Source: an uncultured Lachnospiraceae bacterium
Lineage (GTDB): Bacteria > Bacillota > Clostridia > Lachnospirales > Lachnospiraceae
NCBI GenBank assembly: GCA_947626285.1
Contig: CANQRR010000016.1
Location: 1-60,722 of the forward strand
Length of the DNA: 60,722 bases
Direction: 5' to 3'
Shown in pieces: positions 1-60,722 of the stretch. The notes under the pieces were generated by a model. The model was not told the origin of the DNA, made no database searches, and saw only the letters and a list, made by a program, of their open reading frames with translations. The position numbers and the translations under genes were made by a program. Every line of letters starts with the position of its first letter. Positions within the stretch are counted from its first letter, which is position 1.

Positions 1-143
1 AATCAAATCCTAACACAGAAAAAGGTGCTTTCCTATTTTTATCTGTTCTTTTTCCTACAAAAACTTTACCCTAGCCAGAACCATAGAGCAATTAAAGTCT
101 GAAATGGATAAGATCACCGCATAATCTGGAGGGCATAGATTGC

Positions 144-461
144 ATGGGTACATATGACGAAATGGAAAAAATAATGAAGAGACTGTCCGAATTGATAATA
201 GACGAACTCGACAGGAAAAATCAAAGCTGTTTGAAATTCGCGGAACTGTGTGGCGTTGGGAGAAATATCATGTCAGATATAGTGAATAGGCAGAAAACGG
301 ACGTAAGGCTTTCAACTATAGTCAAGATATGTGAAAACTCTGGGATAAAAATAGAAAATGTCTTTTGCGACTGCCGCATAGACAAGATGATAAACAACGC
401 GGTCATATCAATAAACGGCACAAAATATAGTATGAAGCCAATCAAGTCAAACAAAATATAG
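144..461 (+). CDS. XRE-like helix-turn-helix protein
   Basis: A 105-residue protein. Residues about 25-70 read as a Cro/CI-type helix-turn-helix (SCLKFAELCGVGRNIMSDIV, then a recognition-helix region with RLSTIVKICENSGI). A short basic tail follows. A GGAGGG ribosome site lies about 10 bases before the ATG. The gene is followed after 35 bases by an HExxH protein on the same strand, an arrangement seen in phage repressor/ImmA-type pairs. The repressor role is inferred only from fold and context. Confidence 0.6.
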   Translation: MGTYDEMEKIMKRLSELIIDELDRKNQSCLKFAELCGVGRNIMSDIVNRQKTDVRLSTIVKICENSGIKIENVFCDCRIDKMINNAVISINGTKYSMKPIKSNKI

Positions 462-496
462 TACATATCCAACAATCAATAAGAAAGGTGCCACAA

Positions 497-1090
497 ATGA
501 CAAATAAGGAAGATATAAGAAATTTGTATGATGCATGGTGGAACAATCGAACGCCAGAAGAATGTGCCCTGCACTATATGTGTTATGAATATGAAGAAGA
601 ATACTTCGAAGATATGCTACTTAAAGATGATTCGCTACTAAATGACATAATCGCAACAGTTTCAGAATGTACAGACGGAATTTTTTTAGGCATAGATGGT
701 TGTTTGCGACTATATATTGTAGATGATAGTGATTTCTACGGCTGTTATTATGGGAATGAGTGCAAAATAGAGATTAACAGAAAATATTTAACTGATAAGA
801 GCGTAATACTCCATGAACTCATACATTTTTATGAGCATCTGCTTGAAAAAGAGCAAAAACCATTTATCCGGGAATTGCTTGTATTAGAATTATATAACAA
901 ACTCTCAACATCAATACCGGACTTAAAAGAACATATCTTTAAGCATTGTGAGTTATACAGTTATACAAAGACATTTCAAGAGAGTGGCGAACATGGAGTT
1001 TTATTCTTTCTTAAAAGTCTTGATTTAGATATTCGTTGCGGTTTCCCCCTCGGCACCGTATGCGGATATGGCAGAAATGAACAGTTCTAA
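497..1090 (+). CDS. HExxH putative metalloprotein (ImmA/IrrE-like position)
   Basis: Protein of about 197 residues. The ATG at 497 is preferred over the in-frame GTG at 488 because AAAGG at 484-488 gives normal spacing only to the ATG. The sequence ILHELIHFYEH holds an HExxH zinc-protease motif, but I see no convincing family match outside it. Lying after an XRE gene, it could act like ImmA-type proteases that cleave repressors. That is inference from position and one motif. Residues 1-90 are acidic and unrecognised. Confidence 0.5.
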   Translation: MTNKEDIRNLYDAWWNNRTPEECALHYMCYEYEEEYFEDMLLKDDSLLNDIIATVSECTDGIFLGIDGCLRLYIVDDSDFYGCYYGNECKIEINRKYLTDKSVILHELIHFYEHLLEKEQKPFIRELLVLELYNKLSTSIPDLKEHIFKHCELYSYTKTFQESGEHGVLFFLKSLDLDIRCGFPLGTVCGYGRNEQF

Positions 1091-1092
1091 TT

Positions 1093-1130
1093 AAAAAGAC
1101 CGCTGCCCTCTTGTTTGGTAACGGTCTTTT
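1093..1130 (+). terminator. Intrinsic terminator after the HExxH gene
   Basis: AAAAAGACCG and CGGTCTTTT form a 9-bp stem ending in a T run three bases after the stop codon. The A run on the other side means it could also work leftward. Confidence 0.7.
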
Positions 1131-1145
1131 CTATGGTTTTATATT

Positions 1146-1191
1146 TGTGTGCTACCTCATGTGTGCTACTTGTGTGCTACGTGTGTGCTAC
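1146..1191. repeat. Four direct copies of TGTGTGCTAC
   Basis: Copies start at 1146, 1160, 1171 and 1182. They lie in a gene-free stretch (1131-1437) between the rightward left-end genes and the leftward lysis module. This stretch also has an imperfect inverted repeat (GGGCTTCCG / CGGAAACCC near 1206-1240). Short direct repeats at a module border resemble arm-type binding sites of tyrosine integrases, but no full-length integrase is in the window, so the attachment-site reading is only a possibility. Confidence 0.5.
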
Positions 1192-1437
1192 GTGGCAAAA
1201 TTTAGGGCTTCCGCCGACAATTTACGTCAACGGAAACCCTTGATTTTACGCTATTTCTTAAAATTTGCCCGCTTTCGCCGCTTCTTCGACAGAAACCGTG
1301 AGCATTGAAAATACGGCACTTTATATCGTTTTGGGTGCTAGGCGGGTGCTGATAAATAACCTCTATTTCAAGTTATCTTGCTCTATCTCCGTTTATTGAA
1401 CTCTACTATATTATTATGCGCTTTCCGCACCGTTCTG

Positions 1438-2772
1438 TCAACATTTACGCAGATATTTCATAGAGCAGAATCCAGTAATGCCGTTCGCCACCACAAGTAG
1501 CCACTTTGTTCCTGATACCGCCGTATAGAACCCATAGCACCGCGCCGTGGTTCCGTTCGGCAGCGTTCCGAGGCTCTTTTTTGATGTACCCGCGCCGGAC
1601 CGTATGTTCAGCGCCGATGCCGTGACCGTATATGTACCGGCAAGAGATGTGTCTTTGCTCTTGGCACTGTCGATCTTTACGCTGCTCGGCGTTGCCGGTG
1701 TTGGTGTGACCGCCGCAGCACTTCCTGACGCTTTTGATCCACTGTCGAGTACTACAACCGTATGCCCCTTGCTCTTTGTCACGAGAATATCCCCTCTCAG
1801 GAGATAGTCAGAGGACTTACAGTATTTATCTTCCGTCAGCTTGTCAAACTTCCCTGTTGACACGAGTACGCTTGCCTCAGATGCCGTGTTAAACGCTCCG
1901 GCACTGATACCGGCATACATGACGCAGTTTCTCACAGCCTCAGAACAGTCTACCTCCACCTTTGACGTTACCTTTGCCGCATCATACCCATACGGCTTTG
2001 CCGCCGTTGTCAGAGATGTCCTATGATTCTGGCAGTACCCAATATTGTCATTGGCGCATATGCTCTCCATGTTGTGAGCGATCTTCTCTCTTACCACAGC
2101 GTCCTTTGCCCGGAGTACAACCCACCCCTTAGAATGGAGATACCATGCCTGTGTTGATACTTCCTTGCCGTTCTGGTCCCCGGCAGCGCCGCCGTTAATG
2201 CCGCCGTTCTCATTACTTCTCGCGCTCCCGACTCTTACGGTCTTTGCCGCCGCCACGGTCTTTTTTGCGGCGTACTTATCATAATAAGCCTGTCCGTTTG
2301 CCGCCCGTTTCTGCTTTACCGCCGTTCCCTGATCTTTCGGGCGCTCAAACCCTGTCAGTACTGAGTCTGATGCCTCTTTAACAGAGGTTGCGCTTTTCAG
2401 CACGTTCCATACCTTTTTGTAACTCTGCTGCATCTCAACGATCAGGAAATCAAGCTGCCCGTCCAGATCGGATATTGACTTACCGTATGACTTCATATAA
2501 TTAAGAAGATTCTGCTTACGTCCTGAACTGGTCCACTGTGCCAGCCCATACCCAACACTGTCCGAAACGAACTTCGTATACGCGCCGCTGTCAACCTGTG
2601 CTGTGTAGGACTCGTCCGTCATTCCCATTTTGTTCATATAAGAATTTTGCGCATTGTTTGAACGCAGTCCACTTTCCGCAGACAGGTTTCCCATAAGACC
2701 GGCAGCACCGAAATCATTCCCGATCTTTCCTGAGAGAAATTCCCATATCTTTTCTTCTGTTGTTTGTGCCAT
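1438..2772 (-). CDS. Multidomain endolysin: phage-tail-lysozyme, NlpC/P60-like and SH3 domains
   Basis: 444 residues. Residues about 5-165 match the phage tail lysozyme fold: a glutamate in GNLSAESGL, the GYGLAQWT block and a terminal ANGQAYYDKYA helix. Residues about 205-345 resemble an NlpC/P60 or CHAP cysteine peptidase, with VDCSEAV supplying the cysteine and KGHTVVVLD the histidine. Residues about 375-444 are a bacterial SH3 domain (ASALNIRSGAG). A muramidase/peptidase that cuts peptidoglycan is expected. It follows a run of small membrane proteins, so host lysis is the most likely role. Confidence 0.85.
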   Translation of the reverse strand: MAQTTEEKIWEFLSGKIGNDFGAAGLMGNLSAESGLRSNNAQNSYMNKMGMTDESYTAQVDSGAYTKFVSDSVGYGLAQWTSSGRKQNLLNYMKSYGKSISDLDGQLDFLIVEMQQSYKKVWNVLKSATSVKEASDSVLTGFERPKDQGTAVKQKRAANGQAYYDKYAAKKTVAAAKTVRVGSARSNENGGINGGAAGDQNGKEVSTQAWYLHSKGWVVLRAKDAVVREKIAHNMESICANDNIGYCQNHRTSLTTAAKPYGYDAAKVTSKVEVDCSEAVRNCVMYAGISAGAFNTASEASVLVSTGKFDKLTEDKYCKSSDYLLRGDILVTKSKGHTVVVLDSGSKASGSAAAVTPTPATPSSVKIDSAKSKDTSLAGTYTVTASALNIRSGAGTSKKSLGTLPNGTTARCYGFYTAVSGTKWLLVVANGITGFCSMKYLRKC

Positions 2773-2790
2773 GTAATCGCCTCCTTATCA

Positions 2791-2835
2791 AAATGAGCCG
2801 GGTGCGCATATCATCACACTCGGCTCACTGGCTCT
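2791..2835 (-). repeat. Hairpin repeat of the AGAGCC-TGAGCCGG family (copy 1)
   Basis: On the minus strand GAGCCGAG and CCCGGCTC close a stem-loop preceded by AGAGCCAGT and followed by ATTTTGAT. Related copies lie at 23832-23884 and 26311-26360. This copy sits between a holin-like peptide gene and the endolysin gene. It may be a weak terminator or RNA-processing hairpin. Confidence 0.5.
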
Positions 2836-2929
2836 AAAACGTATTGTAGAATGTCTGGATTGCTGAAACGGCAGCCGCAGCGCCAAGTATCAACAGTCCT
2901 CCGACTAATACCATAGCAATCGTTATCAT
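2834..2929 (-). CDS. 31-residue membrane peptide
   Basis: Starts with MITIAMVLVGGLLILGAAAA and is almost entirely one hydrophobic helix. Its ATG overlaps the stop of the upstream membrane gene (ATGA), with GGGAGGCG as ribosome site. Overlap and position just before the endolysin suggest a holin-complex or lysis accessory peptide. No family is recognised. Confidence 0.6.
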   Translation of the reverse strand: MITIAMVLVGGLLILGAAAAVSAIQTFYNTF

Positions 2930-3243
2930 TTGTCGCCTCCCATATAACTCTGTATCTGCTTGATCGCCTGAATAACCTTGTCATATCCGTTTGTGGCTAC
3001 TAAGAAACTCAGATACATAAGGGCGATCAATTCAACGGCTACCTTTGCGTTGAGTGCCGTTTCCGTCCATATCATATATCCGGCTGATAACGCTGCAGAA
3101 ATAACAACAGACGTTATTGCCGCCATGATGTTCGCGGAGTAGTTTGCACTATGCTTGTCGAGAATCGTCTTGATCCCCTCAACCGTAAGATTGGTAAGTA
3201 CCGATACAACAAGTAAAGCAATAATCATAAATTCCATAGACAT
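2926..3243 (-). CDS. Holin-like membrane protein
   Basis: 105 residues with three hydrophobic stretches (about 3-20, 38-58 and 68-85) and a charged C-terminus ending QSYMGGDK. Size, topology and position one gene from the endolysin fit a phage holin, which forms the membrane lesion that triggers lysis. The family was not identified with certainty. Confidence 0.65.
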   Translation of the reverse strand: MSMEFMIIALLVVSVLTNLTVEGIKTILDKHSANYSANIMAAITSVVISAALSAGYMIWTETALNAKVAVELIALMYLSFLVATNGYDKVIQAIKQIQSYMGGDK

Positions 3244-3255
3244 AATAATTCCTCC

Positions 3256-3621
3256 TTATCCTTGTGCCTCTGTCTGTTCATTGTTGCACTCATAATTGAG
3301 CGGTGTGGAAAAACTCAGCTTGTTCTTCTCGAATATGTTCATCACGGTATTTGTCGCCAGATATACGATAATCGGGGCGACTATCTCCCTCACTATCGTA
3401 CTTGACACATCTACCACTGGATCAAGGCCCATCATGGCAAGCACATAGGACCACGATGTAAGTACCATTCCGTGTAAGATAACACACGTTGTTACAAACT
3501 TCGCATAGGTATCAATGCTTACCCTGCGTTTCCTTTTCTGGCGTACTATTCGCATATGTGCAAAGTAACCTATGAACACACCCACGGCAAACGCCGCTAT
3601 CATCTCAACCATCAGACACAC
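3256..3621 (-). CDS. Membrane protein of the lysis module
   Basis: 121 residues: an N-terminal membrane helix (MVEMIAAFAVGVFIGYFAH), a basic RQKRKRR stretch, two further hydrophobic segments around 45-65 and 80-97, and a polar tail. It overlaps the upstream gene by 17 bases, suggesting coupled translation. Likely a holin, antiholin or other lysis membrane factor. Confidence 0.6.
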   Translation of the reverse strand: MCLMVEMIAAFAVGVFIGYFAHMRIVRQKRKRRVSIDTYAKFVTTCVILHGMVLTSWSYVLAMMGLDPVVDVSSTIVREIVAPIIVYLATNTVMNIFEKNKLSFSTPLNYECNNEQTEAQG

Positions 3622-3943
3622 CCTCTTTCTTCTTACACGGCGGCTCTGTCGGCAGCTTTTTCAGGTCCTCTATCAGATCGGTTGCCACATCATTCCCTCC
3701 GAGAGCGTGATAAGGCACATACATTCTGATAGCGTTCTCGCGGGCGTATATAGGGCAGTACCCCTTTTCACTCCACTTGTTATAGGTTTCGACAATACCA
3801 TTCCTCAAAAGAGCCTGAACGCCGTTAGCGATTGCATCATTCTTTAAGTGCTGAGTATGTAAAACCTTTGCAAATACTCCCATGCCGCTTATTATCAGTC
3901 CGAAAAGGACCTCGATCCAATACTTCACGATAAATTCCACCAT
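3605..3943 (-). CDS. Single-pass membrane protein, lysis-module type
   Basis: 112 residues. Residues 8-27 form a membrane helix (WIEVLFGLIISGMGVFAKVL). The rest is soluble and contains ARENAIRMYVPYHALGGND, a block I associate with conserved small proteins beside holins in Firmicutes phages. Exact function is unknown. Ribosome site GGAGATAAC. Confidence 0.55.
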   Translation of the reverse strand: MVEFIVKYWIEVLFGLIISGMGVFAKVLHTQHLKNDAIANGVQALLRNGIVETYNKWSEKGYCPIYARENAIRMYVPYHALGGNDVATDLIEDLKKLPTEPPCKKKEGVSDG

Positions 3944-3947
3944 AACG

Positions 3948-4148
3948 TTATCTCCTTATCTGTCTAAGCCTATGTTCTATGATGTCAAGCTGCCTGTCCG
4001 CACTCAGCCTCATTTCTGCCAGTTCTTTCTCCACTTTCTCGGAAAGTTCCATCTGTGCGATAACCTCAGCTTGCATCTTGGTTATATCGACAAGGGCATT
4101 TGTTACTGTACAAAGTCTGTCGATTATTTCGTATGCGTTATGCTCCAT
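3948..4148 (-). CDS. Short coiled-coil protein
   Basis: 66 residues, mostly helical with heptad-like leucines from about 20 to 60 (EKVEKELAEMRLSADRQLDI) and a basic end. It lies between the retroelement reverse transcriptase and the lysis membrane genes. Function unknown. Confidence 0.55.
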   Translation of the reverse strand: MEHNAYEIIDRLCTVTNALVDITKMQAEVIAQMELSEKVEKELAEMRLSADRQLDIIEHRLRQIRR

Positions 4149-4151
4149 TCT

Positions 4152-5171
4152 CTACCCCATTATCTCTTTCACTTGATTTTCAATCTGCTGCATGAGTCTG
4201 TATGTGTCGGCATGGCGCATTGATCCGAGTCTGCTCACATACGACCTGTTGAAAAATTCTTCCGATATTGTGCCATCTTCAAAGTTTTTGATAAGGCGTC
4301 TAAGCCTACGAATCGCACCTTTTCTCACTTTCTTCGTGGAGTTCCAATGCCTATAACCGACAAAATCAACGCCATTCTTCGCATAGACTATCGTGGTTTT
4401 CGGATTGAATGTCAATTTCAATTCTTCCGCAAGGAAAACCTCTATGCGCTCTTTCCACTCTCTCAGTTGCGCCAGATCGTCAGAAACGATAATGAAATCG
4501 TCCATATATCTCATATAATACTTGGCGCGTAGAGAGTGCTTTGCAAACACATCAACCTTATTCAGATACACGTTCGCAAACAACTGGCTTGTCAGGTTGC
4601 CGACCGGAATACCAACGCCGTCAGGGAATATCCCATTGTGGGCGATTATCGTATCAAGGATTGACAATAAATCCTGATCCTTGATGTACTTCCTGATCTC
4701 ATTCATAAGAATCTTATGGTCTACAGACTGGAAGTAGTGATGTATGTCACATTTCAGGACGTATACCGACTTTCCCTCAACCACCTCCAGATTGTATAGC
4801 CATCTCATTAGCTGATCGCTCGCCTTGTGTGATCCTTTTCCCTTGCGGCAAGCGTAGGAATGATATATAAATCTTTCCTCAAATATGGGTTCTATAAGGT
4901 TCACAATCATGTGTTGGATAACTCTGTCATAGAACGGCAGCGCCATGATGATCCGCTCTTTCGGTTCCCAAACTTTGAACACCTTATATTTCCCCGGATT
5001 GTAGCTGAGGTTTTTCAGATCGGATATTGCTCTTATAAGATTTTCCTCTCTGTTTCCCTCAAACTCCAATACCTCTTTCCTGTACCTCTTGCACTTCCGC
5101 GCTTTATTGTACGCAATCATGGCATTATCAAAGGTACATATCTTTTCCATGAGATCAGTTTTTCTTTTCAT
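4152..5171 (-). CDS. Diversity-generating retroelement reverse transcriptase
   Basis: 339 residues with the order of motifs of a DGR reverse transcriptase: RIIMALPFYDRVIQ (domain 2), VYVLKCDIHHYFQSVDH (domain 3), IPVGNLTSQLFANVYLN (domain 4, the GNxxSQ form typical of DGRs) and the catalytic YMRYMDDF. It copies the template repeat RNA at 5331-5456 into cDNA with errors at adenines, together with Avd, and the cDNA replaces the variable repeat in the target gene. No ribosome site is obvious before the ATG, so expression may rely on read-through from the leftward late transcript. Gene order target-avd-TR-RT is the usual one. Confidence 0.95.
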   Translation of the reverse strand: MKRKTDLMEKICTFDNAMIAYNKARKCKRYRKEVLEFEGNREENLIRAISDLKNLSYNPGKYKVFKVWEPKERIIMALPFYDRVIQHMIVNLIEPIFEERFIYHSYACRKGKGSHKASDQLMRWLYNLEVVEGKSVYVLKCDIHHYFQSVDHKILMNEIRKYIKDQDLLSILDTIIAHNGIFPDGVGIPVGNLTSQLFANVYLNKVDVFAKHSLRAKYYMRYMDDFIIVSDDLAQLREWKERIEVFLAEELKLTFNPKTTIVYAKNGVDFVGYRHWNSTKKVRKGAIRRLRRLIKNFEDGTISEEFFNRSYVSRLGSMRHADTYRLMQQIENQVKEIMG

Positions 5172-5330
5172 AATGATTTGCTTTCGCCATAATTTCTTTC
5201 GCTTGCGCTACTATCTGGCTTGGCTGTTGTAAATTTGCCTGAGTTTCACAGGACGGGATAACCGTCTGACTATTTTTATAAAATAATCCTTGTTGGCAAT
5301 CCTGAGATTAACCAATCTAACTGAAACATA

Positions 5331-5456
5331 GTCACAGACGCACCAGACGCCAATGTTCGTGTTGACGTTCCACGGGTAGTTGTTGCAATTCACCGTGCGC
5401 GAACCATCACGAACGCCGTTGTTCCAGTTGCCACCGGCAATCAGGGCGTGCAACCC
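5331..5456 (-). repeat. DGR template repeat (TR)
   Basis: 126 bases that align gaplessly with the variable repeat at 5976-6101. I count 14 differences, and every one falls on an adenine of the minus-strand TR, the signature of adenine-specific mutagenic retrohoming. AAC codons are dense in the homologous frame. The segment can be read as an open frame (5211-5453) but is best regarded as noncoding template RNA lying between avd and the RT gene. Confidence 0.95.
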
Positions 5457-5497
5457 ACGGCCAAACAGTGCGAATTAACAGTTACCCCAAAATAAAA

Positions 5498-5899
5498 TCA
5501 TTTCTTCTTTTCGGACTGTGCTTTCTTGATTAACCCGCCAAGGCAAGCGCCAATACAACCTAGCTGAGTTGCACAATAGCAGTACACATCATTGTTTATA
5601 GCAGAATATTTGAGATCATGTGCCAGTCTGATCTTGCGTACCAACTTTGCTTTCAGCCTGTCCGCCGTATATAGATGGCTTATTACCTTTGTCTTTTCAT
5701 ACGCCTCGATCTCGTCCATCATTTCATCTATCGTATCTCTTATCTCTTTCTGGAGAGTGAACTTCTCATAATGAGGAAGTGCCCTCATCTTCGCATGGAG
5801 ATAAACCGAAAAGTCATATGCCATCTGGTGTACTTCGGTATGTGTATAGTCCATCGTGAGCGTTGCCTGATCTTTTCCATATTTACTTTCGTATGGCAT
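5498..5899 (-). CDS. avd: DGR accessory variability determinant (Avd-like four-helix protein)
   Basis: 133 residues, almost all helical, with the region PHYEKFTLQKEIRDTIDEM typical of Avd/four-helix-bundle proteins and a basic end (KKAQSEKKK). Avd forms a barrel that binds the RT and template RNA and is required for mutagenic homing in the Bordetella phage system. It lies between the target gene and the template repeat, as expected. Confidence 0.85.
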   Translation of the reverse strand: MPYESKYGKDQATLTMDYTHTEVHQMAYDFSVYLHAKMRALPHYEKFTLQKEIRDTIDEMMDEIEAYEKTKVISHLYTADRLKAKLVRKIRLAHDLKYSAINNDVYCYCATQLGCIGACLGGLIKKAQSEKKK

Positions 5900-5936
5900 T
5901 ACACCTAACCTCCATTACACCCAACGTTTTTGTACA

Positions 5937-5959
5937 GGGGCTCGGCTTTCGCCGGCCCC
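5937..5959 (-). other. DGR hairpin/cruciform with GAAA loop downstream of VR
   Basis: On the minus strand GGGGCCGGC-GAAA-GCCGAGCCCC gives a 9-bp stem with one bulged A and a GNRA loop, 17 bases beyond the end of the variable repeat. Bordetella phage BPP-1 has a comparable hairpin/cruciform with a tetraloop at this place that promotes homing, so the same role is inferred. Confidence 0.8.
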
Positions 5960-5966
5960 AATCTGC

Positions 5967-7070
5967 TTACAGCGAGTCACAGACGCACCAGACGCCAACG
6001 CCCGTGTTGACGTGCCACGGGTAGCTGTTGCAACGCACCGCGCGCGAACCACCACGAACGCCGTCGTGCCAGCCGCCACCGGCAAGCAGGGCGTGCAACC
6101 CCGTTGCTGAGTACATCCACAACTGTCCAAATTCCTTACCCTGCATGGGATTGTACCAGTTACCGCTTGCGGCTGTCGGATCGTGGATCAGTTCGTCAAG
6201 CCACTTCCACACGTTTCCGACAAGATCGCGAACGTTCGTAGCAGAAACGGCGTTTTTCACGTTACCGCAAGTCGTTCTCGCCGTGTTGGAAGTTGCGGAC
6301 CATGCGTATGTGTTGTTACCATCTTCGCCCTGTGGAGAACCGTATGCGCCCTTGCAGAACTCAGCGTATGTAGGCAGCCTTTTCCCTACGCGCATTGACC
6401 TTTCATTGGCAACATACCAGTCAAGGCTCTCCGTACCTGTGATCGGCACAACGCCGTGCTTGCTCTGCAACCCACCGGCGCCATCGTCTGAGGACAGATA
6501 GATGTCACCCCAAAACGGACCGATGTATACCATTCCTGTCGGATCGCAAGTAGGTCTGTGCAGAAGTGTCCATACCGAGTTCGGGACGATGCCCTCATAC
6601 ACGTTTGTTTTCCAACCGCTGCCAAACTCCGCTGAGGAAGTGCTGATTGGATTACCCTTTTCATTGACCTTGCGGACAACTCCGTAGTGGAAACCGCCAA
6701 TCTTTCGGCTGTTCTCAGCAGTAAAGCCGTTCGGGAATGTCGTGTTCTTTGAAATCTTGTACTGCTCAGCCGCGAAGTTGGACGCATCTCCGCTCGTAGG
6801 ATCACAGATATAGATGCAATAGTCCTCGCCGACCTTGAAATCCTCTGCCGTGCCGTCCAGATTGCTCTTTGTCAGTGTGGTTTCTTCCGTCTTGAATACG
6901 GAACTGCCGACTGCGATCAGCACACCGGCCAGTATCGTCAACTGGCTTTCCGTTGCGGTGATAAACTTCTTTTCGCCAGTGACAACATCGGACATCAGCG
7001 CAAGTTTCGGAGTCGTGATCTTTGCGATCTCATTCTCCATGTTTTCATCATAACCGTAGAATTTACTCAT
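5967..7070 (-). CDS. DGR target: tail receptor-binding protein with C-type-lectin/FGE-like C-terminal domain
   Basis: 367 residues. The C-terminal half has formylglycine-generating-enzyme/C-lectin-fold marks: RLPTYAEFCKGAYGS, VRDLVGNVWKWLDEL and a final GVGVWCVCD strand. The variable repeat encodes roughly the last 45 residues, where AAC-derived positions now read G, H, D, G, A, R, S, H and G instead of N, D or T. The N-terminal half probably anchors it to the tail tip, being the last structural gene of the tail operon. It overlaps the upstream gene by 8 bases. Diversification would change host receptor specificity. Confidence 0.9.
   Translation of the reverse strand: MSKFYGYDENMENEIAKITTPKLALMSDVVTGEKKFITATESQLTILAGVLIAVGSSVFKTEETTLTKSNLDGTAEDFKVGEDYCIYICDPTSGDASNFAAEQYKISKNTTFPNGFTAENSRKIGGFHYGVVRKVNEKGNPISTSSAEFGSGWKTNVYEGIVPNSVWTLLHRPTCDPTGMVYIGPFWGDIYLSSDDGAGGLQSKHGVVPITGTESLDWYVANERSMRVGKRLPTYAEFCKGAYGSPQGEDGNNTYAWSATSNTARTTCGNVKNAVSATNVRDLVGNVWKWLDELIHDPTAASGNWYNPMQGKEFGQLWMYSATGLHALLAGGGWHDGVRGGSRAVRCNSYPWHVNTGVGVWCVCDSL
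5976..6101 (-). repeat. DGR variable repeat (VR)
   Basis: 126 bases at the 3' end of the target gene, matching the template repeat except at 14 template-adenine positions. The last 21 bases on the coding strand (5976-5996) are identical to TR and would contain the initiation-of-homing site. The stop codon follows within 10 bases. Confidence 0.95.
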
Positions 7071-7497
7071 TTTTCAGCTCCTCCTTGATCTGTTCCAGTT
7101 CAGCCTCAGTCATGCCAAGACTTTCATAGATTGTGTACGGCGCAGCGACCTCGATCAAATCGCCTGAAATCGTGGCAGAAAGTGTAAGCACCGTCTTTTC
7201 AAACTGAGGTTCCTCGCCCTCTTTCGGTTCGCCCTTTTCGTGTTGCACGGTTTCGATCTTGACGGTCTTGCCTCCGGCGATTGCCTTGCTGCCGGCCTTT
7301 GCCTCCGCGCAATAGTTGATAGTTACCGTTTTCTTATCTCCGCCGATTTCTACGATCTGGCACTGGAGATAATTCTGACGTTCCAGGGCGTCAATCGCCT
7401 CGGAAAGTTCTGACGCCTGAAAGGTGCCATTCTTCACAAGCTGCAAACAGTTACGAACGTCTGTAGCAGTTGCGAGTCTTTTGGGGAAATTTCTCAT
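7063..7497 (-). CDS. Tail-associated structural protein, unrecognised
   Basis: 144 residues with a helical N-terminus (NFPKRLATATDVRNCLQLVK), a beta-rich middle and an acidic helical end (TEAELEQIKEELKNE). Good GGAGGTAG ribosome site. It lies between a fibre-like protein and the DGR target with an 8-base overlap to the latter. Partnership with the target or tail fibre assembly is inferred from position only. Confidence 0.55.
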   Translation of the reverse strand: MRNFPKRLATATDVRNCLQLVKNGTFQASELSEAIDALERQNYLQCQIVEIGGDKKTVTINYCAEAKAGSKAIAGGKTVKIETVQHEKGEPKEGEEPQFEKTVLTLSATISGDLIEVAAPYTIYESLGMTEAELEQIKEELKNE

Positions 7498-7516
7498 TTT
7501 CTTCTACCTCCGTATA

Positions 7517-8305
7517 TTATTTATTGACATAACACCCTACATAGCCATCAACGAAACCAAGACCATTTCCGTCAATCAGCTTAAAGGTTTTATGTGTCAT
7601 AAGGTCTACATTACTGATGTTCACTGTTCTCGGCGCAACCATGTAACTGTCGTTCTCACATTCAAGCGTATAATCTCCCGCCTCTGTGACGTAGATAGGC
7701 TGCGTGAAATCAGTAATGCGGTATGAGTTGCCTGTCGTGGCGTTCTTCATCACGACAGCGGCGGCAGTTCCGACAGTATCTTTGATATGGATTTTAACGG
7801 CAAGGTTTTTGATGTGTGTCGTCAAATCACTTATCTCAATCTGCAGCTTACCGGCCTGATCCGCTGACAACTGCCCCTTTATCAGATCGAACCACTGTGT
7901 AAACAGATTCTCCTGATTTTCCTCGAATTGCGTGATCTCTGTCGTGTAGTCTTTCTTCATCTGCGTAACGTCTGAGTTCGCAGTAGACTTTAAGTTGTCG
8001 AGGAACACGTTGAAAGTATCAAGATCGAGGTTCGCTTTGCCTTTGAACGCCTCCTGCTGGTTCTCAAAGAACTCCGTGAAAACCTCATACAAATCTGTTC
8101 CGTTCTCCAACGCCGCCATGATCCGGTTGATTGCCTCATTGATCCGGTTCGCGTCAAGAGCACCGAAAAACGATTCATCGTACACGGTGTAGATGGTAAC
8201 GTCCTGCAGAGATATTGTGTTATCCCCATTGTCGATAAGCACATACCTTTTCAGTCCGGGCCACACCGCATCTTTATAGTCTGTTCTCAGTCTTTCCCAT
8301 GCCAT
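7517..8305 (-). CDS. Tail fibre or baseplate-tip protein
   Basis: 262 residues. The start (WERLRTDYKDAVWPGLKRYV) and the FFGALDANRINEAINRIMAAL block are characteristic of a conserved protein of Firmicutes phage tail tips. The middle (about 85-165) is coiled-coil-like, and the C-terminal part reads as a beta sandwich (ITDFTQPIYVTEAGDYTLEC). Probably a trimeric tip or fibre component. Confidence 0.65.
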   Translation of the reverse strand: MAWERLRTDYKDAVWPGLKRYVLIDNGDNTISLQDVTIYTVYDESFFGALDANRINEAINRIMAALENGTDLYEVFTEFFENQQEAFKGKANLDLDTFNVFLDNLKSTANSDVTQMKKDYTTEITQFEENQENLFTQWFDLIKGQLSADQAGKLQIEISDLTTHIKNLAVKIHIKDTVGTAAAVVMKNATTGNSYRITDFTQPIYVTEAGDYTLECENDSYMVAPRTVNISNVDLMTHKTFKLIDGNGLGFVDGYVGCYVNK

Positions 8306-8306
8306 A

Positions 8307-8921
8307 TCAAAACGCCTCCGTTCCCGCTCCGAGGCAGAACGTCAACATTCTTCTGCCCCTGTATTGGTTTACAAGTTGATCGTACATATCGAGTATCGCG
8401 CTCTCTATGCGGTTGAGTTCGTTGTAATCGAATATCTTGCCGTTGTCGTAGTAAATCGTTGGTTCTCCGTAGTAAAACCCGACCGTTTTCTTGGCTATGA
8501 TGTCGATGTTTTCCTCCAGACGGTTAATCTCGTCCGCATAGAAGAACTGATGCTTTTCCCGGTCCTCTCCCAGATCGTTTATGTCAAACGTTGGGTACTG
8601 GCATATCGCAACCTCTCTGAGATATTTGAGGTTATTCTTGATCCGGTTAAAGTCCTCTGTGTTGAATCTGTCGCCGTGGTATATCCCCTCGGAGTCCGTA
8701 TAGCCATACCAGTCTGTTTTCGGCTGACTCCACGACCCCGAAATTGCTATAACCATCGACTGTGTTACTGTGTTTCCGGCCTCGTCTGTCGCTGTCAGTA
8801 CGGCAAGATGCTCTTTCTTCGTATCATCAATGGAGGCTTTCGCTTGGTATGTGTCGCCGACAATATGTGAAAAACTGAGTTCCTTGCTATCAAGCGTTCC
8901 GCTTACTTCTATACCCGCCAA
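8307..8921 (-). CDS. Baseplate/tail-tip protein with Ig-like N-terminus
   Basis: About 204 residues. The open frame reaches 8990, but AGGAGG lies 9 bases before a TTG at 8921, which starts AGIEVSGTLDS and clears the upstream stop at 8935, so the TTG start is preferred. The first 80 residues look like a beta-sandwich repeat (HLAVLTATDEAGNTVTQ). The rest holds FNTEDFNRIKNNLKYLREV and FDYNELNRIESAILDMY, paired helical blocks found in Firmicutes tail-tip proteins. Confidence 0.6.
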   Translation of the reverse strand: MAGIEVSGTLDSKELSFSHIVGDTYQAKASIDDTKKEHLAVLTATDEAGNTVTQSMVIAISGSWSQPKTDWYGYTDSEGIYHGDRFNTEDFNRIKNNLKYLREVAICQYPTFDINDLGEDREKHQFFYADEINRLEENIDIIAKKTVGFYYGEPTIYYDNGKIFDYNELNRIESAILDMYDQLVNQYRGRRMLTFCLGAGTEAF

Positions 8922-8934
8922 TAATACCCACCTC

Positions 8935-9150
8935 CTATTTCTTGACGTAATCTCCGACAAACGCCAACGGCATCTTTGCGGAGATTTCATCTCGTCCTAT
9001 GTTTACGAAAGAGCCAACATAGCTACCAACACAAGCGAAATTGCCGCCAGACGGATTGTGATACTCTACGGAAACCTCGATCATCAACTGCTCTGCAACA
9101 TGAACAGGGTTTGGAGAGATACCCACATCTTTAATCACTATGTTAGCCAT
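8935..9150 (-). CDS. Small beta-rich tail protein
   Basis: 71 residues, beginning MANIVIKDVGISPNPVHV. The DVGISPNPV stretch repeats the SDVSLAPNPADIGTTYLISV end of the upstream Ig-like protein, so this looks like a single detached Ig-like domain in the tail adhesion set. It is 10 bases downstream of that gene. Confidence 0.6.
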   Translation of the reverse strand: MANIVIKDVGISPNPVHVAEQLMIEVSVEYHNPSGGNFACVGSYVGSFVNIGRDEISAKMPLAFVGDYVKK

Positions 9151-9160
9151 ACTGCGCCTC

Positions 9161-10048
9161 CTAGTCCGATACGTCCACGGAGATCAGATACGTTGTGCCG
9201 ATGTCTGCCGGGTTCGGTGCAAGCGATACATCGGATATGACTGGCGGCACTGTATCTTTTACGACTTTGCGCACAACCTCTGTGCTGCGCCCCGCGCCGT
9301 CCGTTGATATGACGGTGATCGTATTATCCCCCTCATCAAGAGATACTGTGGTTGAGAATGTGCCGTCTGAATATACGGTTACGTCCTCGCCGTTTACTGT
9401 CAGTGTTACCGGACTCGATGTAACATCGTTAGTCGTACCCTCTACGGTTACGGTATCTCTGTTCGTGATAAATCCGTCTACCGGCGCGGTTACAGACAAC
9501 TCCGGCGGCACCGTATCAATCGTGAACGTTACTTTCTTTTCTTCTGCCTCGTTGCCGTCATAGTCTGTCGCTTTTACAATGACTTCGTTTTTGCCGTCCG
9601 GCAGCGGTTCCTCCGGCGCATACTGGCAGTTATACCCGCCTGTCGTCTGCGTCTTTGTGATCCCGGATATTTCAGTGCCGTTCACGATCAGCATGATCTT
9701 CTCAGGATTTACACCTGAGTCATTATCCATAACAGAGAATTTGATCGTAGGCTGATTGTTTGTAAGCAACTGTGATTCTGTCGGCTCTGTAATCGTAATT
9801 GCCGGGGGAGTTTTTTCCAGAACGGACAGTCTGAGTTTTTCGCCAAGTTCCGCATCTTTGGAATTTGCGCTCACACTGTTTCCGGCCTGATCCAACGCCG
9901 TAACAGTCACATCGTAGTAATGATCCGGCTGATTGTAAGACGACTTCTCCGGCGCTGTCAGTGTTGCTTCATACTTCCCTGTTTCCGGGTTTAAGCTGAG
10001 CTGTGTGGTAACGCCATTGACTACCACTTGTACTGTTTTGAGTGCCAT
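9161..10048 (-). CDS. Tail protein with three Ig-like/bacterial-adhesion repeats
   Basis: 295 residues made of beta-sandwich repeats with hallmark TVPPELSVTAPVDG, DTVPPVISDV and ATDYDGNEAEEKKVTF segments, each followed by the LTVNGEDVTVYSDGTFS-type strand pair. Such Ig-like domains in phage tails are thought to bind cell-surface carbohydrate weakly. The gene lies between the large baseplate protein and small tail-tip genes. Confidence 0.75.
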   Translation of the reverse strand: MALKTVQVVVNGVTTQLSLNPETGKYEATLTAPEKSSYNQPDHYYDVTVTALDQAGNSVSANSKDAELGEKLRLSVLEKTPPAITITEPTESQLLTNNQPTIKFSVMDNDSGVNPEKIMLIVNGTEISGITKTQTTGGYNCQYAPEEPLPDGKNEVIVKATDYDGNEAEEKKVTFTIDTVPPELSVTAPVDGFITNRDTVTVEGTTNDVTSSPVTLTVNGEDVTVYSDGTFSTTVSLDEGDNTITVISTDGAGRSTEVVRKVVKDTVPPVISDVSLAPNPADIGTTYLISVDVSD

Positions 10049-10067
10049 ATCCTTTTCCCTTTCTTTT

Positions 10068-12302
10068 TTATTGTGATTCTGCTGATACTACACGTCTTGC
10101 AATTACACTTCCAGATAGGCTCTGTTTGAAGTTCACTACATGGCGATAGATATTCACTTTCATGCCGGGGTGGTATGCGTTTTCCTGATAAACAACATCA
10201 TTCACATCAATCTCTGGATTGCCCCTTGTGTTATACTCATACTCGATACCGGCATTATAATAATCTCCCAACCAGTCGGCGAGGTTCTGAGCAGTCACCA
10301 TGTCGCTTACAAGAGGATTTTCCCATTTGATCGTTTTTCCCCTACTGTTGAGTTCCTTTACTGCATACTTCTCCACAATGTTGTATCTATGCCCTATAAC
10401 CTCAAATTGGTAATTGCCCGCCATCAAAAACTCTACCGTGACGTAATAGTCGCCGCGCTCCAATACCCTCACATTCGCCTCAGAGCCGTTGAAAGTCGCC
10501 TTGCAGTCGTATGTGGGATCGCCGAAGTAATACGTCTGTATGTCGCCCACGTTCGCCTCTGTTTCTTCGCTTACAAGCGTTTCCTCCTGTGTTCCCTTTT
10601 GGTAGGAATAGCATGGGACCTGAACGCTCTTTATAAGTTCCTGTTTGATCGCCTTTGGGGAACTCATCATATCCTTACGTTCCATCGTGAAGTCCGTAAT
10701 ATCCCCGAAAGTGAAGTAGTTTACCACAATACGGTTAAACGGTTCCTGAGTCTTTGTAAACTCTATCTCCATCACATCGAAATCATCGAAGTCATGGTAA
10801 ACAGTGAAGTCCTTTGAGATGTCTGTCGTAACCTCGTACTCGTCTACCTTTGCGCCGTCATTGAATGTCCTGAATATGATACCCGCCGGAAGTGTCTGAC
10901 CGAAGATAAGCCGCAGTCCATAGTACATACAAGCCGTTTCCTGTGTGATCGTGAGAATCGGGTTTTCTTCAAACACTCCGTTGATGTCGGACTGCTGCGC
11001 CGAGGTATATCCGGTGTAGCGGTTCGCCTGTTTCATATCCTCCGGCACATGGTACATCTCAGCCGTTACGGTTGTGTAATTATGAGCGAATGAGGCGTAC
11101 TCGTCTTTTGGTTCCTCGCTCTTTATGTTCTTCACGTTGGAATGCGGCATCTCGCCGTTACACGTTATTACATACTCTGGTGCGAAATTTGATTTTATCT
11201 GAGGCTTGCCGTACCGGTTCTGTGACAAGGTGCATCTGCAGGCGTTGGCGATAATCTGCAACGCCTCTTTGAGCCTCACACGCGGCATAGGGTTCTTTGT
11301 TGAGAGCTTTTTCGTATACGGATCAATGTAGTATTCCTCTATACCGGCGTCTGCAAATATCATAGTTGCCAGATCAAAATAGCTGATCCCCTCCGGTCTG
11401 TACACGCCCTTGAAGTATTCTTCGTCAAGGCTCCTGAACATATCCTGGCACTTGATCGTGGCAGAATAGTCGTCACTCTCCCACTCGCTACACCACAACT
11501 TTGCGCCTTGCAGCCACTCTACCGTCTTTGACTCCGGCAGCATATACCCATACCACACATACATCTCCTGTCCTGTTTCAAGGAAGTTGATCGCAGAGTT
11601 GGGGTTGTCAACGTTAAAATAACTGTCGTAGTTTTTCAGCTTAACCATGAAGTCTATCTGCGGAACATCATCGCCGATTGGAGATATGTATGAACTAAGC
11701 TGAGAGTCCATAATATCTTCGTTGTAATAAACAAGACCGATGCCAAGCTGTATAGAATATATCCTCAGCCTTGAATATGGGTTCTTCATTCTGTAGAATT
11801 TGAACCAGACGGAGGTAGTCTGCATAAGCACTTCCTCTGTCGTGAAGTTTGACATATCGTTATCCCTGATCTCTATGACCTGACCTTTGCTTGAAATAAT
11901 GTCAAAATCAACAGGATATACTTCGCCGAAATTGATCGTAAGTCCTTTTACGTCAGTAGCGACAACGTTAAACTCTATGAGAAGTTCATATCCGCTCTCA
12001 GATACAAGCGGCTTTCCGATAAGTCCAGTGTCATAATAAGCGTTTGAATTATTCTGGCGAGGAAGAAAATACATGGAACCGTCAACTCTCGTGAAGTCCT
12101 GTTCAAAGGTTCCGTACACCGTATCGTCTTTCCTCTGCCCGAATAACCCTGTCTGTTTCGAGTAATATGTGAAGTTGTCGCCCTCAACTGTCGCATTTGC
12201 CTGTGCGTCCTGATTGATAAGTCCGAAAGAGATCATCATAAATGACCTCTCTCTGAGGGAGTCTTTCATGCTTATCTTGTACTCTTTCGATACTTTCTGC
12301 AT
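10068..12302 (-). CDS. Large baseplate/tail-associated protein (Tal-like)
   Basis: 744 residues with a dense beta-rich sequence. It is placed after the tape measure and a small distal tail protein, the usual slot for the tail-associated hub protein. The middle contains YFDLATMIFADAGIEEYYI and LQIIANACRCTLSQNRYGKP, resembling hub-type domains of siphophage baseplates. No peptidase motif stands out. Function assigned mainly by position. Confidence 0.65.
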   Translation of the reverse strand: MQKVSKEYKISMKDSLRERSFMMISFGLINQDAQANATVEGDNFTYYSKQTGLFGQRKDDTVYGTFEQDFTRVDGSMYFLPRQNNSNAYYDTGLIGKPLVSESGYELLIEFNVVATDVKGLTINFGEVYPVDFDIISSKGQVIEIRDNDMSNFTTEEVLMQTTSVWFKFYRMKNPYSRLRIYSIQLGIGLVYYNEDIMDSQLSSYISPIGDDVPQIDFMVKLKNYDSYFNVDNPNSAINFLETGQEMYVWYGYMLPESKTVEWLQGAKLWCSEWESDDYSATIKCQDMFRSLDEEYFKGVYRPEGISYFDLATMIFADAGIEEYYIDPYTKKLSTKNPMPRVRLKEALQIIANACRCTLSQNRYGKPQIKSNFAPEYVITCNGEMPHSNVKNIKSEEPKDEYASFAHNYTTVTAEMYHVPEDMKQANRYTGYTSAQQSDINGVFEENPILTITQETACMYYGLRLIFGQTLPAGIIFRTFNDGAKVDEYEVTTDISKDFTVYHDFDDFDVMEIEFTKTQEPFNRIVVNYFTFGDITDFTMERKDMMSSPKAIKQELIKSVQVPCYSYQKGTQEETLVSEETEANVGDIQTYYFGDPTYDCKATFNGSEANVRVLERGDYYVTVEFLMAGNYQFEVIGHRYNIVEKYAVKELNSRGKTIKWENPLVSDMVTAQNLADWLGDYYNAGIEYEYNTRGNPEIDVNDVVYQENAYHPGMKVNIYRHVVNFKQSLSGSVIARRVVSAESQ

Positions 12303-12306
12303 TTAA

Positions 12307-12678
12307 TCACTCTCCACAGTCAACCATGTTTACCTTGCAATTCCTGTAATAAGTCGGCATACCGTTTTCGTCCACCCAATACGGCTCTGCGGTTCTGTCG
12401 CCGGGGTACATTTTGAGAGTCTTGAAACTGTTCGTGACCGGATCGGGGAATGTCACATACACGAAGAAATCCTCCAAAATCTGCAACATTCTACTCCACT
12501 CTGCCGCCGACAGCCACGGCCATTCAAGTGAGTCTACCTTGTACTGGTTTCGTCCTACTCTCTGCCCTACAACCGTTCCGTTGGCATTTCTGCCTGAGTC
12601 AACAAAGGTAACTACCGTTGGCTTTACGCCCCTTTTCGGAGGCGGAAAAGGTTGCCCGTTGATTGTTATATACGCCAT
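12307..12678 (-). CDS. Small distal tail protein (DUF6711-like)
   Basis: 123 residues starting MAYITINGQPFPPPKRGVKP. The start at 12678 is chosen because GGAGGCGAGG lies just before it, although the frame is open to 12870 within the tape-measure gene. PTYYRNCKVNMVDCGE closes the protein. Position between tape measure and hub suggests a distal tail or baseplate adaptor. Confidence 0.7.
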   Translation of the reverse strand: MAYITINGQPFPPPKRGVKPTVVTFVDSGRNANGTVVGQRVGRNQYKVDSLEWPWLSAAEWSRMLQILEDFFVYVTFPDPVTNSFKTLKMYPGDRTAEPYWVDENGMPTYYRNCKVNMVDCGE

Positions 12679-12691
12679 TTCCTCGCCTCCT

Positions 12692-15600
12692 TTATGTTGT
12701 TCTGAATCGGAAACCGTTTGCGCTGCGCTGTTCTTCGACTGCATCGGTGATCTTGCGGTTGCCGATATATACGTTTGTCTGTTCTTCCTTGTCTGCCTGT
12801 CGTTTCGTGTTGTCCGAAATATCAGACAGCGGAGAAGATAATACTTCGTCAAGTGCCTCTGCGAACGCATCTTTGATACTGCCGTCAGCGTTCAGTGATG
12901 CCTTTACCGCGCCGTTCGTTGTTACCTCTTTCTGGACTCTCTCTACGATTGCCTCGCTGCTGAAATCATCTCCGTAGTTATTCTGGAAATCTCTCAGTGC
13001 GCTTGCGTCCACGCCTGTCCTGAAAGCAATCTTCACATCAGAGAATGAGTCTGTCCACTGGCTCACAATGTCTTTCGTGGACTTTCCGTTCTCCGTCAGT
13101 CCTTTGTTGAAACCGGCTACGGTATATCCGGCTATCGTTTCAAATACCTTAGACGGAGAGTTTACGTCTAGTTTGTCCTTAAACCACTTGATGATACTTG
13201 ATCCCCATGAGTTGATCGTATCTTTACAAGTGCTGTACAGTGCGCCGATACCGTTCTTAAAGCCGTTTACAACGTCACTCGCAACACTGTAAAATTTGCT
13301 TGACGAACAGTGATCCGTGAACCAGTTCTTCACGCTTGACGCCCATGTGGTAATACTGCTCTGGCTCTCCGTGTAGCTGCCGGATATTTTGTTCTTAAAG
13401 CCGCTTATGATATTCCCGGCGTATGTGTTCCACTGGCTACTTGTGATATTGCCGTAACCGCTGCCTGAGAACCACTCTTTCAGCCGTGACGCCCACGTTG
13501 TCATGTTGCTCTGCGTGGTTGTGTAGCCGCTGCCGATCTTATCCTTAAAGCCGGTAATGATATTGTTGGCGTATGTTGTCCAGGTGCTATTGTTGATGCC
13601 GCCAAACGAAGAGCTGCTGAACCACGATTTCAAGTCTGACGCCCAACTAGAGATATTGCTTTTTGTTGTCGCGTAGGTATTCCCAATCTTATCCTTGAAA
13701 CCAACGATTATATCATTCGCGTACTTCGTCCACGTTCCATTGTTCACACCACCGTATGACGAACTGTTAAACCATTCTCTTGCCTTGTTCGCCCATGTGA
13801 TGATGTTGTCCTTTGTCGTGGTATAGGTATTCCCGATCTTCGTTTTGAAACCGGTTATTATATCATTCGCATATGTGGTCCATGTGTTTGTATGCACACC
13901 GCCGTATGACGTACTATTGAACCATTCCTTTACCTTTGAGGCCCATGACGTAACGTTGTCTTTGACGGAAGTATAGGTATTGCCGACTTTATCCTTGAAA
14001 CTTGTCACGATGTCGTTACCGAAATCTCTGAAATGATCCACGATGTTCTTACCATCTTTGCCATCTCTGAACCACTCGACAACACTCCCCGCCCAATTCG
14101 TTATGGTTGTCTTTATGTTTTTGAATGTTTCAATGCCGTTCAGGAAACCATCTATGATAAAGCCGCCGATTTCCTCAAATACCTTTGACGGAGAGTTTAT
14201 TCCGAAGAACTCTTTTACACCGTCAACAAAATCCATGAACACCTGCAACGGACCTAAAGGAGATGGGAACACCAATCCTTTAATAAAGCCGCCGATTATA
14301 TCGCCGCCAATGCCCCTTGCTACAGAGCTGCCCTCCGCCCCCATTCCGAACAGTCCGCCTATACCATCAACGACAGGTCTGAATATGTGATCGTAAATCC
14401 ATGTGCCTATGTTGCTCATGGCGTTGTCTATGCCGTCTTTTATGCCGCTGATGATCTTGCCGCCTATGGTAGTAAATGAAACACCACCAAATATCTTCTC
14501 AAAGGTCCACTTCGATGCAATAACTTTGAATACCGTTTTAAGCAGATAGTCCCAATCGACCTCACTAAGAGCGTCAGATACGCCGCCCATCAATTCTTTC
14601 CAATCGACTTCATCAATAACGGCATTTACCAGATCGCAGACTCCGCTCACGAGATCGTTGATTGTGCTGCCAGCGTTCTTCCAGTCTATCGTTTTGATAG
14701 CCTTATTTATCGCCGCCGCAATATCTTTACCGATCTGCTTAAAGTCTATCTGACCGAGGAACTTTCCGAGTCCGCTAAAGATCGTGTTGACGCTTTCCCC
14801 GAAAGTCTTGCCTACTGACGGCCAATCTATCTGTGTGATAGCGGTATTGAGGTTTGTTCCTACGCCCTTGCAGAACGCATTGAAACCGCCCTTGATGCCG
14901 GTCCAGTCTATGTTCGCAAGCGCAGAGTTGATACCGTTCGCAAATTTCAGCGCCACTTCAAACCACGGATAGTTCGTTGCAAAAGACCACAGGCTCTCAA
15001 ACGCTCCGTTTATGCCGTCTGTCAGCGTAAGACCAATGCCTATGTAGTCTATCTTTCTGAGCGCATCTCCCAACCCTGTCGCTATCGCTTTACCGAACGC
15101 AACGAAGTCGAAATTCTTAACGAAATCCATAGCGCCCCATATTACGGAGTTGAGTGCGTTCGCTATTGATGTTCCGATTTCGCTCCACATCTTCGTGTCC
15201 CGGAACACCGAGTTGAGGAAGTCTGACACACCAGTGCCTATTCCCCTGAGTGTCTTATATATCAGAGGCCAATCCAGAGTTTCCAAAGCGCCCTTGATAA
15301 GATCGGTAAACGCCTTGCCGAGTTCCGTCCAGTCCAGACTCTCCACAAAGGAATTTACGAACTCAAACGCCGTGTTGATAGCCTCAGCCAGAGTATGGCC
15401 TATCCACCAAGACACTTTCTTGCCGTCAAATTCCCCTTGTATGAAACCGTTTATGAATGTGGCTATGCTCTTGCCGAGTTTCCGCGCAACATTCTTGATC
15501 TTATCCCACGGAATGTTTGCAAGCGCCTCGGCCAGCTTGTCGCCAAGCATTTTACCGATTTCATAGAAATCAGCGTTCTCCCACGCATCTTTAATCATCT

Positions 15601-17281
15601 GAACGAGGTCTTTGAATTTATCATCAACCTCTGCGGTTTCAAACATATCGCCCGGATTGATCGCACCGGCACCGCCGCCCTGATCTGAGTCATCACCGAT
15701 GATGTTCAACTCATCAATGTCTGCCGTATAGTCCTTTGTGGCCTTTGACGCGCCCTCTATGCTCTCCGCATAATCTTCCCAATTCTTCTTTGCCTTTGTG
15801 AACGTATTTTTTCCTGTAAACGCAGCGAAGAACTGAGCAAGCGCCCTTGTAACCATGACAAGTTTCTCAGCTATCATGTCGAGGATCGGCGCTACTATAT
15901 TCACAAGTGGCTCCACCACTGTCGCCAGTGAGTTCGCAAGCCACTTAAAATCTGAATAGATCATGGAAACGCTGTTGTTAAACTGCGTTCCGTATAACTG
16001 AGAATACTTCGCAAGGTTCTGGAAACCTGTCGTTACGCCCTCAAACAATTTCGTAAATGCAGAACGCAGCAACATGAACGTAAAGAGCCTTGTTATGGAT
16101 TTCAGCTTTTTCGTAAGGTCCGCAAAGGAATGATCCTGAATACCGATCATGTCCTTAAATTTCTTCACATACTCCTTGATAGAGGCAACCATCTTCGAGA
16201 TGCCCTGACGGACCTTGTTTACCGCAGTTTTGAATGTCGCCGTTGCTTTGCCTATCGCATTTTTGATAGCGTTGGCAGCTTGTTTTACAACATTCACAAG
16301 CATACTGATCGCCGTGAGTATGATGCCGATGATAGGGATTGCCGCCTGTACCGCTGATAAACTAGCAGCCATAGACTGAAATCCGGCGCTCGCCGCCATG
16401 CCGCCTGTTTCTATCCCCGGCAGCGCTGCGGACACATACTCTAATAAGGTTGAGAAATTACCGAGTTTACACCGGCTGATCGCGCTGCCTATCTGCTGAA
16501 TAGACTTCCCGATGTCAGCCATTGATTTCGGCGACTCTTTTACCGTTTCCTGATACTGCTTAAACTGTTCCTGCAGTCTTGCCAGTCCATTTATCGCCTG
16601 TTCGTACTCAGTTGAGTTAAACAGTTGCTTTCCACTTTCCATACCTCTCATAGTGGCTTTGTACTGGTTGATCTTATTGATAAGTTCCTGTATTCTCGCG
16701 TTTGCCGTGTTGGTTCTCGTCTGGTTAAGCGCAGCGCCAAACGCTCTCTGAGAAGATGCTGCCGAGTTGCCGGTAGATGCCGCTCTGTTCTCTGCGGTGG
16801 AAAGCCTGTCAACAGACTGTGCCGCGCTGTTCGCCGCCGCCTCAATCTGCCGTGCGCTGTCAGCCACATTGTTCTGCGCCGCCGCTCCCTGACTATCCTC
16901 TAACGCTCTCTGGTTCTTCTTGATCCCCTCAGAGTCAATCCTTATGCTGATCCTGTTATTTGATCCAAGACTGCCCAGACCGGCACCGATTTTCTCTACT
17001 GCGCTTGCTACCTCCCTCAGCTTTGCAGTATCAATCTTCATCAAAGACCGTACAGCGGAAGTGATGCTTTTCATTCCATCTCCCGCCTGTTTCAGTTCTG
17101 CACCGGCAGCGCCGAAACCTTTGAACGCATCTCTGATAGCCAGAAGTTTATCTGTGTCAAGTCCCTCAGTGGTTCTCTTTAAGGATTTCAGAGAGTTTAC
17201 TGTATTGTCTATGCCACCAATGGCCTTTTCCTCGGTGGCGTCAATTTCAAGTATGATGCTGTCTACTGGTTTGTCAGCCAT
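12692..17281 (-). CDS. Tail tape measure protein
   Basis: 1529 residues, the longest gene. Residues about 1-330 are coiled-coil, 330-480 include hydrophobic stretches (IPIIGIILTAISMLVNVV), and residues about 560-960 repeat a WxxIGKxxxxALN-type unit (IDWTGIKGGF, IDWPSVGKTFG, IDFKQIGKDIA). From about 1100 to 1380 seven units of about 43 residues recur with TWTTYANDIITGFKDKIGNTY and SWASxVKxWF cores. It sets tail length and probably passes into the host envelope. Length predicts a tail of about 200 nm by the usual 0.15 nm per residue rule. Confidence 0.95.
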   Translation of the reverse strand: MADKPVDSIILEIDATEEKAIGGIDNTVNSLKSLKRTTEGLDTDKLLAIRDAFKGFGAAGAELKQAGDGMKSITSAVRSLMKIDTAKLREVASAVEKIGAGLGSLGSNNRISIRIDSEGIKKNQRALEDSQGAAAQNNVADSARQIEAAANSAAQSVDRLSTAENRAASTGNSAASSQRAFGAALNQTRTNTANARIQELINKINQYKATMRGMESGKQLFNSTEYEQAINGLARLQEQFKQYQETVKESPKSMADIGKSIQQIGSAISRCKLGNFSTLLEYVSAALPGIETGGMAASAGFQSMAASLSAVQAAIPIIGIILTAISMLVNVVKQAANAIKNAIGKATATFKTAVNKVRQGISKMVASIKEYVKKFKDMIGIQDHSFADLTKKLKSITRLFTFMLLRSAFTKLFEGVTTGFQNLAKYSQLYGTQFNNSVSMIYSDFKWLANSLATVVEPLVNIVAPILDMIAEKLVMVTRALAQFFAAFTGKNTFTKAKKNWEDYAESIEGASKATKDYTADIDELNIIGDDSDQGGGAGAINPGDMFETAEVDDKFKDLVQMIKDAWENADFYEIGKMLGDKLAEALANIPWDKIKNVARKLGKSIATFINGFIQGEFDGKKVSWWIGHTLAEAINTAFEFVNSFVESLDWTELGKAFTDLIKGALETLDWPLIYKTLRGIGTGVSDFLNSVFRDTKMWSEIGTSIANALNSVIWGAMDFVKNFDFVAFGKAIATGLGDALRKIDYIGIGLTLTDGINGAFESLWSFATNYPWFEVALKFANGINSALANIDWTGIKGGFNAFCKGVGTNLNTAITQIDWPSVGKTFGESVNTIFSGLGKFLGQIDFKQIGKDIAAAINKAIKTIDWKNAGSTINDLVSGVCDLVNAVIDEVDWKELMGGVSDALSEVDWDYLLKTVFKVIASKWTFEKIFGGVSFTTIGGKIISGIKDGIDNAMSNIGTWIYDHIFRPVVDGIGGLFGMGAEGSSVARGIGGDIIGGFIKGLVFPSPLGPLQVFMDFVDGVKEFFGINSPSKVFEEIGGFIIDGFLNGIETFKNIKTTITNWAGSVVEWFRDGKDGKNIVDHFRDFGNDIVTSFKDKVGNTYTSVKDNVTSWASKVKEWFNSTSYGGVHTNTWTTYANDIITGFKTKIGNTYTTTKDNIITWANKAREWFNSSSYGGVNNGTWTKYANDIIVGFKDKIGNTYATTKSNISSWASDLKSWFSSSSFGGINNSTWTTYANNIITGFKDKIGSGYTTTQSNMTTWASRLKEWFSGSGYGNITSSQWNTYAGNIISGFKNKISGSYTESQSSITTWASSVKNWFTDHCSSSKFYSVASDVVNGFKNGIGALYSTCKDTINSWGSSIIKWFKDKLDVNSPSKVFETIAGYTVAGFNKGLTENGKSTKDIVSQWTDSFSDVKIAFRTGVDASALRDFQNNYGDDFSSEAIVERVQKEVTTNGAVKASLNADGSIKDAFAEALDEVLSSPLSDISDNTKRQADKEEQTNVYIGNRKITDAVEEQRSANGFRFRTT

Positions 17282-17344
17282 TGTGCCACCCCGCGTAACA
17301 ACCCTGTCCGTAGGTGGTTTGTCCGTTTATATGAAAACATGAGG

Positions 17345-17366
17345 AAAGCGCCGGACTTGCGCTTTT
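17345..17366 (-). terminator. Hairpin between tail chaperone and tape measure genes
   Basis: AAAGCGC and GCGCTTT close a 7-bp stem with a short U-poor tail on the minus strand. It could lower expression of the tape measure relative to upstream tail genes or stabilise the upstream RNA. Confidence 0.45.
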
Positions 17367-17373
17367 CGGCTCG

Positions 17374-17865
17374 TCAGCCTATCCCCATGTAATCACCATG
17401 CTTTTTTCTCTTTTCCATGACTTTCCTACGATGTTCTGCCGCAAACGCCGCGAACCTCGCACCGTCCGTCATTTCGTCTTTGCCGCCATGCTTTTTCTCC
17501 ATTCCACGCGGCTCATTCGGGAAGTCCACATGATTTTTGCCCCACCATGCCCCCATAGCGTCCATTGTGTATGTGCCAATCAGCCATGCAAGCATATCGA
17601 GATACTTTACCTTTTCTTTCGCATCAATTTCCTTTGCGCGTCTAAAAGGCTCCAGTTTCTTTGGGTTCAGCTTGAAAAACAGTTCGTATGGTACACCGTA
17701 TCGCAATGCGTTCGGCAACCACACTTTATTGATTATCTCAGTAAAACTCTTGTACTTACTGAGGTCTATTTCATCATCGTCTCCGCCGTAGGAAGTGTCG
17801 CGATCGCTGTCGTTTCTGCCGTCTCTGTCGCAATCTCGTTCTCCGTTTCTTCCTCGGCTTTGCCA
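17374..17865 (-). CDS. Tail assembly chaperone GT extension, reached by -1 frameshift
   Basis: Open frame without its own good start that continues upstream into the previous gene. Joined at the slippery site 17865-17871 it yields a fusion of about 289 residues: 126 from the upstream gene plus 163 from here. Residues after the shift read WQSRGRNGERDC, then an acidic-basic linker, YGGDDDEIDLSKY and VWLPNALRYGVPYELFFKL. This matches the long tail-chaperone form of siphophages that recruits tape measure protein and tail tube subunits. A GTG at 17724 is unlikely to be a real start. Confidence 0.8.
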   Translation of the reverse strand, partial: WQSRGRNGERDCDRDGRNDSDRDTSYGGDDDEIDLSKYKSFTEIINKVWLPNALRYGVPYELFFKLNPKKLEPFRRAKEIDAKEKVKYLDMLAWLIGTYTMDAMGAWWGKNHVDFPNEPRGMEKKHGGKDEMTDGARFAAFAAEHRRKVMEKRKKHGDYMGIG

Positions 17866-18242
17866 AAACCCGCTGATGCCATCAGTTCGGTAAACACTTT
17901 CATGATAGTGTCCATCTTACCGTCATTTTTCAGATGTTCCGTCAGCAGCTTTCCGGCTTTTGCCATATCTTTCTCTCCGACAATAACGCTGATAATAGAG
18001 CGCATTGTCGTGAATATCTTCATGTGCTGTCTTTCTTCATCGTCAAGCATTGCCATAACGTCAACGCCGTTGTCCTCCAGATCGCACATAACATTCGTGA
18101 AATCAAGTTCCTGCGTTTCAAATTCCTTTGGTCCATTGTCCAGATTCAGTGTGAGTGTGAGTTTCATAATATTAACCGTCCTTTCGTTAATGTTTGTCCG
18201 TATATTTGTTTTGGTGGGGGAATTTACTCCCCCACCGAGCAT
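17766..18242 (-). CDS. Tail assembly chaperone G
   Basis: 158 residues. Starts MKLTLTLNLDNGPKEFETQE and has an alpha-helical centre (DNGVDVMAMLDDEERQHMK) typical of Firmicutes phage tail chaperones encoded between the tail tube and tape measure. The frame ends in a low-complexity Ala/Thr/Glu tail, most of which lies beyond the slippery GGGTTTT and is replaced in the frameshifted form. It coats the tape measure protein during tail assembly. Confidence 0.85.
   Translation of the reverse strand: MLGGGVNSPTKTNIRTNINERTVNIMKLTLTLNLDNGPKEFETQELDFTNVMCDLEDNGVDVMAMLDDEERQHMKIFTTMRSIISVIVGEKDMAKAGKLLTEHLKNDGKMDTIMKVFTELMASAGFGKAEEETENEIATETAETTAIATLPTAETMMK
17865..17871 (-). other. Programmed -1 ribosomal frameshift site GGGTTTT
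   Basis: The heptamer sits in frame as G-GGT-TTT and is of the X-XXY-YYZ type. A -1 slip gives TGG-CAA-AGC and an open frame to 17374. Tail chaperone genes of siphophages commonly use such a site. Confidence 0.85.
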
Positions 18243-18243
18243 C

Positions 18244-19239
18244 TTAGACTCCCTCCAGAGTTGCCTCCGTGAAGTCGAGTGTTACGATAACCTCGCCGTC
18301 AGACTCAAACGTGAACTTCTTGTTTGTGTCGATGCAGAGTACCCAGAACATTTCATCTTCCGTGGCCTCCTGAGTGGTTGACGGCTTGCCAGTGTCTTTC
18401 TTGAATGAGAACGGCTTGCCGATATACTTCTCTGTGTCTTTGAACTTCATAACAAAGAAGTGACCGGTCTTAGGCGCTTTCGGCAAATCTGTCCATTCAT
18501 CTGATACGTTGTGGAATGTACCTTTTACCTTACCGTTTACGCCGTCCCACTCGATATTGACATCAGCGTCAAACAGGTCAGAAATCGGTTTGCTGCCATA
18601 CTGCGTTACCTGTTCTTCCTGACCGTATACCTCCATGCGTTCCTCGCCGGTTGCTACTTTCACAATGCCGCTCTTTGCAAGCGCATTGATGATCTCATTC
18701 ACTTTCGCCGCAACCGCAGAAACCTCAGACTCACCATCGTTGAGCAGCACGATCTCTGTAGGATCAACCTTTTCGCCGGTAACAGGAACATAGTCCTGAC
18801 CGTTCTTCGAGTATTCCAGACCGTTATCGCCGACACGCAGCTTTGCAACCACGTTCTCGCCGGAATCGCTTGTAACATATTCCTCTCCGACCGGCGCAGG
18901 CTCCGGGGGTTCCTCCGGGAGAACAGCGCCGCTCTTTGATACAGTGATGCTTACCCACGGCGTACCGAGCGTGTTGCCGCTCACTACACGGAACTCAATA
19001 GGAGTGTCCGTTTCGAGAAAGTCGTTTGGGATAATGCAGTAACCCTCAGCAAGATTTACCGTCTGCCGAACGCGGTCTTTGAAGAACTCAACCGCCTTTT
19101 CTCCCGGAACATCGGTGAAATCCTGATCCATGCTGATATGCAGTCCGAAGTAATTCACCGATCCGCTGATGGGAGTTGTCTTGTCGCTTGCCGCCCTTAC
19201 GACAGTGTTATTTTTGACCTCATACTCTAAGTATTTCAT
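18244..19239 (-). CDS. Tail protein with capsid-extension-like C-terminal domain
   Basis: 331 residues with its own GGGAGGA ribosome site. N-terminal part MKYLEYEVKNNTVVRAAS reads as a beta structure, and a Pro-rich linker (PPEPAPVG) lies near 112-122. The last 120 residues (ISDLFDADVNIEWDGVNGKV, TGHFFVMKF, VIVTLDFTEATLE) share a pattern with the capsid extension at 21389-21994 (VRDLIGSDVKV, SGHFFPFSL, VVTFNFTQATM). It follows the tail tube gene, so a second tail tube or tail decoration subunit is likely. Confidence 0.6.
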   Translation of the reverse strand: MKYLEYEVKNNTVVRAASDKTTPISGSVNYFGLHISMDQDFTDVPGEKAVEFFKDRVRQTVNLAEGYCIIPNDFLETDTPIEFRVVSGNTLGTPWVSITVSKSGAVLPEEPPEPAPVGEEYVTSDSGENVVAKLRVGDNGLEYSKNGQDYVPVTGEKVDPTEIVLLNDGESEVSAVAAKVNEIINALAKSGIVKVATGEERMEVYGQEEQVTQYGSKPISDLFDADVNIEWDGVNGKVKGTFHNVSDEWTDLPKAPKTGHFFVMKFKDTEKYIGKPFSFKKDTGKPSTTQEATEDEMFWVLCIDTNKKFTFESDGEVIVTLDFTEATLEGV

Positions 19240-19254
19240 GCTTTGTCCTCCCTC

Positions 19255-19653
19255 TTAGTCGCCGACATAGTGCATGGCTTCCTCGCCCTCGTCTGTGATC
19301 GAGAACGTCATTTCTCTTGCATTGTTGCTCTGGCCTGAGTTTGGATATACAGCCATCTTGCCCTGCCACTCCCAGATACCATCTTCGCCGTTCTCACCGA
19401 ACCACAACTGGTATGTGTTGAGCGAATCTGCCTCCTGCAACGCCAGAAGTTTCTCGTAGTCCGTTTTCTCGTACCACGCCTTAAACTCCAGATCGTTCAC
19501 ATCTTCGATGCCGTTTATGGTCCTTTTCTTCGTGTCGGACAGTGTTGTAACGTCAATCTTTTCCTTTGTACCTCCGAGGTCAGGGTACTCGGTAATGTCG
19601 AGCAGCTTTGTGCCGTCACACATCAGGAAAGTTTTGTTAGTACACTTTGCCAT
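19255..19653 (-). CDS. Major tail tube protein (phi13-like)
   Basis: 132 residues beginning MAKCTNKTFLMCDGTKLLDI. Hallmarks of the small siphophage tail tube family are the EKIDVTTLSD block, the KAWYEKTDYEKLLALQ segment and WQGKMAVYPNSGQSN. It polymerises around the tape measure to form the tail tube. It lies directly upstream of the other tail protein and the chaperones. Confidence 0.8.
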   Translation of the reverse strand: MAKCTNKTFLMCDGTKLLDITEYPDLGGTKEKIDVTTLSDTKKRTINGIEDVNDLEFKAWYEKTDYEKLLALQEADSLNTYQLWFGENGEDGIWEWQGKMAVYPNSGQSNNAREMTFSITDEGEEAMHYVGD

Positions 19654-19712
19654 TTTGATTACCTCCGTTTTTGTACCTTGCCCAGGGGTTGTTTGTGCCT
19701 TTGATATTAAAA

Positions 19713-19763
19713 CTACCGGCAGACGCTAGGCTTGCGCTTTTCGGGAGCTACCCTAGCCGGTAG
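19713..19763 (-). terminator. Terminator-like hairpin upstream of the tail tube gene
   Basis: Minus-strand CTACCGGC and GCCGGTAG close a long stem-loop with inner CTAGG/CCTAG pairing, followed by TTTTAATATC. It separates head-completion genes from the tail tube gene and may attenuate or process the late transcript. Confidence 0.6.
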
Positions 19764-19765
19764 GT

Positions 19766-20140
19766 TTAATCAGTTTCCAACTTCGTGAATCTGGTTATAA
19801 ACTGATTGATAGAAGAATCGCTCACATTGTTCTCAGGTTGAAAATAAGAACAGTTAAAACCGAGCGTTTCCACCATGATCTTTCTCGCTGCGTTCGCTAT
19901 ATTTCTCACATCGTTCGGCGATTTCTTGGAGTAGAAATGAATCTCATATGCAAGGTTCACACCCATTTCTGTGCCGGACAATGTTCTCAGCGCACCAGTG
20001 CCGTCTATCTGCCGGAAATACATATACGGAAACGTTGGCGGCGAGTCATTGTTCTTCTGGCTGCCGTCCATTCCCGAATACTGTTCCTGTAAGCTGTCGA
20101 GAAGTACCGTATAATAATGATTGGTGTTGTCCTTAATCAC
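19766..20140 (-). CDS. Tail terminator/completion protein
   Basis: 124 residues. The FPYMYFRQIDGTGALRTLSG and NLAYEIHFYSKKSPNDVRNI segments follow the pattern of tail-completion proteins lying just before tail tube genes. It overlaps the upstream HK97-gp10-like gene by 8 bases. Probable role: capping tail length and joining tail to head. Confidence 0.65.
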   Translation of the reverse strand: MIKDNTNHYYTVLLDSLQEQYSGMDGSQKNNDSPPTFPYMYFRQIDGTGALRTLSGTEMGVNLAYEIHFYSKKSPNDVRNIANAARKIMVETLGFNCSYFQPENNVSDSSINQFITRFTKLETD

Positions 20141-20639
20141 CGGAGAAAACCCCCTCTGCCAGTTTGTGAGCCTCTTTTCTCAGGTATTGCGCCGTTTCGT
20201 ACATGAACGGTCTTGACGGCATACCCTCTGTGAACCTCCACGTTCCATCATCAGCCGGATAGTACCAACCCTCTCTGCCGTCTTTCGTGGTAAAGATTGT
20301 CGCCCCTGAGTTATACGCCCATTTCATGATCGCAAGATACTCAGGACTTGGGTGCTTACTGTTCTGCCCTTTTACGCCAGTTCCAAACTCTATGTATTTG
20401 CAGTAACCTCCGGCTCTGATAATGCCAATGCCGTCCTCGTCACTCACATAGCCTACGATTGACGCTTGTGCTACTCCCGTGTCGATGGGAACCAAATCTC
20501 TCGCTTTCTCAATACCGAGGTTCGTAAGCAGATGCACCAACTGATCCACCTTATATTCAAGGCTCTTTTTGTACTTCTCCAATTCTGCGATTGCCGCATC
20601 AATGCTTTTCGGATCAAGCGCATTGACCTTTATTTTCAT
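20133..20639 (-). CDS. HK97 gp10-like head-tail joining protein
   Basis: 168 residues. Start MKIKVNALDPKSIDAAIAEL at 20639 is preferred to an upstream extension because GGCGGAGAT precedes it. LVPIDTGVAQASIVG and KYIEFGTGVKGQ are the core motifs of the gp10-like family, and PSRPFMYETAQYL lies at the end. It overlaps both neighbours, a typical head-completion operon. Confidence 0.85.
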   Translation of the reverse strand: MKIKVNALDPKSIDAAIAELEKYKKSLEYKVDQLVHLLTNLGIEKARDLVPIDTGVAQASIVGYVSDEDGIGIIRAGGYCKYIEFGTGVKGQNSKHPSPEYLAIMKWAYNSGATIFTTKDGREGWYYPADDGTWRFTEGMPSRPFMYETAQYLRKEAHKLAEGVFSGD

Positions 20640-21034
20640 ATCTCCGCCCCCGCAATCTTCTTGATCGCCCACACGTTTTGAACAAGACCAAGTTGCGGAC
20701 AAACGCATACATAATCAGGCTCCGTATCTGTTGTTCCGTCCTCTTTGATAACCGGTACTACGTCAATGAACAGTCTGGAATACTCGTTTATCGGCAGCCG
20801 CTTTACTGTCGAAATCGACTTGTCGTAAACTATATCCCTGCCGAATGGGGAGTCCGCAGCGTTACCCATGTTCGGACCGATCCTCGCTCTCGCCATGACA
20901 GGATTGGAATAGGTAATGATCTTCTCCCCGGTCTTTTCGCCGTTCTCGTCAAGTTCGTCCTTTTTACCCTCGAATGTCTGATACCAGAACGTCACTTGGT
21001 TCTCTTCCAGATCGTTAAACATCGTATTTGCCAT
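20636..21034 (-). CDS. Head closure protein
   Basis: 132 residues from MANTMFNDLEEN. Beta-rich, with MARARIGPNMGNAADSPFG and YVCVCPQLGLVQNVWAIKK. Gene order portal-capsid-connector-this-gp10 is that of stopper/head-closure proteins. Ribosome site weak (GCGGA), and the frame is open to 21118 within the upstream gene. Confidence 0.6.
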   Translation of the reverse strand: MANTMFNDLEENQVTFWYQTFEGKKDELDENGEKTGEKIITYSNPVMARARIGPNMGNAADSPFGRDIVYDKSISTVKRLPINEYSRLFIDVVPVIKEDGTTDTEPDYVCVCPQLGLVQNVWAIKKIAGAEI

Positions 21035-21045
21035 ATTCCGCACCC

Positions 21046-21375
21046 CTACAAGATGTATGTCTTTGGCGGTATGCTGCTCAGTGCGACTTCCACGGTCTTT
21101 TGACCGCTTTCTCCCCACGACCGGCTTACCCCTAACTCAGAAAAGGAAACAAGACCGCCCCTTTGTTCTGAGGAAACCATCGCTTTCGCCAGTTCGTAAA
21201 TCTCCATCTCGTACCGGTCATAGAACCTCTGCAATTCTTCCTCTGTCGGAACATCATCTTCTAACCAGAAGTGATGATTGGCGGCTTTTTTCTGAGCCTG
21301 CAAAACAAGGAGTGCTATGTCGTTATCATCGAGAGAATCGTTTTTGATTATTTTTTTTGCGATGCTAACGTCCAT
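21046..21375 (-). CDS. Head-tail connector protein
   Basis: 109 residues beginning MDVSIAKKIIKNDSLDDNDI. Helical, with LLVLQAQKKAANHHFW and FYDRYEMEIYELAKAM as in gp6/gp15-type connectors that sit under the portal. The ATG at 21375 has better spacing to AAGGAG than the in-frame GTG at 21381. Confidence 0.65.
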   Translation of the reverse strand: MDVSIAKKIIKNDSLDDNDIALLVLQAQKKAANHHFWLEDDVPTEEELQRFYDRYEMEIYELAKAMVSSEQRGGLVSFSELGVSRSWGESGQKTVEVALSSIPPKTYIL

Positions 21376-21388
21376 AGTCACTCACTCC

Positions 21389-21994
21389 TTATTTCTGCTG
21401 ATCCAAATACTGCTGCACGACATCGGCTTTCTTTGTCGCCGTGATCTTATAGCCGTTCTGTGCCGCAAGCGAACGTATCTCCGCCACGGTCATATCGGTA
21501 AGATCGTCCTGTGTCAGCTTTGTTTCTGTGCTTTCTTCTCCCTGAACAGGTTCCTCCACAATCGGCGCTGCCGCCGGTTCTGAAATCGCCTTTACCGGTT
21601 CACTTACGCTTGTAAGCTGCGCTTTCGGTTTCATGGTTGCCTGTGTGAAGTTGAAAGTAACAACGCTTTCTCCGTCCACTTCAACCTCAAACGTGTCTGA
21701 GTTCTCAACCCTGAATACGTTGTCTTTCTCCCACTCGATCTCGGTCTTTGAGGCTTTACCGTTCTTTTTGAAAGTCATTGTCGATCCAGCCTTTGTCAGA
21801 GAGAACGGGAAGAAATGCCCGCTCTGCTCTGACACATTACTACTGAACTGCTCATAACCCTCAACGTATGGGAATGTTCCAACAACGCTACCGTCAGCAA
21901 GCACTTTCACATCGGAACCGATCAGGTCCCTTACGGACTTACCGTACAAGTTCTGACTTGCCGTAGGAATTGTTAAGATGTCAGAACTCAGTCT
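21389..21994 (-). CDS. C-terminal capsid extension (Ig-like plus SAP-like domain), reached by -1 frameshift
   Basis: Open frame of 201 codons that enters the end of the capsid gene at CCCAAAA. A TTG at 21949 could start it, but I see no ribosome site. Residues after the slip read RLSSDILTIPTASQN, then a beta domain (SVRDLIGSDVKVLADG, SGHFFPFSL, VVTFNFTQATM), an Ala/Pro/Glu linker and a 40-residue helical end (LTDMTVAEIRSLAAQNGYKI) resembling a SAP/HeH motif. Fusion to the capsid would give about 522 residues, displayed on part of the capsomers. The beta domain recurs at the end of the tail protein at 18244-19239. Confidence 0.75.
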   Translation of the reverse strand, partial: RLSSDILTIPTASQNLYGKSVRDLIGSDVKVLADGSVVGTFPYVEGYEQFSSNVSEQSGHFFPFSLTKAGSTMTFKKNGKASKTEIEWEKDNVFRVENSDTFEVEVDGESVVTFNFTQATMKPKAQLTSVSEPVKAISEPAAAPIVEEPVQGEESTETKLTQDDLTDMTVAEIRSLAAQNGYKITATKKADVVQQYLDQQK

Positions 21995-22956
21995 TTTGGG
22001 GCCGAGATTGTGGACGGCATATCGGCTGAAATGTTCTTAAATTTCGCGCTCATCCACTCCGGCCCATGATCCAGACCTACCTGACCGAAAATCTGGTATG
22101 TTTCGCCCGCGCCGGTCTTGGACAACGGCTCCAAGAAGAAATTGCCCTTGCCGGGTACAGGCTGAAATACAGGTGCCATGATCGCAGGATCGAACAGTAC
22201 CGCCGTCTGTTTCGGCAGAGAATCAAGCAGCGTTACCGCTACCACGCCGAGAGGCGTTACAACCGTCATGAGGTTCAGACCGTTAATCTCACGGCCCATA
22301 GGAACGATTGTGTAGTTGTTCTTACCGGCATCGTAGTTGAGCTGCAGCAGAGTTGTCGCGTCAACGCCAAGCACGATATTGTCCGTCTTAGCACCCTGAT
22401 CGTGAATACTCTTCAAACCCTCTGCGACAAGCCAGTACGTCAGCGGTTTGCCGTCAACGTCAAGTTCGTTGGTTGTGATCGCCGTCAGCAGACCTCTTGA
22501 CTTGTTCGCCTCGGCGTCAGAAGTTGCTTTCTGATACTCGCCGTTCAGGAACGTGTACTCGATGTCCAGTGCGATCTTCGCCATTCTCCGTGATACCTGG
22601 AAAGCCAGTTCGTCCATAGGGTTCGGCTGCTGCCCCGCTACGTTGATGCCCTGCAGAGTACCCATGTTGCTCTGCTTAGCGTAGGAAACAGATACGCTCT
22701 TGTGGAAAATCTGCGTTACGTTGGTAAGCTGCTTTCTGGTTGTCACTTCGGGATCGGGTGCTTTCAGAGATGCCGTCTCTGATACTTCGGGCTGCTCACC
22801 CTTTTCAGTGTCGTAATACTGCCCGCAAGCAAACTCTACATGATTGGTACTAAGAGGTCTTGCACCAATCATCGTAGAAAACGGTACGGCCTGCTGTCCT
22901 TTGTTGAACAACATTCCGCTAAAGTTGGGTGTTGCGAAAGATGTTGCTACTGCCAT
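21988..22956 (-). CDS. Major capsid protein
   Basis: 322 residues: MAVATSFATPNFSGMLFNKG at the start, DELAFQVSRRMAKIALDIEY with an HK97-fold spine helix, and LMTVVTPLGVVAVTLLDSLP plus ETYQIFGQVGLDHGPEWM in the axial domain. The DUF4355 scaffold gene precedes it, as usual. The last codons contain a slippery CCCAAAA, so a minority of chains should carry the extension at 21389-21994. Confidence 0.9.
   Translation of the reverse strand: MAVATSFATPNFSGMLFNKGQQAVPFSTMIGARPLSTNHVEFACGQYYDTEKGEQPEVSETASLKAPDPEVTTRKQLTNVTQIFHKSVSVSYAKQSNMGTLQGINVAGQQPNPMDELAFQVSRRMAKIALDIEYTFLNGEYQKATSDAEANKSRGLLTAITTNELDVDGKPLTYWLVAEGLKSIHDQGAKTDNIVLGVDATTLLQLNYDAGKNNYTIVPMGREINGLNLMTVVTPLGVVAVTLLDSLPKQTAVLFDPAIMAPVFQPVPGKGNFFLEPLSKTGAGETYQIFGQVGLDHGPEWMSAKFKNISADMPSTISAPKD
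21994..22000 (-). other. Programmed -1 frameshift site CCCAAAA at end of capsid gene
   Basis: In frame as C-CCA-AAA followed by GAC-TGA. A -1 slip gives AGA-CTG-AGT and stays open for 201 codons. X-XXY-YYZ heptamers with capsid-Ig fusions are known in other phages. A pairing partner downstream was not modelled. Confidence 0.75.
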
Positions 22957-22977
22957 TTTGGTTTACCTCCTTTTAGA

Positions 22978-23685
22978 TTAGACGGGAGCCACCTTATTCG
23001 CCTCCGCCTGTTGTAAAATTGCAAGCGCCGCCGCCTGTGGATCGTTGGCGCTGATTGCATCGTTGAACTGTTTCGTGTAGTCAACCTGTGAATCATTACC
23101 AGACTGCGGTGTAGGCATCTGAGCCGCATACTGCGCTCTCAGTTCCTTGTCTTTCTTCTCGTCATGGTCTTTCATAAATGCCGCCAGATTACTCGTGACC
23201 TTTGCCATGTCACCCTCAACCTCGGCCGTTGCCGTTTCTCTTGCCAGTTCAGAACCCATACCGAAACTCTTATAGCGCTCTGACGCCTCTGTTACAGACT
23301 TGAATTTTTCAAGCTCTTTCACATACTCGTCATGCTGCGCTTTCTGCTCTGCCTCAGCCTCCGCCTGTTGTTCCTCCGCCGTCTGCTTTGCCCTTAACTG
23401 CTTTCTCAGATTTCCCTCGGAAGTACAAAGTTTGTCATTGTCGGCTTTCAGCTTTGCGACAGTCGCGTTAAGCTGAGCGATCTGGGCGATCATGGACTCC
23501 ATAGAGTTCTCAGCGTGGTTGTCGTCTGGCTCATTCGGCTTGTCTTTCTTCGGTTCGGGATCGTCTTTCTTTTCCTCGCCGCCGCCCGCCTGATCGTCTG
23601 TCGCGGGTTTCTCCGCGAAAAACTGGAGATTGAAAGGCAGCCTCTCCGTTGACTCAGTAATCTTTCTTGCATCGTTGATCTTCAT
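22978..23685 (-). CDS. Scaffold protein (DUF4355-like)
   Basis: 235 residues, acidic/basic and largely coiled-coil. It begins with a FNLQFFAEKP motif, continues with a Gly/Glu/Lys/Pro-rich linker, a long helix (SMIAQIAQLNATVAKLKADN) and ends QAAALAILQQAEANKVAPV. It is the scaffold that guides capsid shell assembly and is removed later. It sits directly before the capsid gene. Confidence 0.85.
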   Translation of the reverse strand: MKINDARKITESTERLPFNLQFFAEKPATDDQAGGGEEKKDDPEPKKDKPNEPDDNHAENSMESMIAQIAQLNATVAKLKADNDKLCTSEGNLRKQLRAKQTAEEQQAEAEAEQKAQHDEYVKELEKFKSVTEASERYKSFGMGSELARETATAEVEGDMAKVTSNLAAFMKDHDEKKDKELRAQYAAQMPTPQSGNDSQVDYTKQFNDAISANDPQAAALAILQQAEANKVAPV

Positions 23686-23831
23686 AGTTACCTACCTTTC
23701 TGCGTTTACGGTTCTCTCCGTGTTGATGTTTGCGTTTTTTTCTCTTGCGTCTCTGCAAGGCTTCCTTTTGCGTGATTTGTAAGGCTTTCTCTAGCCTTGT
23801 TATTTCAAGGACAAAATGCCCGAACAACCAG

Positions 23832-23884
23832 AAAAAAGAGCCGGACCGTGAGGTTTTCCCCACATATCCGGCTCAATGGCTCTA
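23832..23884 (-). repeat. Hairpin repeat of the AGAGCC-TGAGCCGG family (copy 2)
   Basis: On the minus strand AGAGCCATTGAGCCGGA is followed, after 22 bases, by TCCGGCTC and TTTTTT. This copy has a real T run and probably terminates part of the transcript between the histone-like gene and the scaffold. Confidence 0.65.
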
Positions 23885-23895
23885 ACTGTATGCAG

Positions 23896-24036
23896 TTATT
23901 TCTTCTTTGCAGCCGCCTTTTTCGCCGGTGCTTTCTTCGCCGGTGCTTTTGCGGACGCTTTTTTCGCGGGCGCTTTCTTCTGCGCCGCTTTCTTCTTTTC
24001 CTCGTCCTCTTTCTTTTTCTTCTCTGCAGCAGTCAT
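23896..24036 (-). CDS. 46-residue histone H1-like Lys/Ala/Pro-rich protein
   Basis: Starts MTAAEKKKKEDEEKKKAAQK and continues with four KAPAKKA-type repeats. There is a strong ribosome site (AGGAGGGG). Such tails bind nucleic acid without sequence preference. Lying between the minor head gene and the scaffold, it could be packaged in the head or condense DNA during packaging. No homologue is assigned, and the function is inferred from composition. Confidence 0.7.
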   Translation of the reverse strand: MTAAEKKKKEDEEKKKAAQKKAPAKKASAKAPAKKAPAKKAAAKKK

Positions 24037-24057
24037 GTCGTTCCCCTCCTTTCTGTC

Positions 24058-24711
24058 TTAAAGTTCTACGCATCGGCAGCCGATGATCTCGCTTATCGGC
24101 GCTCCCATGCTATCGTCAAGCGGAAACATCATTTTGTAACCGCCAACAATGAACGGTTCATTTATCGGTACAGTCTGCCCGTCTGCTTTGATGTGGCTAT
24201 TCCGTACCCTCTCGTCCCTCATGCTCTCCCATGTGTGGGTTGCCTGAGTTTCGGCAAGCTGCTTATGATTGAGGTAGTTGTATATCCAGTTTGTTTCATT
24301 CAGCGCTATCTCGTTCGCCCGTTCATCGGTGAACATTCTGAGAACGCTCTTTGGTATATCTTCCTCTTTTACCCTGATCCCCAACTGGATCGCCGTCTGG
24401 TATTCCTGATTTCCCTTTGCCTTGTATACCGCCCGCTCTGTCGCCTCTTGGATATAGCCGGAAAAGCGGTGTGCTTTTTCCAGTACCTCATGATCGTATG
24501 ATTCTGCCATCGCTATATACAGGTCCATGAGTTCTTCGCGGTAGTCCGTACTGGTCTTTTCGTGCATGAAAACGCCGGACATTAAAGCAAGCAACTGGTT
24601 TCTCAGAAATCTCATGATCTCTTTTGCGAATTTATCTGCGGTCTTTATACGGCGCAGCTTATCGTGTTGTAACAAATTCATTTCATCAAAGTAAGCTGTC
24701 GTGTTATACAT
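24058..24711 (-). CDS. Minor head protein (SPP1 gp7/Mu F-like)
   Basis: 217 residues. The N-terminal two thirds are helical. The end has RVRNSHIKADGQTVPINEPF and GCRCVEL, the conserved tail of the phage minor-head (Mu F) domain. It follows the portal with a 9-base gap and probably sits inside the procapsid at the portal. Confidence 0.8.
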   Translation of the reverse strand: MYNTTAYFDEMNLLQHDKLRRIKTADKFAKEIMRFLRNQLLALMSGVFMHEKTSTDYREELMDLYIAMAESYDHEVLEKAHRFSGYIQEATERAVYKAKGNQEYQTAIQLGIRVKEEDIPKSVLRMFTDERANEIALNETNWIYNYLNHKQLAETQATHTWESMRDERVRNSHIKADGQTVPINEPFIVGGYKMMFPLDDSMGAPISEIIGCRCVEL

Positions 24712-24720
24712 AAGCGCCGC

Positions 24721-26292
24721 CTATTCTTCCACACCGGCTACCTTACTCGGCTGCATAGATTCTTCTGTCTTGTCCTTTTTCTCGTTGTTCTCGCCGCCGT
24801 TGCCCTCATCGTCCTTATAGGCGTTCGGGTTGTTCGGCATATTGTTCTGAGCAGCCGGCGCTGGTGTATCTTGCGCAAGTTTCTTCTGTATCTTGGTAAT
24901 GATGTCCTTAGAGTCACACCACGCTTGCTGAGAGTCCGTGAACATTCCGACCGTATTGAAAGCGGTAAGTCCGTCTACACCGGCATTTATCAGCGATACA
25001 AGAGAGTTGGTCTTTGACACGAGATCGTATGTCTTTGTCCGGCAGAAACGTATCTCTATGTCGGACAGTTCGATGTCTTTCAGTCCCTCATACGGTCTTT
25101 TGTCAGCCTTGATGATCTCCGTGGCGATCTCGATAATCTTCATCTCAGGCTCTATGAACAACTGCTCAACCGTCTTTGCGAATATCTCCAGACATTGCCA
25201 ACCGTTCGATAACTGCATCGCCCCGGTTGTCGAGCCGCCGCTTGCCTCTTTCCATGACGGAGTTGCGGTGATCTGCTCTATCTGAGAGAGCAAGTGGTCT
25301 ACGAGATGCTGTATCTGTGTCTGATCCAACGTCTGAGCAAGGTAGGCGATCTTCGCCTCCTTGCCGTCACCGTTGCTTTTCGTCATGATAACGCCGTCAC
25401 CATCGACAAGGTTTTTCTTTCCCTCGCCGTCTACCTGGCAGTTGTGCATCCACAATAGGCTCTGAACGTGCTGAATGATGTCGTTTACCCGGTCTGAGTC
25501 AATGATGTTTATGGTATCAAGGATCGGCATTACTTTCTCGAAGATACCCATTCTGTCATTAAGGGTAAACTCCACAATCGGGATCACGCCGAGTACGTTC
25601 GGTGTGATATTCTCAACCTTTTCTATCGTTAAACTGTCATAGTTCGATTTTGCATCTATGGAAAAACACAGTTTGTCAGAGTACGCTGTCAGACTGATTG
25701 TTCCATCGTTGTGTATCGAATATGTGCAAGCCAGTTTCGGCTCTCTGTATGCGTCATTGGAGTATACTACAAAGGTTGTCATAGGGTTTGGAACTATAAT
25801 TTCAAACGGGGAATACCGCTTTTTGTTCCTGTTCGGCAGCACACCCTGATACCCTACGCCGCATATGAACAGGTTTCTCGCAAGTTCGATGTCCTTTGTT
25901 CCCTTTGCCTGTTCCTGCATCATCTTGTTAAGCATGGAGATTTTCAGATCGTCCTTTTCGCCCTGTTCCTTTTCTTTCCCTACCTCCACTTTCGCTCTCT
26001 GTACAATCGTGATCGGGTTTGAAAAGCAGTACCCTACATGAGTATCAACTATCTGTGATGCCCTGTTCTCAACTACTTTCGTGTTGATCTCAGAACGAAT
26101 TTTCTTTTCTCTCGCAAGAATAGGCTGATCGCCGCGCTCATAGTTAAAAAGATAAATTTCGGACATTACGTTCGTCTGATGCTCAGTGAACGCCTTAGAG
26201 ACAACTGCTTTGATATTCTTTTTTGTGATTTCCTTTTCATCGGTCATTAACCGAGTTCTGCCGATCTGGTATTTTTCATAGTTGGCATACAT
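24721..26292 (-). CDS. Portal protein (SPP1 gp6-like)
   Basis: 523 residues from the ATG at 26292, chosen for GGAGAG at proper spacing. An earlier in-frame ATG at 26310 has none. Features: IVDTHVGYCFSNPIT, GVGYQGVLPNRNKK, SGGSTTGAMQLSNGWQCLEI and a long acidic C-terminus. The dodecameric portal is the DNA entry channel and binding site for terminase and connector. Unusually, the large terminase gene is 7.6 kb upstream, separated by the tRNA block. Confidence 0.9.
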   Translation of the reverse strand: MYANYEKYQIGRTRLMTDEKEITKKNIKAVVSKAFTEHQTNVMSEIYLFNYERGDQPILAREKKIRSEINTKVVENRASQIVDTHVGYCFSNPITIVQRAKVEVGKEKEQGEKDDLKISMLNKMMQEQAKGTKDIELARNLFICGVGYQGVLPNRNKKRYSPFEIIVPNPMTTFVVYSNDAYREPKLACTYSIHNDGTISLTAYSDKLCFSIDAKSNYDSLTIEKVENITPNVLGVIPIVEFTLNDRMGIFEKVMPILDTINIIDSDRVNDIIQHVQSLLWMHNCQVDGEGKKNLVDGDGVIMTKSNGDGKEAKIAYLAQTLDQTQIQHLVDHLLSQIEQITATPSWKEASGGSTTGAMQLSNGWQCLEIFAKTVEQLFIEPEMKIIEIATEIIKADKRPYEGLKDIELSDIEIRFCRTKTYDLVSKTNSLVSLINAGVDGLTAFNTVGMFTDSQQAWCDSKDIITKIQKKLAQDTPAPAAQNNMPNNPNAYKDDEGNGGENNEKKDKTEESMQPSKVAGVEE

Positions 26293-26310
26293 GGTTGTCT
26301 CTCCAAACAT

Positions 26311-26360
26311 AAAAGAGCCGGGGAGTGATTATCTCACTCTTTCCCGGCTCAATGGCTCTC
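26311..26360 (-). repeat. Hairpin repeat of the AGAGCC-TGAGCCGG family (copy 3)
   Basis: Minus strand AGAGCCATTGAGCCGGG, an inner AGAGTGA/TCACTC stem, then CCCGGCTCTTTTATG. The best formed copy, with nested stems and a T run. It overlaps the stop codon of the small zinc-finger gene and precedes the portal gene by 18 bases. Confidence 0.7.
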
Positions 26361-26507
26361 GTCTAATTGAATTTCTATCGTTTCCTTGCAACCACGGCAC
26401 TTGATTGATATTTTTCCCTTTGCCCCCGGCTGCTTTCTGAATAGCAATTTCTGTCTGCCTTGCCTGTAGCAGTTCGGGCAGAATACATCAACCGTCTTTT
26501 TGTCCAT
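26349..26507 (-). CDS. 52-residue zinc-finger protein (Com-like)
   Basis: Begins MDKKTVDVFCPNCYRQGRQK and has a second pair CRGC near residue 38, giving a CxxC-CxxC zinc ribbon similar to the small Mu Com-type proteins often found just before portal genes. Basic in the middle (RKQPGAKGK). It may regulate translation or bind nucleic acid. Family placement is tentative. Confidence 0.65.
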   Translation of the reverse strand: MDKKTVDVFCPNCYRQGRQKLLFRKQPGAKGKISIKCRGCKETIEIQLDESH

Positions 26508-26529
26508 GCGTACTAACCCTTTTCGATAA

Positions 26530-26601
26530 TGGCGGAGGAGGGGATCGAACCCACGACCTCTTGGTTATGAGCCAAGCGAGCTACCTCTGCTCCACTCCGC
26601 T
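26530..26601 (-). tRNA. tRNA-Met (CAT), initiator-like body
   Basis: 72 bases. The loop CTCATAA gives anticodon CAT. The D arm TGGAGCAG...GGTAGCTCG follows bacterial initiator tRNA. The first acceptor pair is an A-C mismatch, a mismatch at 1-72 being a hallmark of initiators, though the anticodon stem lacks three consecutive G-C pairs. No CCA encoded. Confidence 0.85.
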
Positions 26602-26662
26602 ATGCGGCGGCTTTCGCCGCCTGTGTGTAAAGGAGAATAAATAATATGAAAGCTGTAATGCA

Positions 26663-26735
26663 AGCCAGTGGTAGGAGTCGAACCCACAACATACTGATTA
26701 CAAATCAGTTGTTCTACCTGTTGAACTACACCGGC
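26663..26735 (-). tRNA. tRNA-Thr (TGT)
   Basis: 73 bases, with cloverleaf and anticodon stem ACTGA/TCAGT around TTTGTAA. No CCA encoded. Confidence 0.9.
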
Positions 26736-26813
26736 ATGGGGCGGCTTGCGCCGCCACTCTTTCATAAGGGAGGAACATGAAAAAGTTATACCTTGACAAC
26801 CTTATTTTACAAT

Positions 26814-26848
26814 AAAAAAGACGGAATACAATATATGTTCCGTCTTTT
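26814..26848 (-). terminator. Bidirectional terminator
   Basis: AAAAGACGGAA and TTCCGTCTTTT form an 11-bp stem with A/T runs on both sides, ending the leftward cargo genes. Between it and the stop at 26921 lies a second inverted repeat, CATCATTTT-ACGC-AAAATGATG. Confidence 0.8.
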
Positions 26849-26920
26849 ACCACTCAAACGACTAAGATTCAATTACATCATATTTTTTTCAACTGCATCA
26901 TTTTACGCAAAATGATGTAA

Positions 26921-27181
26921 TTAAACCCTTTGTGTAAACCTCTGCATGATATGTTCAGCATACATAGCGTTTTCGTGCATCTCAGCTTTTATGTCCTCAA
27001 TAATGGAATCCGTGTCAAGCAGTTCCTCTATGTTGTCCGTTTCCGCACAAGCCGGAAAGATCGGTTCTCCACCGTAGCATACCGCTCCGTGATTACAATC
27101 ATCATCACACATACAGTACTGGCATATCTCCGGCGCTTCATGTTCTGCAATCCACTTCTGCAGCAATTCTTCGTCTGTCAC
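26921..27181 (-). CDS. Small Cys-rich protein
   Basis: 86 residues, GTG start overlapping the previous stop (GTGA). Contains CQYCMCDDDCNHG and CYGG followed by PACAE, enough cysteines for a zinc site, and an acidic helical end. Likely a phage regulatory or accessory protein of unknown function. Confidence 0.55.
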   Translation of the reverse strand: MTDEELLQKWIAEHEAPEICQYCMCDDDCNHGAVCYGGEPIFPACAETDNIEELLDTDSIIEDIKAEMHENAMYAEHIMQRFTQRV

Positions 27182-27846
27182 TTCTTATCTTCCTCCCACT
27201 TCAATTCTCCGTATCTCCCTATGTACGGCAGTACCTCGATAAACTCTCTGAATTTCTTGTACTGTGCCTTTTCTTCCTCAGTCGTGGCATCTTTGATCGC
27301 CATATTCATCTGCTCAATAGCGTACTTCCGGCTGATATGGTCTTTGTCCTCTGCAACGTCTACATCTTCACTTCTTGGGAACTGGAACACTTTCGGGTAG
27401 TCAAACGCCGCACGATACCCTATGTCGTGGTTTGTGATGCTTGCGTATTTCAGAAATTTTTTCTGGAGTTCTTCAAAAACCTGTCTTGCCTTGTCCTTTG
27501 TTGAATACCATGCAATCTGAGTAGGTTTCATCATTTCACTGTATGCGTAGATAAAGACACCATTTACGCCTTGTTCTTCTCCAATTCTAAGGCCCACGTT
27601 TTCGTAATTAACGTCAACCAATCCGTCCTGCGAAATTAACCTCATACCAATCATCTCCTGTCTTGTGATCCTGCGCCAGTGTGTCGGCGTATAGTAAACG
27701 TACATCTTGCCGCTTTCGAGATACCACAATCTTCCGTTGCGGAACAATTTTGCCTCATTCCGGCAGCCGTATTCATCATCAATCTTCGTTTTCACAACCT
27801 CTTTCTCTGGGGGAAGTTCTTTTGCGCACTCTATCCACTCGCCCAT
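27178..27846 (-). CDS. DUF551-like protein
   Basis: 222 residues. The first 60 (WIECAKELPPEKEVVKTKID ... YYTPTHWRRI) match the DUF551 pattern widespread in phages. The remainder is helical with acidic patches. Good GGGAGATG ribosome site, 57 bases after the DUF2828 gene. Confidence 0.6.
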   Translation of the reverse strand: MGEWIECAKELPPEKEVVKTKIDDEYGCRNEAKLFRNGRLWYLESGKMYVYYTPTHWRRITRQEMIGMRLISQDGLVDVNYENVGLRIGEEQGVNGVFIYAYSEMMKPTQIAWYSTKDKARQVFEELQKKFLKYASITNHDIGYRAAFDYPKVFQFPRSEDVDVAEDKDHISRKYAIEQMNMAIKDATTEEEKAQYKKFREFIEVLPYIGRYGELKWEEDKK

Positions 27847-27903
27847 ATGGAATCATCTCCCTTGTTAAATTTACCCGGAGTGTTTTTCACTCCGGGTATC
27901 TTG

Positions 27904-29358
27904 CTACTCTACGGTAATGCACTCATATCTTTCAGAGTTGATAACCTTTTCCATAGCCTCAACCGGATTGTAACCGAGGTTTTCGAGAACGTGTCTGAAT
28001 ACCGTTACCGACTGCCCGCTTGCAAGCTGAACGCCTTTTTTATCCTTATCTGCATGGAATACATCGTGTCTGCTTGCCACATTCCAGAAGATGATGTTCG
28101 GGATCGTATAACCCTTTTTCTCGAACTTCGCCGCCATCTTGTCGTAGAATGTCCAGTCTTTGTTGCCGCTGCGGTCTATCTCCATATCGGAGATAACGAT
28201 GATCGCTTTCGGCATTTCTTCCTGTGGCACGTTGGCTTTCACGGCAATATCGAGAACCAGATCAAACGCGGCTTTCAGATCAGTGTTCATTCCCCACGGC
28301 GCTCTCATGGTGTTCCTCACTTTCTGGAACAGGGTATCTCCCTTTAGGCTGATGATGTTCGGGTGCTGGCTGAAAGTCAGGAACATATTGTGGTACTCTC
28401 CGACATTCCTCTCAGCGAAGTAGATTGCCAGTCCTACGGAGGTTGCCATCGGTCTGCCGCCCATTGAACCGGAAACGTCTGCCATAACAAGAGCGTTCGT
28501 TCCCTCGTCTATGTAGTTCGGCAGCGCTTTCCACTGTGCCTCATAGGTCCGGTCCTCTTTCGCGCCGTACCCCATGTAATGTCCCACGATGTCGTATGGG
28601 TACAGAGTATTTGCATTGATCTTCTGCTCTCCCTTTTCCACGGACGCAAGGTACTTCTCGTAGCCGTCTTTGTCGTGTTTCATAAAGGCTTTGCGGTAAA
28701 TCAGCATAGCGCGGCTTGGTACTGCGGAATATTTGATCTCGTCCCATCTTCCGGTAGACATCAGACTTTCCACTACCGCTATCTGCTTTCTCATACTTCT
28801 CACAATCCGTTTGAAGTTGTAAACCGGATAGCCTAACTTCTGTGCCGTCATGATGCCGAGTTTCCGTGTCTGTTCAGAACTCGCGTCAGCCGTCTTGATC
28901 CACTTTGCCAGGAGGGAGATCGAGTTGCCCTCGTTCAGATTTCTCAAATCTTCCTCAAACTGTTTCTTCATCGCCGCCCACATATCATCTTCGAGGCTTG
29001 TTCCGATCAGGGAATACAGATCGTCATACCGCCCAAACACGCCGATCAGATCGAGGTTCGGTCTTATTGCCCCCGGCTTGTGATCCGCCGCCCATCTCAG
29101 AATCGTGCGGAATGTCTTTCTCTCTCCGAGTCCGCCACGAATATCGCGGGCATAGAACAGTATCTTCGTTGCGAACAAAGCGTCCTCATTGTACGCATCT
29201 GCAAACAGGGTTGTGATCCTGCTATCATCAGCCTCTCTCAGAGAACCGATCGTGCCGTACAGATCAAGTAACGCGCTGCCGGTTGTATTCAGCGCGACCG
29301 CGCCATTCTCAGTTCTCGTGAACTTACCGGCATCTTTCATAGCATCAGCAAAACTCAT
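27904..29358 (-). CDS. DUF2828/TROVE-like protein with vWA domain (Ro60-like)
   Basis: 484 residues from the ATG at 29358, which has GAGAGGA at good spacing. Residues about 15-260 are helical repeats with ALLDLYGTIGSLR and KILFYARDIRGGLGERKTFR, typical of the DUF2828 branch of TROVE-like proteins. Residues about 265-480 are a von Willebrand A domain with an intact MIDAS: DVSGSMGG, a threonine in GMNTDLKAAF and ISDMEID. Ro60-type TROVE proteins are ring-shaped binders of Y RNAs and misfolded RNAs. Here the gene lies immediately downstream of tRNA-like and interrupted tRNA genes, so an RNA partner is likely though unproven. Confidence 0.8.
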   Translation of the reverse strand: MSFADAMKDAGKFTRTENGAVALNTTGSALLDLYGTIGSLREADDSRITTLFADAYNEDALFATKILFYARDIRGGLGERKTFRTILRWAADHKPGAIRPNLDLIGVFGRYDDLYSLIGTSLEDDMWAAMKKQFEEDLRNLNEGNSISLLAKWIKTADASSEQTRKLGIMTAQKLGYPVYNFKRIVRSMRKQIAVVESLMSTGRWDEIKYSAVPSRAMLIYRKAFMKHDKDGYEKYLASVEKGEQKINANTLYPYDIVGHYMGYGAKEDRTYEAQWKALPNYIDEGTNALVMADVSGSMGGRPMATSVGLAIYFAERNVGEYHNMFLTFSQHPNIISLKGDTLFQKVRNTMRAPWGMNTDLKAAFDLVLDIAVKANVPQEEMPKAIIVISDMEIDRSGNKDWTFYDKMAAKFEKKGYTIPNIIFWNVASRHDVFHADKDKKGVQLASGQSVTVFRHVLENLGYNPVEAMEKVINSERYECITVE

Positions 29359-29376
29359 AGCTTTCCTCTCTTTCCA

Positions 29377-29573
29377 TGACACATTGTACGGGATCGAACC
29401 GTTTGCACTCTAAGCAGAATGTTTTAACCTTTATAGATTGCTGTGTGTGTCACTATTGTGCATTGTTTTCAGTTACATTTTCATGACGCCTTATCAGAAG
29501 AAATTTGCAGTTTCTTGGATTGTTTTGATTGCTGTAAGCGTCACGGTATAAGCATTATGGCATTATGCTTTTG
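29377..29573 (-). ncRNA. tRNA-like noncoding RNA region upstream of the DUF2828 gene
   Basis: This stretch ends (minus strand) in a T-arm-like ACGGTTCGATCCCGT and lacks a normal cloverleaf. It holds two copies of the motif ACAGCAATC (at about 29529 and 29440), the same block found in the insertions of neighbouring split tRNA genes. It also holds a perfect anticodon-arm-like hairpin AAGAAA-CTGCAAA-TTTCTT with a Cys (GCA) loop. It could be a decayed tRNA-Cys, or a Y-RNA-like tRNA mimic for the protein encoded 20 bases downstream. I cannot choose. Confidence 0.5.
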
Positions 29574-29704
29574 TGAAGATGCAAGGAATCGAACCCTGAT
29601 CCGCAGCTTGGGAATTGTGAAAGTAACTTTGCTGATTATGCCACATAAACATGACATTCATTTTCTACAATATAGCTGCTGTGCTACCGTTGCACCACAT
29701 CTCC
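29574..29704 (-). tRNA. tRNA-Gly (CCC) with an insertion of about 60 nt in the anticodon loop
   Basis: Acceptor GGAGATG/CATCTTC with one G-T, D arm GTGC/GCAC, T stem CAGGG/CCTTG, discriminator A. The complete anticodon stem is GCAGC/GCTGC, but between position 31 or 32 and the loop TTCCCAA lies an insertion. The insertion folds as TTGTAGAAA/TTTCACAA enclosing hairpin TGTCA/TGGCA and ATCAGCAAA. Removing it gives a canonical tRNA-Gly. Confidence 0.75.
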
Positions 29705-29708
29705 ATTG

Positions 29709-29834
29709 TTGCGCGGGGCGGACTCGAACCGCCGACACCGACCTCCATATGGTATGCTATAAGATTGCAGTATGAACCACGGATCATGATTCACTTTTTC
29801 GCTTTCGTGCTCTAACCAACTGAGCTACCGCGCA
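29709..29834 (-). tRNA. tRNA with an insertion of about 52 nt in the anticodon arm, identity uncertain
   Basis: Acceptor TGCGCGG/CCGCGCA, D arm GCTC/GAGC and T arm GGCGG/CCGCC are perfect. The anticodon stem is complete only if CGA is joined to CC across the insertion (CGACC/GGTCG). The loop would then be ATATGGA (anticodon ATG), unusual, so the splice point or identity may differ. The insertion carries hairpin AATCA/TGGTT and TACTGCAATC. Confidence 0.65.
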
Positions 29835-29838
29835 ACCG

Positions 29839-29961
29839 CGAGGCGGGTAGGAATCGAACCTACGACAAACGGCTTAACAGGCTTGAAGAGTATTGCTGTT
29901 AGTTCCACGATACATGAAACATTCTTCTTTTTCGTTGCTCTACCAACTGAGCTACCGCCTC
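29839..29961 (-). tRNA. tRNA-Asn (GTT) with an insertion of about 50 nt in the anticodon stem
   Basis: Acceptor GAGGCGG/CCGCCTC, D arm GCTC/GAGC, T arm GTAGG/CCTAC, discriminator G as in tRNA-Asn. ACG and GC flank the insertion. Joined they give ACGGC-CTGTTAA-GCCGT, a perfect Asn anticodon arm. The insertion folds as GAAGA/TCTTC enclosing TTTCA/TGGAA and AACAGCAATAC. A second, uninterrupted tRNA-Asn is at 31272-31344. Confidence 0.75.
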
Positions 29962-29965
29962 GAAG

Positions 29966-30087
29966 TGGGGAAGAGTGGACTCGAACCACTAAATCCAAAG
30001 TTTCCTGTAGGTAATTTTGCTGTCAATGCCACTCAACATGACACATTTTCCTTTTGACTTTTGCGTTTACCATTTCGCCACTTCCCC
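29966..30087 (-). tRNA. tRNA with an insertion of about 49 nt in the anticodon arm, Leu-like D arm
   Basis: Acceptor GGGGAAG/CTTCCCC, T arm AGTGG/CCACT, D arm GCG-AAATGGTAAA-CGC, discriminator A. AAAGT and ACTTT could form the anticodon stem, with the insertion inside the loop. The mature anticodon is not clear to me. The insertion has hairpin TGTCA/TGGCA and GACAGCAAAATTAC, closest to the one in the tRNA-Gly gene. Confidence 0.6.
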
Positions 30088-30338
30088 AATATTCAGTTAA
30101 AAAGATGGTTCTTCGCCCCAAAGGAACCTTTGAGAATTGGCTATGCCGCCATTTCCTCGCCGTTTCTCTTAACCGCTACACAGCGCAGCACCACAGAGCG
30201 GTGGACTTGATTAAGAAATTCCGTACACTCAATTTGGCTTGTTTTGATGCTCCCCTAGCCACCGGGGAATGTCGATAGGAACTCTTTTCGGGAAATCTCT
30301 CAAACCCAACTGGTTTAATGAGCGAAGTCAGCTCAGCT

Positions 30339-30558
30339 TGGATAGGAAAGGACTCGAACCTTTCATGCGAATCATTCACAACAGTCACGGATAACCTCAT
30401 GTATTCGGTGCAATATGGATTTTTGAACCTGTTGTGTTGTCGGGTGGTGGCGGCCATATCTGCTTATTCCAATCACCGTACTTTGCCATCAGTGCCACAT
30501 CGGATCGCCCCGTTTCGCTCAACCATAATTTTGTAGCGTCTCCTTTGCGCCTCTATCC
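30339..30558 (-). tRNA. Possible tRNA split by an insertion of about 140 nt
   Basis: The 3' half is good: T arm AAAGG/CCTTT, then CCTATCC and discriminator A. A matching GGATAG with a D-arm-like GCG-CAAAGGAGA-CGC occurs 200 bases upstream at 30533-30558. Between them lie a TTATCCGTGACTG stretch related to the other insertions and a His-like loop TTGTGAA. Could equally be a decayed tRNA. The 250 bases on its left (30088-30338) hold no gene I can support. Confidence 0.35.
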
Positions 30559-30600
30559 AATTCTGCAAACACGCATCACCGGTTATGTATGTCTGCATAG

Positions 30601-30683
30601 CGGGGTACATAGGACTCGAACCTATACTGCATTTCTGCAGGACGGCTTAGCAAGCCGCTGCGCTACCGTTACGCCAATACCCC
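30601..30683 (-). tRNA. tRNA-Ser (GCT)
   Basis: 83 bases, class II with variable arm CTGCAG/CTGCA-like, anticodon loop TTGCTAA in GCGGC/GCCGT, discriminator G. Confidence 0.9.
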
Positions 30684-30687
30684 ATAC

Positions 30688-30768
30688 CGCCGTGTGTAGG
30701 AATCGAACCCACTACGCCGTTAAGCGCCGCAGTTTTCAAGACTGTTTCCGACCATTCGGGTACACGGC
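30688..30768 (-). tRNA. tRNA-Ser (TGA)
   Basis: 81 bases, class II, acceptor GCCGTGT/ACACGGC, anticodon loop CTTGAAA, discriminator G. Confidence 0.88.
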
Positions 30769-31192
30769 ATATATTTCTTTCAAAATGGGGCAGAAAGCGT
30801 TGTGTTCCCGCCCCGCTTATAGGCTTAGACGTTTCAAAGAGAAACTTATCAATTTCGCATATATCTGTCTGCCGGTAAGCATCTTCGCAATCGGCTGATT
30901 GTGTGTTCCCATGCTCACATACCTACCGGCTGCATCTAAGGATCGTGCCGACTGCGAACTGCTGCGTAGGGGATCAGTGGTTCATGCCTCCGGCACACCT
31001 TTTCCTCCCCGTACGACTGCAATCCGATAAATCGGACAGGAAGAACAACGATAATCGAAAAACTCAGTTTAACAATCACATTGTACCCTCCCTTGCTCTG
31101 TCCCTGTTGTGGCGATGCCCTACCAGCCTTGCCTTTTGAACATAAGCCTCGCCCGTGCCTATGTGCGGTCCTTTAACGGTTGATAGGACATA
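30769..31192. other. Gene-poor stretch within the tRNA block
   Basis: No convincing gene. The best candidate is a minus-strand 47-codon frame starting GTG at about 31083 after GGAGGGTACAAT, with a hydrophobic start (VIVKLSFSIIVVLPVRFIGL). It lacks other support. Confidence 0.3.
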
Positions 31193-31264
31193 TTGGAGTG
31201 GCGGGGATCGAACCCGCGACTTCGTGATCCCAAATCACGCACCCTGCCACTGGGCCACACTCCA
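31193..31264 (-). tRNA. tRNA-Pro (TGG)
   Basis: Acceptor TGGAGTG/CACTCCA, anticodon stem CGTGA/TCACG around TTTGGGA, discriminator A. Confidence 0.9.
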
Positions 31265-31271
31265 ATGCAAA

Positions 31272-31344
31272 CTGGAGAAGTAGGACTCGAACCTACAACG
31301 ACCTGATTAACGGTCAGGCGCTCTACCAGTTGAGCTATTCTCCA
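31272..31344 (-). tRNA. tRNA-Asn (GTT), uninterrupted
   Basis: 73 bases, anticodon stem CCTGA/TCAGG around CCGTTAA, discriminator G. Bases 31345-31590 after it are gene-free, with several GC-rich hairpins. Confidence 0.9.
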
Positions 31345-31590
31345 ATACTCAGGCAAAGGTTGAATGGTCCCCTTGCCTGATATGCAGCGTTAAGCCGCTG
31401 CCTACTCTGCGGTAGCCTCACGGTAGGCGTGTCTTTTTTGACCGCCCTCAGAGTGCCATGTACCGCACCCTCCTTATTGGTGTGCAGTCGCTTGTCCGCA
31501 ACCCACACCGAGCGCCGCCATGCGTTATTCGCCTATCGGCAATCGCTCACGGTCACTCTAGGAGCGCCCCACGCACTATGTACATGGGAA

Positions 31591-31662
31591 TGATAGGTAT
31601 GGGAGTCGAACCCATGTTACCGCCGTGAAAGGGCGATGTCTTAGCCACTCGACTAACCTATC
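31591..31662 (-). tRNA. tRNA-Glu (TTC)
   Basis: 72 bases, acceptor GATAGGT/ACCTATC, anticodon stem CGCC(C)/GGCGG around TTTCACG. Confidence 0.88.
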
Positions 31663-31666
31663 AGAC

Positions 31667-31739
31667 TCGGAATGATCGGACTCGAACCGACTGCCACTCG
31701 ATTAAAAGTCGAGTGCTCTTCCAGATGAGCTACATTCCG
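31667..31739 (-). tRNA. tRNA-Lys (TTT)
   Basis: 73 bases, anticodon stem CTCGA/TCGAG around CTTTTAA, discriminator A. Confidence 0.9.
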
Positions 31740-31745
31740 TTCAAA

Positions 31746-31835
31746 TGGGAGATAGAGGAATCGAACCTCCAGTGTTTACCGCTTGGGAACGGATTTACAG
31801 TCCGCCGTAACACCACCAATCGTTACCGATCTCCC
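31746..31835 (-). tRNA. tRNA-Tyr (GTA)
   Basis: 90 bases, class II, acceptor GGGAGAT/ATCTCCC, anticodon loop CTGTAAA, discriminator A. Confidence 0.9.
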
Positions 31836-32162
31836 ATATGGATATGACTCAAAACCGCTTGTGCCTACACGACTGGCTTTACCAATCCCTCGCCCTACTT
31901 CCTTTCCCTCGGCTCTACAAGCAGCAATACAACATGGATATTGTCTGCCATTTTGACATCTATACGTTTTACGGCTACTCAGATTGTTTATTTGCCTTTC
32001 GCCCCAACTCGCCGCAGCGTTTGGTATCTAGGTTTACCCTGTATTGGTACGCCTCGGTGGATAACCGATATTTACCTCTCATTCGGGCGTTGAGTTCACA
32101 GTCCCCCTAACAGATGTATGCAGAAAGCCCCTACTTACAACTTCCGTTGTCAATATCCAAAC
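31836..32162. other. Gene-free stretch within the tRNA block
   Basis: No tRNA or convincing coding frame. A 35-codon minus-strand frame (MRGKYRLSTEAYQYRVNLDT...) has no ribosome site. It may hold an unrecognised RNA. Confidence 0.3.
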
Positions 32163-32222
32163 TGCGGCGTAAGGAATCGAACCTCAACTTGTGCCTGTGT
32201 ACTACCAGAGAACCAACACCGC
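32163..32222 (-). tRNA. 60-nt truncated tRNA-like gene lacking a normal anticodon arm
   Basis: Acceptor GCGGTGT/ACGCCGC, T arm TGAGG/CCTTA and a D-arm-like GTTC-TCTGGTA-GTAC are present. Only 12 bases (ACAGGCACAAGT) remain between D and T arms where 22 are needed. It lies 10 bases past the stop of the SPFH gene. Either decayed or a tRNA mimic. Confidence 0.55.
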
Positions 32223-32232
32223 AGCGCCGATC

Positions 32233-33198
32233 TTATTCTTCCGGCATATAGCCGCCCACATCAACAATCGTATCTGTTTCGCCAGAAAGCGTTACTTTCG
32301 GCAGCGATCCGTCCCACTTCTCCAGATACATCTCACGGAGGATCGTTTCTGTCAGAGAGTCATTGAGCAGCTTATTGGCGTCTGCCTCTCCCTGTGCCTT
32401 TATTACCGCCGCATCTGCCTCAGCCTGTGCCTGAGTGATCTTCACTTTCGCCTCTGCCTCAGCAGCCTCGATTGCTTTCTGATTCTCGATAGACTGCTGC
32501 TCATATGCAAGCTGAGCTGTCTGCTTATTGGCAATCGCCTGATTGTAACTGTCCTCAAAATCAGCGTCCGATATGGTTACTTTGTTGATGATAACAATGT
32601 TTTCGCCGTACTTCTCGTCAAGCGAACTCTGTAGATTCTCAGCCACAAGATGTTCCATGATGCCCCTGTTTGTTGCGTCTGTGGAAGAAAGCGACTTACT
32701 GCTTGTCTTGATAGCCGATGCCACAACGCTCTGCGTAACAAGGCTATCTTTATATCCGCTCACGTTGGCGTATATCCACGCCGACTTCTCAGGATTGATC
32801 TGGTATGTAACCGTTATTCCGGCATAGTATAAAGCCGTTCTCTCCGATGTTTCGGACCACACTTGATCCTCAAACACAATGTCCTGCTGCTTATTGTTCA
32901 CTTTCTGTATTGACTGGACGAACGGTATCTTCCAGTTGCCGCCGTTCTGGACCGTAACTTCATCAATCTGTCCGAATGTTGTCCTAACGCCGGTGTAGCC
33001 TGTCGGTATGATAACAAAGGAATTGGCAAATAACAGAACCCATGTGAAGAAAATTGCCAACACACCGAAGATCGGTTTGAACTTTGCGTCCTTTTTCCCC
33101 TCGTCACGCTCATAGGCTTTGTAGCTTGCGCCCATTACGATACACGCAATCACTAAAATCGCGGCGACTATTGAAATTATTACTGTTCCTACACTCAT
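32233..33198 (-). CDS. SPFH/prohibitin-family membrane protein
   Basis: 321 residues. A membrane helix lies at 3-24 and a second at about 46-66 (VLAIFFTWVLLFANSFVII), followed by the SPFH domain (VPTGYTGVRTTFGQ-like start IIPTGYTGVRTTFG, then AGITVTYQI and GENIVIINKVTISDADF). It continues into a long Ala/Glu coiled coil (AEAEAKVKITQAQAEADAAV). Such proteins build ring scaffolds that organise membrane microdomains and guard FtsH-like proteases. A phage copy may protect phage or lysogenic membrane or counter host proteolysis. It is transcribed with the tRNA genes. Confidence 0.85.
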   Translation of the reverse strand: MSVGTVIISIVAAILVIACIVMGASYKAYERDEGKKDAKFKPIFGVLAIFFTWVLLFANSFVIIPTGYTGVRTTFGQIDEVTVQNGGNWKIPFVQSIQKVNNKQQDIVFEDQVWSETSERTALYYAGITVTYQINPEKSAWIYANVSGYKDSLVTQSVVASAIKTSSKSLSSTDATNRGIMEHLVAENLQSSLDEKYGENIVIINKVTISDADFEDSYNQAIANKQTAQLAYEQQSIENQKAIEAAEAEAKVKITQAQAEADAAVIKAQGEADANKLLNDSLTETILREMYLEKWDGSLPKVTLSGETDTIVDVGGYMPEE

Positions 33199-33224
33199 AT
33201 TGTCCTCCTTTTTTCTGTGTAGTA

Positions 33225-33298
33225 TGGACCGTCAGGGACTCGAACCCCGGATCGACCGGTTATGAGCCGGTTGCTCTGACCTACTGAGCTAACGGTCC
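33225..33298 (-). tRNA. tRNA with CAT anticodon, probably Ile2 (needs lysidine) or Met
   Basis: 74 bases, acceptor GGACCGT/ACGGTCC, D arm TTAGCTCAGTAGGT and anticodon stem ACCGG/CCGGT around CTCATAA. The body resembles bacterial tRNA-Ile (CAT) more than elongator Met. Confidence 0.85.
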
Positions 33299-33389
33299 AA
33301 ACGAGTGCGCCGCTTTCTGCTATTTCCGAAAACGGCGCCGTCTGCGTGTGGATGGCACACTTACCGGCAGTCATTCAGACCGACCGGAA

Positions 33390-33461
33390 TGGAATGGACT
33401 GGAATCGAACCAATGACGCATAGGGCTTCAACCTATCGCTCTACCGCTGAGCTACCATTCC
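33390..33461 (-). tRNA. tRNA-Phe (GAA)
   Basis: 72 bases, acceptor GGAATGG/CCATTCC, anticodon stem ATAGG/CCTAT around TTGAAGC. First tRNA after the promoter at 33562-33590. Confidence 0.88.
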
Positions 33462-33561
33462 GTAGCACCGGCTACGTCAGCCGATGCCTTTTCGCACTCG
33501 GAGGGGTGATATACCTCGTTCCACCCACTGAACTTTCGTCCGTGTCACTTGGTATGTTCGT

Positions 33562-33590
33562 AGTTTAACAGACTGAACATATATTGTCAA
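33562..33590 (-). promoter_or_regulatory. Sigma-70-type promoter of the tRNA/cargo block
   Basis: On the minus strand TTGACA, a 17-base spacer and TAAACT. It lies between the XRE gene and tRNA-Phe and points at the tRNA, SPFH and DUF2828 genes, so the block can be expressed apart from the late genes. Confidence 0.75.
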
Positions 33591-33664
33591 GTGCATTTTA
33601 CAAAAAATTTCAAAAAATATTTCTTGGTCTGTTCTGCCGACTGTACATATCGGTCAGAAAGCGC

Positions 33665-33865
33665 CTAAATCAAGGCGCTTATGGGTATTTTGAAAAAGTT
33701 CGCTATGTCATACACCCTGTCGATTGTTGGGTATCTTTCGTTCAGTTCCCATGCGGACACGGTTCTTTGTGATACCCCAACGCCGTCTGCTACCTCTGCC
33801 TGTGACAATCCTCTTTTCTCTCTGATATTGCGCAGATTATCCGAAAAGCTATACTGTCCGTCCAT
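33665..33865 (-). CDS. XRE-family regulator
   Basis: 66 residues: FSDNLRNIREKRGLSQAEVA, the recognition helix VSQRTVSAWELNERYPTIDR and a hydrophobic end typical of Cro-like proteins without a dimerisation domain. It follows the terminase gene and precedes the cargo promoter, so it may control that promoter. Confidence 0.85.
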   Translation of the reverse strand: MDGQYSFSDNLRNIREKRGLSQAEVADGVGVSQRTVSAWELNERYPTIDRVYDIANFFKIPISALI

Positions 33866-33882
33866 ATACTGTCTTTCTTGTA

Positions 33883-35535
33883 TCAGATGCCGAGATCACT
33901 TCTCTTGACGACTTCCGCAACGCCGCTGAGCAGAGAATCTACGAACAGTGCGAACATCGCAAGTCCGTCCGGTGCATCATCATGTTTGTTTTTGCCAAGC
34001 TGAGTGTAACTGCACAGGAAACCCATCATAACGCCGTAGTCACTCTTTGGCTCATATTCCGTAATGTCTTTGAAGTAAACGTGTTCCTTTACCCATGCAG
34101 AGTTTACGATGATCTTGGTTTCCTTGTTCTGCGTGGTGTATTTCTTCGTGATGTGGCATCTGCCGCCCTTTGCCCTGACAAGTTCCTCTACCTTGTTCGC
34201 CGTCCGGCTGCCCTCTTTGTTGCTCTCAAACTGCGCTTGCTGAACGTGGTGCTGCACAAGCATATTGGCGTTGAGTTCGTCCAGTGTACCGGGATCGATA
34301 TTCTTGAATACCAAGTCCTCCAGATAGAATCGCTCTCCGTACTGGTAGAATACGCCGAGGAAGTTGTAATCTGTGCCTGTGTCTTTGGTATCGCATATCG
34401 CAAGAATAGCGTCCGGCTCTCTGTCCGGCAGGCCGCCGATGTAACGTTTGAGTTCTGTCGGGTGGTAAAGTATGCCCTCACGCTCAATCGGATCGCTCTT
34501 ATACAGGCAGCGATACGATACATCGTCCATCGTTGCCGCCATATCAGCGAAGTACGCCTCGTCAAAGCCTACGCCGTAGTCGTAGTCGAAATTGCTCTTT
34601 CCTGTCGCCGGATCAATGTCAGGCACGGCGATAAACTCTGCTCTCGGATTAGCCTCATACTGTCGCTGCAGACGCCCTATCACATCATGCACGGACCATC
34701 TGGTGGCAATATGGATTTCCTTTGCCCTCTGCTTTTTTCTGGATTTCAGATCTGTCGTGTACTCTCCGAACAGTTTGTCCAGACGTTCTAACGATAGTGC
34801 CTCCTCGATGCCCGAAACCAGATCGTCCACATACAGGAAACCCTCGCAACGTGTCACACCGGTCAGTGAGGCGTGTATTGCCCTGCAGGTCAGAGTCTTA
34901 AAAGGCTGAAACTTGCCGAGGTTGATTGTTTCCTCTTTGGCATTGTTGCTCTCAAACTCTACGTCAGGGAACACATCGGACCAGCAATACTCATTGCTTG
35001 TGATGATATTCAGCACCGCATCGTAAAACATTCTCGTCATGTAGCCGGAATGTGACGACATAAGGTTTGGCGTGTTTGGGAAATGTCCCATCACGAAAGA
35101 GATAAAAAACTCTCCCAACGTTGTCTTGCCAGTACCGGGCGGCATCGAAATTGACAGAATATCAATTTCATCATCAATCAGCCGTTGCATCTTCTGGACG
35201 AGCCAGTGCAGCTTTTTCCGGCGCGGCAGATAGAAACTTTCCTCTGGATCACGGTTTTTCTCGACATACAGCAAGTACGCATCGAAGTCCTTATGATCTC
35301 TCGCAAGGAAAAGCAGCGCCTCGTTATACAGTGCGTAGAAGTTATAATCTCCGGCGCTGCACAACCTCAAAGCGCAGAACCGTACTTTCTGCGCCAGTTT
35401 CTTTGACATCTGCCTATCTTCGTTCAGGATTTCCCTTGCCATGCCTAAAAGCGATGCAAGGTTGTCGTATTCCCTCAGATCGATTTCAAGCAGTCTGGCT
35501 ATGATCTCTTTATTTGTCAGCTCAGCCAGAGCCAT
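33883..35535 (-). CDS. terL: Large terminase subunit (TerL)
   Basis: 550 residues. Walker A MPPGTGKTTLGEF near 135, Walker B FLYVDDLVSG near 225 and motif III-like ATRWSVHDVIGRL complete the ATPase. The nuclease half has AICDTKDTGTDYNFLGVFY, a conserved glutamate/aspartate region and DAPDGLAMFALF at the end. It packages DNA into the procapsid through the portal and cuts concatemers. The usual portal neighbour is displaced by the cargo block. Confidence 0.92.
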   Translation of the reverse strand: MALAELTNKEIIARLLEIDLREYDNLASLLGMAREILNEDRQMSKKLAQKVRFCALRLCSAGDYNFYALYNEALLFLARDHKDFDAYLLYVEKNRDPEESFYLPRRKKLHWLVQKMQRLIDDEIDILSISMPPGTGKTTLGEFFISFVMGHFPNTPNLMSSHSGYMTRMFYDAVLNIITSNEYCWSDVFPDVEFESNNAKEETINLGKFQPFKTLTCRAIHASLTGVTRCEGFLYVDDLVSGIEEALSLERLDKLFGEYTTDLKSRKKQRAKEIHIATRWSVHDVIGRLQRQYEANPRAEFIAVPDIDPATGKSNFDYDYGVGFDEAYFADMAATMDDVSYRCLYKSDPIEREGILYHPTELKRYIGGLPDREPDAILAICDTKDTGTDYNFLGVFYQYGERFYLEDLVFKNIDPGTLDELNANMLVQHHVQQAQFESNKEGSRTANKVEELVRAKGGRCHITKKYTTQNKETKIIVNSAWVKEHVYFKDITEYEPKSDYGVMMGFLCSYTQLGKNKHDDAPDGLAMFALFVDSLLSGVAEVVKRSDLGI

Positions 35536-35596
35536 AGATACATCTTCCTCTCTACGGCTCTGACGGCTCTGAAATGTTTATTTGTGTCTTTCGGCG

Positions 35597-35827
35597 TTAT
35601 TCCACTTTCCGCATATATCCGACTCTTGCATCGGTAGAACACATATCGCTAAATGTTTGTACCATCACATCAAACATAGCATCAGCCTGTTCGTCTGTTT
35701 TGTAGTCGCCGAGTATAGTCTTGCCGCCGCCCACGGTTTCAGCCATGACGTATTTACCCTGTACGAAAATCTTGGTAACATTGTCCATGTTGATAATTTC
35801 AGTCTTATTGTCGTTTACGATAAACAT
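35597..35827 (-). CDS. Small conserved-looking phage protein
   Basis: 76 residues with a beta-rich start (MFIVNDNKTEIINMDNVTKI) resembling small Firmicutes proteins that encode a single beta-sheet domain, and a helical end (EQADAMFDVMVQTFSDM). GGAGG ribosome site. Function unknown. Confidence 0.5.
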   Translation of the reverse strand: MFIVNDNKTEIINMDNVTKIFVQGKYVMAETVGGGKTILGDYKTDEQADAMFDVMVQTFSDMCSTDARVGYMRKVE

Positions 35828-35837
35828 AGCAGCCTCC

Positions 35838-36095
35838 TTACTTCGCTATCAGCCTTGCGATAATGAGAAACCCATAGGATATTGCCGTGAATACCGGTCC
35901 GGCAAACAACACTTTCAGTACCGTTGTGCCTACCAGTTTTGCCGTAAGCGCACCAGCATCAAACGCTGCGCAAGCTGCCATGATAGAGCCTATCAGCATT
36001 ACCCATATGGCAACATACAGGGCAAATATGATCCCCAAGATCAGGATTGCAACGGCAATATGCCGCCGTATCTTGTTAGTCTTACTTTTCTGCAT
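35838..36095 (-). CDS. Small membrane protein
   Basis: 85 residues with a basic N-terminus and two or three membrane helices (about 12-37 and 50-82). It overlaps the upstream gene by 14 bases. Unknown function. Confidence 0.55.
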   Translation of the reverse strand: MQKSKTNKIRRHIAVAILILGIIFALYVAIWVMLIGSIMAACAAFDAGALTAKLVGTTVLKVLFAGPVFTAISYGFLIIARLIAK

Positions 36096-36294
36096 CTTCC
36101 ATTCCTCCCATGTTCAGAAAAAACGAGTTCGCTTTCAGAATGATACCGCCCGGAACTTCCGTAAAAACCGGCTCAGTATCGTTGAAAATCTGAAACTCCA
36201 CATCTTTCCTGCAGACCGCCGCCTCTCCATTGGCAAGCGGTATCGCTGCAATTACTTCTCTGGTTCCCTTTTCATAGACGACAACGGTAGTCAT
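36082..36294 (-). CDS. Unrecognised 70-residue protein
   Basis: MTTVVVYEKGTREVIAAIPL start, beta-rich. Stop and start overlap the genes on both sides (ATGA-type), pointing to translational coupling in a small-gene operon. Confidence 0.5.
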   Translation of the reverse strand: MTTVVVYEKGTREVIAAIPLANGEAAVCRKDVEFQIFNDTEPVFTEVPGGIILKANSFFLNMGGMEDAEK

Positions 36295-36554
36295 TCTGCC
36301 ACCTCATAGGTCTTGGCGAATATGTCAGGCTTGCACGGGTAGATTTCGCCGTTTACGCCCCTGATGATATAATCGCCGACCGATGCCTCCATAGTTCCCT
36401 CCAGTGTTTCGATCTTGATAACCGGCTTGTCAGGGTTCTCATAGGACACTATGAGGTTACTCTGCATGAGTTCCGAAATCTCGACCAACGTATCAGGATC
36501 GTCCTTAAACTGTACTGCCTCAATTACTACTGGTTTTTTTCTGTATTTCATCAT
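36291..36554 (-). CDS. PGDYG-type phage protein
   Basis: 87 residues, MKYRKKPVVIEAVQF start (second ATG at 36551 has the better spacing) and VGDYIIRGVNGEIYPCKPDI near the end, the signature of a small phage family with no known activity. Overlaps neighbours on both sides. Confidence 0.75.
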   Translation of the reverse strand: MMKYRKKPVVIEAVQFKDDPDTLVEISELMQSNLIVSYENPDKPVIKIETLEGTMEASVGDYIIRGVNGEIYPCKPDIFAKTYEVAE

Positions 36555-36729
36555 TTTCCCTCACTTTCATAGCCGACTTTACCTTGATTTTCCTTTTGCC
36601 AAACTCCCGGTACACGAGCATGGAGGCATGAACACTGTCGCAGCACTCCACTCTTACCGTTCTCTTTATCGGGTTTCGCTTGTCAAGCGTTTCAAAGGTA
36701 ACGTCATACTTTCTGTTCTCTCTTTTCAT
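36520..36729 (-). CDS. Small basic protein
   Basis: 69 residues, RTVRVECCDSVHASMLVYRE and KRKIKVKSAMKVRE blocks suggest a small beta domain. AGAGGTAG ribosome site inside the preceding gene. Function unknown. Confidence 0.5.
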   Translation of the reverse strand: MKRENRKYDVTFETLDKRNPIKRTVRVECCDSVHASMLVYREFGKRKIKVKSAMKVRENDEIQKKTSSN

Positions 36730-37099
36730 CTTCTACCTCTTTCGGCGAACCGTTTGCCATCTCCATCTGCATACGCTTTTGGATATTCTTGCATATATTT
36801 CTGCGTTCACAGGAAATATTGACAATGCCGTAGTTCCGATTTTCGAGTGTCGAACCGTCAATCTTCTCCACATCTGCCTCAAAATCCAGACAATGTGAGC
36901 AGAACGGCTCTAAATTCAAGTAAAACCCACGATTTCTTGCATCTTCAAGCTGCTGCCGACTTATTTTCAGCATAGCGTTTTCTTCTGCGAGCAGTTTGGA
37001 ACATTCCATTTCTGTCTTAATTTTCATTTCAGCGGCGTCAAACTTCGCTTTCAGATCAGCATTTTCTTTCCGCAGCGCCTTAATACTGTTCCAAAGCAT
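36704..37099 (-). CDS. Coiled-coil protein with Cys/His site
   Basis: 131 residues: a heptad-rich helix over residues 1-55 (LRKENADLKAKFDAAEMKIK), then FCSHCLDFEAD and two more cysteines (SCERRNICKN) that could bind zinc. Function unknown. Confidence 0.5.
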   Translation of the reverse strand: MLWNSIKALRKENADLKAKFDAAEMKIKTEMECSKLLAEENAMLKISRQQLEDARNRGFYLNLEPFCSHCLDFEADVEKIDGSTLENRNYGIVNISCERRNICKNIQKRMQMEMANGSPKEVEDEKREQKV

Positions 37100-37117
37100 C
37101 TTCCTATCCTCCCATCG

Positions 37118-37699
37118 TCAACGAAACGGCCTGTTCGCAAGATCGTATATCTTCTCGATTACCTCGGCGTCATACAGGGAGTTGTGTTTCTGGCCTCTCG
37201 GCAGAGCAATACCGTTGTCAATCAGGAATTGCTCTCTCGAAACGTCAAAAGCCTCCGCCTCCGTCATGCCAAAGTCACGGATCAGATTGTGCATAATATC
37301 CATGCAGAACGGCGTCACGTTCTCCGGCATATCAATCGCGCTGCCCCACAGAAGATCAATCAGCAGAACGAAATCATAGTGGCTGACATCTGAAACAAAC
37401 TGTATGATGCCATCGTGCCACCGGCTCAGCCAACACCTTAACTGGTATGCGACTTCCTCTTTGGTGGCGACTATGACTGTCGTAGTGCCGTTTTCTTTCA
37501 TGCACTCGCCGATGTAGTCTTTGCCGCTCTGGATCAGATTGCCGATCACATTCTCATTGATCCAGTCGTCACACTGATCTCTGTCGTAGTCTGTGAGCTC
37601 ACCGTAGAATTTTCTTCCGTCAGCGCTCACAAGGCCGATACTGATAAGCGTTGTGTCCTGATGCAGTCCTGTAAACTCAGTGTCGAAAAATATCTTCAT
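37118..37699 (-). CDS. DEDDh 3'-5' exonuclease (RNase T/Rv2179c-like)
   Basis: 193 residues. MKIFFDTEFTGLHQDTTLIS has the DxE of Exo I, a SHYDFVLLIDLLW aspartate fits Exo II and KHNSLYDAEVIEKIY gives the Exo III H-x4-D. Length and motif order match the Rv2179c-like exoribonuclease family. It likely trims RNA or DNA ends, and in a phage carrying many tRNAs and RtcB a role in RNA processing is possible. Confidence 0.8.
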   Translation of the reverse strand: MKIFFDTEFTGLHQDTTLISIGLVSADGRKFYGELTDYDRDQCDDWINENVIGNLIQSGKDYIGECMKENGTTTVIVATKEEVAYQLRCWLSRWHDGIIQFVSDVSHYDFVLLIDLLWGSAIDMPENVTPFCMDIMHNLIRDFGMTEAEAFDVSREQFLIDNGIALPRGQKHNSLYDAEVIEKIYDLANRPFR

Positions 37700-38319
37700 T
37701 TCGCGCTGTCCTCCGTATAGCCGTCAATGTACTGCCGGAACACATTGTTGAAATTACCCTGATTGCCCGCCCACTTCTTTGCGATGCACATAGCCAGACC
37801 GACTTCCTTGCTATAGGTATCAGCTTTCATAGGCTTTTTCTTCGTGACGGTCTTGCCGTTTACCTCTTTCTCGACAGTCTGAACGTTGTCCTGACAGGTA
37901 ACAACCGTTTTCGTGCCGTCACTCCACTTCACGATTGTTGACGTGTTGGCAAAGACAACCTCCTTGATGCCATAGACGCCGGTCTTTTTTCTCAGAACCT
38001 CAGCTTCAACCGTCAGTGAGTCCGCTCTGAACGGGCAACCCTCGATCCGGTTTATGCGCCCCTCGTAGGTGCTGCCGTCATTACACGTTATCACCACCGA
38101 CTTAAAACCGCCTGTTCTCAAACTCCTATCCATCTTCTCGTCCTCCTTTTGTCCTCTTATCTCGCATAAAAGCCTATGTAAGTCAGGCTCTATGTCCTCG
38201 CTAAATTCTTCCGGGCCGACTCCCCTAACCAGAACCGGCGGTCTTGCCAATTCGTAACTGACAAGCTGCTCAATCCTTGCCACTGGCAGCGCCTCAAACA
38301 TTTCCGTTTTTCTAACCAT
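37696..38319 (-). CDS. Conserved phage protein with FANTSTIVKWSDGTKT motif
   Basis: 207 residues from the ATG at 38319, which follows AGGAGGTAGG. The open frame extends to 38517 but lacks a ribosome site there. The C-terminal part FANTSTIVKWSDGTKTVVTC and MCIAKKWAGNQGNFNNVFRQ is a block repeatedly seen in Firmicutes phages. Function unknown, possibly an early DNA-binding protein. Confidence 0.65.
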   Translation of the reverse strand: MVRKTEMFEALPVARIEQLVSYELARPPVLVRGVGPEEFSEDIEPDLHRLLCEIRGQKEDEKMDRSLRTGGFKSVVITCNDGSTYEGRINRIEGCPFRADSLTVEAEVLRKKTGVYGIKEVVFANTSTIVKWSDGTKTVVTCQDNVQTVEKEVNGKTVTKKKPMKADTYSKEVGLAMCIAKKWAGNQGNFNNVFRQYIDGYTEDSAK

Positions 38320-38458
38320 CTTCCTACCTCCTTTTGCATACCGTACCGGCATCTGGCGTATAAACACTATGCTGATACTGGTCCGTTGACAACGTTGCGT
38401 CAAATCCAAACGTGCAGCCGCTCCTATCTTTGCACATATCGCACTTGGTAAATTCTTC

Positions 38459-38638
38459 TTACTGTTTGCGATTGCGGTATCTCTTGAAAAATTCACAATC
38501 TGCGTTCGGATCGTCAAATAGTTCGCTATGCCCTTTTGAGCAGAACTCTATCTCGTATTCATCTCCGGCGTTCTCTCCCTCAGACTCCCAATCAGCATCA
38601 ATGTCCGAGAATTTGCATTTTTCACACTGTCTTGCCAT
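38459..38638 (-). CDS. 59-residue Cys-rich protein
   Basis: Starts MARQCEKCKFSDIDADWE, with CSKGH and a final cysteine making a plausible zinc site. Start overlaps the previous stop (TAATG), so translation is coupled. Confidence 0.6.
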   Translation of the reverse strand: MARQCEKCKFSDIDADWESEGENAGDEYEIEFCSKGHSELFDDPNADCEFFKRYRNRKQ

Positions 38639-38955
38639 TACAGCAGTTCCTCCCCAAAGAATTTTACAAAGTCAGGCAGACTTTTCTCTCTCATGATCTC
38701 TTTGACCTCGCTCTTGTTTGACGCATAGAACTTTTCTTCAATCGGTCCTTTAAGACCACGGTATGACTCGCCGATGATGTAATGGCGGTTCTTGGTGTAA
38801 TAGATCGTGTGTGTGACCTCTCCCCTGAGAATGTGAAACGACTTCCAGTTGAAAATCTCAGTGGAGGCAGCCTTGTCAAACACTTCCTCGTCAATGTGAA
38901 TAGTACCGTCAAGTCCAAATCGTTTTGCAATTACAATCCTGTAGTCATTTTTCAT
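38638..38955 (-). CDS. Unrecognised 105-residue protein
   Basis: From MKNDYRIVIAKRFGLDGTIH. A beta-rich domain with HTIYYTKNRHYIIGESYRG and a helical end. GAGGG lies upstream of the ATG at 38955. Unknown function. Confidence 0.5.
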   Translation of the reverse strand: MKNDYRIVIAKRFGLDGTIHIDEEVFDKAASTEIFNWKSFHILRGEVTHTIYYTKNRHYIIGESYRGLKGPIEEKFYASNKSEVKEIMREKSLPDFVKFFGEELL

Positions 38956-39000
38956 AGGCCTTTTTCCCTCTGATCGGCACATAATCTTTTATATATTCTT

Positions 39001-39379
39001 ACTCTTTCTCTTACTCTATCTCTGTGTTACATTTTGTTACAATGTAACGGTGGCTAAGAAATGCAGTATTTTCAAGGGTTTTCGGCGTTCCTTTTTCTAA
39101 AACCAGTGCCGATTTTTTATCTTTTTTTGATGTTCTGAAACACCTTGTAACAAAGTGTATGTACATTTTTGTTACACCGCGTTACATAGCGTTACACAAG
39201 TGTTACAATGTAACGGTAACGGTCAGAAAACGCCTATTTTACGGCATTTCTGTTTTTGCATTTTGGCATATCTGGAGCATCTTTTTCCTCTTGTGCGATC
39301 CCGGTACACTACCGTTTTTGTATGCGGTTTCCGTTTCAGAGTCGTACAGTTTTGTTACACGTTGTTACTTTGTAACGGT
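39001..39379. repeat. AT-rich gene-free region with GTTAC/GTAAC iterons
   Basis: I count 13 GTTAC or GTAAC pentamers between 39026 and 39376, several paired as palindromes (GTTACAATGTAAC at 39036-39048 and 39202-39214, GTTACTTTGTAAC at 39364-39376). Chance expectation for both orientations is below one. The AT-rich context, iterons and location between early genes and the GNAT operon fit a replication origin or an operator cluster. A TTTTCAAGGGTTTTCG block near 39070 recurs at 41088-41103. Confidence 0.6.
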
Positions 39380-39595
39380 TCAGCGGCATATATGCGTTTC
39401 TGCCGCAAGATCAGCCTTATGCTGCGACACATAACTGTATTGCAGTAAAATCGCAAGCACGGCGATTATTACCATCATGACAAAGTACGGAAATGCAGCC
39501 TTTACCGCATCTACCGTGATCTCGCCGACCGTGTAACACACCCTTTTTATTTTTGGGGAAATTTTGCGCATCAGCATAAACAGGAATTTACCCAT
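39380..39595 (-). CDS. Small membrane protein
   Basis: 71 residues with one membrane segment (AFPYFVMMVIIAVLAILLQY) after a basic N-terminus. Start overlaps the end of the GNAT gene. Unknown function. Confidence 0.5.
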   Translation of the reverse strand: MGKFLFMLMRKISPKIKRVCYTVGEITVDAVKAAFPYFVMMVIIAVLAILLQYSYVSQHKADLAAETHICR

Positions 39596-40289
39596 TTTCC
39601 CTCGCTCTTTTCTTCAAATTGCAGATTGCTACCGCTATCGTGTTCGGCGTTGTTCCCATCTCGTCAGCTATCTTCGCATTAGACCACCCGGCGTTATGCA
39701 AAGCCATGATCTTGCCGTAGTCCAGTTTGTTCCGTTTCGGCTTGATTTCCGGCTTTTGGGCAGTTTTCTCCGCCTTTTTCGTTGTTTCCTTTACCCCCCC
39801 CCGCTTAAATTCGCTTGCCAGAATCTCAAATTCCACGCTGTCATGAAGTTTTCCGTCAGTTAGCCTTGCAACCTGTCTGTAATACGCACATTCGACTCCG
39901 CCGTGTTTCTTGATAAAGTTGCGGTAGCCTCTGATCGCCGGATTGTCCGTATACGCACACCAACAAATTCTGTTCATGTGGTACTTTTCAAACAGATCGC
40001 ATATCGCCGTATAGACATCTCTGGCAAACGTTATGTTCCCTCTGTCAAAGCTGATGATCCCAAAACCTCCTGCAGACATAGCACTCCAATCAATAGAATA
40101 TGAGATATAGCCGATAACATTGTCATACCTGTCTACAGAAACAAACTGGTGAACCTCCGCATTATTGTCCTTGATGTCGATTCTGCAGTCACACGGTCCA
40201 TAGTTCCAATACATATACTCCGTGTTATACCACGTTTCAACGTTCTTTTTCTGCAATTCACTCTCGTATAATTGCGCCGGTTTCAGCAT
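39588..40289 (-). CDS. GNAT-like acetyltransferase with C-terminal HTH, nine-G tract between domains
   Basis: 233 residues. The first 150 read as a GNAT fold (YIGYISYSIDWSAM-like strands, FARDVYTAICDLFEKY, NPAIRGYRNFIKKHG). After a basic Pro-rich linker the end LDYGKIMALHNAGWSNAKIA and DEMGTTPNTIAVAICNL is a helix-turn-helix. A run of nine G at 39794-39802 encodes KRGGV in the linker, so slippage would drop or restore the HTH. AAGGAGG ribosome site. Confidence 0.7.
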   Translation of the reverse strand: MLKPAQLYESELQKKNVETWYNTEYMYWNYGPCDCRIDIKDNNAEVHQFVSVDRYDNVIGYISYSIDWSAMSAGGFGIISFDRGNITFARDVYTAICDLFEKYHMNRICWCAYTDNPAIRGYRNFIKKHGGVECAYYRQVARLTDGKLHDSVEFEILASEFKRGGVKETTKKAEKTAQKPEIKPKRNKLDYGKIMALHNAGWSNAKIADEMGTTPNTIAVAICNLKKRARENG

Positions 40290-40300
40290 GATTTTCCTCC

Positions 40301-40762
40301 TTATGTCGCCCTCATGAACGTGTTTTCCAAGTTGATTTTCGCCTCGGCATCAACGATCTTTTTCACTTTCTCATAGAGTCCCGGATATTCGTGCGGATTG
40401 AAATTAAAGCCGTATCTCTCGTAGAAAGCATCGTTCGTAGTGTTGAACCAGTCGTAAGTCAGTTTCGCAAGATCATAACTCCGCTCTTTCAGGTTGCTCC
40501 CTGTGATGATATGGAGGTCCTTTTCGTCCGAGAACGTGATGCTCCCATCGGATCGCTCAATCGGTTTTTGCTCAGGCTCAGCCGTTATCGGCTTTTCAGG
40601 CATAGACGCCAACACCGCAATCGTTTCTATCGGCAGCAAGTGGCACAAGCCTGTGTATTTCTCCGCTACCACCGCATACACCTTGTCTGTCGCAACGGTA
40701 TCGAGCCACCTTAACTCTTTTCCTATCCACTCTGGCTCTAAGCAGAAAACATTGTACTCCAC
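40301..40762 (-). CDS. Unrecognised 153-residue protein
   Basis: GTG start after AAAGGAGGAAAAGC. Helical end TYDWFNTTNDAFYERYGFNF and a central acidic linker. Expressed 12 bases ahead of the GNAT-HTH gene. Function unknown. Confidence 0.5.
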   Translation of the reverse strand: MEYNVFCLEPEWIGKELRWLDTVATDKVYAVVAEKYTGLCHLLPIETIAVLASMPEKPITAEPEQKPIERSDGSITFSDEKDLHIITGSNLKERSYDLAKLTYDWFNTTNDAFYERYGFNFNPHEYPGLYEKVKKIVDAEAKINLENTFMRAT

Positions 40763-41091
40763 GCTTTTCCTCCTTTTCTGGCCGTAAGGCCACCGCGATT
40801 TTTTACTTTTTGGGTATGTAAATTTATGACTTTACTTTTGTCGTATTTTGCCGTGGTTTTATCTCACTTTGTAAATGGGTGTATTTACGTTCCAACCCCT
40901 TTTGTGATATGGGGGATTTTCCGGTTTTTAATTTTTGGGGTGCTTATGGGGGTGAGTTGCCCCCGGATCAGCCGGACGCAAACCCCCCGCCAAGGGTACA
41001 CCGGATCACTGGCGGCGGCTTGGTTGTTCGTTTTTTTATAGAAATACGAACCAAACAGAAAACACCGCAAACACGCGGAAAGTGCCTATTT
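40763..41091. other. Gene-free AT-rich spacer
   Basis: 329 bases between the small-terminase candidate and the GNAT operon. I see no gene or clear promoter. A GC-rich patch with a CCGGATCA repeat lies at 40971-41010. Confidence 0.35.
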
Positions 41092-41706
41092 TCAAGGGTT
41101 TTCGCCGTCCTCGTCTGGCAGTACTGGCGGCAGCTTGCGCATGATCTCCGCCCGGTCCGGTATTATGTCAACCTTGCGCCCTATGTTTATATCTGTTTTG
41201 GTCTGTTGTATGTAGCCGTGGTTATTATTAAAATCAGTTGCAAACACAAGCGCCGGTATATCTCCAGATAGCGCGAGTTGTTTTTTGTATGCAGCTATGG
41301 CGTTCTTTAAGGCTTTTATTGCGTCAGAATAATCGGCGGGGCGGGTTCTTTCCCACTCGTTCAACGTTTCCCTAGAAATCCCCGCAAAACAGCAAAAACC
41401 CTCAATATCAGGCACAAGCCGCACACCGTCCGCCGCCTTGCTCTCTATATAATTCAAGTACTTATCCACCACTTCCGTAAACTCCGCCACGCTCTCCAAC
41501 TTCCGGGGGCGTCCCGGTTTCCTCTGTACTTGCTGCCCGTCTGGCGTGTCCTCGATACCAAAAAAGCCGCGCCGGAACATATCACATAGGGCGTGTGTTC
41601 TGGCGGCGTCTATTTCGTTATAATCCCGCCCCGCCTCAAACCGTCTATATTTCTGCAGCCTCACCCCGTTTTCGTCTCTGTATGGGTTTTTCTTGCGTTC
41701 TGGCAT
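41092..41706 (-). CDS. Putative small terminase / DNA-packaging protein
   Basis: 204 residues. PGRPRKLESVAEFTEVVDKY and a central helix-turn-helix-like segment (CCFAGISRETLNEWERTRPA) precede KKQLALSGDIPALVFATDFN and NNHGYIQQTK, blocks found in small packaging proteins of Firmicutes phages. It lies 5.5 kb upstream of the large terminase in the same direction, which is far for a TerS, so the call is tentative. Confidence 0.55.
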   Translation of the reverse strand: MPERKKNPYRDENGVRLQKYRRFEAGRDYNEIDAARTHALCDMFRRGFFGIEDTPDGQQVQRKPGRPRKLESVAEFTEVVDKYLNYIESKAADGVRLVPDIEGFCCFAGISRETLNEWERTRPADYSDAIKALKNAIAAYKKQLALSGDIPALVFATDFNNNHGYIQQTKTDINIGRKVDIIPDRAEIMRKLPPVLPDEDGENP

Positions 41707-41827
41707 ATATCCCCGCCCCTTTCCTTTTCCGTGGCTCTATGCCCGCCCTACGGCCTCACACGGTCATAAAATAAAGCGCCAACAGTAAACAACATTTTTC
41801 CTTGCCTACTGCTGGCGCCCTATGCGC

Positions 41828-42073
41828 TCACAAGTTTATATTTTCTTTTCCCTTTTCTACCCCGCCGCCGTCCGGCTCTGTCGGCTCGATTAACTCCACA
41901 TTCACACTGCAGCCGATCGCGGCGCTGTATTTCTCCATGTCCTTTTCCGTGAACGTGCCGCCGTTCAATCGTTGGTTTACGTTCTGGCGGCTAGTCCCCA
42001 AACGATCCGCCAAGTCCTGGACGCTCACGCCGCGCCGCCTCATCGCCACGCGCATTTGTTCCGCAAAACTCAT
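41828..42073 (-). CDS. XRE-family regulator facing the control region
   Basis: 81 residues from MSFAEQMRVAMRRRGVSVQD, with a complete helix-turn-helix (LADRLGTSRQNVNQRLNGGT) and an acidic tail. It is divergent from the early operon, with two palindromic operators between them, so it is the probable repressor of the early promoter. Confidence 0.85.
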   Translation of the reverse strand: MSFAEQMRVAMRRRGVSVQDLADRLGTSRQNVNQRLNGGTFTEKDMEKYSAAIGCSVNVELIEPTEPDGGGVEKGKENINL

Positions 42074-42202
42074 TTTCACGGATCGCCGCCCCCTTTCCTT
42101 TTCTCTGTCAATCCGTTCACTTTATAGGATAGCACCGCGCCGCGCAACTTGTCAAGTGTCCGCTTTACTTTTACATATGTATATACGGCTTTCCGGGCAT
42201 TT

Positions 42203-42222
42203 TGTAAATTATGCAATTTACA
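42203..42222. promoter_or_regulatory. Palindromic operator, 8-bp arms
   Basis: TGTAAATT-ATGC-AATTTACA, perfect. It shares TGTAAA/TTTACA half-sites with the operator at 42302-42321 and lies upstream of the divergent XRE gene, so the regulator probably binds both. Confidence 0.75.
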
Positions 42223-42294
42223 CAAACGCAAGCACTGTTTTTGTTCGGTCAACTGTACAACTTTCACAAATCATAAAAAATTGCAAAAAACCGC

Positions 42295-42323
42295 TTGACT
42301 ATGTAAAGTTTACGCTTTACAAT
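42295..42323 (+). promoter_or_regulatory. Early rightward promoter overlapped by a palindromic operator
   Basis: TTGACT, 17 bases, TACAAT: a consensus sigma-70 promoter. Its spacer holds TGTAAAG-TTTACG-CTTTACA (42302-42321), so a bound XRE protein would block RNA polymerase. It drives the early operon after an untranslated leader of about 0.87 kb. Confidence 0.8.
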
Positions 42324-43197
42324 AAAGACAGTTAAACGAACAAGGGCAACGAAAAACGAACCCGAAAAGCGTTTAATCAATAGAACAAGGCGCCGGGAAC
42401 GGGCGCACGGTATACGGGAAAAGAACAACGCAAGCGGAAAGCTAACCAACGGAACCCCCGCGACATACGCAAACCACAAGCGGCACTTACTACTACGGAA
42501 CCGACACACCGCCCCACACCCGCCCCGCCTTGATCCGTGAGGGCTACCAACGAGGCCAACGGCTAAAGGGTAATAAGTGACCTATACCGGATATGCTGCA
42601 CGGTTTCCGCGTATGAGTAGCAGCAGAAAATAAAACTAGGAAACGCCGCAAGGGAAGGGAACGCCCGAACACTACCACCGCCGCACGAGATCGGGAAAGC
42701 GGCATATATAAACCGGCCCGGCAACGGGTGAAAGCAGCTAACACCCCGCCAATGATTAGCGCCCCGACAGGTTGAGGGGAAAAGACCTATTGAACATTGA
42801 CAATTTTTAATCAATGCCATGCGGACGGCAGACAAGCGCCGCCGGTAGTTGAGAACCGGCCTATAATAAATGAAACAGGCGAGAACAACAGCGAGATTGT
42901 ACGGCTGAAAATACAAGACAGTATGTGGAAAACCATAGCAGAGAATGTTAGAACACAATCAATATTATTTGTTCTTTCCGGGTGTCGTTGCCCGGCTATG
43001 GTTTAGATCGGATTGAAAAAGTACCGACCAGGACGCGCCCCGCGCCGGTCTGGATCGTGAAAAGTAAATCTAATCAAACGCAACCAGCAAACAAAAGGCG
43101 ATCCGCACACCTACCAAGCAACACGGACCGCCGCCACCAGTCGGGGCGCTTATATTATAGCACAACCCCGGCAGAAAGAAAAGAGAGGGAAAAAACT
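42324..43197 (+). other. Long purine-rich leader without genes
   Basis: About 0.87 kb between the early promoter and the first early ATG, on the coding strand rich in A and G. Small hairpins such as CCGGG/CCCGG near 42979 occur. No convincing frame. It may be a structured leader, an antitermination site or hold an unrecognised RNA. Confidence 0.4.
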
Positions 43198-43770
43198 ATG
43201 GCAAAGCATGAGATCACTATTGACGAAGTAAAGGCATTGATCGAAAAAGGCGTTTCTACTTTTTCATTAAAAGACGACTCGCCGCGCGGCTGTACGACCA
43301 TAGACGCCGACAGCGTAAAAGTTGGCGATCAGATCGTAATTGATAACTATTTTACTACCGTTGTGCCGGCAGAAAATGAAGAACCGGCAGAAAAAATTAT
43401 TGACCGCATAAAGTTTAATTATATCGAGGCAGACGAGCAAAAAGACCTTTTTAGTCCGTCCCATATGCTCTATAAATGCCGGATCACATACGGCGGCCGC
43501 CGGTTCACTTTCCCGTACCAGTGCAACCCGGACTATAAAACACCAAACAAAAAAGATTGCCTTTATGCTATCTTTAGTGATGCGGACTGCTACGAGATGG
43601 CGGCGGACGTTGACGACTTCCTGCAGGAATTAGGATATGCGGACAGCTTAAAGGACATCAGGCGCGGCGAAAAAGCCTATAAATCATGCAGACGGACGGC
43701 GGCGGCGCTTGATCGTATTTTCACGAGTGACGAGCGCGAGGCAATGAATGAGTTTTTCAGAGAGTACTAA
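43198..43770 (+). CDS. First early protein, unrecognised
   Basis: 190 residues from the ATG at 43198 after GAGAGGGA (the open frame reaches 42982 without a start signal). Starts MAKHEITIDEVKALIEKGVS. A beta-rich middle and a helical end (DDFLQELGYADSLKDIRRGE) are seen. No family recognised. Confidence 0.55.
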   Translation: MAKHEITIDEVKALIEKGVSTFSLKDDSPRGCTTIDADSVKVGDQIVIDNYFTTVVPAENEEPAEKIIDRIKFNYIEADEQKDLFSPSHMLYKCRITYGGRRFTFPYQCNPDYKTPNKKDCLYAIFSDADCYEMAADVDDFLQELGYADSLKDIRRGEKAYKSCRRTAAALDRIFTSDEREAMNEFFREY

Positions 43771-43826
43771 AAAGCAAACGGGCGCGCCCTGCGGGGCGCT
43801 CCCTCTCAAATAACGGAGGGCAAGGC

Positions 43827-44108
43827 ATGAACAAATTGAGGTTTGACGCAAACACAGAGCAAACAAACGCGCTGCAGGGGTTGGCCTACTGGATCGCGGA
43901 CAATGCCTATATTATAGAGCGATACGGCGCGGACGATCCAGAGCGGGAAAACGTCAAGAAAACTATATCAATGGTTTTTGACGAACTGGACGCGCTGCGC
44001 GTTCCGTTCTGGGTGCAAAACGTTGTGATCTGTTTTGCGGAGAACTGGCGCAAGTATAAAGCGGTTTATCTGTCCGCATTTCTTGAAACGAAAAACATTT
44101 TCATATAA
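43827..44108 (+). CDS. Small early protein
   Basis: 93 residues: MNKLRFDANTEQTNALQGLA, helical with VQNVVICFAENWRKYKAVYL. AACGGAGGG ribosome site. Unknown function. Confidence 0.5.
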   Translation: MNKLRFDANTEQTNALQGLAYWIADNAYIIERYGADDPERENVKKTISMVFDELDALRVPFWVQNVVICFAENWRKYKAVYLSAFLETKNIFI

Positions 44109-44122
44109 CGGAGGGCGAAAAA

Positions 44123-44500
44123 ATGAGAATATATAAAGAATTTACTATTGAAAGTTTCGGCGCGTGGTCTGGCGCGGTTGACACAAAAAGGGCGATTATT
44201 GACGCCGGGAAAGCTGATCTTTTCGATCAACTCGTTGATGATATTTTCCCGGACGGCTGCACAGAAACAGAAATGAATGATTATTTGTGGTTCGATAGTG
44301 ACAGCATTTTTGAAATGCTTGGCCTTGACGAAAACGGAGAAGAACCGGACGAGGACGCGCCGGACTTGTCCGGGTTTGCAGACTTTGAAACGTTTTGCAA
44401 CTCGTTCGGTAAAATCTGCGCCGGGTGTCCTTTTGAACATATACACGGGCGCGAGTGTGAATCACTTTTTGATAGAGCAAAGGAGGCAGCGACAGTATGA
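44123..44500 (+). CDS. Small acidic early protein
   Basis: 125 residues, very acidic (LDENGEEPDEDAPDLSG), with cysteines and histidine in CAGCPFEHIHGRECESL. Start 15 bases after the previous stop. Acidic early proteins can act as DNA mimics. Nothing here proves that. Confidence 0.5.
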   Translation: MRIYKEFTIESFGAWSGAVDTKRAIIDAGKADLFDQLVDDIFPDGCTETEMNDYLWFDSDSIFEMLGLDENGEEPDEDAPDLSGFADFETFCNSFGKICAGCPFEHIHGRECESLFDRAKEAATV

Positions 44501-44904
44501 AAAAAGAGTTTATGTATTGTTTTCAGGTGGACAAAATGACAATATTTGAGGTTTCCTATTATACATTGAGCAACAACCCCATGCCCTACTTTGCAACAAG
44601 CGCGGCGCGGTTTATCTGCTCAAAGCGTGACTATGCAGAGTGCGGGCAGGCACAAAAAAATGTACTTGCCCGCCACTCTCTCGCCCGCCGTTTCTTTGAG
44701 AAGTGGGATTATTTACACTTGCACGACCTCACGCCGGAACAATACGCGGAGATATGCGCCGATATTGAGGCACTGAAAGAAAAGTATAACTATATTGAGG
44801 AAGTGCGCGACAGTTTCCGGGGCACTCACTACAATATCCCATTTTATAAGATTGTGGAGTTATCAAAACTTACCCCGAAATGGAAAGCGAGGGCGACAGC
44901 ATGA
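44497..44904 (+). CDS. Early protein, unrecognised
   Basis: 135 residues, MKKEFMYCFQVDKMTIFEVS, with a helical middle (DLTPEQYAEICADIEALKEK). It overlaps the upstream gene by 4 bases (ATGA) and the next start. Function unknown. Confidence 0.5.
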   Translation: MKKEFMYCFQVDKMTIFEVSYYTLSNNPMPYFATSAARFICSKRDYAECGQAQKNVLARHSLARRFFEKWDYLHLHDLTPEQYAEICADIEALKEKYNYIEEVRDSFRGTHYNIPFYKIVELSKLTPKWKARATA

Positions 44905-45134
44905 GCAAAAAAAATATTGATGTAGGCTTGTTGTGCGTGGCTTTCCAGGCAGTATATGAGGAGTTATACAGCGGCGCAAGCTGCCGCCGGTATAATGATC
45001 TTGTGGCTGCCGGGGATCGCTTTATTGAGAACAACCCCGAAATTGTAGGCGAGTTTAACAGACGGCGCGGCGACCTTTTAACGAGTGATCGAGAAGTCGC
45101 CGCTTTCATGATCGCTATTGAGGCGATAGCATAG
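44901..45134 (+). CDS. Small early protein
   Basis: 77 residues from MSKKNIDVGLLCVAFQAVYE. Its start overlaps the preceding stop by 4 bases (ATGA), so 44901 is preferred over the longer frame from 44880. Basic middle (REVAAFMIAIEAIA at the end). Unknown. Confidence 0.5.
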   Translation: MSKKNIDVGLLCVAFQAVYEELYSGASCRRYNDLVAAGDRFIENNPEIVGEFNRRRGDLLTSDREVAAFMIAIEAIA

Positions 45135-45146
45135 GAGGAAAAACAA

Positions 45147-45404
45147 GTGGACATTGAAAAAATGACGCTGCCGGAGGTTATACCGGCATACATTGAAGAA
45201 CATATAAAGAAGTCTTGGACATGGGAACGGCTGACGCCGGAGGAAAGAAAGCGCTTTGATGCCGTACACTTTGACCGGATCAAGGGCAGCAAGGGGCAGC
45301 GGTTAGAGGCTATTTGTGCAATATATACGGCTTTTCTCGCGGGTGTCGGCTATGACTCCCCCACATGGCGCGAACCTGTACCGGAAACAGTACCCAACTT
45401 TTGA
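45147..45404 (+). CDS. Small early protein
   Basis: 85 residues, GTG start after AGGAGG, charged helix WTWERLTPEERKRFDAVHFD. Unknown. Confidence 0.5.
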   Translation: MDIEKMTLPEVIPAYIEEHIKKSWTWERLTPEERKRFDAVHFDRIKGSKGQRLEAICAIYTAFLAGVGYDSPTWREPVPETVPNF

Positions 45405-45421
45405 GAACGGAGGCGGCGAAA

Positions 45422-45772
45422 ATGACAAGAACATATGAGAGAATAAACCGGGTATATCCCAAAGACGAGAACGGACACACAAGCGCGGCGCGGTCATATG
45501 TGGCGAGCGTTGATAAATTCACTTTCACAATATACCCCGGCGATAATAACCATATGACAGTTACCAAGAACGGCGAGAGCAAAACAGTGTATATTGAGAA
45601 TAGCACGGAATACACCTACAATCTGTTGAAAACGAAAATACAAGCTATTGACGGAGCAAAGGGCCTATATGAGTTTATCGACAAGGCACTATTTGAAAAG
45701 TTCATGGATAGCCACGCATGGCGCGTTCTGGACTGGATCATGGACACAATGAAAGAGAAAGCGAGGACATAA
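45422..45772 (+). CDS. Early protein, unrecognised
   Basis: 116 residues from MTRTYERINRVYPKDENGHT. Beta-rich, with FTFTIYPGDNNHMTVTKNGE and a helical end. Unknown. Confidence 0.5.
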   Translation: MTRTYERINRVYPKDENGHTSAARSYVASVDKFTFTIYPGDNNHMTVTKNGESKTVYIENSTEYTYNLLKTKIQAIDGAKGLYEFIDKALFEKFMDSHAWRVLDWIMDTMKEKART

Positions 45773-45776
45773 AAAG

Positions 45777-46376
45777 ATGGGCTGGACATCATATCACGCA
45801 ACACACTATAAGAGAGGCGCTATTGACCGCAAGGCAGAATGTGACAGCTTGTTTTCCGACTGGTACAGAGTCAGGAAGTCGGCTATGGTCGGATCGGTTT
45901 ACTACGGCGCTATTGAGCAATGCAAGCACAACGGCAAGCCGGACGAGAACGGCAACCCCACTATTGAGGACATACCGGAGGGCGAGCGCCGGACATATGG
46001 GATCGTCATACTTACATCAGTGAGTATGGATAGCTATTACAATTTCTCATATAAGGATATGAGCGAGGACATGGGGCCAAGCTATTACGATTGCCCCGCT
46101 TCTATCCTGAGACTACTCTCTCCCACTGACGACGAATGGGCGAACGAGTGGCGGGCGGGTTGCCGTGCGAACATTGAGAAAAAGAAAAGCCCGGCGGCAT
46201 TGAAAAATCTGCCGGTCGGCTCTGTGATCCGTTTCGCATACAACGGCGGCACGATGGAATTGGCAAAATGCTCCCCGGCGTATCAGTTTAAGCGGGCGTT
46301 TTGGTTCAACATTGAGAGCGGTTGTTATATGCCCGCAACCCGTATTCCTGATAAATATGAGGTTGTAACGGCATAA
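45777..46376 (+). CDS. Protein with MGWTSYHA start (DUF6927-like)
   Basis: 199 residues: MGWTSYHATHYKRGAIDRKA, then TYGIVILTSVSMDSYYNFSY and MGPSYYDCPASILRLLSPTD. The pattern is common in phage and mobile-element early genes. Role unknown. Confidence 0.65.
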   Translation: MGWTSYHATHYKRGAIDRKAECDSLFSDWYRVRKSAMVGSVYYGAIEQCKHNGKPDENGNPTIEDIPEGERRTYGIVILTSVSMDSYYNFSYKDMSEDMGPSYYDCPASILRLLSPTDDEWANEWRAGCRANIEKKKSPAALKNLPVGSVIRFAYNGGTMELAKCSPAYQFKRAFWFNIESGCYMPATRIPDKYEVVTA

Positions 46377-46447
46377 AGCTATTGACATACCCCCCCCCGC
46401 AGATATATTGAGAGAGGTGAGGGAAAACGCACAAGGAGGAAAACACT

Positions 46448-46903
46448 ATGAGATTGTATATCAGAAACAAGGAAAATAATGAGGTTATTGCAGCGTTGAC
46501 AACCAACCGCCGCATGACGCAGGAGGAAGTATGCGAGGCTTGCGGCATTGAGTTGGCGATCACCCAGGAGGACTATGATGGTATGCCGGAGAACGGCAAG
46601 TACGACATTGAGTGCCTGGACTTTACGAGCGCCCCGCCGGAGGTCACAAGATCGTGGAAAGTGTACGGTGCTGCCGGACATAGGCAGCGTGAAAGTTTCA
46701 ACGAGTCACAGTCTTATGATTGGACAATGGGCGAGGACGTGCGGCGTATTGAGATTGAGAACGCCGACAAGACCGGCACAAACGAGTACACGATCATTCG
46801 CATAACCCGCAACACGTCGGGGGAATGTGAGGACGAGTTGCGCGGGCAGATCACCGATGGATTGTTTGAAAACTGTCGCGTTGGTGATGTTGTGGAGATT
46901 TGA
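46448..46903 (+). CDS. Early protein, unrecognised
   Basis: 151 residues from MRLYIRNKENNEVIAALTTN, with beta strands and CEACGIELAITQEDYDGMPE. It is preceded by a run of nine C (46390-46398) just after a TTGACA (46383-46388). Confidence 0.5.
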   Translation: MRLYIRNKENNEVIAALTTNRRMTQEEVCEACGIELAITQEDYDGMPENGKYDIECLDFTSAPPEVTRSWKVYGAAGHRQRESFNESQSYDWTMGEDVRRIEIENADKTGTNEYTIIRITRNTSGECEDELRGQITDGLFENCRVGDVVEI

Positions 46904-46922
46904 AAAGGAGGAAAAGGACGAC

Positions 46923-47201
46923 ATGAAAGAATATTACAAGGTATATGCGAAGTGTTGTGTAGCAGCACACCCCATTGAGAGGATTGAGGACTGGAAAGCG
47001 GAGGAAATCATTGAGGAAACAGTCTATGACATGGTTCGCGGCGGCATCATTGATCGGGAATGTGGAAAGTCAGAGGTTGAAAAAGCATTGGAATGGTTTG
47101 AGAAAATGGACTATTTCGGCTGCGGCGACTTCTGTTTGATCGCCAGAGAGATGCCGGAGCGCCCGAACGTGTGCAGTTACACAACGGACTTTCTGGACTG
47201 A
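46923..47201 (+). CDS. Small early protein
   Basis: 92 residues from MKEYYKVYAKCCVAAHPIER after AAAAGGAGG. Four cysteines (ECGKSEVEKALEW region and a late GCGDFC), possibly zinc. Unknown. Confidence 0.5.
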   Translation: MKEYYKVYAKCCVAAHPIERIEDWKAEEIIEETVYDMVRGGIIDRECGKSEVEKALEWFEKMDYFGCGDFCLIAREMPERPNVCSYTTDFLD

Positions 47202-47224
47202 CAACAAAACATATTGAGCAACGT

Positions 47225-47254
47225 AAAGCCTGACACATTGACTGTCGGGCTTTT
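47225..47254 (+). terminator. Intrinsic terminator
   Basis: AAAGCC-TGACA and TGTC-GGGCTTTT form a stem with a T run, so read-through past it would be needed for downstream early genes. Confidence 0.6.
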
Positions 47255-47278
47255 CTATTGAAAAGGAGGAAACGAGAA

Positions 47279-47653
47279 ATGTTATTACCTACACTTGACA
47301 GAGATATTGAGGACGGAATGAGCTGCTTTGAGGTCCTGCAGTACAAAATGACTAGCTTGCAGACGGCAAGCCGGAAACAGCACGAGAAGATCGAGGCCAT
47401 GCTTGCGGATATTGAGTCTATGAATATGCGCCTGAATAGCCGTGGCCTGTCGAGATATGACCGGTTCAACATGGAGGCTGATCTGAAAACCATGTATGAC
47501 AAGCTGCAACGGAGTCAGCACGAGTACAGCCGCACAACGGCAGAGCTGACCGGCATGAGGAAAGCGTTTGATGTGATCCTCATGATCCACAACACCGGCG
47601 GCGAGATTAACAGCATGAACCGGCGCAAAGTTGAAACGATTCTTGACTATTGA
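47279..47653 (+). CDS. Coiled-coil early protein
   Basis: 124 residues from MLLPTLDRDIEDGMSCFEVL after AAGGAGG. Largely helical (LADIESMNMRLNSRGLSRYD). Unknown. Confidence 0.5.
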   Translation: MLLPTLDRDIEDGMSCFEVLQYKMTSLQTASRKQHEKIEAMLADIESMNMRLNSRGLSRYDRFNMEADLKTMYDKLQRSQHEYSRTTAELTGMRKAFDVILMIHNTGGEINSMNRRKVETILDY

Positions 47654-47667
47654 GGGAGGTATTGAGC

Positions 47668-48000
47668 ATGAAAGAATCGCAACTGTCAGAGAGTGATCTG
47701 GAGATATTGAGCGATGGTAAGGTCTGCATCAGTCTGAAAGAGCTTTTCAACTATTCAGGCATAACAGGACAGCTTGCCTACGCAAACATCAGGTATGAGA
47801 AAATCGGCGACATTGAGTACTATGATCTCATGTCTGCAAAGCCAGGCAACAAGATAGTCTGTTGTGACGGCGAAGAATGTACGGTTGTCAAAAGGTACAA
47901 CGGCATTGTGGAACTGGTAAACAATGAGAACGGATCGGACACAATCTTCTATCTGACTGACAAGGAATTTGAGGTTGCCACGTTCGCAAGTGTAAAGTAG
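47668..48000 (+). CDS. Early protein, unrecognised
   Basis: 110 residues from MKESQLSESDLEILSDGKVC after GAGGGAGG. Beta-rich end with a GEECTVVKRYNGIVELVNNE segment. Unknown. Confidence 0.5.
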   Translation: MKESQLSESDLEILSDGKVCISLKELFNYSGITGQLAYANIRYEKIGDIEYYDLMSAKPGNKIVCCDGEECTVVKRYNGIVELVNNENGSDTIFYLTDKEFEVATFASVK

Positions 48001-48029
48001 AATAAACATTGAAACGGAGGGATTGAGAA

Positions 48030-49337
48030 ATGGCAAGAAAAGGTGGATTTAGTGCTAAAGAAATGCAATTTTATGTGGATTTGTGCAAACAGTGGAAGTT
48101 TAACAAGCAATATGAAAAGTGGATCAGTGGGAAAAGCAACTACAACCCTCTTGATCCCGAACCGTGGAACCCCTACCGCCAGACTGCACAGAATCCCTAT
48201 GTGCAGCAGCAGCCAATCTACAATCCGAATCGCCCCTATGTGTTCCCTGCTATTGAGGGCAACATGACCTATCATCTGGAATGGGCGACTAAGGACACAA
48301 GCGCGGATATTGCGGCAATCATGTCCGTTATGAACAACGCGGGACTCTCATGCTGCATTGAAAAAGTCAATCAGGGCGCTATGCTTACTCAGTACCTCTT
48401 ACGCCCCACCGGATCAACGAGGTACAGCAGCATTTTGAAACTCAAACAGGAGTTTTACGGCGCTTTTGACAGCAACGCCGTGGCGGTGTACCAGTCCGGC
48501 GCGTATGTGGTTATTGAGGTTCCCGGCGCAGTCAGCACGGTCCGCGTTGCTGATATTTTGCGCGACAGTGATTTTAAGGACCGCAGCGGCTTGACGGTTG
48601 CAATCGGCAAGGCCATTGACGGTACAAACGTACTCGCCGATGTGAGTAAGATGCCGCATATGCTGATCGCCGGTACTACTGGATCAGGTAAGTCCGTATT
48701 CATGCAAGGGTTGATTATCTCTATGCTTTTGAGGAACCGACCGGATGAACTGGAGTTATACATGGTTGATCCGAAAATGGTTGAGTTCTCATATTATGAG
48801 AATCTTCCCATGTGCCACGTTGTAACAGAGGTCAGAGATGCCGTTAATCTGCTGTCGCACCTTTGTCACGAGATGGACAATCGTTACAGACAGCTTGCGG
48901 CTGCCGGTGTCCGTGACATTGACGAGTTTAACCGTGTTTCCGGCATGAGAATGAAAAGGATCGTGCTGTGTGTTGACGAGATGGCTGACCTGATTATGAC
49001 GAGCAAGATGTCGGTGGAGAACTGCATTGTACGCCTTGCACAAAAGGCCCGCGCTTGCGGTATACACCTGATTCTCGCCACGCAGCGCCCCACTGTGAAT
49101 GTTGTGACCGGTCTGATTAAAGCCAATATCCCCACAAAGGTATGCTTTGCCGTATCTTCCTATCATGACTCTATGGTTATGCTTGACAAGGGCGGCGCTG
49201 AAAAGCTGCTTGGCAAGGGCGATATGCTCTACAGGACAGGCACAGGCGTTGATGCCGTCAGGTTACAGGGCGGCTTTATTGAGAGCGTTGAGATTAACAA
49301 CATTGTATACGGACTTATGCAGAATTGGAGGAATTGA
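48030..49337 (+). CDS. FtsK/SpoIIIE-like DNA translocase
   Basis: 435 residues. A variable N-terminus (to 200) precedes the motor: Walker A IAGTTGSGKSVFMQGL, ELYMVDPKMVEFSYYENLPM, Walker B RIVLCVDEMADLI and the sensor HLILATQRPTVNVV. There is no membrane segment, so it is a soluble motor. It is coupled to the recombinase gene one base after its end (stop, then ATG). Plasmid-like elements use such pairs for resolving dimers. Confidence 0.85.
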   Translation: MARKGGFSAKEMQFYVDLCKQWKFNKQYEKWISGKSNYNPLDPEPWNPYRQTAQNPYVQQQPIYNPNRPYVFPAIEGNMTYHLEWATKDTSADIAAIMSVMNNAGLSCCIEKVNQGAMLTQYLLRPTGSTRYSSILKLKQEFYGAFDSNAVAVYQSGAYVVIEVPGAVSTVRVADILRDSDFKDRSGLTVAIGKAIDGTNVLADVSKMPHMLIAGTTGSGKSVFMQGLIISMLLRNRPDELELYMVDPKMVEFSYYENLPMCHVVTEVRDAVNLLSHLCHEMDNRYRQLAAAGVRDIDEFNRVSGMRMKRIVLCVDEMADLIMTSKMSVENCIVRLAQKARACGIHLILATQRPTVNVVTGLIKANIPTKVCFAVSSYHDSMVMLDKGGAEKLLGKGDMLYRTGTGVDAVRLQGGFIESVEINNIVYGLMQNWRN

Positions 49338-49338
49338 G

Positions 49339-49923
49339 ATGCCCGGAAAGACAACCGTGGCTTGCAGCCATGAACAATATGAAACACTGATAAACCTGAT
49401 ATTTCTGGGAAACGGCAAGAATATACAACCCAACCCCCGGATCGCAACCGCCTTAGAGATACAGGCGAACACCGGATTGAGGATCGGCGATATTCTGTCG
49501 CTGCGCCTCTCCTGCATCATTCATGACGGAGATGCGTATCGGTTCAATATGAGGGAGGAAAAGACCGGCAAGAAGCGCAACTTCATTGTTCCAAAGGCGA
49601 TCTATGAGTTTCTGAAAGAGTTTGCGGATAAGAACGGCATCGGTCCAGATGATGTGATCTTCCCGCTCTCGGAAAGAGCCGTGCAGAAGCATTTGAAGAA
49701 AGTATGCGACTATCTCGGTGACGGATATGAGCATATCAGCACACACTCTTTCCGCAAGTATTTCGGCACTGAAATATACTATGCGAACAACTGTGACATT
49801 GAACTCGTGAGGCGTCTTTATCAGCATAGCAGCGCCGCGATCACGGCGCGTTACCTCGGTATCACTGACGAGAAGATTGATGCAGCTTTGAATAACCATG
49901 TGAGGCTTGTTTCTGTAGGATAA
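49339..49923 (+). CDS. Catalytic-domain tyrosine recombinase (Xer-like)
   Basis: 194 residues from ATG 49339. Full set of catalytic residues: R in NTGLRIGDIL, K in EEKTGKKRN, H-x-x-R in THSFRKYFGT, H in YQHSSAAI and Y in TARYLGI. There is no N-terminal core-binding domain, so it is shorter than normal integrases. Lying immediately after the FtsK-like gene, it may resolve phage-plasmid dimers or act on the inverted repeats that begin 5 bases after its stop. Confidence 0.85.
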   Translation: MPGKTTVACSHEQYETLINLIFLGNGKNIQPNPRIATALEIQANTGLRIGDILSLRLSCIIHDGDAYRFNMREEKTGKKRNFIVPKAIYEFLKEFADKNGIGPDDVIFPLSERAVQKHLKKVCDYLGDGYEHISTHSFRKYFGTEIYYANNCDIELVRRLYQHSSAAITARYLGITDEKIDAALNNHVRLVSVG

Positions 49924-49927
49924 AGCC

Positions 49928-50177
49928 AATGGTTCCTCTATAATTTGCCCCTTTGATGATGGCTAACAGGTTTCGGGCGGCGCTTTTAATGTGAAAGCGC
50001 TCCACCGGGCGGCGGCAGCAACGGTTGACAGTGCCGCATGACGGACAACAGGTTTTCTGGCTTTAATGTGAAACCAGATAAGGGGACGGCTCTCCCTGAC
50101 ATTCGCGTGAGCCATGTGGAACGCATGAAAGCCACTTGAAACCTCATGCCAAAGGGACAAATTATAGAGGAACCATT
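49928..50177 (+). repeat. 28-bp inverted repeats enclosing two related hairpins
   Basis: Arms 49928-49955 and 50150-50177 match at 27 of 28 positions in inverted orientation. Inside, GCGCTTT-TAATGTG-AAAGCGC (49980-50000) and TCTGGCTTT-AATGTG-AAACCAGA (50056-50078) share TTTAATGTGAAA at their tops. It follows a recombinase gene and precedes an ORF with a good ribosome site. It could be a large structured RNA or an invertible segment. Confidence 0.7.
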
Positions 50178-50196
50178 GAGGAAAGGAGAAATTTCT

Positions 50197-50877
50197 ATGT
50201 TTGACGTAAGCAACTGCAACCGCATTATCGTTGAAACCAACGAAAAGCTGGTATAAACAGAATGAGAAATGGCTTTCTGAAACGGAGTTCCATCTTCCTA
50301 TCCAGTCCGCTCTCATTGAGTTTAAGGAAAAACTGATGTCTATTGCCTATGAGCCGGACGGCAGAAAAATCAGGATATATGTGTTTCCTGACGGCATCTA
50401 TGCTTTCAATTTCAGTTATGATCCTGTCACAAAAGAAATCGGTGAGCGGATATGGAAACCAAGCATGCCAAAAGAGAAACGGCGCTTATTGAGTGTGATT
50501 GTAAGTGCAGACAGAACGGCGTGGAAATCGGCTTTCAAGTTCCATGCGCTGATGTGCTACGCCGCCAACTTCCGGGAATACATTGAGGTATCGGACAAAA
50601 AGGAAAAGCGGCTGACCGGCAAGCAGAAAGCGCAGATCAAGCGGACCGGCGGCACGATTCCTCTCATTTCCACATTCCGCATTGACAACAGAGATATTCC
50701 AAATATCTCAGGCAAGCGGTAGTACACCAAGCCGACAGAACAAGTGAGCGTCCGTGGATTCTTGCGCACATTGAAGTCCGGCAAGCGCGTGTGGGTGCGG
50801 CCATTCACGAAATACAATGACAAATCTGGAGGATCAGGAAAGACATACAAATTGTATGTCTTTTATTTTTGCCATTG
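50197..50877 (+). pseudogene. Gene broken by a frameshift and an in-frame TAG (or read through)
   Basis: ATG 50197 has a fine ribosome site (AGGAAAGGAG) but the frame ends after 19 codons (MFDVSNCNRIIVETNEKLV). The next frame is open from 50231 (KPTKSWYKQNEKWLSETEFH, 163 codons) to TAG at 50720. After the TAG the same frame continues YTKPTEQVSVRGFLRTLKSG, KRVWVRPFTKY and ends at 50877. Joined, this looks like one protein of about 225 residues with a conserved C-terminal motif. Confidence 0.55.
50839..50870 (+). terminator. Intrinsic terminator
   Basis: AAAGACATACAA and TTGTATGTCTTT (12-bp stem) followed by TATTTTT. It lies inside the 3' end of the broken gene. Confidence 0.7.
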
Positions 50878-50935
50878 AGAATATATGCTTTTTGTAGTAT
50901 ATTGATGTTAAATTCATTTTACAAGGAGAAAGACT

Positions 50936-51844
50936 ATGGAAAAGAAACAGAGCGATGTATTATCTATCCTGTCACTTATTTTCGGCATTATCGGCTTGAT
51001 AACCTCTCTTATCATCATCGGCTTTATACCGTGCGTTGCCGGTCTTATCCTCGGCATCTTTGCGCTCGTGCGGCATGAGAAACGCGGTATGCCTATCGCG
51101 GGCATAATATGTTCCGGCGTAGGCATCATAATCGCCCCTATCGTGCTTTTCTCGCCCTCTCCCACCCCATCGGGTACTGTGAGCAATAAGAGCGAACAAA
51201 GCGTTGATGCAGACGAATATGAAACGGCTACGGCTGCTGGCAATAAAGGCGAAGAAAGCACTGACGCAGACGAACGTGAAACCCTTGCGGACATGATCGA
51301 CCATGAGATATATGCGGTATCGTCATACGATGATACAATGGCCTATATCCTTGTCACGAACAATGCCGATGTGCCTATTGATGTCAGCACCAACACAAGC
51401 GCCCTTGACGCATCAGGAGCCGTGATCGGCGCATATTCTTCCAGTGAAACGTGCATAGGTCCGGGGCAGTCCTACCCTGTTTACCACTACTTCGAGGATA
51501 TTCCCATTGAAAAAATATCCAACTTTGACTACTCTGTGACGGTTGACCGGAGTAATCATGAGTCGGTTGTGGACGCTGATCTGCAATGGAGCATTGAGAA
51601 CACGACAGACGACAGTGTTATCATCAAGGTAACGAACAACCACGACTACGACATACAATATCTCAGTGCGTGCGCCATGTTCTTTAAGGGCAATACGCTT
51701 GTCGGCTTTGGAGATACCTACATTGACAATGACGAGGCGAACTGCATCTTGCAGTCTGGCGCATCTGTCACTGACGAAATCGAATCATACACTGAGAACG
51801 GCTTCGACCGTGTGGAAGTCTATCTCAGAGGTTATGATCGGTAG
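50936..51844 (+). CDS. DUF4190-like membrane protein with extracellular C-terminus
   Basis: 302 residues. Two membrane segments (about 8-35 and 45-75, with VAGLILGIFALVRHEKRGMP) fit DUF4190. An acidic low-complexity linker (SVDADEYETATAAGNKG) and a beta-rich domain of about 170 residues (FxLYD-like) follow. Probably a surface protein expressed in the lysogen. Confidence 0.7.
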   Translation: MEKKQSDVLSILSLIFGIIGLITSLIIIGFIPCVAGLILGIFALVRHEKRGMPIAGIICSGVGIIIAPIVLFSPSPTPSGTVSNKSEQSVDADEYETATAAGNKGEESTDADERETLADMIDHEIYAVSSYDDTMAYILVTNNADVPIDVSTNTSALDASGAVIGAYSSSETCIGPGQSYPVYHYFEDIPIEKISNFDYSVTVDRSNHESVVDADLQWSIENTTDDSVIIKVTNNHDYDIQYLSACAMFFKGNTLVGFGDTYIDNDEANCILQSGASVTDEIESYTENGFDRVEVYLRGYDR

Positions 51845-51860
51845 AAAGGAGGTATGACGT

Positions 51861-52025
51861 ATGCTTGCCATTGGTATTATCCTTATTATTCTCGGCGCTA
51901 TCGGTCTACTTATGGGATTGATGATGTTCGGAGATATTGGGATCGCGTGTATGGTTGGCGCTTTAGCTGCCCTGCTGTCAGGCATTGGTTTCCTGATTGC
52001 CAGAGGAAAGCTGAAAAACCTCTAA
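51861..52025 (+). CDS. 54-residue membrane protein
   Basis: MLAIGIILIILGAIGLLMGL and a second hydrophobic helix ending KLKNL. AAAGGAGG ribosome site. Two-helix hairpin, function unknown. Confidence 0.65.
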   Translation: MLAIGIILIILGAIGLLMGLMMFGDIGIACMVGALAALLSGIGFLIARGKLKNL

Positions 52026-52156
52026 AAGTCTTTGCCCCTGTGACATGGGGCATTGATTTTTTGCCGTTGATGTTCAGTCAAGCGAACAATATTTGCGATA
52101 TGTTTCATGTGAAACATTCTGCTTACTGAACATTGAAAGATTTCTGAAAATGGGTA

Positions 52157-52200
52157 TTGACATTTGTACTCACATATCGTATCATACATTTGTGAGTACA
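52157..52200 (+). promoter_or_regulatory. Promoter with 10-bp-arm operator upstream of the RHH gene
   Basis: TTGACA, 17 bases, TATCAT. Overlapping TGTACTCACA (52165-52174) and TGTGAGTACA (52191-52200) form a perfect inverted repeat around the -10. Autoregulation by the ribbon-helix-helix protein is likely. Confidence 0.75.
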
Positions 52201-52218
52201 GAAAGAAAGGAGGTTTAT

Positions 52219-52383
52219 ATGGGTACTCGTATGGGGAGGCCGACCGATAACCCCAAGACAGACAGAATAAATATTCGTGTTTCTCCTAGTGAAAAGAAAG
52301 AAATCATGGAGTTTTCTAAGGAACATAATATTGGACTTCTTGATCTGATTAAAAAGGGCATTGAGGCGGTTAAAAAGAAATAG
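52219..52383 (+). CDS. Ribbon-helix-helix regulator
   Basis: 54 residues: MGTRMGRPTDNPKTDRINIR, then VSPSEKKEIMEFSKEHN and IGLLDLIKKGIEAVKKK, a standard RHH fold (beta strand DRINIRVS, helix, helix). Good AAGGAGG ribosome site. Confidence 0.8.
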   Translation: MGTRMGRPTDNPKTDRINIRVSPSEKKEIMEFSKEHNIGLLDLIKKGIEAVKKK

Positions 52384-52507
52384 AGAGTTGCCACCCTAGA
52401 CAAGTGAAAGCAACTCCCTACACTCCACACCACCCACATAAGATGATGGTAAATCTATTCTACCATTGTCCTCTGGGAAATTCAATAATTTTTGGAGGAT
52501 ATTGTCA

Positions 52508-52684
52508 ATGAACAATTCAGAACTGAATGAAGTTGTAAAACAGCCTATGTCCGTTGAGGAAATAGGGGAACTTTATTTTCTCGCCGGACTCGGTGAAAGT
52601 TACCTCAAAACAATAGCTATGGCGTTCTGCTACGGCAAGAAACGCGGAAAGGATAATCATAATGGGAGAGTTGAAAGTGATTGA
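52508..52684 (+). CDS. Small protein upstream of the antirepressor
   Basis: 58 residues from MNNSELNEVVKQPMSVEEIG after GGAGGA. It overlaps the next gene by 23 bases. Helical. Unknown function. Confidence 0.5.
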   Translation: MNNSELNEVVKQPMSVEEIGELYFLAGLGESYLKTIAMAFCYGKKRGKDNHNGRVESD

Positions 52685-53492
52685 GAATGACCTTGTGCCG
52701 GTCTACGAAACAGATCAGGGCGAAAAGGTTGTATACGGCACAGAACTCTATGCGGTTCTCGGTGTGAGGACTCCGTATCGAACATGGGTTGACAGGCGGT
52801 TAGAAGAATGTGACTCCACAGAAAATGAAGATTATACCAGTGTACAAATTTGTACGGTGGCCGGTGGCACTCCACGCAAGGAACATATCATCAAACTCGA
52901 CACGGCTAAAGAGATGGCTATGTTGGAAAGAAATGAAATTGGCAAGCGCGTCCGCAAATACTTCATTGATGTTGAGAAACGCTACAAACAGGTTGCTATT
53001 GACCGCCGCACTCTCTCGCCGCAGATGCAGATGTTTTATGCGATAGCGGACGAACAGGCGAAAATGGAGTTGGAACAGAAACGACAGGCCAAGCAGCTTG
53101 ACCGCATCGAGAAGAAACAGGACGCGATCGCAGAAACGTTCTCAGATACCACCAATGAGGAAGATTTCAAGGCGTGGGTAAACAGGCGCATCGGCAAGAT
53201 CGCTGAGAGCAGCAAGTACACCAACGGCGCATCTCGGTCCGCACGGTATCAGAACGCAAGGGCAGAAAGCTATGAGCGGCTGAACCAGAAACGCCCTTGC
53301 AGACTGACTCAGCGTGTGGCATATGCGAAAGAGATGGCTTTACAGAACGGTGCTACCAAGACGGCGGCGAACTCGATCAACAATCTCACTATCATCGCGG
53401 CTGATAAGGACCTCAGACCGATCTACGAAACCGTGGTAAAGGAAATGATGATCTTCTACTGCGTGAGTGAAGATTGGGCGATTGCACAGTAA
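52662..53492 (+). CDS. AntA/AntB antirepressor with ORF6C domain
   Basis: 276 residues. Residues 1-115 carry the AntA/AntB domain (VYGTELYAVLGVRTPYRTWV and HIIKLDTAKEMAMLERNEIG). The rest has ORF6C features (ESYERLNQKRPCRL). Such proteins inactivate prophage repressors. Starts inside the preceding gene. Confidence 0.88.
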   Translation: MGELKVIENDLVPVYETDQGEKVVYGTELYAVLGVRTPYRTWVDRRLEECDSTENEDYTSVQICTVAGGTPRKEHIIKLDTAKEMAMLERNEIGKRVRKYFIDVEKRYKQVAIDRRTLSPQMQMFYAIADEQAKMELEQKRQAKQLDRIEKKQDAIAETFSDTTNEEDFKAWVNRRIGKIAESSKYTNGASRSARYQNARAESYERLNQKRPCRLTQRVAYAKEMALQNGATKTAANSINNLTIIAADKDLRPIYETVVKEMMIFYCVSEDWAIAQ

Positions 53493-53553
53493 ATTATCCG
53501 GCGCTCTCTGCTCTGTAAGTAGGGAGCGCTGATTTATGCGGAGGACAACAGGA

Positions 53554-54744
53554 ATGAAAAATTTGAAAATCTTTACGAATATCGTTGAGCAGGAGGCTCT
53601 GGATCAGATCAATACTCTGCTATCACAGGAGGCTTTCAAGGACTGCAAAGTGCGGATCATGCCGGACGTTCATGCCGGAAAAGGTTGTGTGATAGGCTTT
53701 ACCGCGAACCTCGGTGACAAGGTAATTCCGAATATCGTAGGCGTGGATATTGGGTGTGGAATGTTGTGTGTCAAGCTGAAAGACCGCGTTATTGACTTTG
53801 CAAAACTGGATAAAGTGATCCACGAGTACGTCCCATATGGGCGAAATGTGCATGAAAGCAGAACGGACAAAGACACTCTGCAGGAGTTGAGATGTTTCCG
53901 TGAACTGAGAGAAGTGCCGTGGCTCATGAAATCACTCGGAACTCTCGGCGGCGGCAACCACTTTATCGAAGTGGATCATGACAGCATCGGCGATCTTTAC
54001 CTGATTATTCATACCGGCAGCCGTAATCTCGGAAAACAGGTTGCCGAGATATACCAGAACCTTGCTATCGATCTGATGTCCGGCAAAGACGAACTGTTTG
54101 AGCAGCAGGAAAAGCTGATTGAGGACTATAAGAAAGCCGGACGGAGAACCGAAATACAGGGCGCTCTCAGGGAACTTCGCAAGAATTTCAAGGCGCACAA
54201 CCCGAATATCCCGAAAGACCTCTGCTATCTGACCGGCAAGTACCGCGAGGACTATCTTCATGATATGGCTATATGCCAGGACTTCGCAAGGAGAAACCGT
54301 GAGAAGATCGCCGAGATCATCATAGAAAAGGCCAAACTTACTCCGTGTGACGCTTTCCATACCATACACAACTACATTGACATGGACTCAAACATCGTGC
54401 GTAAGGGCGCTATCTCCGCGAAATACGGCGAGAAACTGCTGATCCCTATAAATATGCGTGACGGCTGCATTTTCGGCGTAGGCAAGGGGAATGACGATTG
54501 GAACTGCTCAGCGCCGCACGGTGCCGGTAGGATCATGTCTAGGACAAAGGCAAGGGAAACGCTCAAAATCGAGGACTATCAGGACTCCATGATCGGCATA
54601 TACACTACTTCCGTATCTTCTGATACCATTGACGAGGCACCGATGGCATACAAGCCGATGCAGGAGATCGTTGACAGCATTGAACCTACGGTTGAGATTT
54701 TGGATATTCTGAAACCAGTCTATAACTTTAAGGCAAGTGAGTGA
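53554..54744 (+). CDS. rtcB: RtcB RNA ligase
   Basis: 396 residues from ATG 53554 (GGAGGACAACAGG precedes). All RtcB marks are present: MPDVHAGKGCVIGF, VGVDIGCGMLCVK (metal-binding D and C), SLGTLGGGNHFIEV, HTGSRNLGKQV, HTIHNYIDMD and SAPHGAGRIMSRT with the guanylated histidine. RtcB joins 3'-phosphate or cyclic-phosphate ends to 5'-OH ends, as at tRNA introns in archaea and eukaryotes and in bacterial tRNA repair. Here it may act on the interrupted tRNAs or repair nuclease-cut tRNAs. Confidence 0.95.
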   Translation: MKNLKIFTNIVEQEALDQINTLLSQEAFKDCKVRIMPDVHAGKGCVIGFTANLGDKVIPNIVGVDIGCGMLCVKLKDRVIDFAKLDKVIHEYVPYGRNVHESRTDKDTLQELRCFRELREVPWLMKSLGTLGGGNHFIEVDHDSIGDLYLIIHTGSRNLGKQVAEIYQNLAIDLMSGKDELFEQQEKLIEDYKKAGRRTEIQGALRELRKNFKAHNPNIPKDLCYLTGKYREDYLHDMAICQDFARRNREKIAEIIIEKAKLTPCDAFHTIHNYIDMDSNIVRKGAISAKYGEKLLIPINMRDGCIFGVGKGNDDWNCSAPHGAGRIMSRTKARETLKIEDYQDSMIGIYTTSVSSDTIDEAPMAYKPMQEIVDSIEPTVEILDILKPVYNFKASE

Positions 54745-54749
54745 CGTAT

Positions 54750-54781
54750 AAAGGGGCAGCTATCTCAGCCGCCCCTTTTTT
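54750..54781 (+). terminator. Intrinsic terminator after rtcB
   Basis: AAAGGGGC and GCCCCTTTTTT stem (with one G-bulge side) closes the rightward operon. It also faces the leftward genes beyond. Confidence 0.8.
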
Positions 54782-55034
54782 CTATTGGCTCTTTATGATA
54801 TGTACTGATCCACTCTTTCGGGTGGAATCTCTTTTTCCTACGGTTCCATGCCTCCCTTGCCGTGCTTTCCGTATAATGACCTTTTGTGGCAGCACCGCAT
54901 AACTCGCAGCAAACCATATAGAATGTCCATTCACTGTAGTACACTTCCGGCATACCGTTATCCCAATGTAAGCGCTCCATCTTCGCTCTGCCACCGCAGA
55001 ATGGACAGGATAGAAGTTTCAGTTCTTCACTCAT
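54765..55034 (-). CDS. Lar-like zinc-ribbon protein
   Basis: 89 residues from MSEELKLLSCPFCGGRAKME, with CCELCG and the TAREAWNRR end, the pattern of Lar-type restriction-alleviation proteins. Overlaps the terminator at 54750-54781 at its 3' end. Confidence 0.75.
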   Translation of the reverse strand: MSEELKLLSCPFCGGRAKMERLHWDNGMPEVYYSEWTFYMVCCELCGAATKGHYTESTAREAWNRRKKRFHPKEWISTYHKEPIEKRGG

Positions 55035-55311
55035 TCTCGTGTTCCTCCATCTTCGCACCACAATTAGAACAGTATTTTCCTATATCAACACTGTTTTTTC
55101 CACATTCAGAACAGTTTGCACAAAAAACTCCGTTCCTTATCCAATTACCATGCCGAATCGGTTCAGCGTCAACGGTAGGTTGTTCCTCGATACATTGTTT
55201 AATTCCGTTAAGCGTCATGCCTTTTTCAATGCTATTATGTTTTTGCGATACTGAATAGCAATTATCCTCTATACTTTTCATTAGTTCATCTGCGTCAATC
55301 ATTCGTGCCAT
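55027..55311 (-). CDS. Zinc-ribbon phage protein
   Basis: 94 residues from MARMIDADELMKSIEDNCYS. C-terminal CANCSECGKN and CSNCGAKM form a zinc ribbon. ADELM start and QPTVDAEPIRHGNW are typical of a large phage family. ATG at 55311 has GAGGG spacing. Confidence 0.7.
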   Translation of the reverse strand: MARMIDADELMKSIEDNCYSVSQKHNSIEKGMTLNGIKQCIEEQPTVDAEPIRHGNWIRNGVFCANCSECGKNSVDIGKYCSNCGAKMEEHENE

Positions 55312-55313
55312 AA

Positions 55314-55709
55314 TCAATCCCTCTTTGGCTCATATGCTGGCGGTAACGGCTGCCACGCCAATACCTCGTAACAATTACCGCTATAATTCGCCCATTTTCC
55401 ATCAACCGTGCAATCGTCTGAAACAAATGTTTTGTCTTGATCGCTGTCATATACAGTCACTAAAACAAGGTCTGAAACTTTGCATGATTGAATTACGTTA
55501 AATATTAAGTCAAGTATCTCAGTTCTTTCTTCGTGTTCCTTTGGCAGTCTATCCCCTACAGGAATCCACCCATCGCCGTTCTGACTTGTAGTTTTTGAGG
55601 AAAGTACCTCGATTGTGTCGGCGGCAAGTTTCATAATTTCTCCAGAACAACCGCCCTGTTTCGATGCCATTCCCCTTAAACTACATATCAATGCGCTTAT
55701 CTTGCTCAT
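55314..55709 (-). CDS. DUF551-like protein
   Basis: 131 residues, with the DUF551 core GDGWIPVGDRLPKE near residue 45 and YEVLAWQPLPPAYEP at the end. A second DUF551-type protein is at 27178-27846. Confidence 0.75.
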   Translation of the reverse strand: MSKISALICSLRGMASKQGGCSGEIMKLAADTIEVLSSKTTSQNGDGWIPVGDRLPKEHEERTEILDLIFNVIQSCKVSDLVLVTVYDSDQDKTFVSDDCTVDGKWANYSGNCYEVLAWQPLPPAYEPKRD

Positions 55710-55735
55710 TCCTCAACCTCCGGTTTCTGCGTTCG

Positions 55736-55984
55736 TCAATGCAATTCCTCCAATTCCTTTTCCAACTGTTCCTTGATCTTCTGCCTGTTCTCGATAAGAA
55801 GATTGAGTTCGTCAATAGTGATAGGAATATCATAAAAATCTCTCGCCGAGTATTTCGGTCTGCTCACAAACAACGTTATTCCATCTTTATTGTGGCAACT
55901 GAGAGCATTGATCTGATCCTCCGTATTCTTGATCTGCATGATGATTTCGTTTGCTCTTTCAACTGTTTTCCTGTCCATGTTCAT
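55736..55984 (-). CDS. Small coiled-coil protein
   Basis: 82 residues from MNMDRKTVERANEIIMQIKN after GGAGG. The frame is open to 56083 but without a ribosome site. Helical end (LLIENRQKIKEQLEKELEEL). Confidence 0.5.
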   Translation of the reverse strand: MNMDRKTVERANEIIMQIKNTEDQINALSCHNKDGITLFVSRPKYSARDFYDIPITIDELNLLIENRQKIKEQLEKELEELH

Positions 55985-56454
55985 TCTACCTCCGTTTTGT
56001 GATTGATATGTTGTCCGCAGTTCGGGCAATATTCGTATTTCTCGAAACGAACATACCTTGATCCGCAGATTGGACAAACCCACTCTCTATCGCCGTTTTC
56101 ATACTCTGCTATATAGTCCGGCGTTTTGGCTACCTGTTTCTCTCTGGCAGCTCTGCTCTCGTCAATAATACTGACGCTATTGATACTCTGTGTCAGAAGA
56201 TACACCAATTCCTCCGGGCTGAGATGCTTGTCGTATGTAAAGCTGATATTGACCGTATTGGTTTCGTTATCTTTTGCCAGTGACAAATTGGCAAGTTTTT
56301 CGAGATCGACCTTTTCAGTCAGTTCCCTCATGTGTATCAGTATCTCCAGATACGCTATCGCATCGGAAAGGCAGCACACCTTATCGCCGTAGATACCGTT
56401 GAACAACTTTGAACGCCAGAATTTCAGACCATCGATCGTTTTTGATATGTTCAT
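55981..56454 (-). CDS. Zinc-ribbon protein
   Basis: 157 residues. Helical first 90 residues, then REWVCPICGSRYVRFEKYEY and CPNCGQHI form a zinc ribbon. Unknown role. Confidence 0.6.
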   Translation of the reverse strand: MNISKTIDGLKFWRSKLFNGIYGDKVCCLSDAIAYLEILIHMRELTEKVDLEKLANLSLAKDNETNTVNISFTYDKHLSPEELVYLLTQSINSVSIIDESRAAREKQVAKTPDYIAEYENGDREWVCPICGSRYVRFEKYEYCPNCGQHINHKTEVE

Positions 56455-56458
56455 CGTA

Positions 56459-57073
56459 TCATTCCTCCCACTTCAATGCCTGTCCGCAGAAACGGCAGTA
56501 TTTGTATGTCACACGCACCTTTTCGCCGTTGAGTGTAGTAAATTCGTCCACTACATTCTTACAGGTAGGGCAAGTCAGGCATTTGTATACGCTTGACTCA
56601 TGCGTAACCATTTTCGGTATCTGCTGATCCTTTGCTCTCCTGAGTTCGTCAACAGTACCGATCGAGCGGTAAACTTCCAGTTCCTTGTGCTGATCTATCA
56701 ATTCCTGATTGTCAAAGATGTTCCCTATGACCTTGATTTTATCAGCCCAAAACAATATGTCGTTGCGGCGCATCACTATCTTTTCTACCCACTGTATATG
56801 AAATCCAAGATGTCCCCCATCATCGTCCGCTCTGCCCGGATTGTCATATATTCCGAACTTCACAACGCCGATGCAGTTATCTTCCGTATCTCTGACAATA
56901 TCGCCCTCAAAGATGTTCCTACCATTCTCGTCATTCAGGCCAGTCCATTCACACGCCGTTCCCTCTATAAAATCGTAGCACTCAGTACCAGTGTACAATT
57001 TACCGTCTTTGTACTCTTTCTCACGCCACTTTCCATCATCGGCGCATTTACCTCTGAAAACTATTTCACGCAT
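56459..57073 (-). CDS. YopX-like protein with zinc ribbon
   Basis: 204 residues from MREIVFRGKCADDGKWREKE at 57073 (AGAGGAACG upstream). Core TACEWTGLNDENGRNIFEGD and IVRDTEDN is the YopX signature. The tail CLTCPTCKNVVDEF plus YCRFCGQAL adds a zinc ribbon. Confidence 0.85.
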   Translation of the reverse strand: MREIVFRGKCADDGKWREKEYKDGKLYTGTECYDFIEGTACEWTGLNDENGRNIFEGDIVRDTEDNCIGVVKFGIYDNPGRADDDGGHLGFHIQWVEKIVMRRNDILFWADKIKVIGNIFDNQELIDQHKELEVYRSIGTVDELRRAKDQQIPKMVTHESSVYKCLTCPTCKNVVDEFTTLNGEKVRVTYKYCRFCGQALKWEE

Positions 57074-57096
57074 CTTCGTTCCTCTCTTTCTCCACC

Positions 57097-57522
57097 CTAC
57101 ATGAACTTCACGCCGCATTTCGGGCAGTAATTATACGTTCCGTTAAATATGCGACTCCCACATATAGAACACACATAGAAATATTCGTTCCTTTCTGCAC
57201 ACACCACTTTTCCACGCCGTATAGGTTCAGCAAGCACAATAGGCTGATTGTTGATGATCTCCAAGGCGTTTACCTTATCAACTGGATAGCCATGCTTTAT
57301 TGCCATAGCGCATATTTCCTGTTTCAACCTATCTGCATCTATCAGGTTCGGCGTGGTGTGCGATTCTGCCACGTTCTCATAATATGCCAGTTTGTCGATA
57401 GGATTGCCGGTTATGAAAAGGATTGTCTTTCCGTTCTCGATCTTATGCACATCTTCGATATATTCTTTCGGCAGAATATATCTTCCGTCCGGCAACTGCG
57501 TTGTGTATCTGCCAGTACTCAT
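57097..57522 (-). CDS. Zinc-ribbon phage protein
   Basis: 141 residues from MSTGRYTTQLPDGRYILPKE. CSICGSRIFNGTYNYCPKCG lies at the end. The start overlaps the stop of the small Cys-rich gene (ATGA). Confidence 0.65.
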   Translation of the reverse strand: MSTGRYTTQLPDGRYILPKEYIEDVHKIENGKTILFITGNPIDKLAYYENVAESHTTPNLIDADRLKQEICAMAIKHGYPVDKVNALEIINNQPIVLAEPIRRGKVVCAERNEYFYVCSICGSRIFNGTYNYCPKCGVKFM

Positions 57523-57671
57523 TCCTTTTCCTCCCATTCCTCGCAAGTGTCGCTGTATTCTGTCGGCACTCCGTAATACTCCGAATCTTCGTTGTTACAA
57601 CAAAACTCAGCGTTACAATGACCGTCACGCTGCCGCCTGTTGTGTTTACACGTTCCGCATACTTCTTTCAC
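57519..57671 (-). CDS. 50-residue Cys-rich protein
   Basis: GTG start after GAGGTGGCAGA. CGTCKHNRRQRDGHCNAEF and CCNNED supply several cysteines, a probable zinc site. Overlaps the next gene's start by 4 bases (ATGA). Confidence 0.55.
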   Translation of the reverse strand: MKEVCGTCKHNRRQRDGHCNAEFCCNNEDSEYYGVPTEYSDTCEEWEEKE

Positions 57672-57868
57672 TCTGCCACCTCTCTTTCTTCATAGTCACA
57701 GTCCGACAAATTTCCGCAGTCCAGAAACCTATCGAGAATGATCTTCCCACAATGGCCGCAGAAATTGATATGTCCGCATGGCGTTGGCTTTACAATCAGC
57801 TTTGCACAAGTCACGCAAGATTTTCTCTGTACTCTTTCCTCAAATATCTGTAACGGTGTCTTATCCAT
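57668..57868 (-). CDS. Zinc-finger protein
   Basis: 66 residues, QRKSCVTCAKLIVKPTPCGH and NFCGHCGK (six Cys, two His). Overlaps its neighbours on both sides. Confidence 0.6.
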   Translation of the reverse strand: MDKTPLQIFEERVQRKSCVTCAKLIVKPTPCGHINFCGHCGKIILDRFLDCGNLSDCDYEEREVAE

Positions 57869-58304
57869 CGTCCTCTATCCACCTCTTACTGTTCTTTCTG
57901 ATCCAGTCAATGAACGCTTTTTCAAACTTCCAGTATTCTTCCTCACTGTAGGCGAATACCACCATGCCTATCTGCTCACTCGTAAAACCCTGAAAGCAAG
58001 TGCAATATCTCAGTTTTGCGCCGGAACTCTCGAACCTATGGTAATGCACAAAGAATCTGAATGGTTTTGCGTCTGGATTGTAAAAAATCTCCATTACGTT
58101 ATATCCGTCTTTGTTGCATACATAGTGATGGAAAATAGGTATTTTATAGACGCTCTCAAACTCTTTGATCGTTTCTTCTGTGTTCGGGTGATACACAACA
58201 TCGTCTAGTGCAGACGTTTCAAGCGTTTCCAAGTCTTTCCCTGAACCAAGTAAGCGAGATCGGGTAATCTTGCTTAATTCCTTATCATTCTCAATCTTTT
58301 CCAT
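57861..58304 (-). CDS. Paralogue A of a two-gene pair
   Basis: 147 residues. HHYVCNKDGYNVMEIFYNPD, FRFFVHYHRFESSGAKLRYC and GMVVFAYSEEEYWKFEKAF align with the next gene. A long N-terminal part is extra. Unknown function. Confidence 0.55.
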   Translation of the reverse strand: MEKIENDKELSKITRSRLLGSGKDLETLETSALDDVVYHPNTEETIKEFESVYKIPIFHHYVCNKDGYNVMEIFYNPDAKPFRFFVHYHRFESSGAKLRYCTCFQGFTSEQIGMVVFAYSEEEYWKFEKAFIDWIRKNSKRWIEDDG

Positions 58305-58581
58305 CGTCCTCTGTCTCTCCCTGACTGTTATTTTTGAAAAAGTTTATGAGTGCCGTTTCCAATCTCATATATTCTTCCTCACTGTATGCAAATATCATCA
58401 TACCAAGCTGAGCCATTCCGAATTTTTGAAATGAGGTTGCCTCGCCCATTCTTGCGCCAGAACATTCAAACCTCGGATAATGGACTGAAAACTCATAGTT
58501 TTTTGGATTGAACCATATCTCCATTTCGATATGTCCGTCTTTATCGCATACATAGTGATGGAATAAATCTGCCCTATTCAT
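58291..58581 (-). CDS. Paralogue B of a two-gene pair
   Basis: 96 residues: FHHYVCDKDGHIEMEIWFNP, FSVHYPRFECSGARMGEATS and MMIFAYSEEEYMRLETALIN. Clear duplicate of the downstream gene's C-terminal part. Overlaps both neighbours. Confidence 0.55.
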   Translation of the reverse strand: MNRADLFHHYVCDKDGHIEMEIWFNPKNYEFSVHYPRFECSGARMGEATSFQKFGMAQLGMMIFAYSEEEYMRLETALINFFKNNSQGETEDDGKD

Positions 58582-59185
58582 CTTTTTCCTCCGTCAGCTC
58601 ACTTGCTGCATCTTTCCCATACTTCTGAATGACATTGTGAAACAAAACCATGTAGTCCTTACGCATACGGTCATACTCTTTTCGCAAGTCGGTGTGCTGC
58701 TCATGTTCTCTCCTGATAAGTTTGTCTGAATCTCTGTATAATGAGCGGATCATGCTATCTTTCAGCATATCCTCCCACGCCACCGCCACAACCGTACTTC
58801 TGCCGCCGATACTTCTCCGCATGAAGTACCTTTTGTCGGATAAGTCCTGCTTTTTGGCTTTCTTCGCAACCCATGTACTATCATCGGAAACTATGTACAC
58901 GCCGACATGATCCGGTATCTCCTTTATCACTTCTGCATACAGTTCCGGCGTCAGAACGTAGTAATTATAGTGTCCGACAAACGACTTTGCGGCATCACTG
59001 TGGAAATCTGCCTTTGTGACCTTGATCTCATAGCAGCGGAATATGCCGCTTGTGTCGTATGTCATATAATCAACACGCTCTCTGCCGTAGAAACCGATTG
59101 TTACCTCATAGCAGCCAAATACGCCGGTCTTTCTGGTTGCCTTGCGGATCGCTTTTTCAAGGCAAATCGTTTTGTCAGTTTTCAT
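58574..59185 (-). CDS. MmcB-like PD-(D/E)XK nuclease-fold protein
   Basis: 203 residues from MKTDKTICLEKAIRKATRKT at 59185. TSGIFRCYEIKVTKADFHSD carries the ExK of a PD-(D/E)XK core, and DHVGVYIVSDDSTW follows. Helical C-terminus. May be a DNA repair or nuclease factor. Confidence 0.65.
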   Translation of the reverse strand: MKTDKTICLEKAIRKATRKTGVFGCYEVTIGFYGRERVDYMTYDTSGIFRCYEIKVTKADFHSDAAKSFVGHYNYYVLTPELYAEVIKEIPDHVGVYIVSDDSTWVAKKAKKQDLSDKRYFMRRSIGGRSTVVAVAWEDMLKDSMIRSLYRDSDKLIRREHEQHTDLRKEYDRMRKDYMVLFHNVIQKYGKDAASELTEEKDE

Positions 59186-59519
59186 TCGCTCTCTCCACAA
59201 TCTCGGCATCTTCGCAATCCATCTTGTACGCATGGAACTTCTTGGCGATCTGGTTGTGTTTCGTTGAAATGCCCTCATAGTAGGTCATGAACGTGTTTCT
59301 TGCGCGTTCATCGTCCCTCTGGGTAAGCACAACCGTGTCATACAGAGATGATGCTATGACGATGCCGATCTCAACCTTATTGAGCCGTTTCTTGTACAGT
59401 CCGGGGAAAGAACCGTTTACAGACTCATACGTTTTCTGCTTTTCCTCTGCCTCTCCCTCCTGCAGTCTGATCTCTCTGCTGCCTTTTTCATTGTGTAATG
59501 AGTAAAAGTATAACTTCAT
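59175..59519 (-). CDS. Unrecognised 114-residue protein
   Basis: MKLYFYSLHNEKGSREIRLQ start, IGIVIASSLYDTVVLTQRDD middle, helical end with acidic residues. Overlaps the next gene by 11 bases. Confidence 0.5.
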   Translation of the reverse strand: MKLYFYSLHNEKGSREIRLQEGEAEEKQKTYESVNGSFPGLYKKRLNKVEIGIVIASSLYDTVVLTQRDDERARNTFMTYYEGISTKHNQIAKKFHAYKMDCEDAEIVERANEN

Positions 59520-59529
59520 GACCGCCCTC

Positions 59530-59829
59530 CTATTTCATATACGATTCAACAATGCACATATCATCGTTGCCACTTCTCGGAACACAGATTGAGAAACCGG
59601 CGGCAGCTATATCTTCGCGGCAGTCTTTTAGAGTATCGTATACCGCGCAGATATTTGTCGCTGCGCTTTCCACAGCATCAAACACTCTCGCTATGATCTT
59701 GTCCGGGAAATCAAACGGCTTATTGTAAACGCAGACCATCGGCATTTTCAAATCTGAAAAATCCACGTTCTTCATGCTTTCCACAATCTGATTTCTAGGA
59801 ATGATATGCGCTTTGCTCTTATTTTGCAT
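59530..59829 (-). CDS. Unrecognised 99-residue protein
   Basis: From MQNKSKAHIIPRNQIVESMK. A beta/alpha pattern with PMVCVYNKPFDFPDKIIARV and a cysteine pair. GGGAGGTAAG ribosome site. Confidence 0.5.
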   Translation of the reverse strand: MQNKSKAHIIPRNQIVESMKNVDFSDLKMPMVCVYNKPFDFPDKIIARVFDAVESAATNICAVYDTLKDCREDIAAAGFSICVPRSGNDDMCIVESYMK

Positions 59830-59833
59830 AGTC

Positions 59834-60085
59834 TTACCTCCCATACAATTCCTTACGTTTCTGTTTTGACAACTCCCTACGCCTGTTTCGTTCCCTCCAA
59901 TGAGGACAGTCCAGTTTTTCGAGTCCTATGCAACATCTGGAGGTACATCTGTGAACCTTTAACTGTTTCAAAGACAGATAGCCTTTATGACTTTTGCAGT
60001 ACGCTACTGGATTTTTGATCGTGTTTCCATCAATGCTCTTATAGAGTTGTTCTTCCGGCATATCTGAGCGGTTCTGGGAACTCAT
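59834..60085 (-). CDS. Small zinc-binding-like protein
   Basis: 83 residues. PVAYCKSHKGYLSLKQLKVH, CTSRCCIGLEKLDCPHW and a basic end (RNRRRELSKQKRKELYG) suggest a zinc-stabilised basic domain. Overlaps the DUF5131 gene end. Confidence 0.55.
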   Translation of the reverse strand: MSSQNRSDMPEEQLYKSIDGNTIKNPVAYCKSHKGYLSLKQLKVHRCTSRCCIGLEKLDCPHWRERNRRRELSKQKRKELYGR

Positions 60086-60722
60086 GAATAAGCTGCTCTC
60101 CCCATATATCCGTTAAGGATTCTTTCATAAATACCGGTATTCCGTACTCTCTGCATTGATCCACGATATTCTCGATCCATTCGCGCTTTGGTATTACTCT
60201 GTCTTTTCGCCGCCCTGTTTCTGCCCCTATGATGATCCACTCAGGCAAAGGGTTCTGTACGTCCATATTCTTCAAATCTTCCAGTAACGGCTCGATTGAT
60301 AAGAACCAGTGGAACTTCTTGTCTTTGAACCATGTGTAATTGTCTGATTGCCTTGTGACACTCGTGCCAAACCAGAAATTATCACTCCACGGCATCTTTC
60401 TATCGTTCTCCAGTTCTATGTATCTCGCCGGATTTTTTGTAAGGAAAAGGTAATTGTGCTGTGGCGCTGCCTTGCAAGCCTCAAATACATCTTCGATCCA
60501 CTCGTCAGGCACCCACTCTCCGAACAAATCAGCCATAGAGCAGACGAAGATGTTTCTCCCGCGTTTCTTATTCTTGTATTCGTCCAACTTATAACGGTGA
60601 AATGTCGGACAAAATCCGTATGGATATGGCGCAACTCTGCGTTTGCCGTCTTTTCCGACAATAGTTTTTGGCTTGTCAAGCACAGCTCTTTCGATGCTTG
60701 GGTATCTTACAACATTTAATTC
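60039..60722 (-). CDS. DUF5131 (Gp37/Gp68-like) protein, N-terminus cut by the window
   Basis: 214 residues from the GTG at 60683, with the frame open to the window edge, so the true start lies beyond. FCPTFHRYKLDEYKNKKRGR, NIFVCSMADLFGEWVPDEWI, HNYLFLTKNPARYIE and EWIIIGAETGRR are the family signature. The missing N-terminus normally has a cysteine cluster (CxYCYA-type). Function unknown. Confidence 0.85.
   Translation of the reverse strand, partial: ELNVVRYPSIERAVLDKPKTIVGKDGKRRVAPYPYGFCPTFHRYKLDEYKNKKRGRNIFVCSMADLFGEWVPDEWIEDVFEACKAAPQHNYLFLTKNPARYIELENDRKMPWSDNFWFGTSVTRQSDNYTWFKDKKFHWFLSIEPLLEDLKNMDVQNPLPEWIIIGAETGRRKDRVIPKREWIENIVDQCREYGIPVFMKESLTDIWGEQLIHEFPEPLRYAGRTTL

Follow-up and report, generated by a model that had tools for sequence, protein, structure and literature searches.

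Among described systems, the closest to the RNAs considered here are the YrlA Y RNAs (Rfam RF02553) that accompany Ro60/Rsr and are likewise small RNAs adjoining a Ro-like gene. YrlA combines a tRNA-like part with a stem in which both ends of the RNA pair. Protein-spliced tRNA introns of archaea and eukaryotes resemble the insertions described below in being short and placed in the anticodon arm, where they usually sit after base 37; group I introns have a catalytic core that Rfam recognises and are usually longer than 200 nt. Y RNAs beside Ro-like genes are also known from mycobacteriophages (Chen 2014, as cited in PMC12282133). The latter paper describes, in Listeria phage CKA15, a protein (CKA15_055) encoded beside tRNAs, with an HHpred match to Rsr and detected in virions; non-coding RNAs of very high abundance come from the same neighbourhood, and its authors propose that these may be Y RNAs (PMC12282133). 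PrrC is a tRNA-Lys anticodon nuclease according to PMC2610378, and PMC7790460 suggests that the tRNA-like part of YrlA could competitively inhibit an anticodon nuclease. Phage tRNAs evading such nucleases, which attack anticodon loops, are described as tRNAs in PMC10264068 and PMC11555353, and the words 'intron', 'insertion' and 'Y RNA' are absent from the text of the former; the RNAs described here, in contrast, carry a putative handle or show an anticodon arm alone. The literature searched, which took in little of the subscription and preprint literature, contained no account of short covarying insertions in phage tRNAs, nothing on Ro or Y RNAs in phages besides PMC12282133, PMC7790460 and brief mentions, only plant work on DUF2828 under that name, and no demonstrated function for the DUF2828 ('Ro-like') phage relatives.

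Interrupted tRNA-like genes in the window and in other phages

The window, that is the whole stretch of DNA analysed, is a 60,722-bp contig of a 3.7 Mb assembly. It carries terminase, portal and major head protein genes as well as 11 ordinary tRNAs, and is a tailed phage or prophage. Four tRNA-like genes spaced 4 nt apart occupy positions 29574-30087 of the minus strand, each with an insertion of 49-60 nt in the anticodon arm (Table 1), confirming the arrangement reported in the initial annotation. Rfam RF00005 detected three of them with their long insertions (44.5-50.1 bits; gathering score 29), ARAGORN run on the window reported none of the four, and a structural tRNA scan written for this analysis recovered all four, including 29574-29704. 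The stretch between D and T arms measured 72, 73, 75 and 82 nt; that annotation gave 72-85 bases. Its description of perfect stems holds for 29574-29704 (acceptor 7/7, D stem 4/4, T stem 5/5) and is a little too strong for 29966-30087, where three of four D-stem pairs form. Removal of the insertion reproduced both anticodons that it had proposed, 29574-29704 giving Gly(CCC) and 29839-29961 giving Asn(GUU). Each insertion in the window contains a single hairpin (6 bp, A-U closed, loop UG...G) followed by the motif NNA-CAGCAA. A self-splicing group I intron was considered and rejected: Rfam yielded no group I match, whether at gathering score over the window or at E 1 near the array, and the insertions, at 41-60 nt, are very short.

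Table 1. Features of the window that bear on the interrupted tRNA-like genes
Feature	Position	Strand	Evidence and remarks
DUF2828 + DUF7788 gene	27904..29358	-	directly downstream of array; phrog_850 'RNA-binding protein'; alternative start GTG 29382
Free-standing module 2	29375..29453	-	GTGACAC-AC-ACAGCAA ... GTGTCATG; T-arm inside
Free-standing module 1	29482..29544	-	stem from both ends, GTGACGC-TT-ACAGCAA ... GCGTCATG; encloses perfect anticodon stem-loop
Anticodon stem-loop in module 1	29498-29516	-	AAGAAA-CTGCAAA-TTTCTT, type Cys GCA
tRNA-like gene 4	29574..29704	-	structural scan; hairpin + motif 29629-29657; restored arm GCAGC-TTCCCAA-GCTGC, anticodon CCC (Gly)
tRNA-like gene 3	29709..29834	-	RF00005 44.5 bits; hairpin + motif 29765-29792; restored arm CGACC-ATATGGA-GGTCG (AUG, unusual A34)
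tRNA-like gene 2	29839..29961	-	RF00005 50.1 bits; hairpin + motif 29893-29920; restored arm ACGGC-CTGTTAA-GCCGT, anticodon GUU (Asn)
tRNA-like gene 1	29966..30087	-	RF00005 46.5 bits + structural scan; hairpin + motif 30017-30044; insertion deleted, no canonical anticodon loop
Intact tRNA-Asn(GUU)	31271-31345		ARAGORN; same isotype as restored gene 2
RtcB RNA ligase	53536..54744	+	same phage; PF01139 1.3e-58; phrog_1075

Further interrupted tRNAs were sought by DNA pattern scans of IMG/VR in which protein was not used, followed by a tRNA scan, and the DUF2828 + DUF7788 protein used as query retrieved 16 viral loci. After removal of identical sequences there were at least 56 distinct interrupted candidates, six of which, some genuine in appearance, were dropped before alignment (L022 at 2231 and 3453; L147 at 9017; L133 at 6054, 6754 and 7101). 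The remaining 50 aligned distinct tRNA-like sequences come from the window, its four genes among them, and from 29 virus records. All six hairpin pairs are altered on both sides within this alignment, with 70 double-changed cells compared with 17.5 in shuffles, and 97.0% of hairpin cells pair compared with 74.2% in shuffles; sliding the 3' hairpin strand by 1-3 columns lowered pairing to 30-45%. The insertions are accordingly homologous and share a covarying hairpin, as had been claimed from the four window genes, and the occurrence of this hairpin in other phage tRNA arms, which the initial annotation had predicted, is borne out in at least 29 virus records. The motif after the hairpin is NNA-CAGCAA, with ACUGCAA or UCAGCAA in some members. 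Insertions follow bases 26-33 in 48 of the 50 sequences and bases 37-38 in the other two, bases 27-29 accounting for 30, where each position given is the first of any tied solutions. Synechococcus phage B23 has one interrupted gene, annotated 'tRNA-OTHER', an example of how tRNA finders miss or misname such genes, and two human gut scaffolds carry three (MT837596) and one (MT838485). With filters that lose weak matches, interrupted tRNAs were found in two of 291 genomes of the host's class, one being the window's own.

The adjacent DUF2828 gene and its probable remote kinship to Ro60

The same stem with ACAGCAA, hereafter the module, also occurs outside tRNAs, as predicted free-standing RNAs beside DUF2828/DUF7788 genes. 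Of the 29 virus records that hold interrupted tRNAs, 24 contain DUF2828. Eight of the 29 had been found through DUF2828; of the 21 recovered by DNA pattern alone, 16 have it, and the five without it are 5-35 kb long. No DUF2828 was detected in 50 control virus records of 31 to 340 kb from the same pattern scans. A module lies on the DUF2828 strand within 2 kb of the gene in 21 of 24 viral or phage loci (68 modules sense, 1 antisense), and modules near DUF2828 occur at 0.73 per kb compared with 0.033 per strand-kb in 208 control loci that were themselves chosen partly by CAGCAA patterns. Across the host's class, DUF2828 scored above cut-off in 12 of 291 genomes, and open modules were present in 10 of the 11 neighbourhoods besides the window's. 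Relatives of the DUF2828 ('Ro-like') protein were found in 682 of 50,697 phage records.

In the DUF2828 + DUF7788 protein a vWA domain with D-x-SGSM comes after a helical part, an order shared with Ro60/TROVE proteins (PF05731; vWA_Ro60, PF25045), from which it differs in matching DUF2828 and DUF7788 instead of PF05731 and in the remoteness of the similarity. The window protein gave no PF05731 match at E up to 1, its matches being DUF2828, DUF7788 and, weakly, VWA_2 and DUF7281. Alignment with hhalign of three TROVE/Ro60 proteins from the host's phylum, the first of which matches the Rsr structure 2nvo (3.5e-18), to 14 DUF2828 proteins gave a probability of 69% and an E value of 4.3e-5 over 167 columns, which run from the last portion of the helical part through the vWA motif. 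A HMMER profile search of the PDB with the DUF2828 protein returned a vWA match only. Mycobacteriophage records annotate the homologue as 'Ro-like RNA binding protein'. On these sequence comparisons the DUF2828 protein is likely a remote relative of Ro60. CKA15_055 is presumed to be its homologue. Mapping of the abundant CKA15 RNAs onto the modules of a relative, Listeria phage VEfB7 (L269), gave no certain assignment and is not used as evidence of expression. Near the Ro-like gene of VEfB7, at about 4400-5040 of the locus, a strong promoter-like TTGACA/TATAGT precedes a stretch of about 600 nt in which no gene is annotated; this stretch may be the counterpart of the abundant RNA of the related phage CKA15.

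Free-standing modules and their relation to Y RNAs

Two free-standing modules lie in the window between the array and the DUF2828 gene (Table 1). Module 2 falls within the 5' untranslated region of that gene if translation starts at ATG 29358, and its final strand (29375-29382, minus strand) ends at the GTG that the ORF finder takes as the DUF2828 start. A module immediately ahead of the DUF2828 gene recurs at five further loci (L009, L010, L015, L022 and L266), and this recurrence suggests autoregulation.

In 31 chosen neighbourhoods, which include L296, a locus with modules and no DUF2828 match on its 3.9 kb contig, 85 open modules were identified, 16 with a T arm inside and 63 short and lacking a T arm; left out of this set were L021, with at least one module, and L268, L271, L272 and L295, with none. 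A perfect anticodon stem-loop, defined by a stem of at least 5 bp (5-6 observed), a seven-base loop, U33, a purine at 37 and A38, was present in 15 of the 63 short modules, compared with a mean of 0.69 and a maximum of 3 in 100 dinucleotide shuffles. The anticodons displayed were Lys UUU (five), Asn GUU (four), Ser GCU (three) and Cys GCA, Thr GGU and Leu UAA (one each), with six of the 15 stem-loops coming from three related loci (L018-L020). The other 48 short modules have no such stem-loop, and an earlier scan of mixed loci with a loose rule had found displayed arms in 5 of 38 against 1.7 in its control. Since these short modules show anticodon arms without a tRNA body, display of the arm needs no splicing; and because there is no body to splice, display by short free RNAs seems to be a purpose in itself.

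Other arrangements of the same parts were also observed. The tRNA array of Bacillus phage FADO precedes its DUF2828 gene, and there the stem and ACAGC come from the two ends while the interior reads, by eye, as a permuted tRNA; at 7070-7190 of this locus (L264) the layout is that of a circularly permuted tRNA-Thr(UGU) whose ends pair as the module stem. Permuted or shortened module forms occur in LeBron (L265), E. coli phage EP1 (L273) and Bacillus phage BcoS-136. An open module at 2943-3050 of L296 (genome G367) encloses an entire tRNA-like fold whose anticodon loop has six bases.

The DUF2828-linked RNAs share with Y RNAs the features of being encoded beside a Ro-like gene and having a tRNA-like part. 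Their RF02553 scores are 35-40 bits, the best being 39.8 in the LeBron region, below the gathering score of 69. RF02553 matches beside true TROVE genes, at 39.8 and 39.9 bits, are equally below it, so the gathering score does not separate the two groups. The match of 39.9 bits (L281, 2475-2609, minus strand) lies beside a true TROVE gene; by eye it has the layout of a permuted tRNA and includes an Asn(GUU) anticodon stem-loop. This match strengthens the kinship to Y RNAs, and display of an anticodon arm may therefore not be special to DUF2828 phages. Three features of the DUF2828-linked RNAs are new with respect to YrlA: an NN-ACAGCAA signature, of which four TROVE loci gave just two weak matches; single displayed anticodon stem-loops; and a module placed within a full tRNA whose acceptor end is open. 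The RNAs are consistent with a variant of the Y-RNA kind set apart from RF02553, the separation from RF02553 being a soft one.

A proposed role as tRNA mimics that dock a Ro-like protein

The window genes are probably Y-RNA-like tRNA mimics, in which the insertion would be a retained handle for the adjacent Ro60-like protein and not a spliced intron. The tRNA, or just its anticodon arm, would be the displayed part and the stem with ACAGCAA the protein-binding part. These parts would be combined in different orders: a stem formed by the ends and showing one anticodon stem-loop, a permuted tRNA, a whole tRNA within the stem or, as in the window, a stem closed by a UG...G loop and grafted into the anticodon arm. 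With insertion after bases 27-29, the anticodon loop would sit on the other branch of a three-way junction. We infer that the RNAs are produced, that the DUF2828 protein binds the module, and that the insertion stays in the mature RNA. The resulting particle may act as decoy, sensor or repair platform for tRNAs hit by anticodon nucleases. The arrangement recurs in many phages, and its target is possibly the tRNA-cutting defences of bacteria. A broader idea is put forward tentatively, namely that a Ro-like RNP is deployed by tailed phages that infect many different hosts and is equipped with a set of small RNAs. Each of these would present one selected tRNA's anticodon arm (Lys UUU, Asn GUU, Ser GCU, Thr GGU and others) and serve as bait or sensor against tRNA-cutting immunity, the handle in a whole tRNA being one form. 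Now that a candidate RNA partner is available and can be recognised by a short signature, the DUF2828 system can be tested, both for the RNA bound and for blunting of anticodon nucleases.

The alternative that the insertions are true introns, excised by an unknown endonuclease while the DUF2828 protein perhaps holds the RNA, and sealed by RtcB or a host ligase to give working tRNAs, is considered unlikely, even though part of the evidence speaks for it. Removal of the insertion left a good anticodon arm (at least 13 of 15 points) in 39 of 50 genes, compared with 25% when halves were exchanged among loci, a control that is easier because of related families; 33 of the 50 reached 14 or 15 points. 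Across the insertion, pairs 27:43 and 28:42 are present in 91 of 100 cases, compared with 39 with swapped halves. The 39 restored arms count against the handle; bases 29-31 and U33, among those restored, would be of no use to a bare handle. Several interrupted genes, however, among them window gene 1, have no U33 or no canonical arm upon removal. The isotype of the body agrees with that of the anticodon in only 4 of 44 interrupted genes, close to what shuffled labels give (2.05 on average, with 14% of shuffles attaining 4), compared with 62 of 140 ordinary class I tRNAs; this test takes the nearest body by sequence among 140 reference tRNAs, with junctions that are partly ambiguous, and omits four of the six dropped candidates and all genes below 12 points. 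Single bodies carry two anticodons (GTG and GGG; GGT and TTT), and UGA on class I bodies and A34 occur among the interrupted genes. Some of these genes have an intact counterpart of equal isotype in their own phage, as with the window Asn gene, Thr in L057 and L165, and Pro in L254. By eye, the paired ends of the insertion lie at varying distances from the junction, and their pairing barely exceeds its control (3.94 and 3.68 bp); a P1 helix between the intron ends, convincing by eye, is not claimed on this control.

The window has an RtcB gene, a further likeness to protein-spliced introns, yet the 29 virus records that carry interrupted genes, many of them fragments, yielded no RtcB, and it was rejected as a general partner. 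An archaeal-type tRNA endonuclease (PF01974), for which four archaea gave positive controls, was detected in none of 33 records (the 29 and four named phages, many of them fragments); Rnl2-type RNA_ligase was present in 6 of the 33 (2 of the 29) and a T4-type ligase in 2 of the 33 (none of the 29). The host could supply the missing activities. The absence of this endonuclease from the 33 records, the prevalent site after bases 27-29 and the sharing of the module with RNAs other than tRNAs all differ from protein-spliced introns. Failures of arm restoration, weak end pairing, disagreement of body and anticodon, shared bodies and duplicated tRNAs favour the handle over excision. Of the intron interpretation in the initial annotation, homologous covarying insertions in the anticodon arms of many phages are retained; an excised intron as the best reading is not, given the modules outside tRNAs, the splicing enzymes not detected in these partly fragmentary records and the mismatched bodies.

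The anticodon arms might instead be relics of decaying tRNA genes that serve as raw material for Y-like RNAs, in line with window gene 1 and several others that lack a canonical arm and with bodies that carry two anticodons; the precise stem-loops of 5-6 bp kept in 15 free modules are unexpected of relics, and we regard this origin as improbable. Least credible of all is a tiny mobile RNA or DNA element that enters tRNA anticodon arms and is otherwise neutral. It would account for the many tRNA bodies and the several insertion positions, but not for the tight linkage to one gene family, the strand bias beside it or the structural covariation, and the loci compared included no intron-less twin that reached 85% identity across most of its length, the best intron-less match being 83%, to tRNAs that lie elsewhere in the same assembly, on a different contig.

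Other features of the window were noted. An extra tRNA-like 3' end (T arm and acceptor strand) is present at 30341-30560 on the minus strand and has no ACAGCAA; a matching acceptor strand, GGATAG, lies about 200 nt away, and to the eye it is a broken or differently interrupted tRNA. The inter-tRNA stretches 30100-30330, 30780-31180 and 31350-31590, which had no Rfam match above cut-off, may hold further non-coding RNAs. At 4152-5453 (minus strand) a reverse transcriptase (RVT_1) is followed by a short ORF with a NNGVRDGSRTVNCNNYPWNVNTNIG-type stretch, an arrangement that resembles a diversity-generating retroelement. Two int-alpA RNA matches above the Rfam cut-off, at 17324-17389 and 19698-19763 (minus strand), occur in this one phage.
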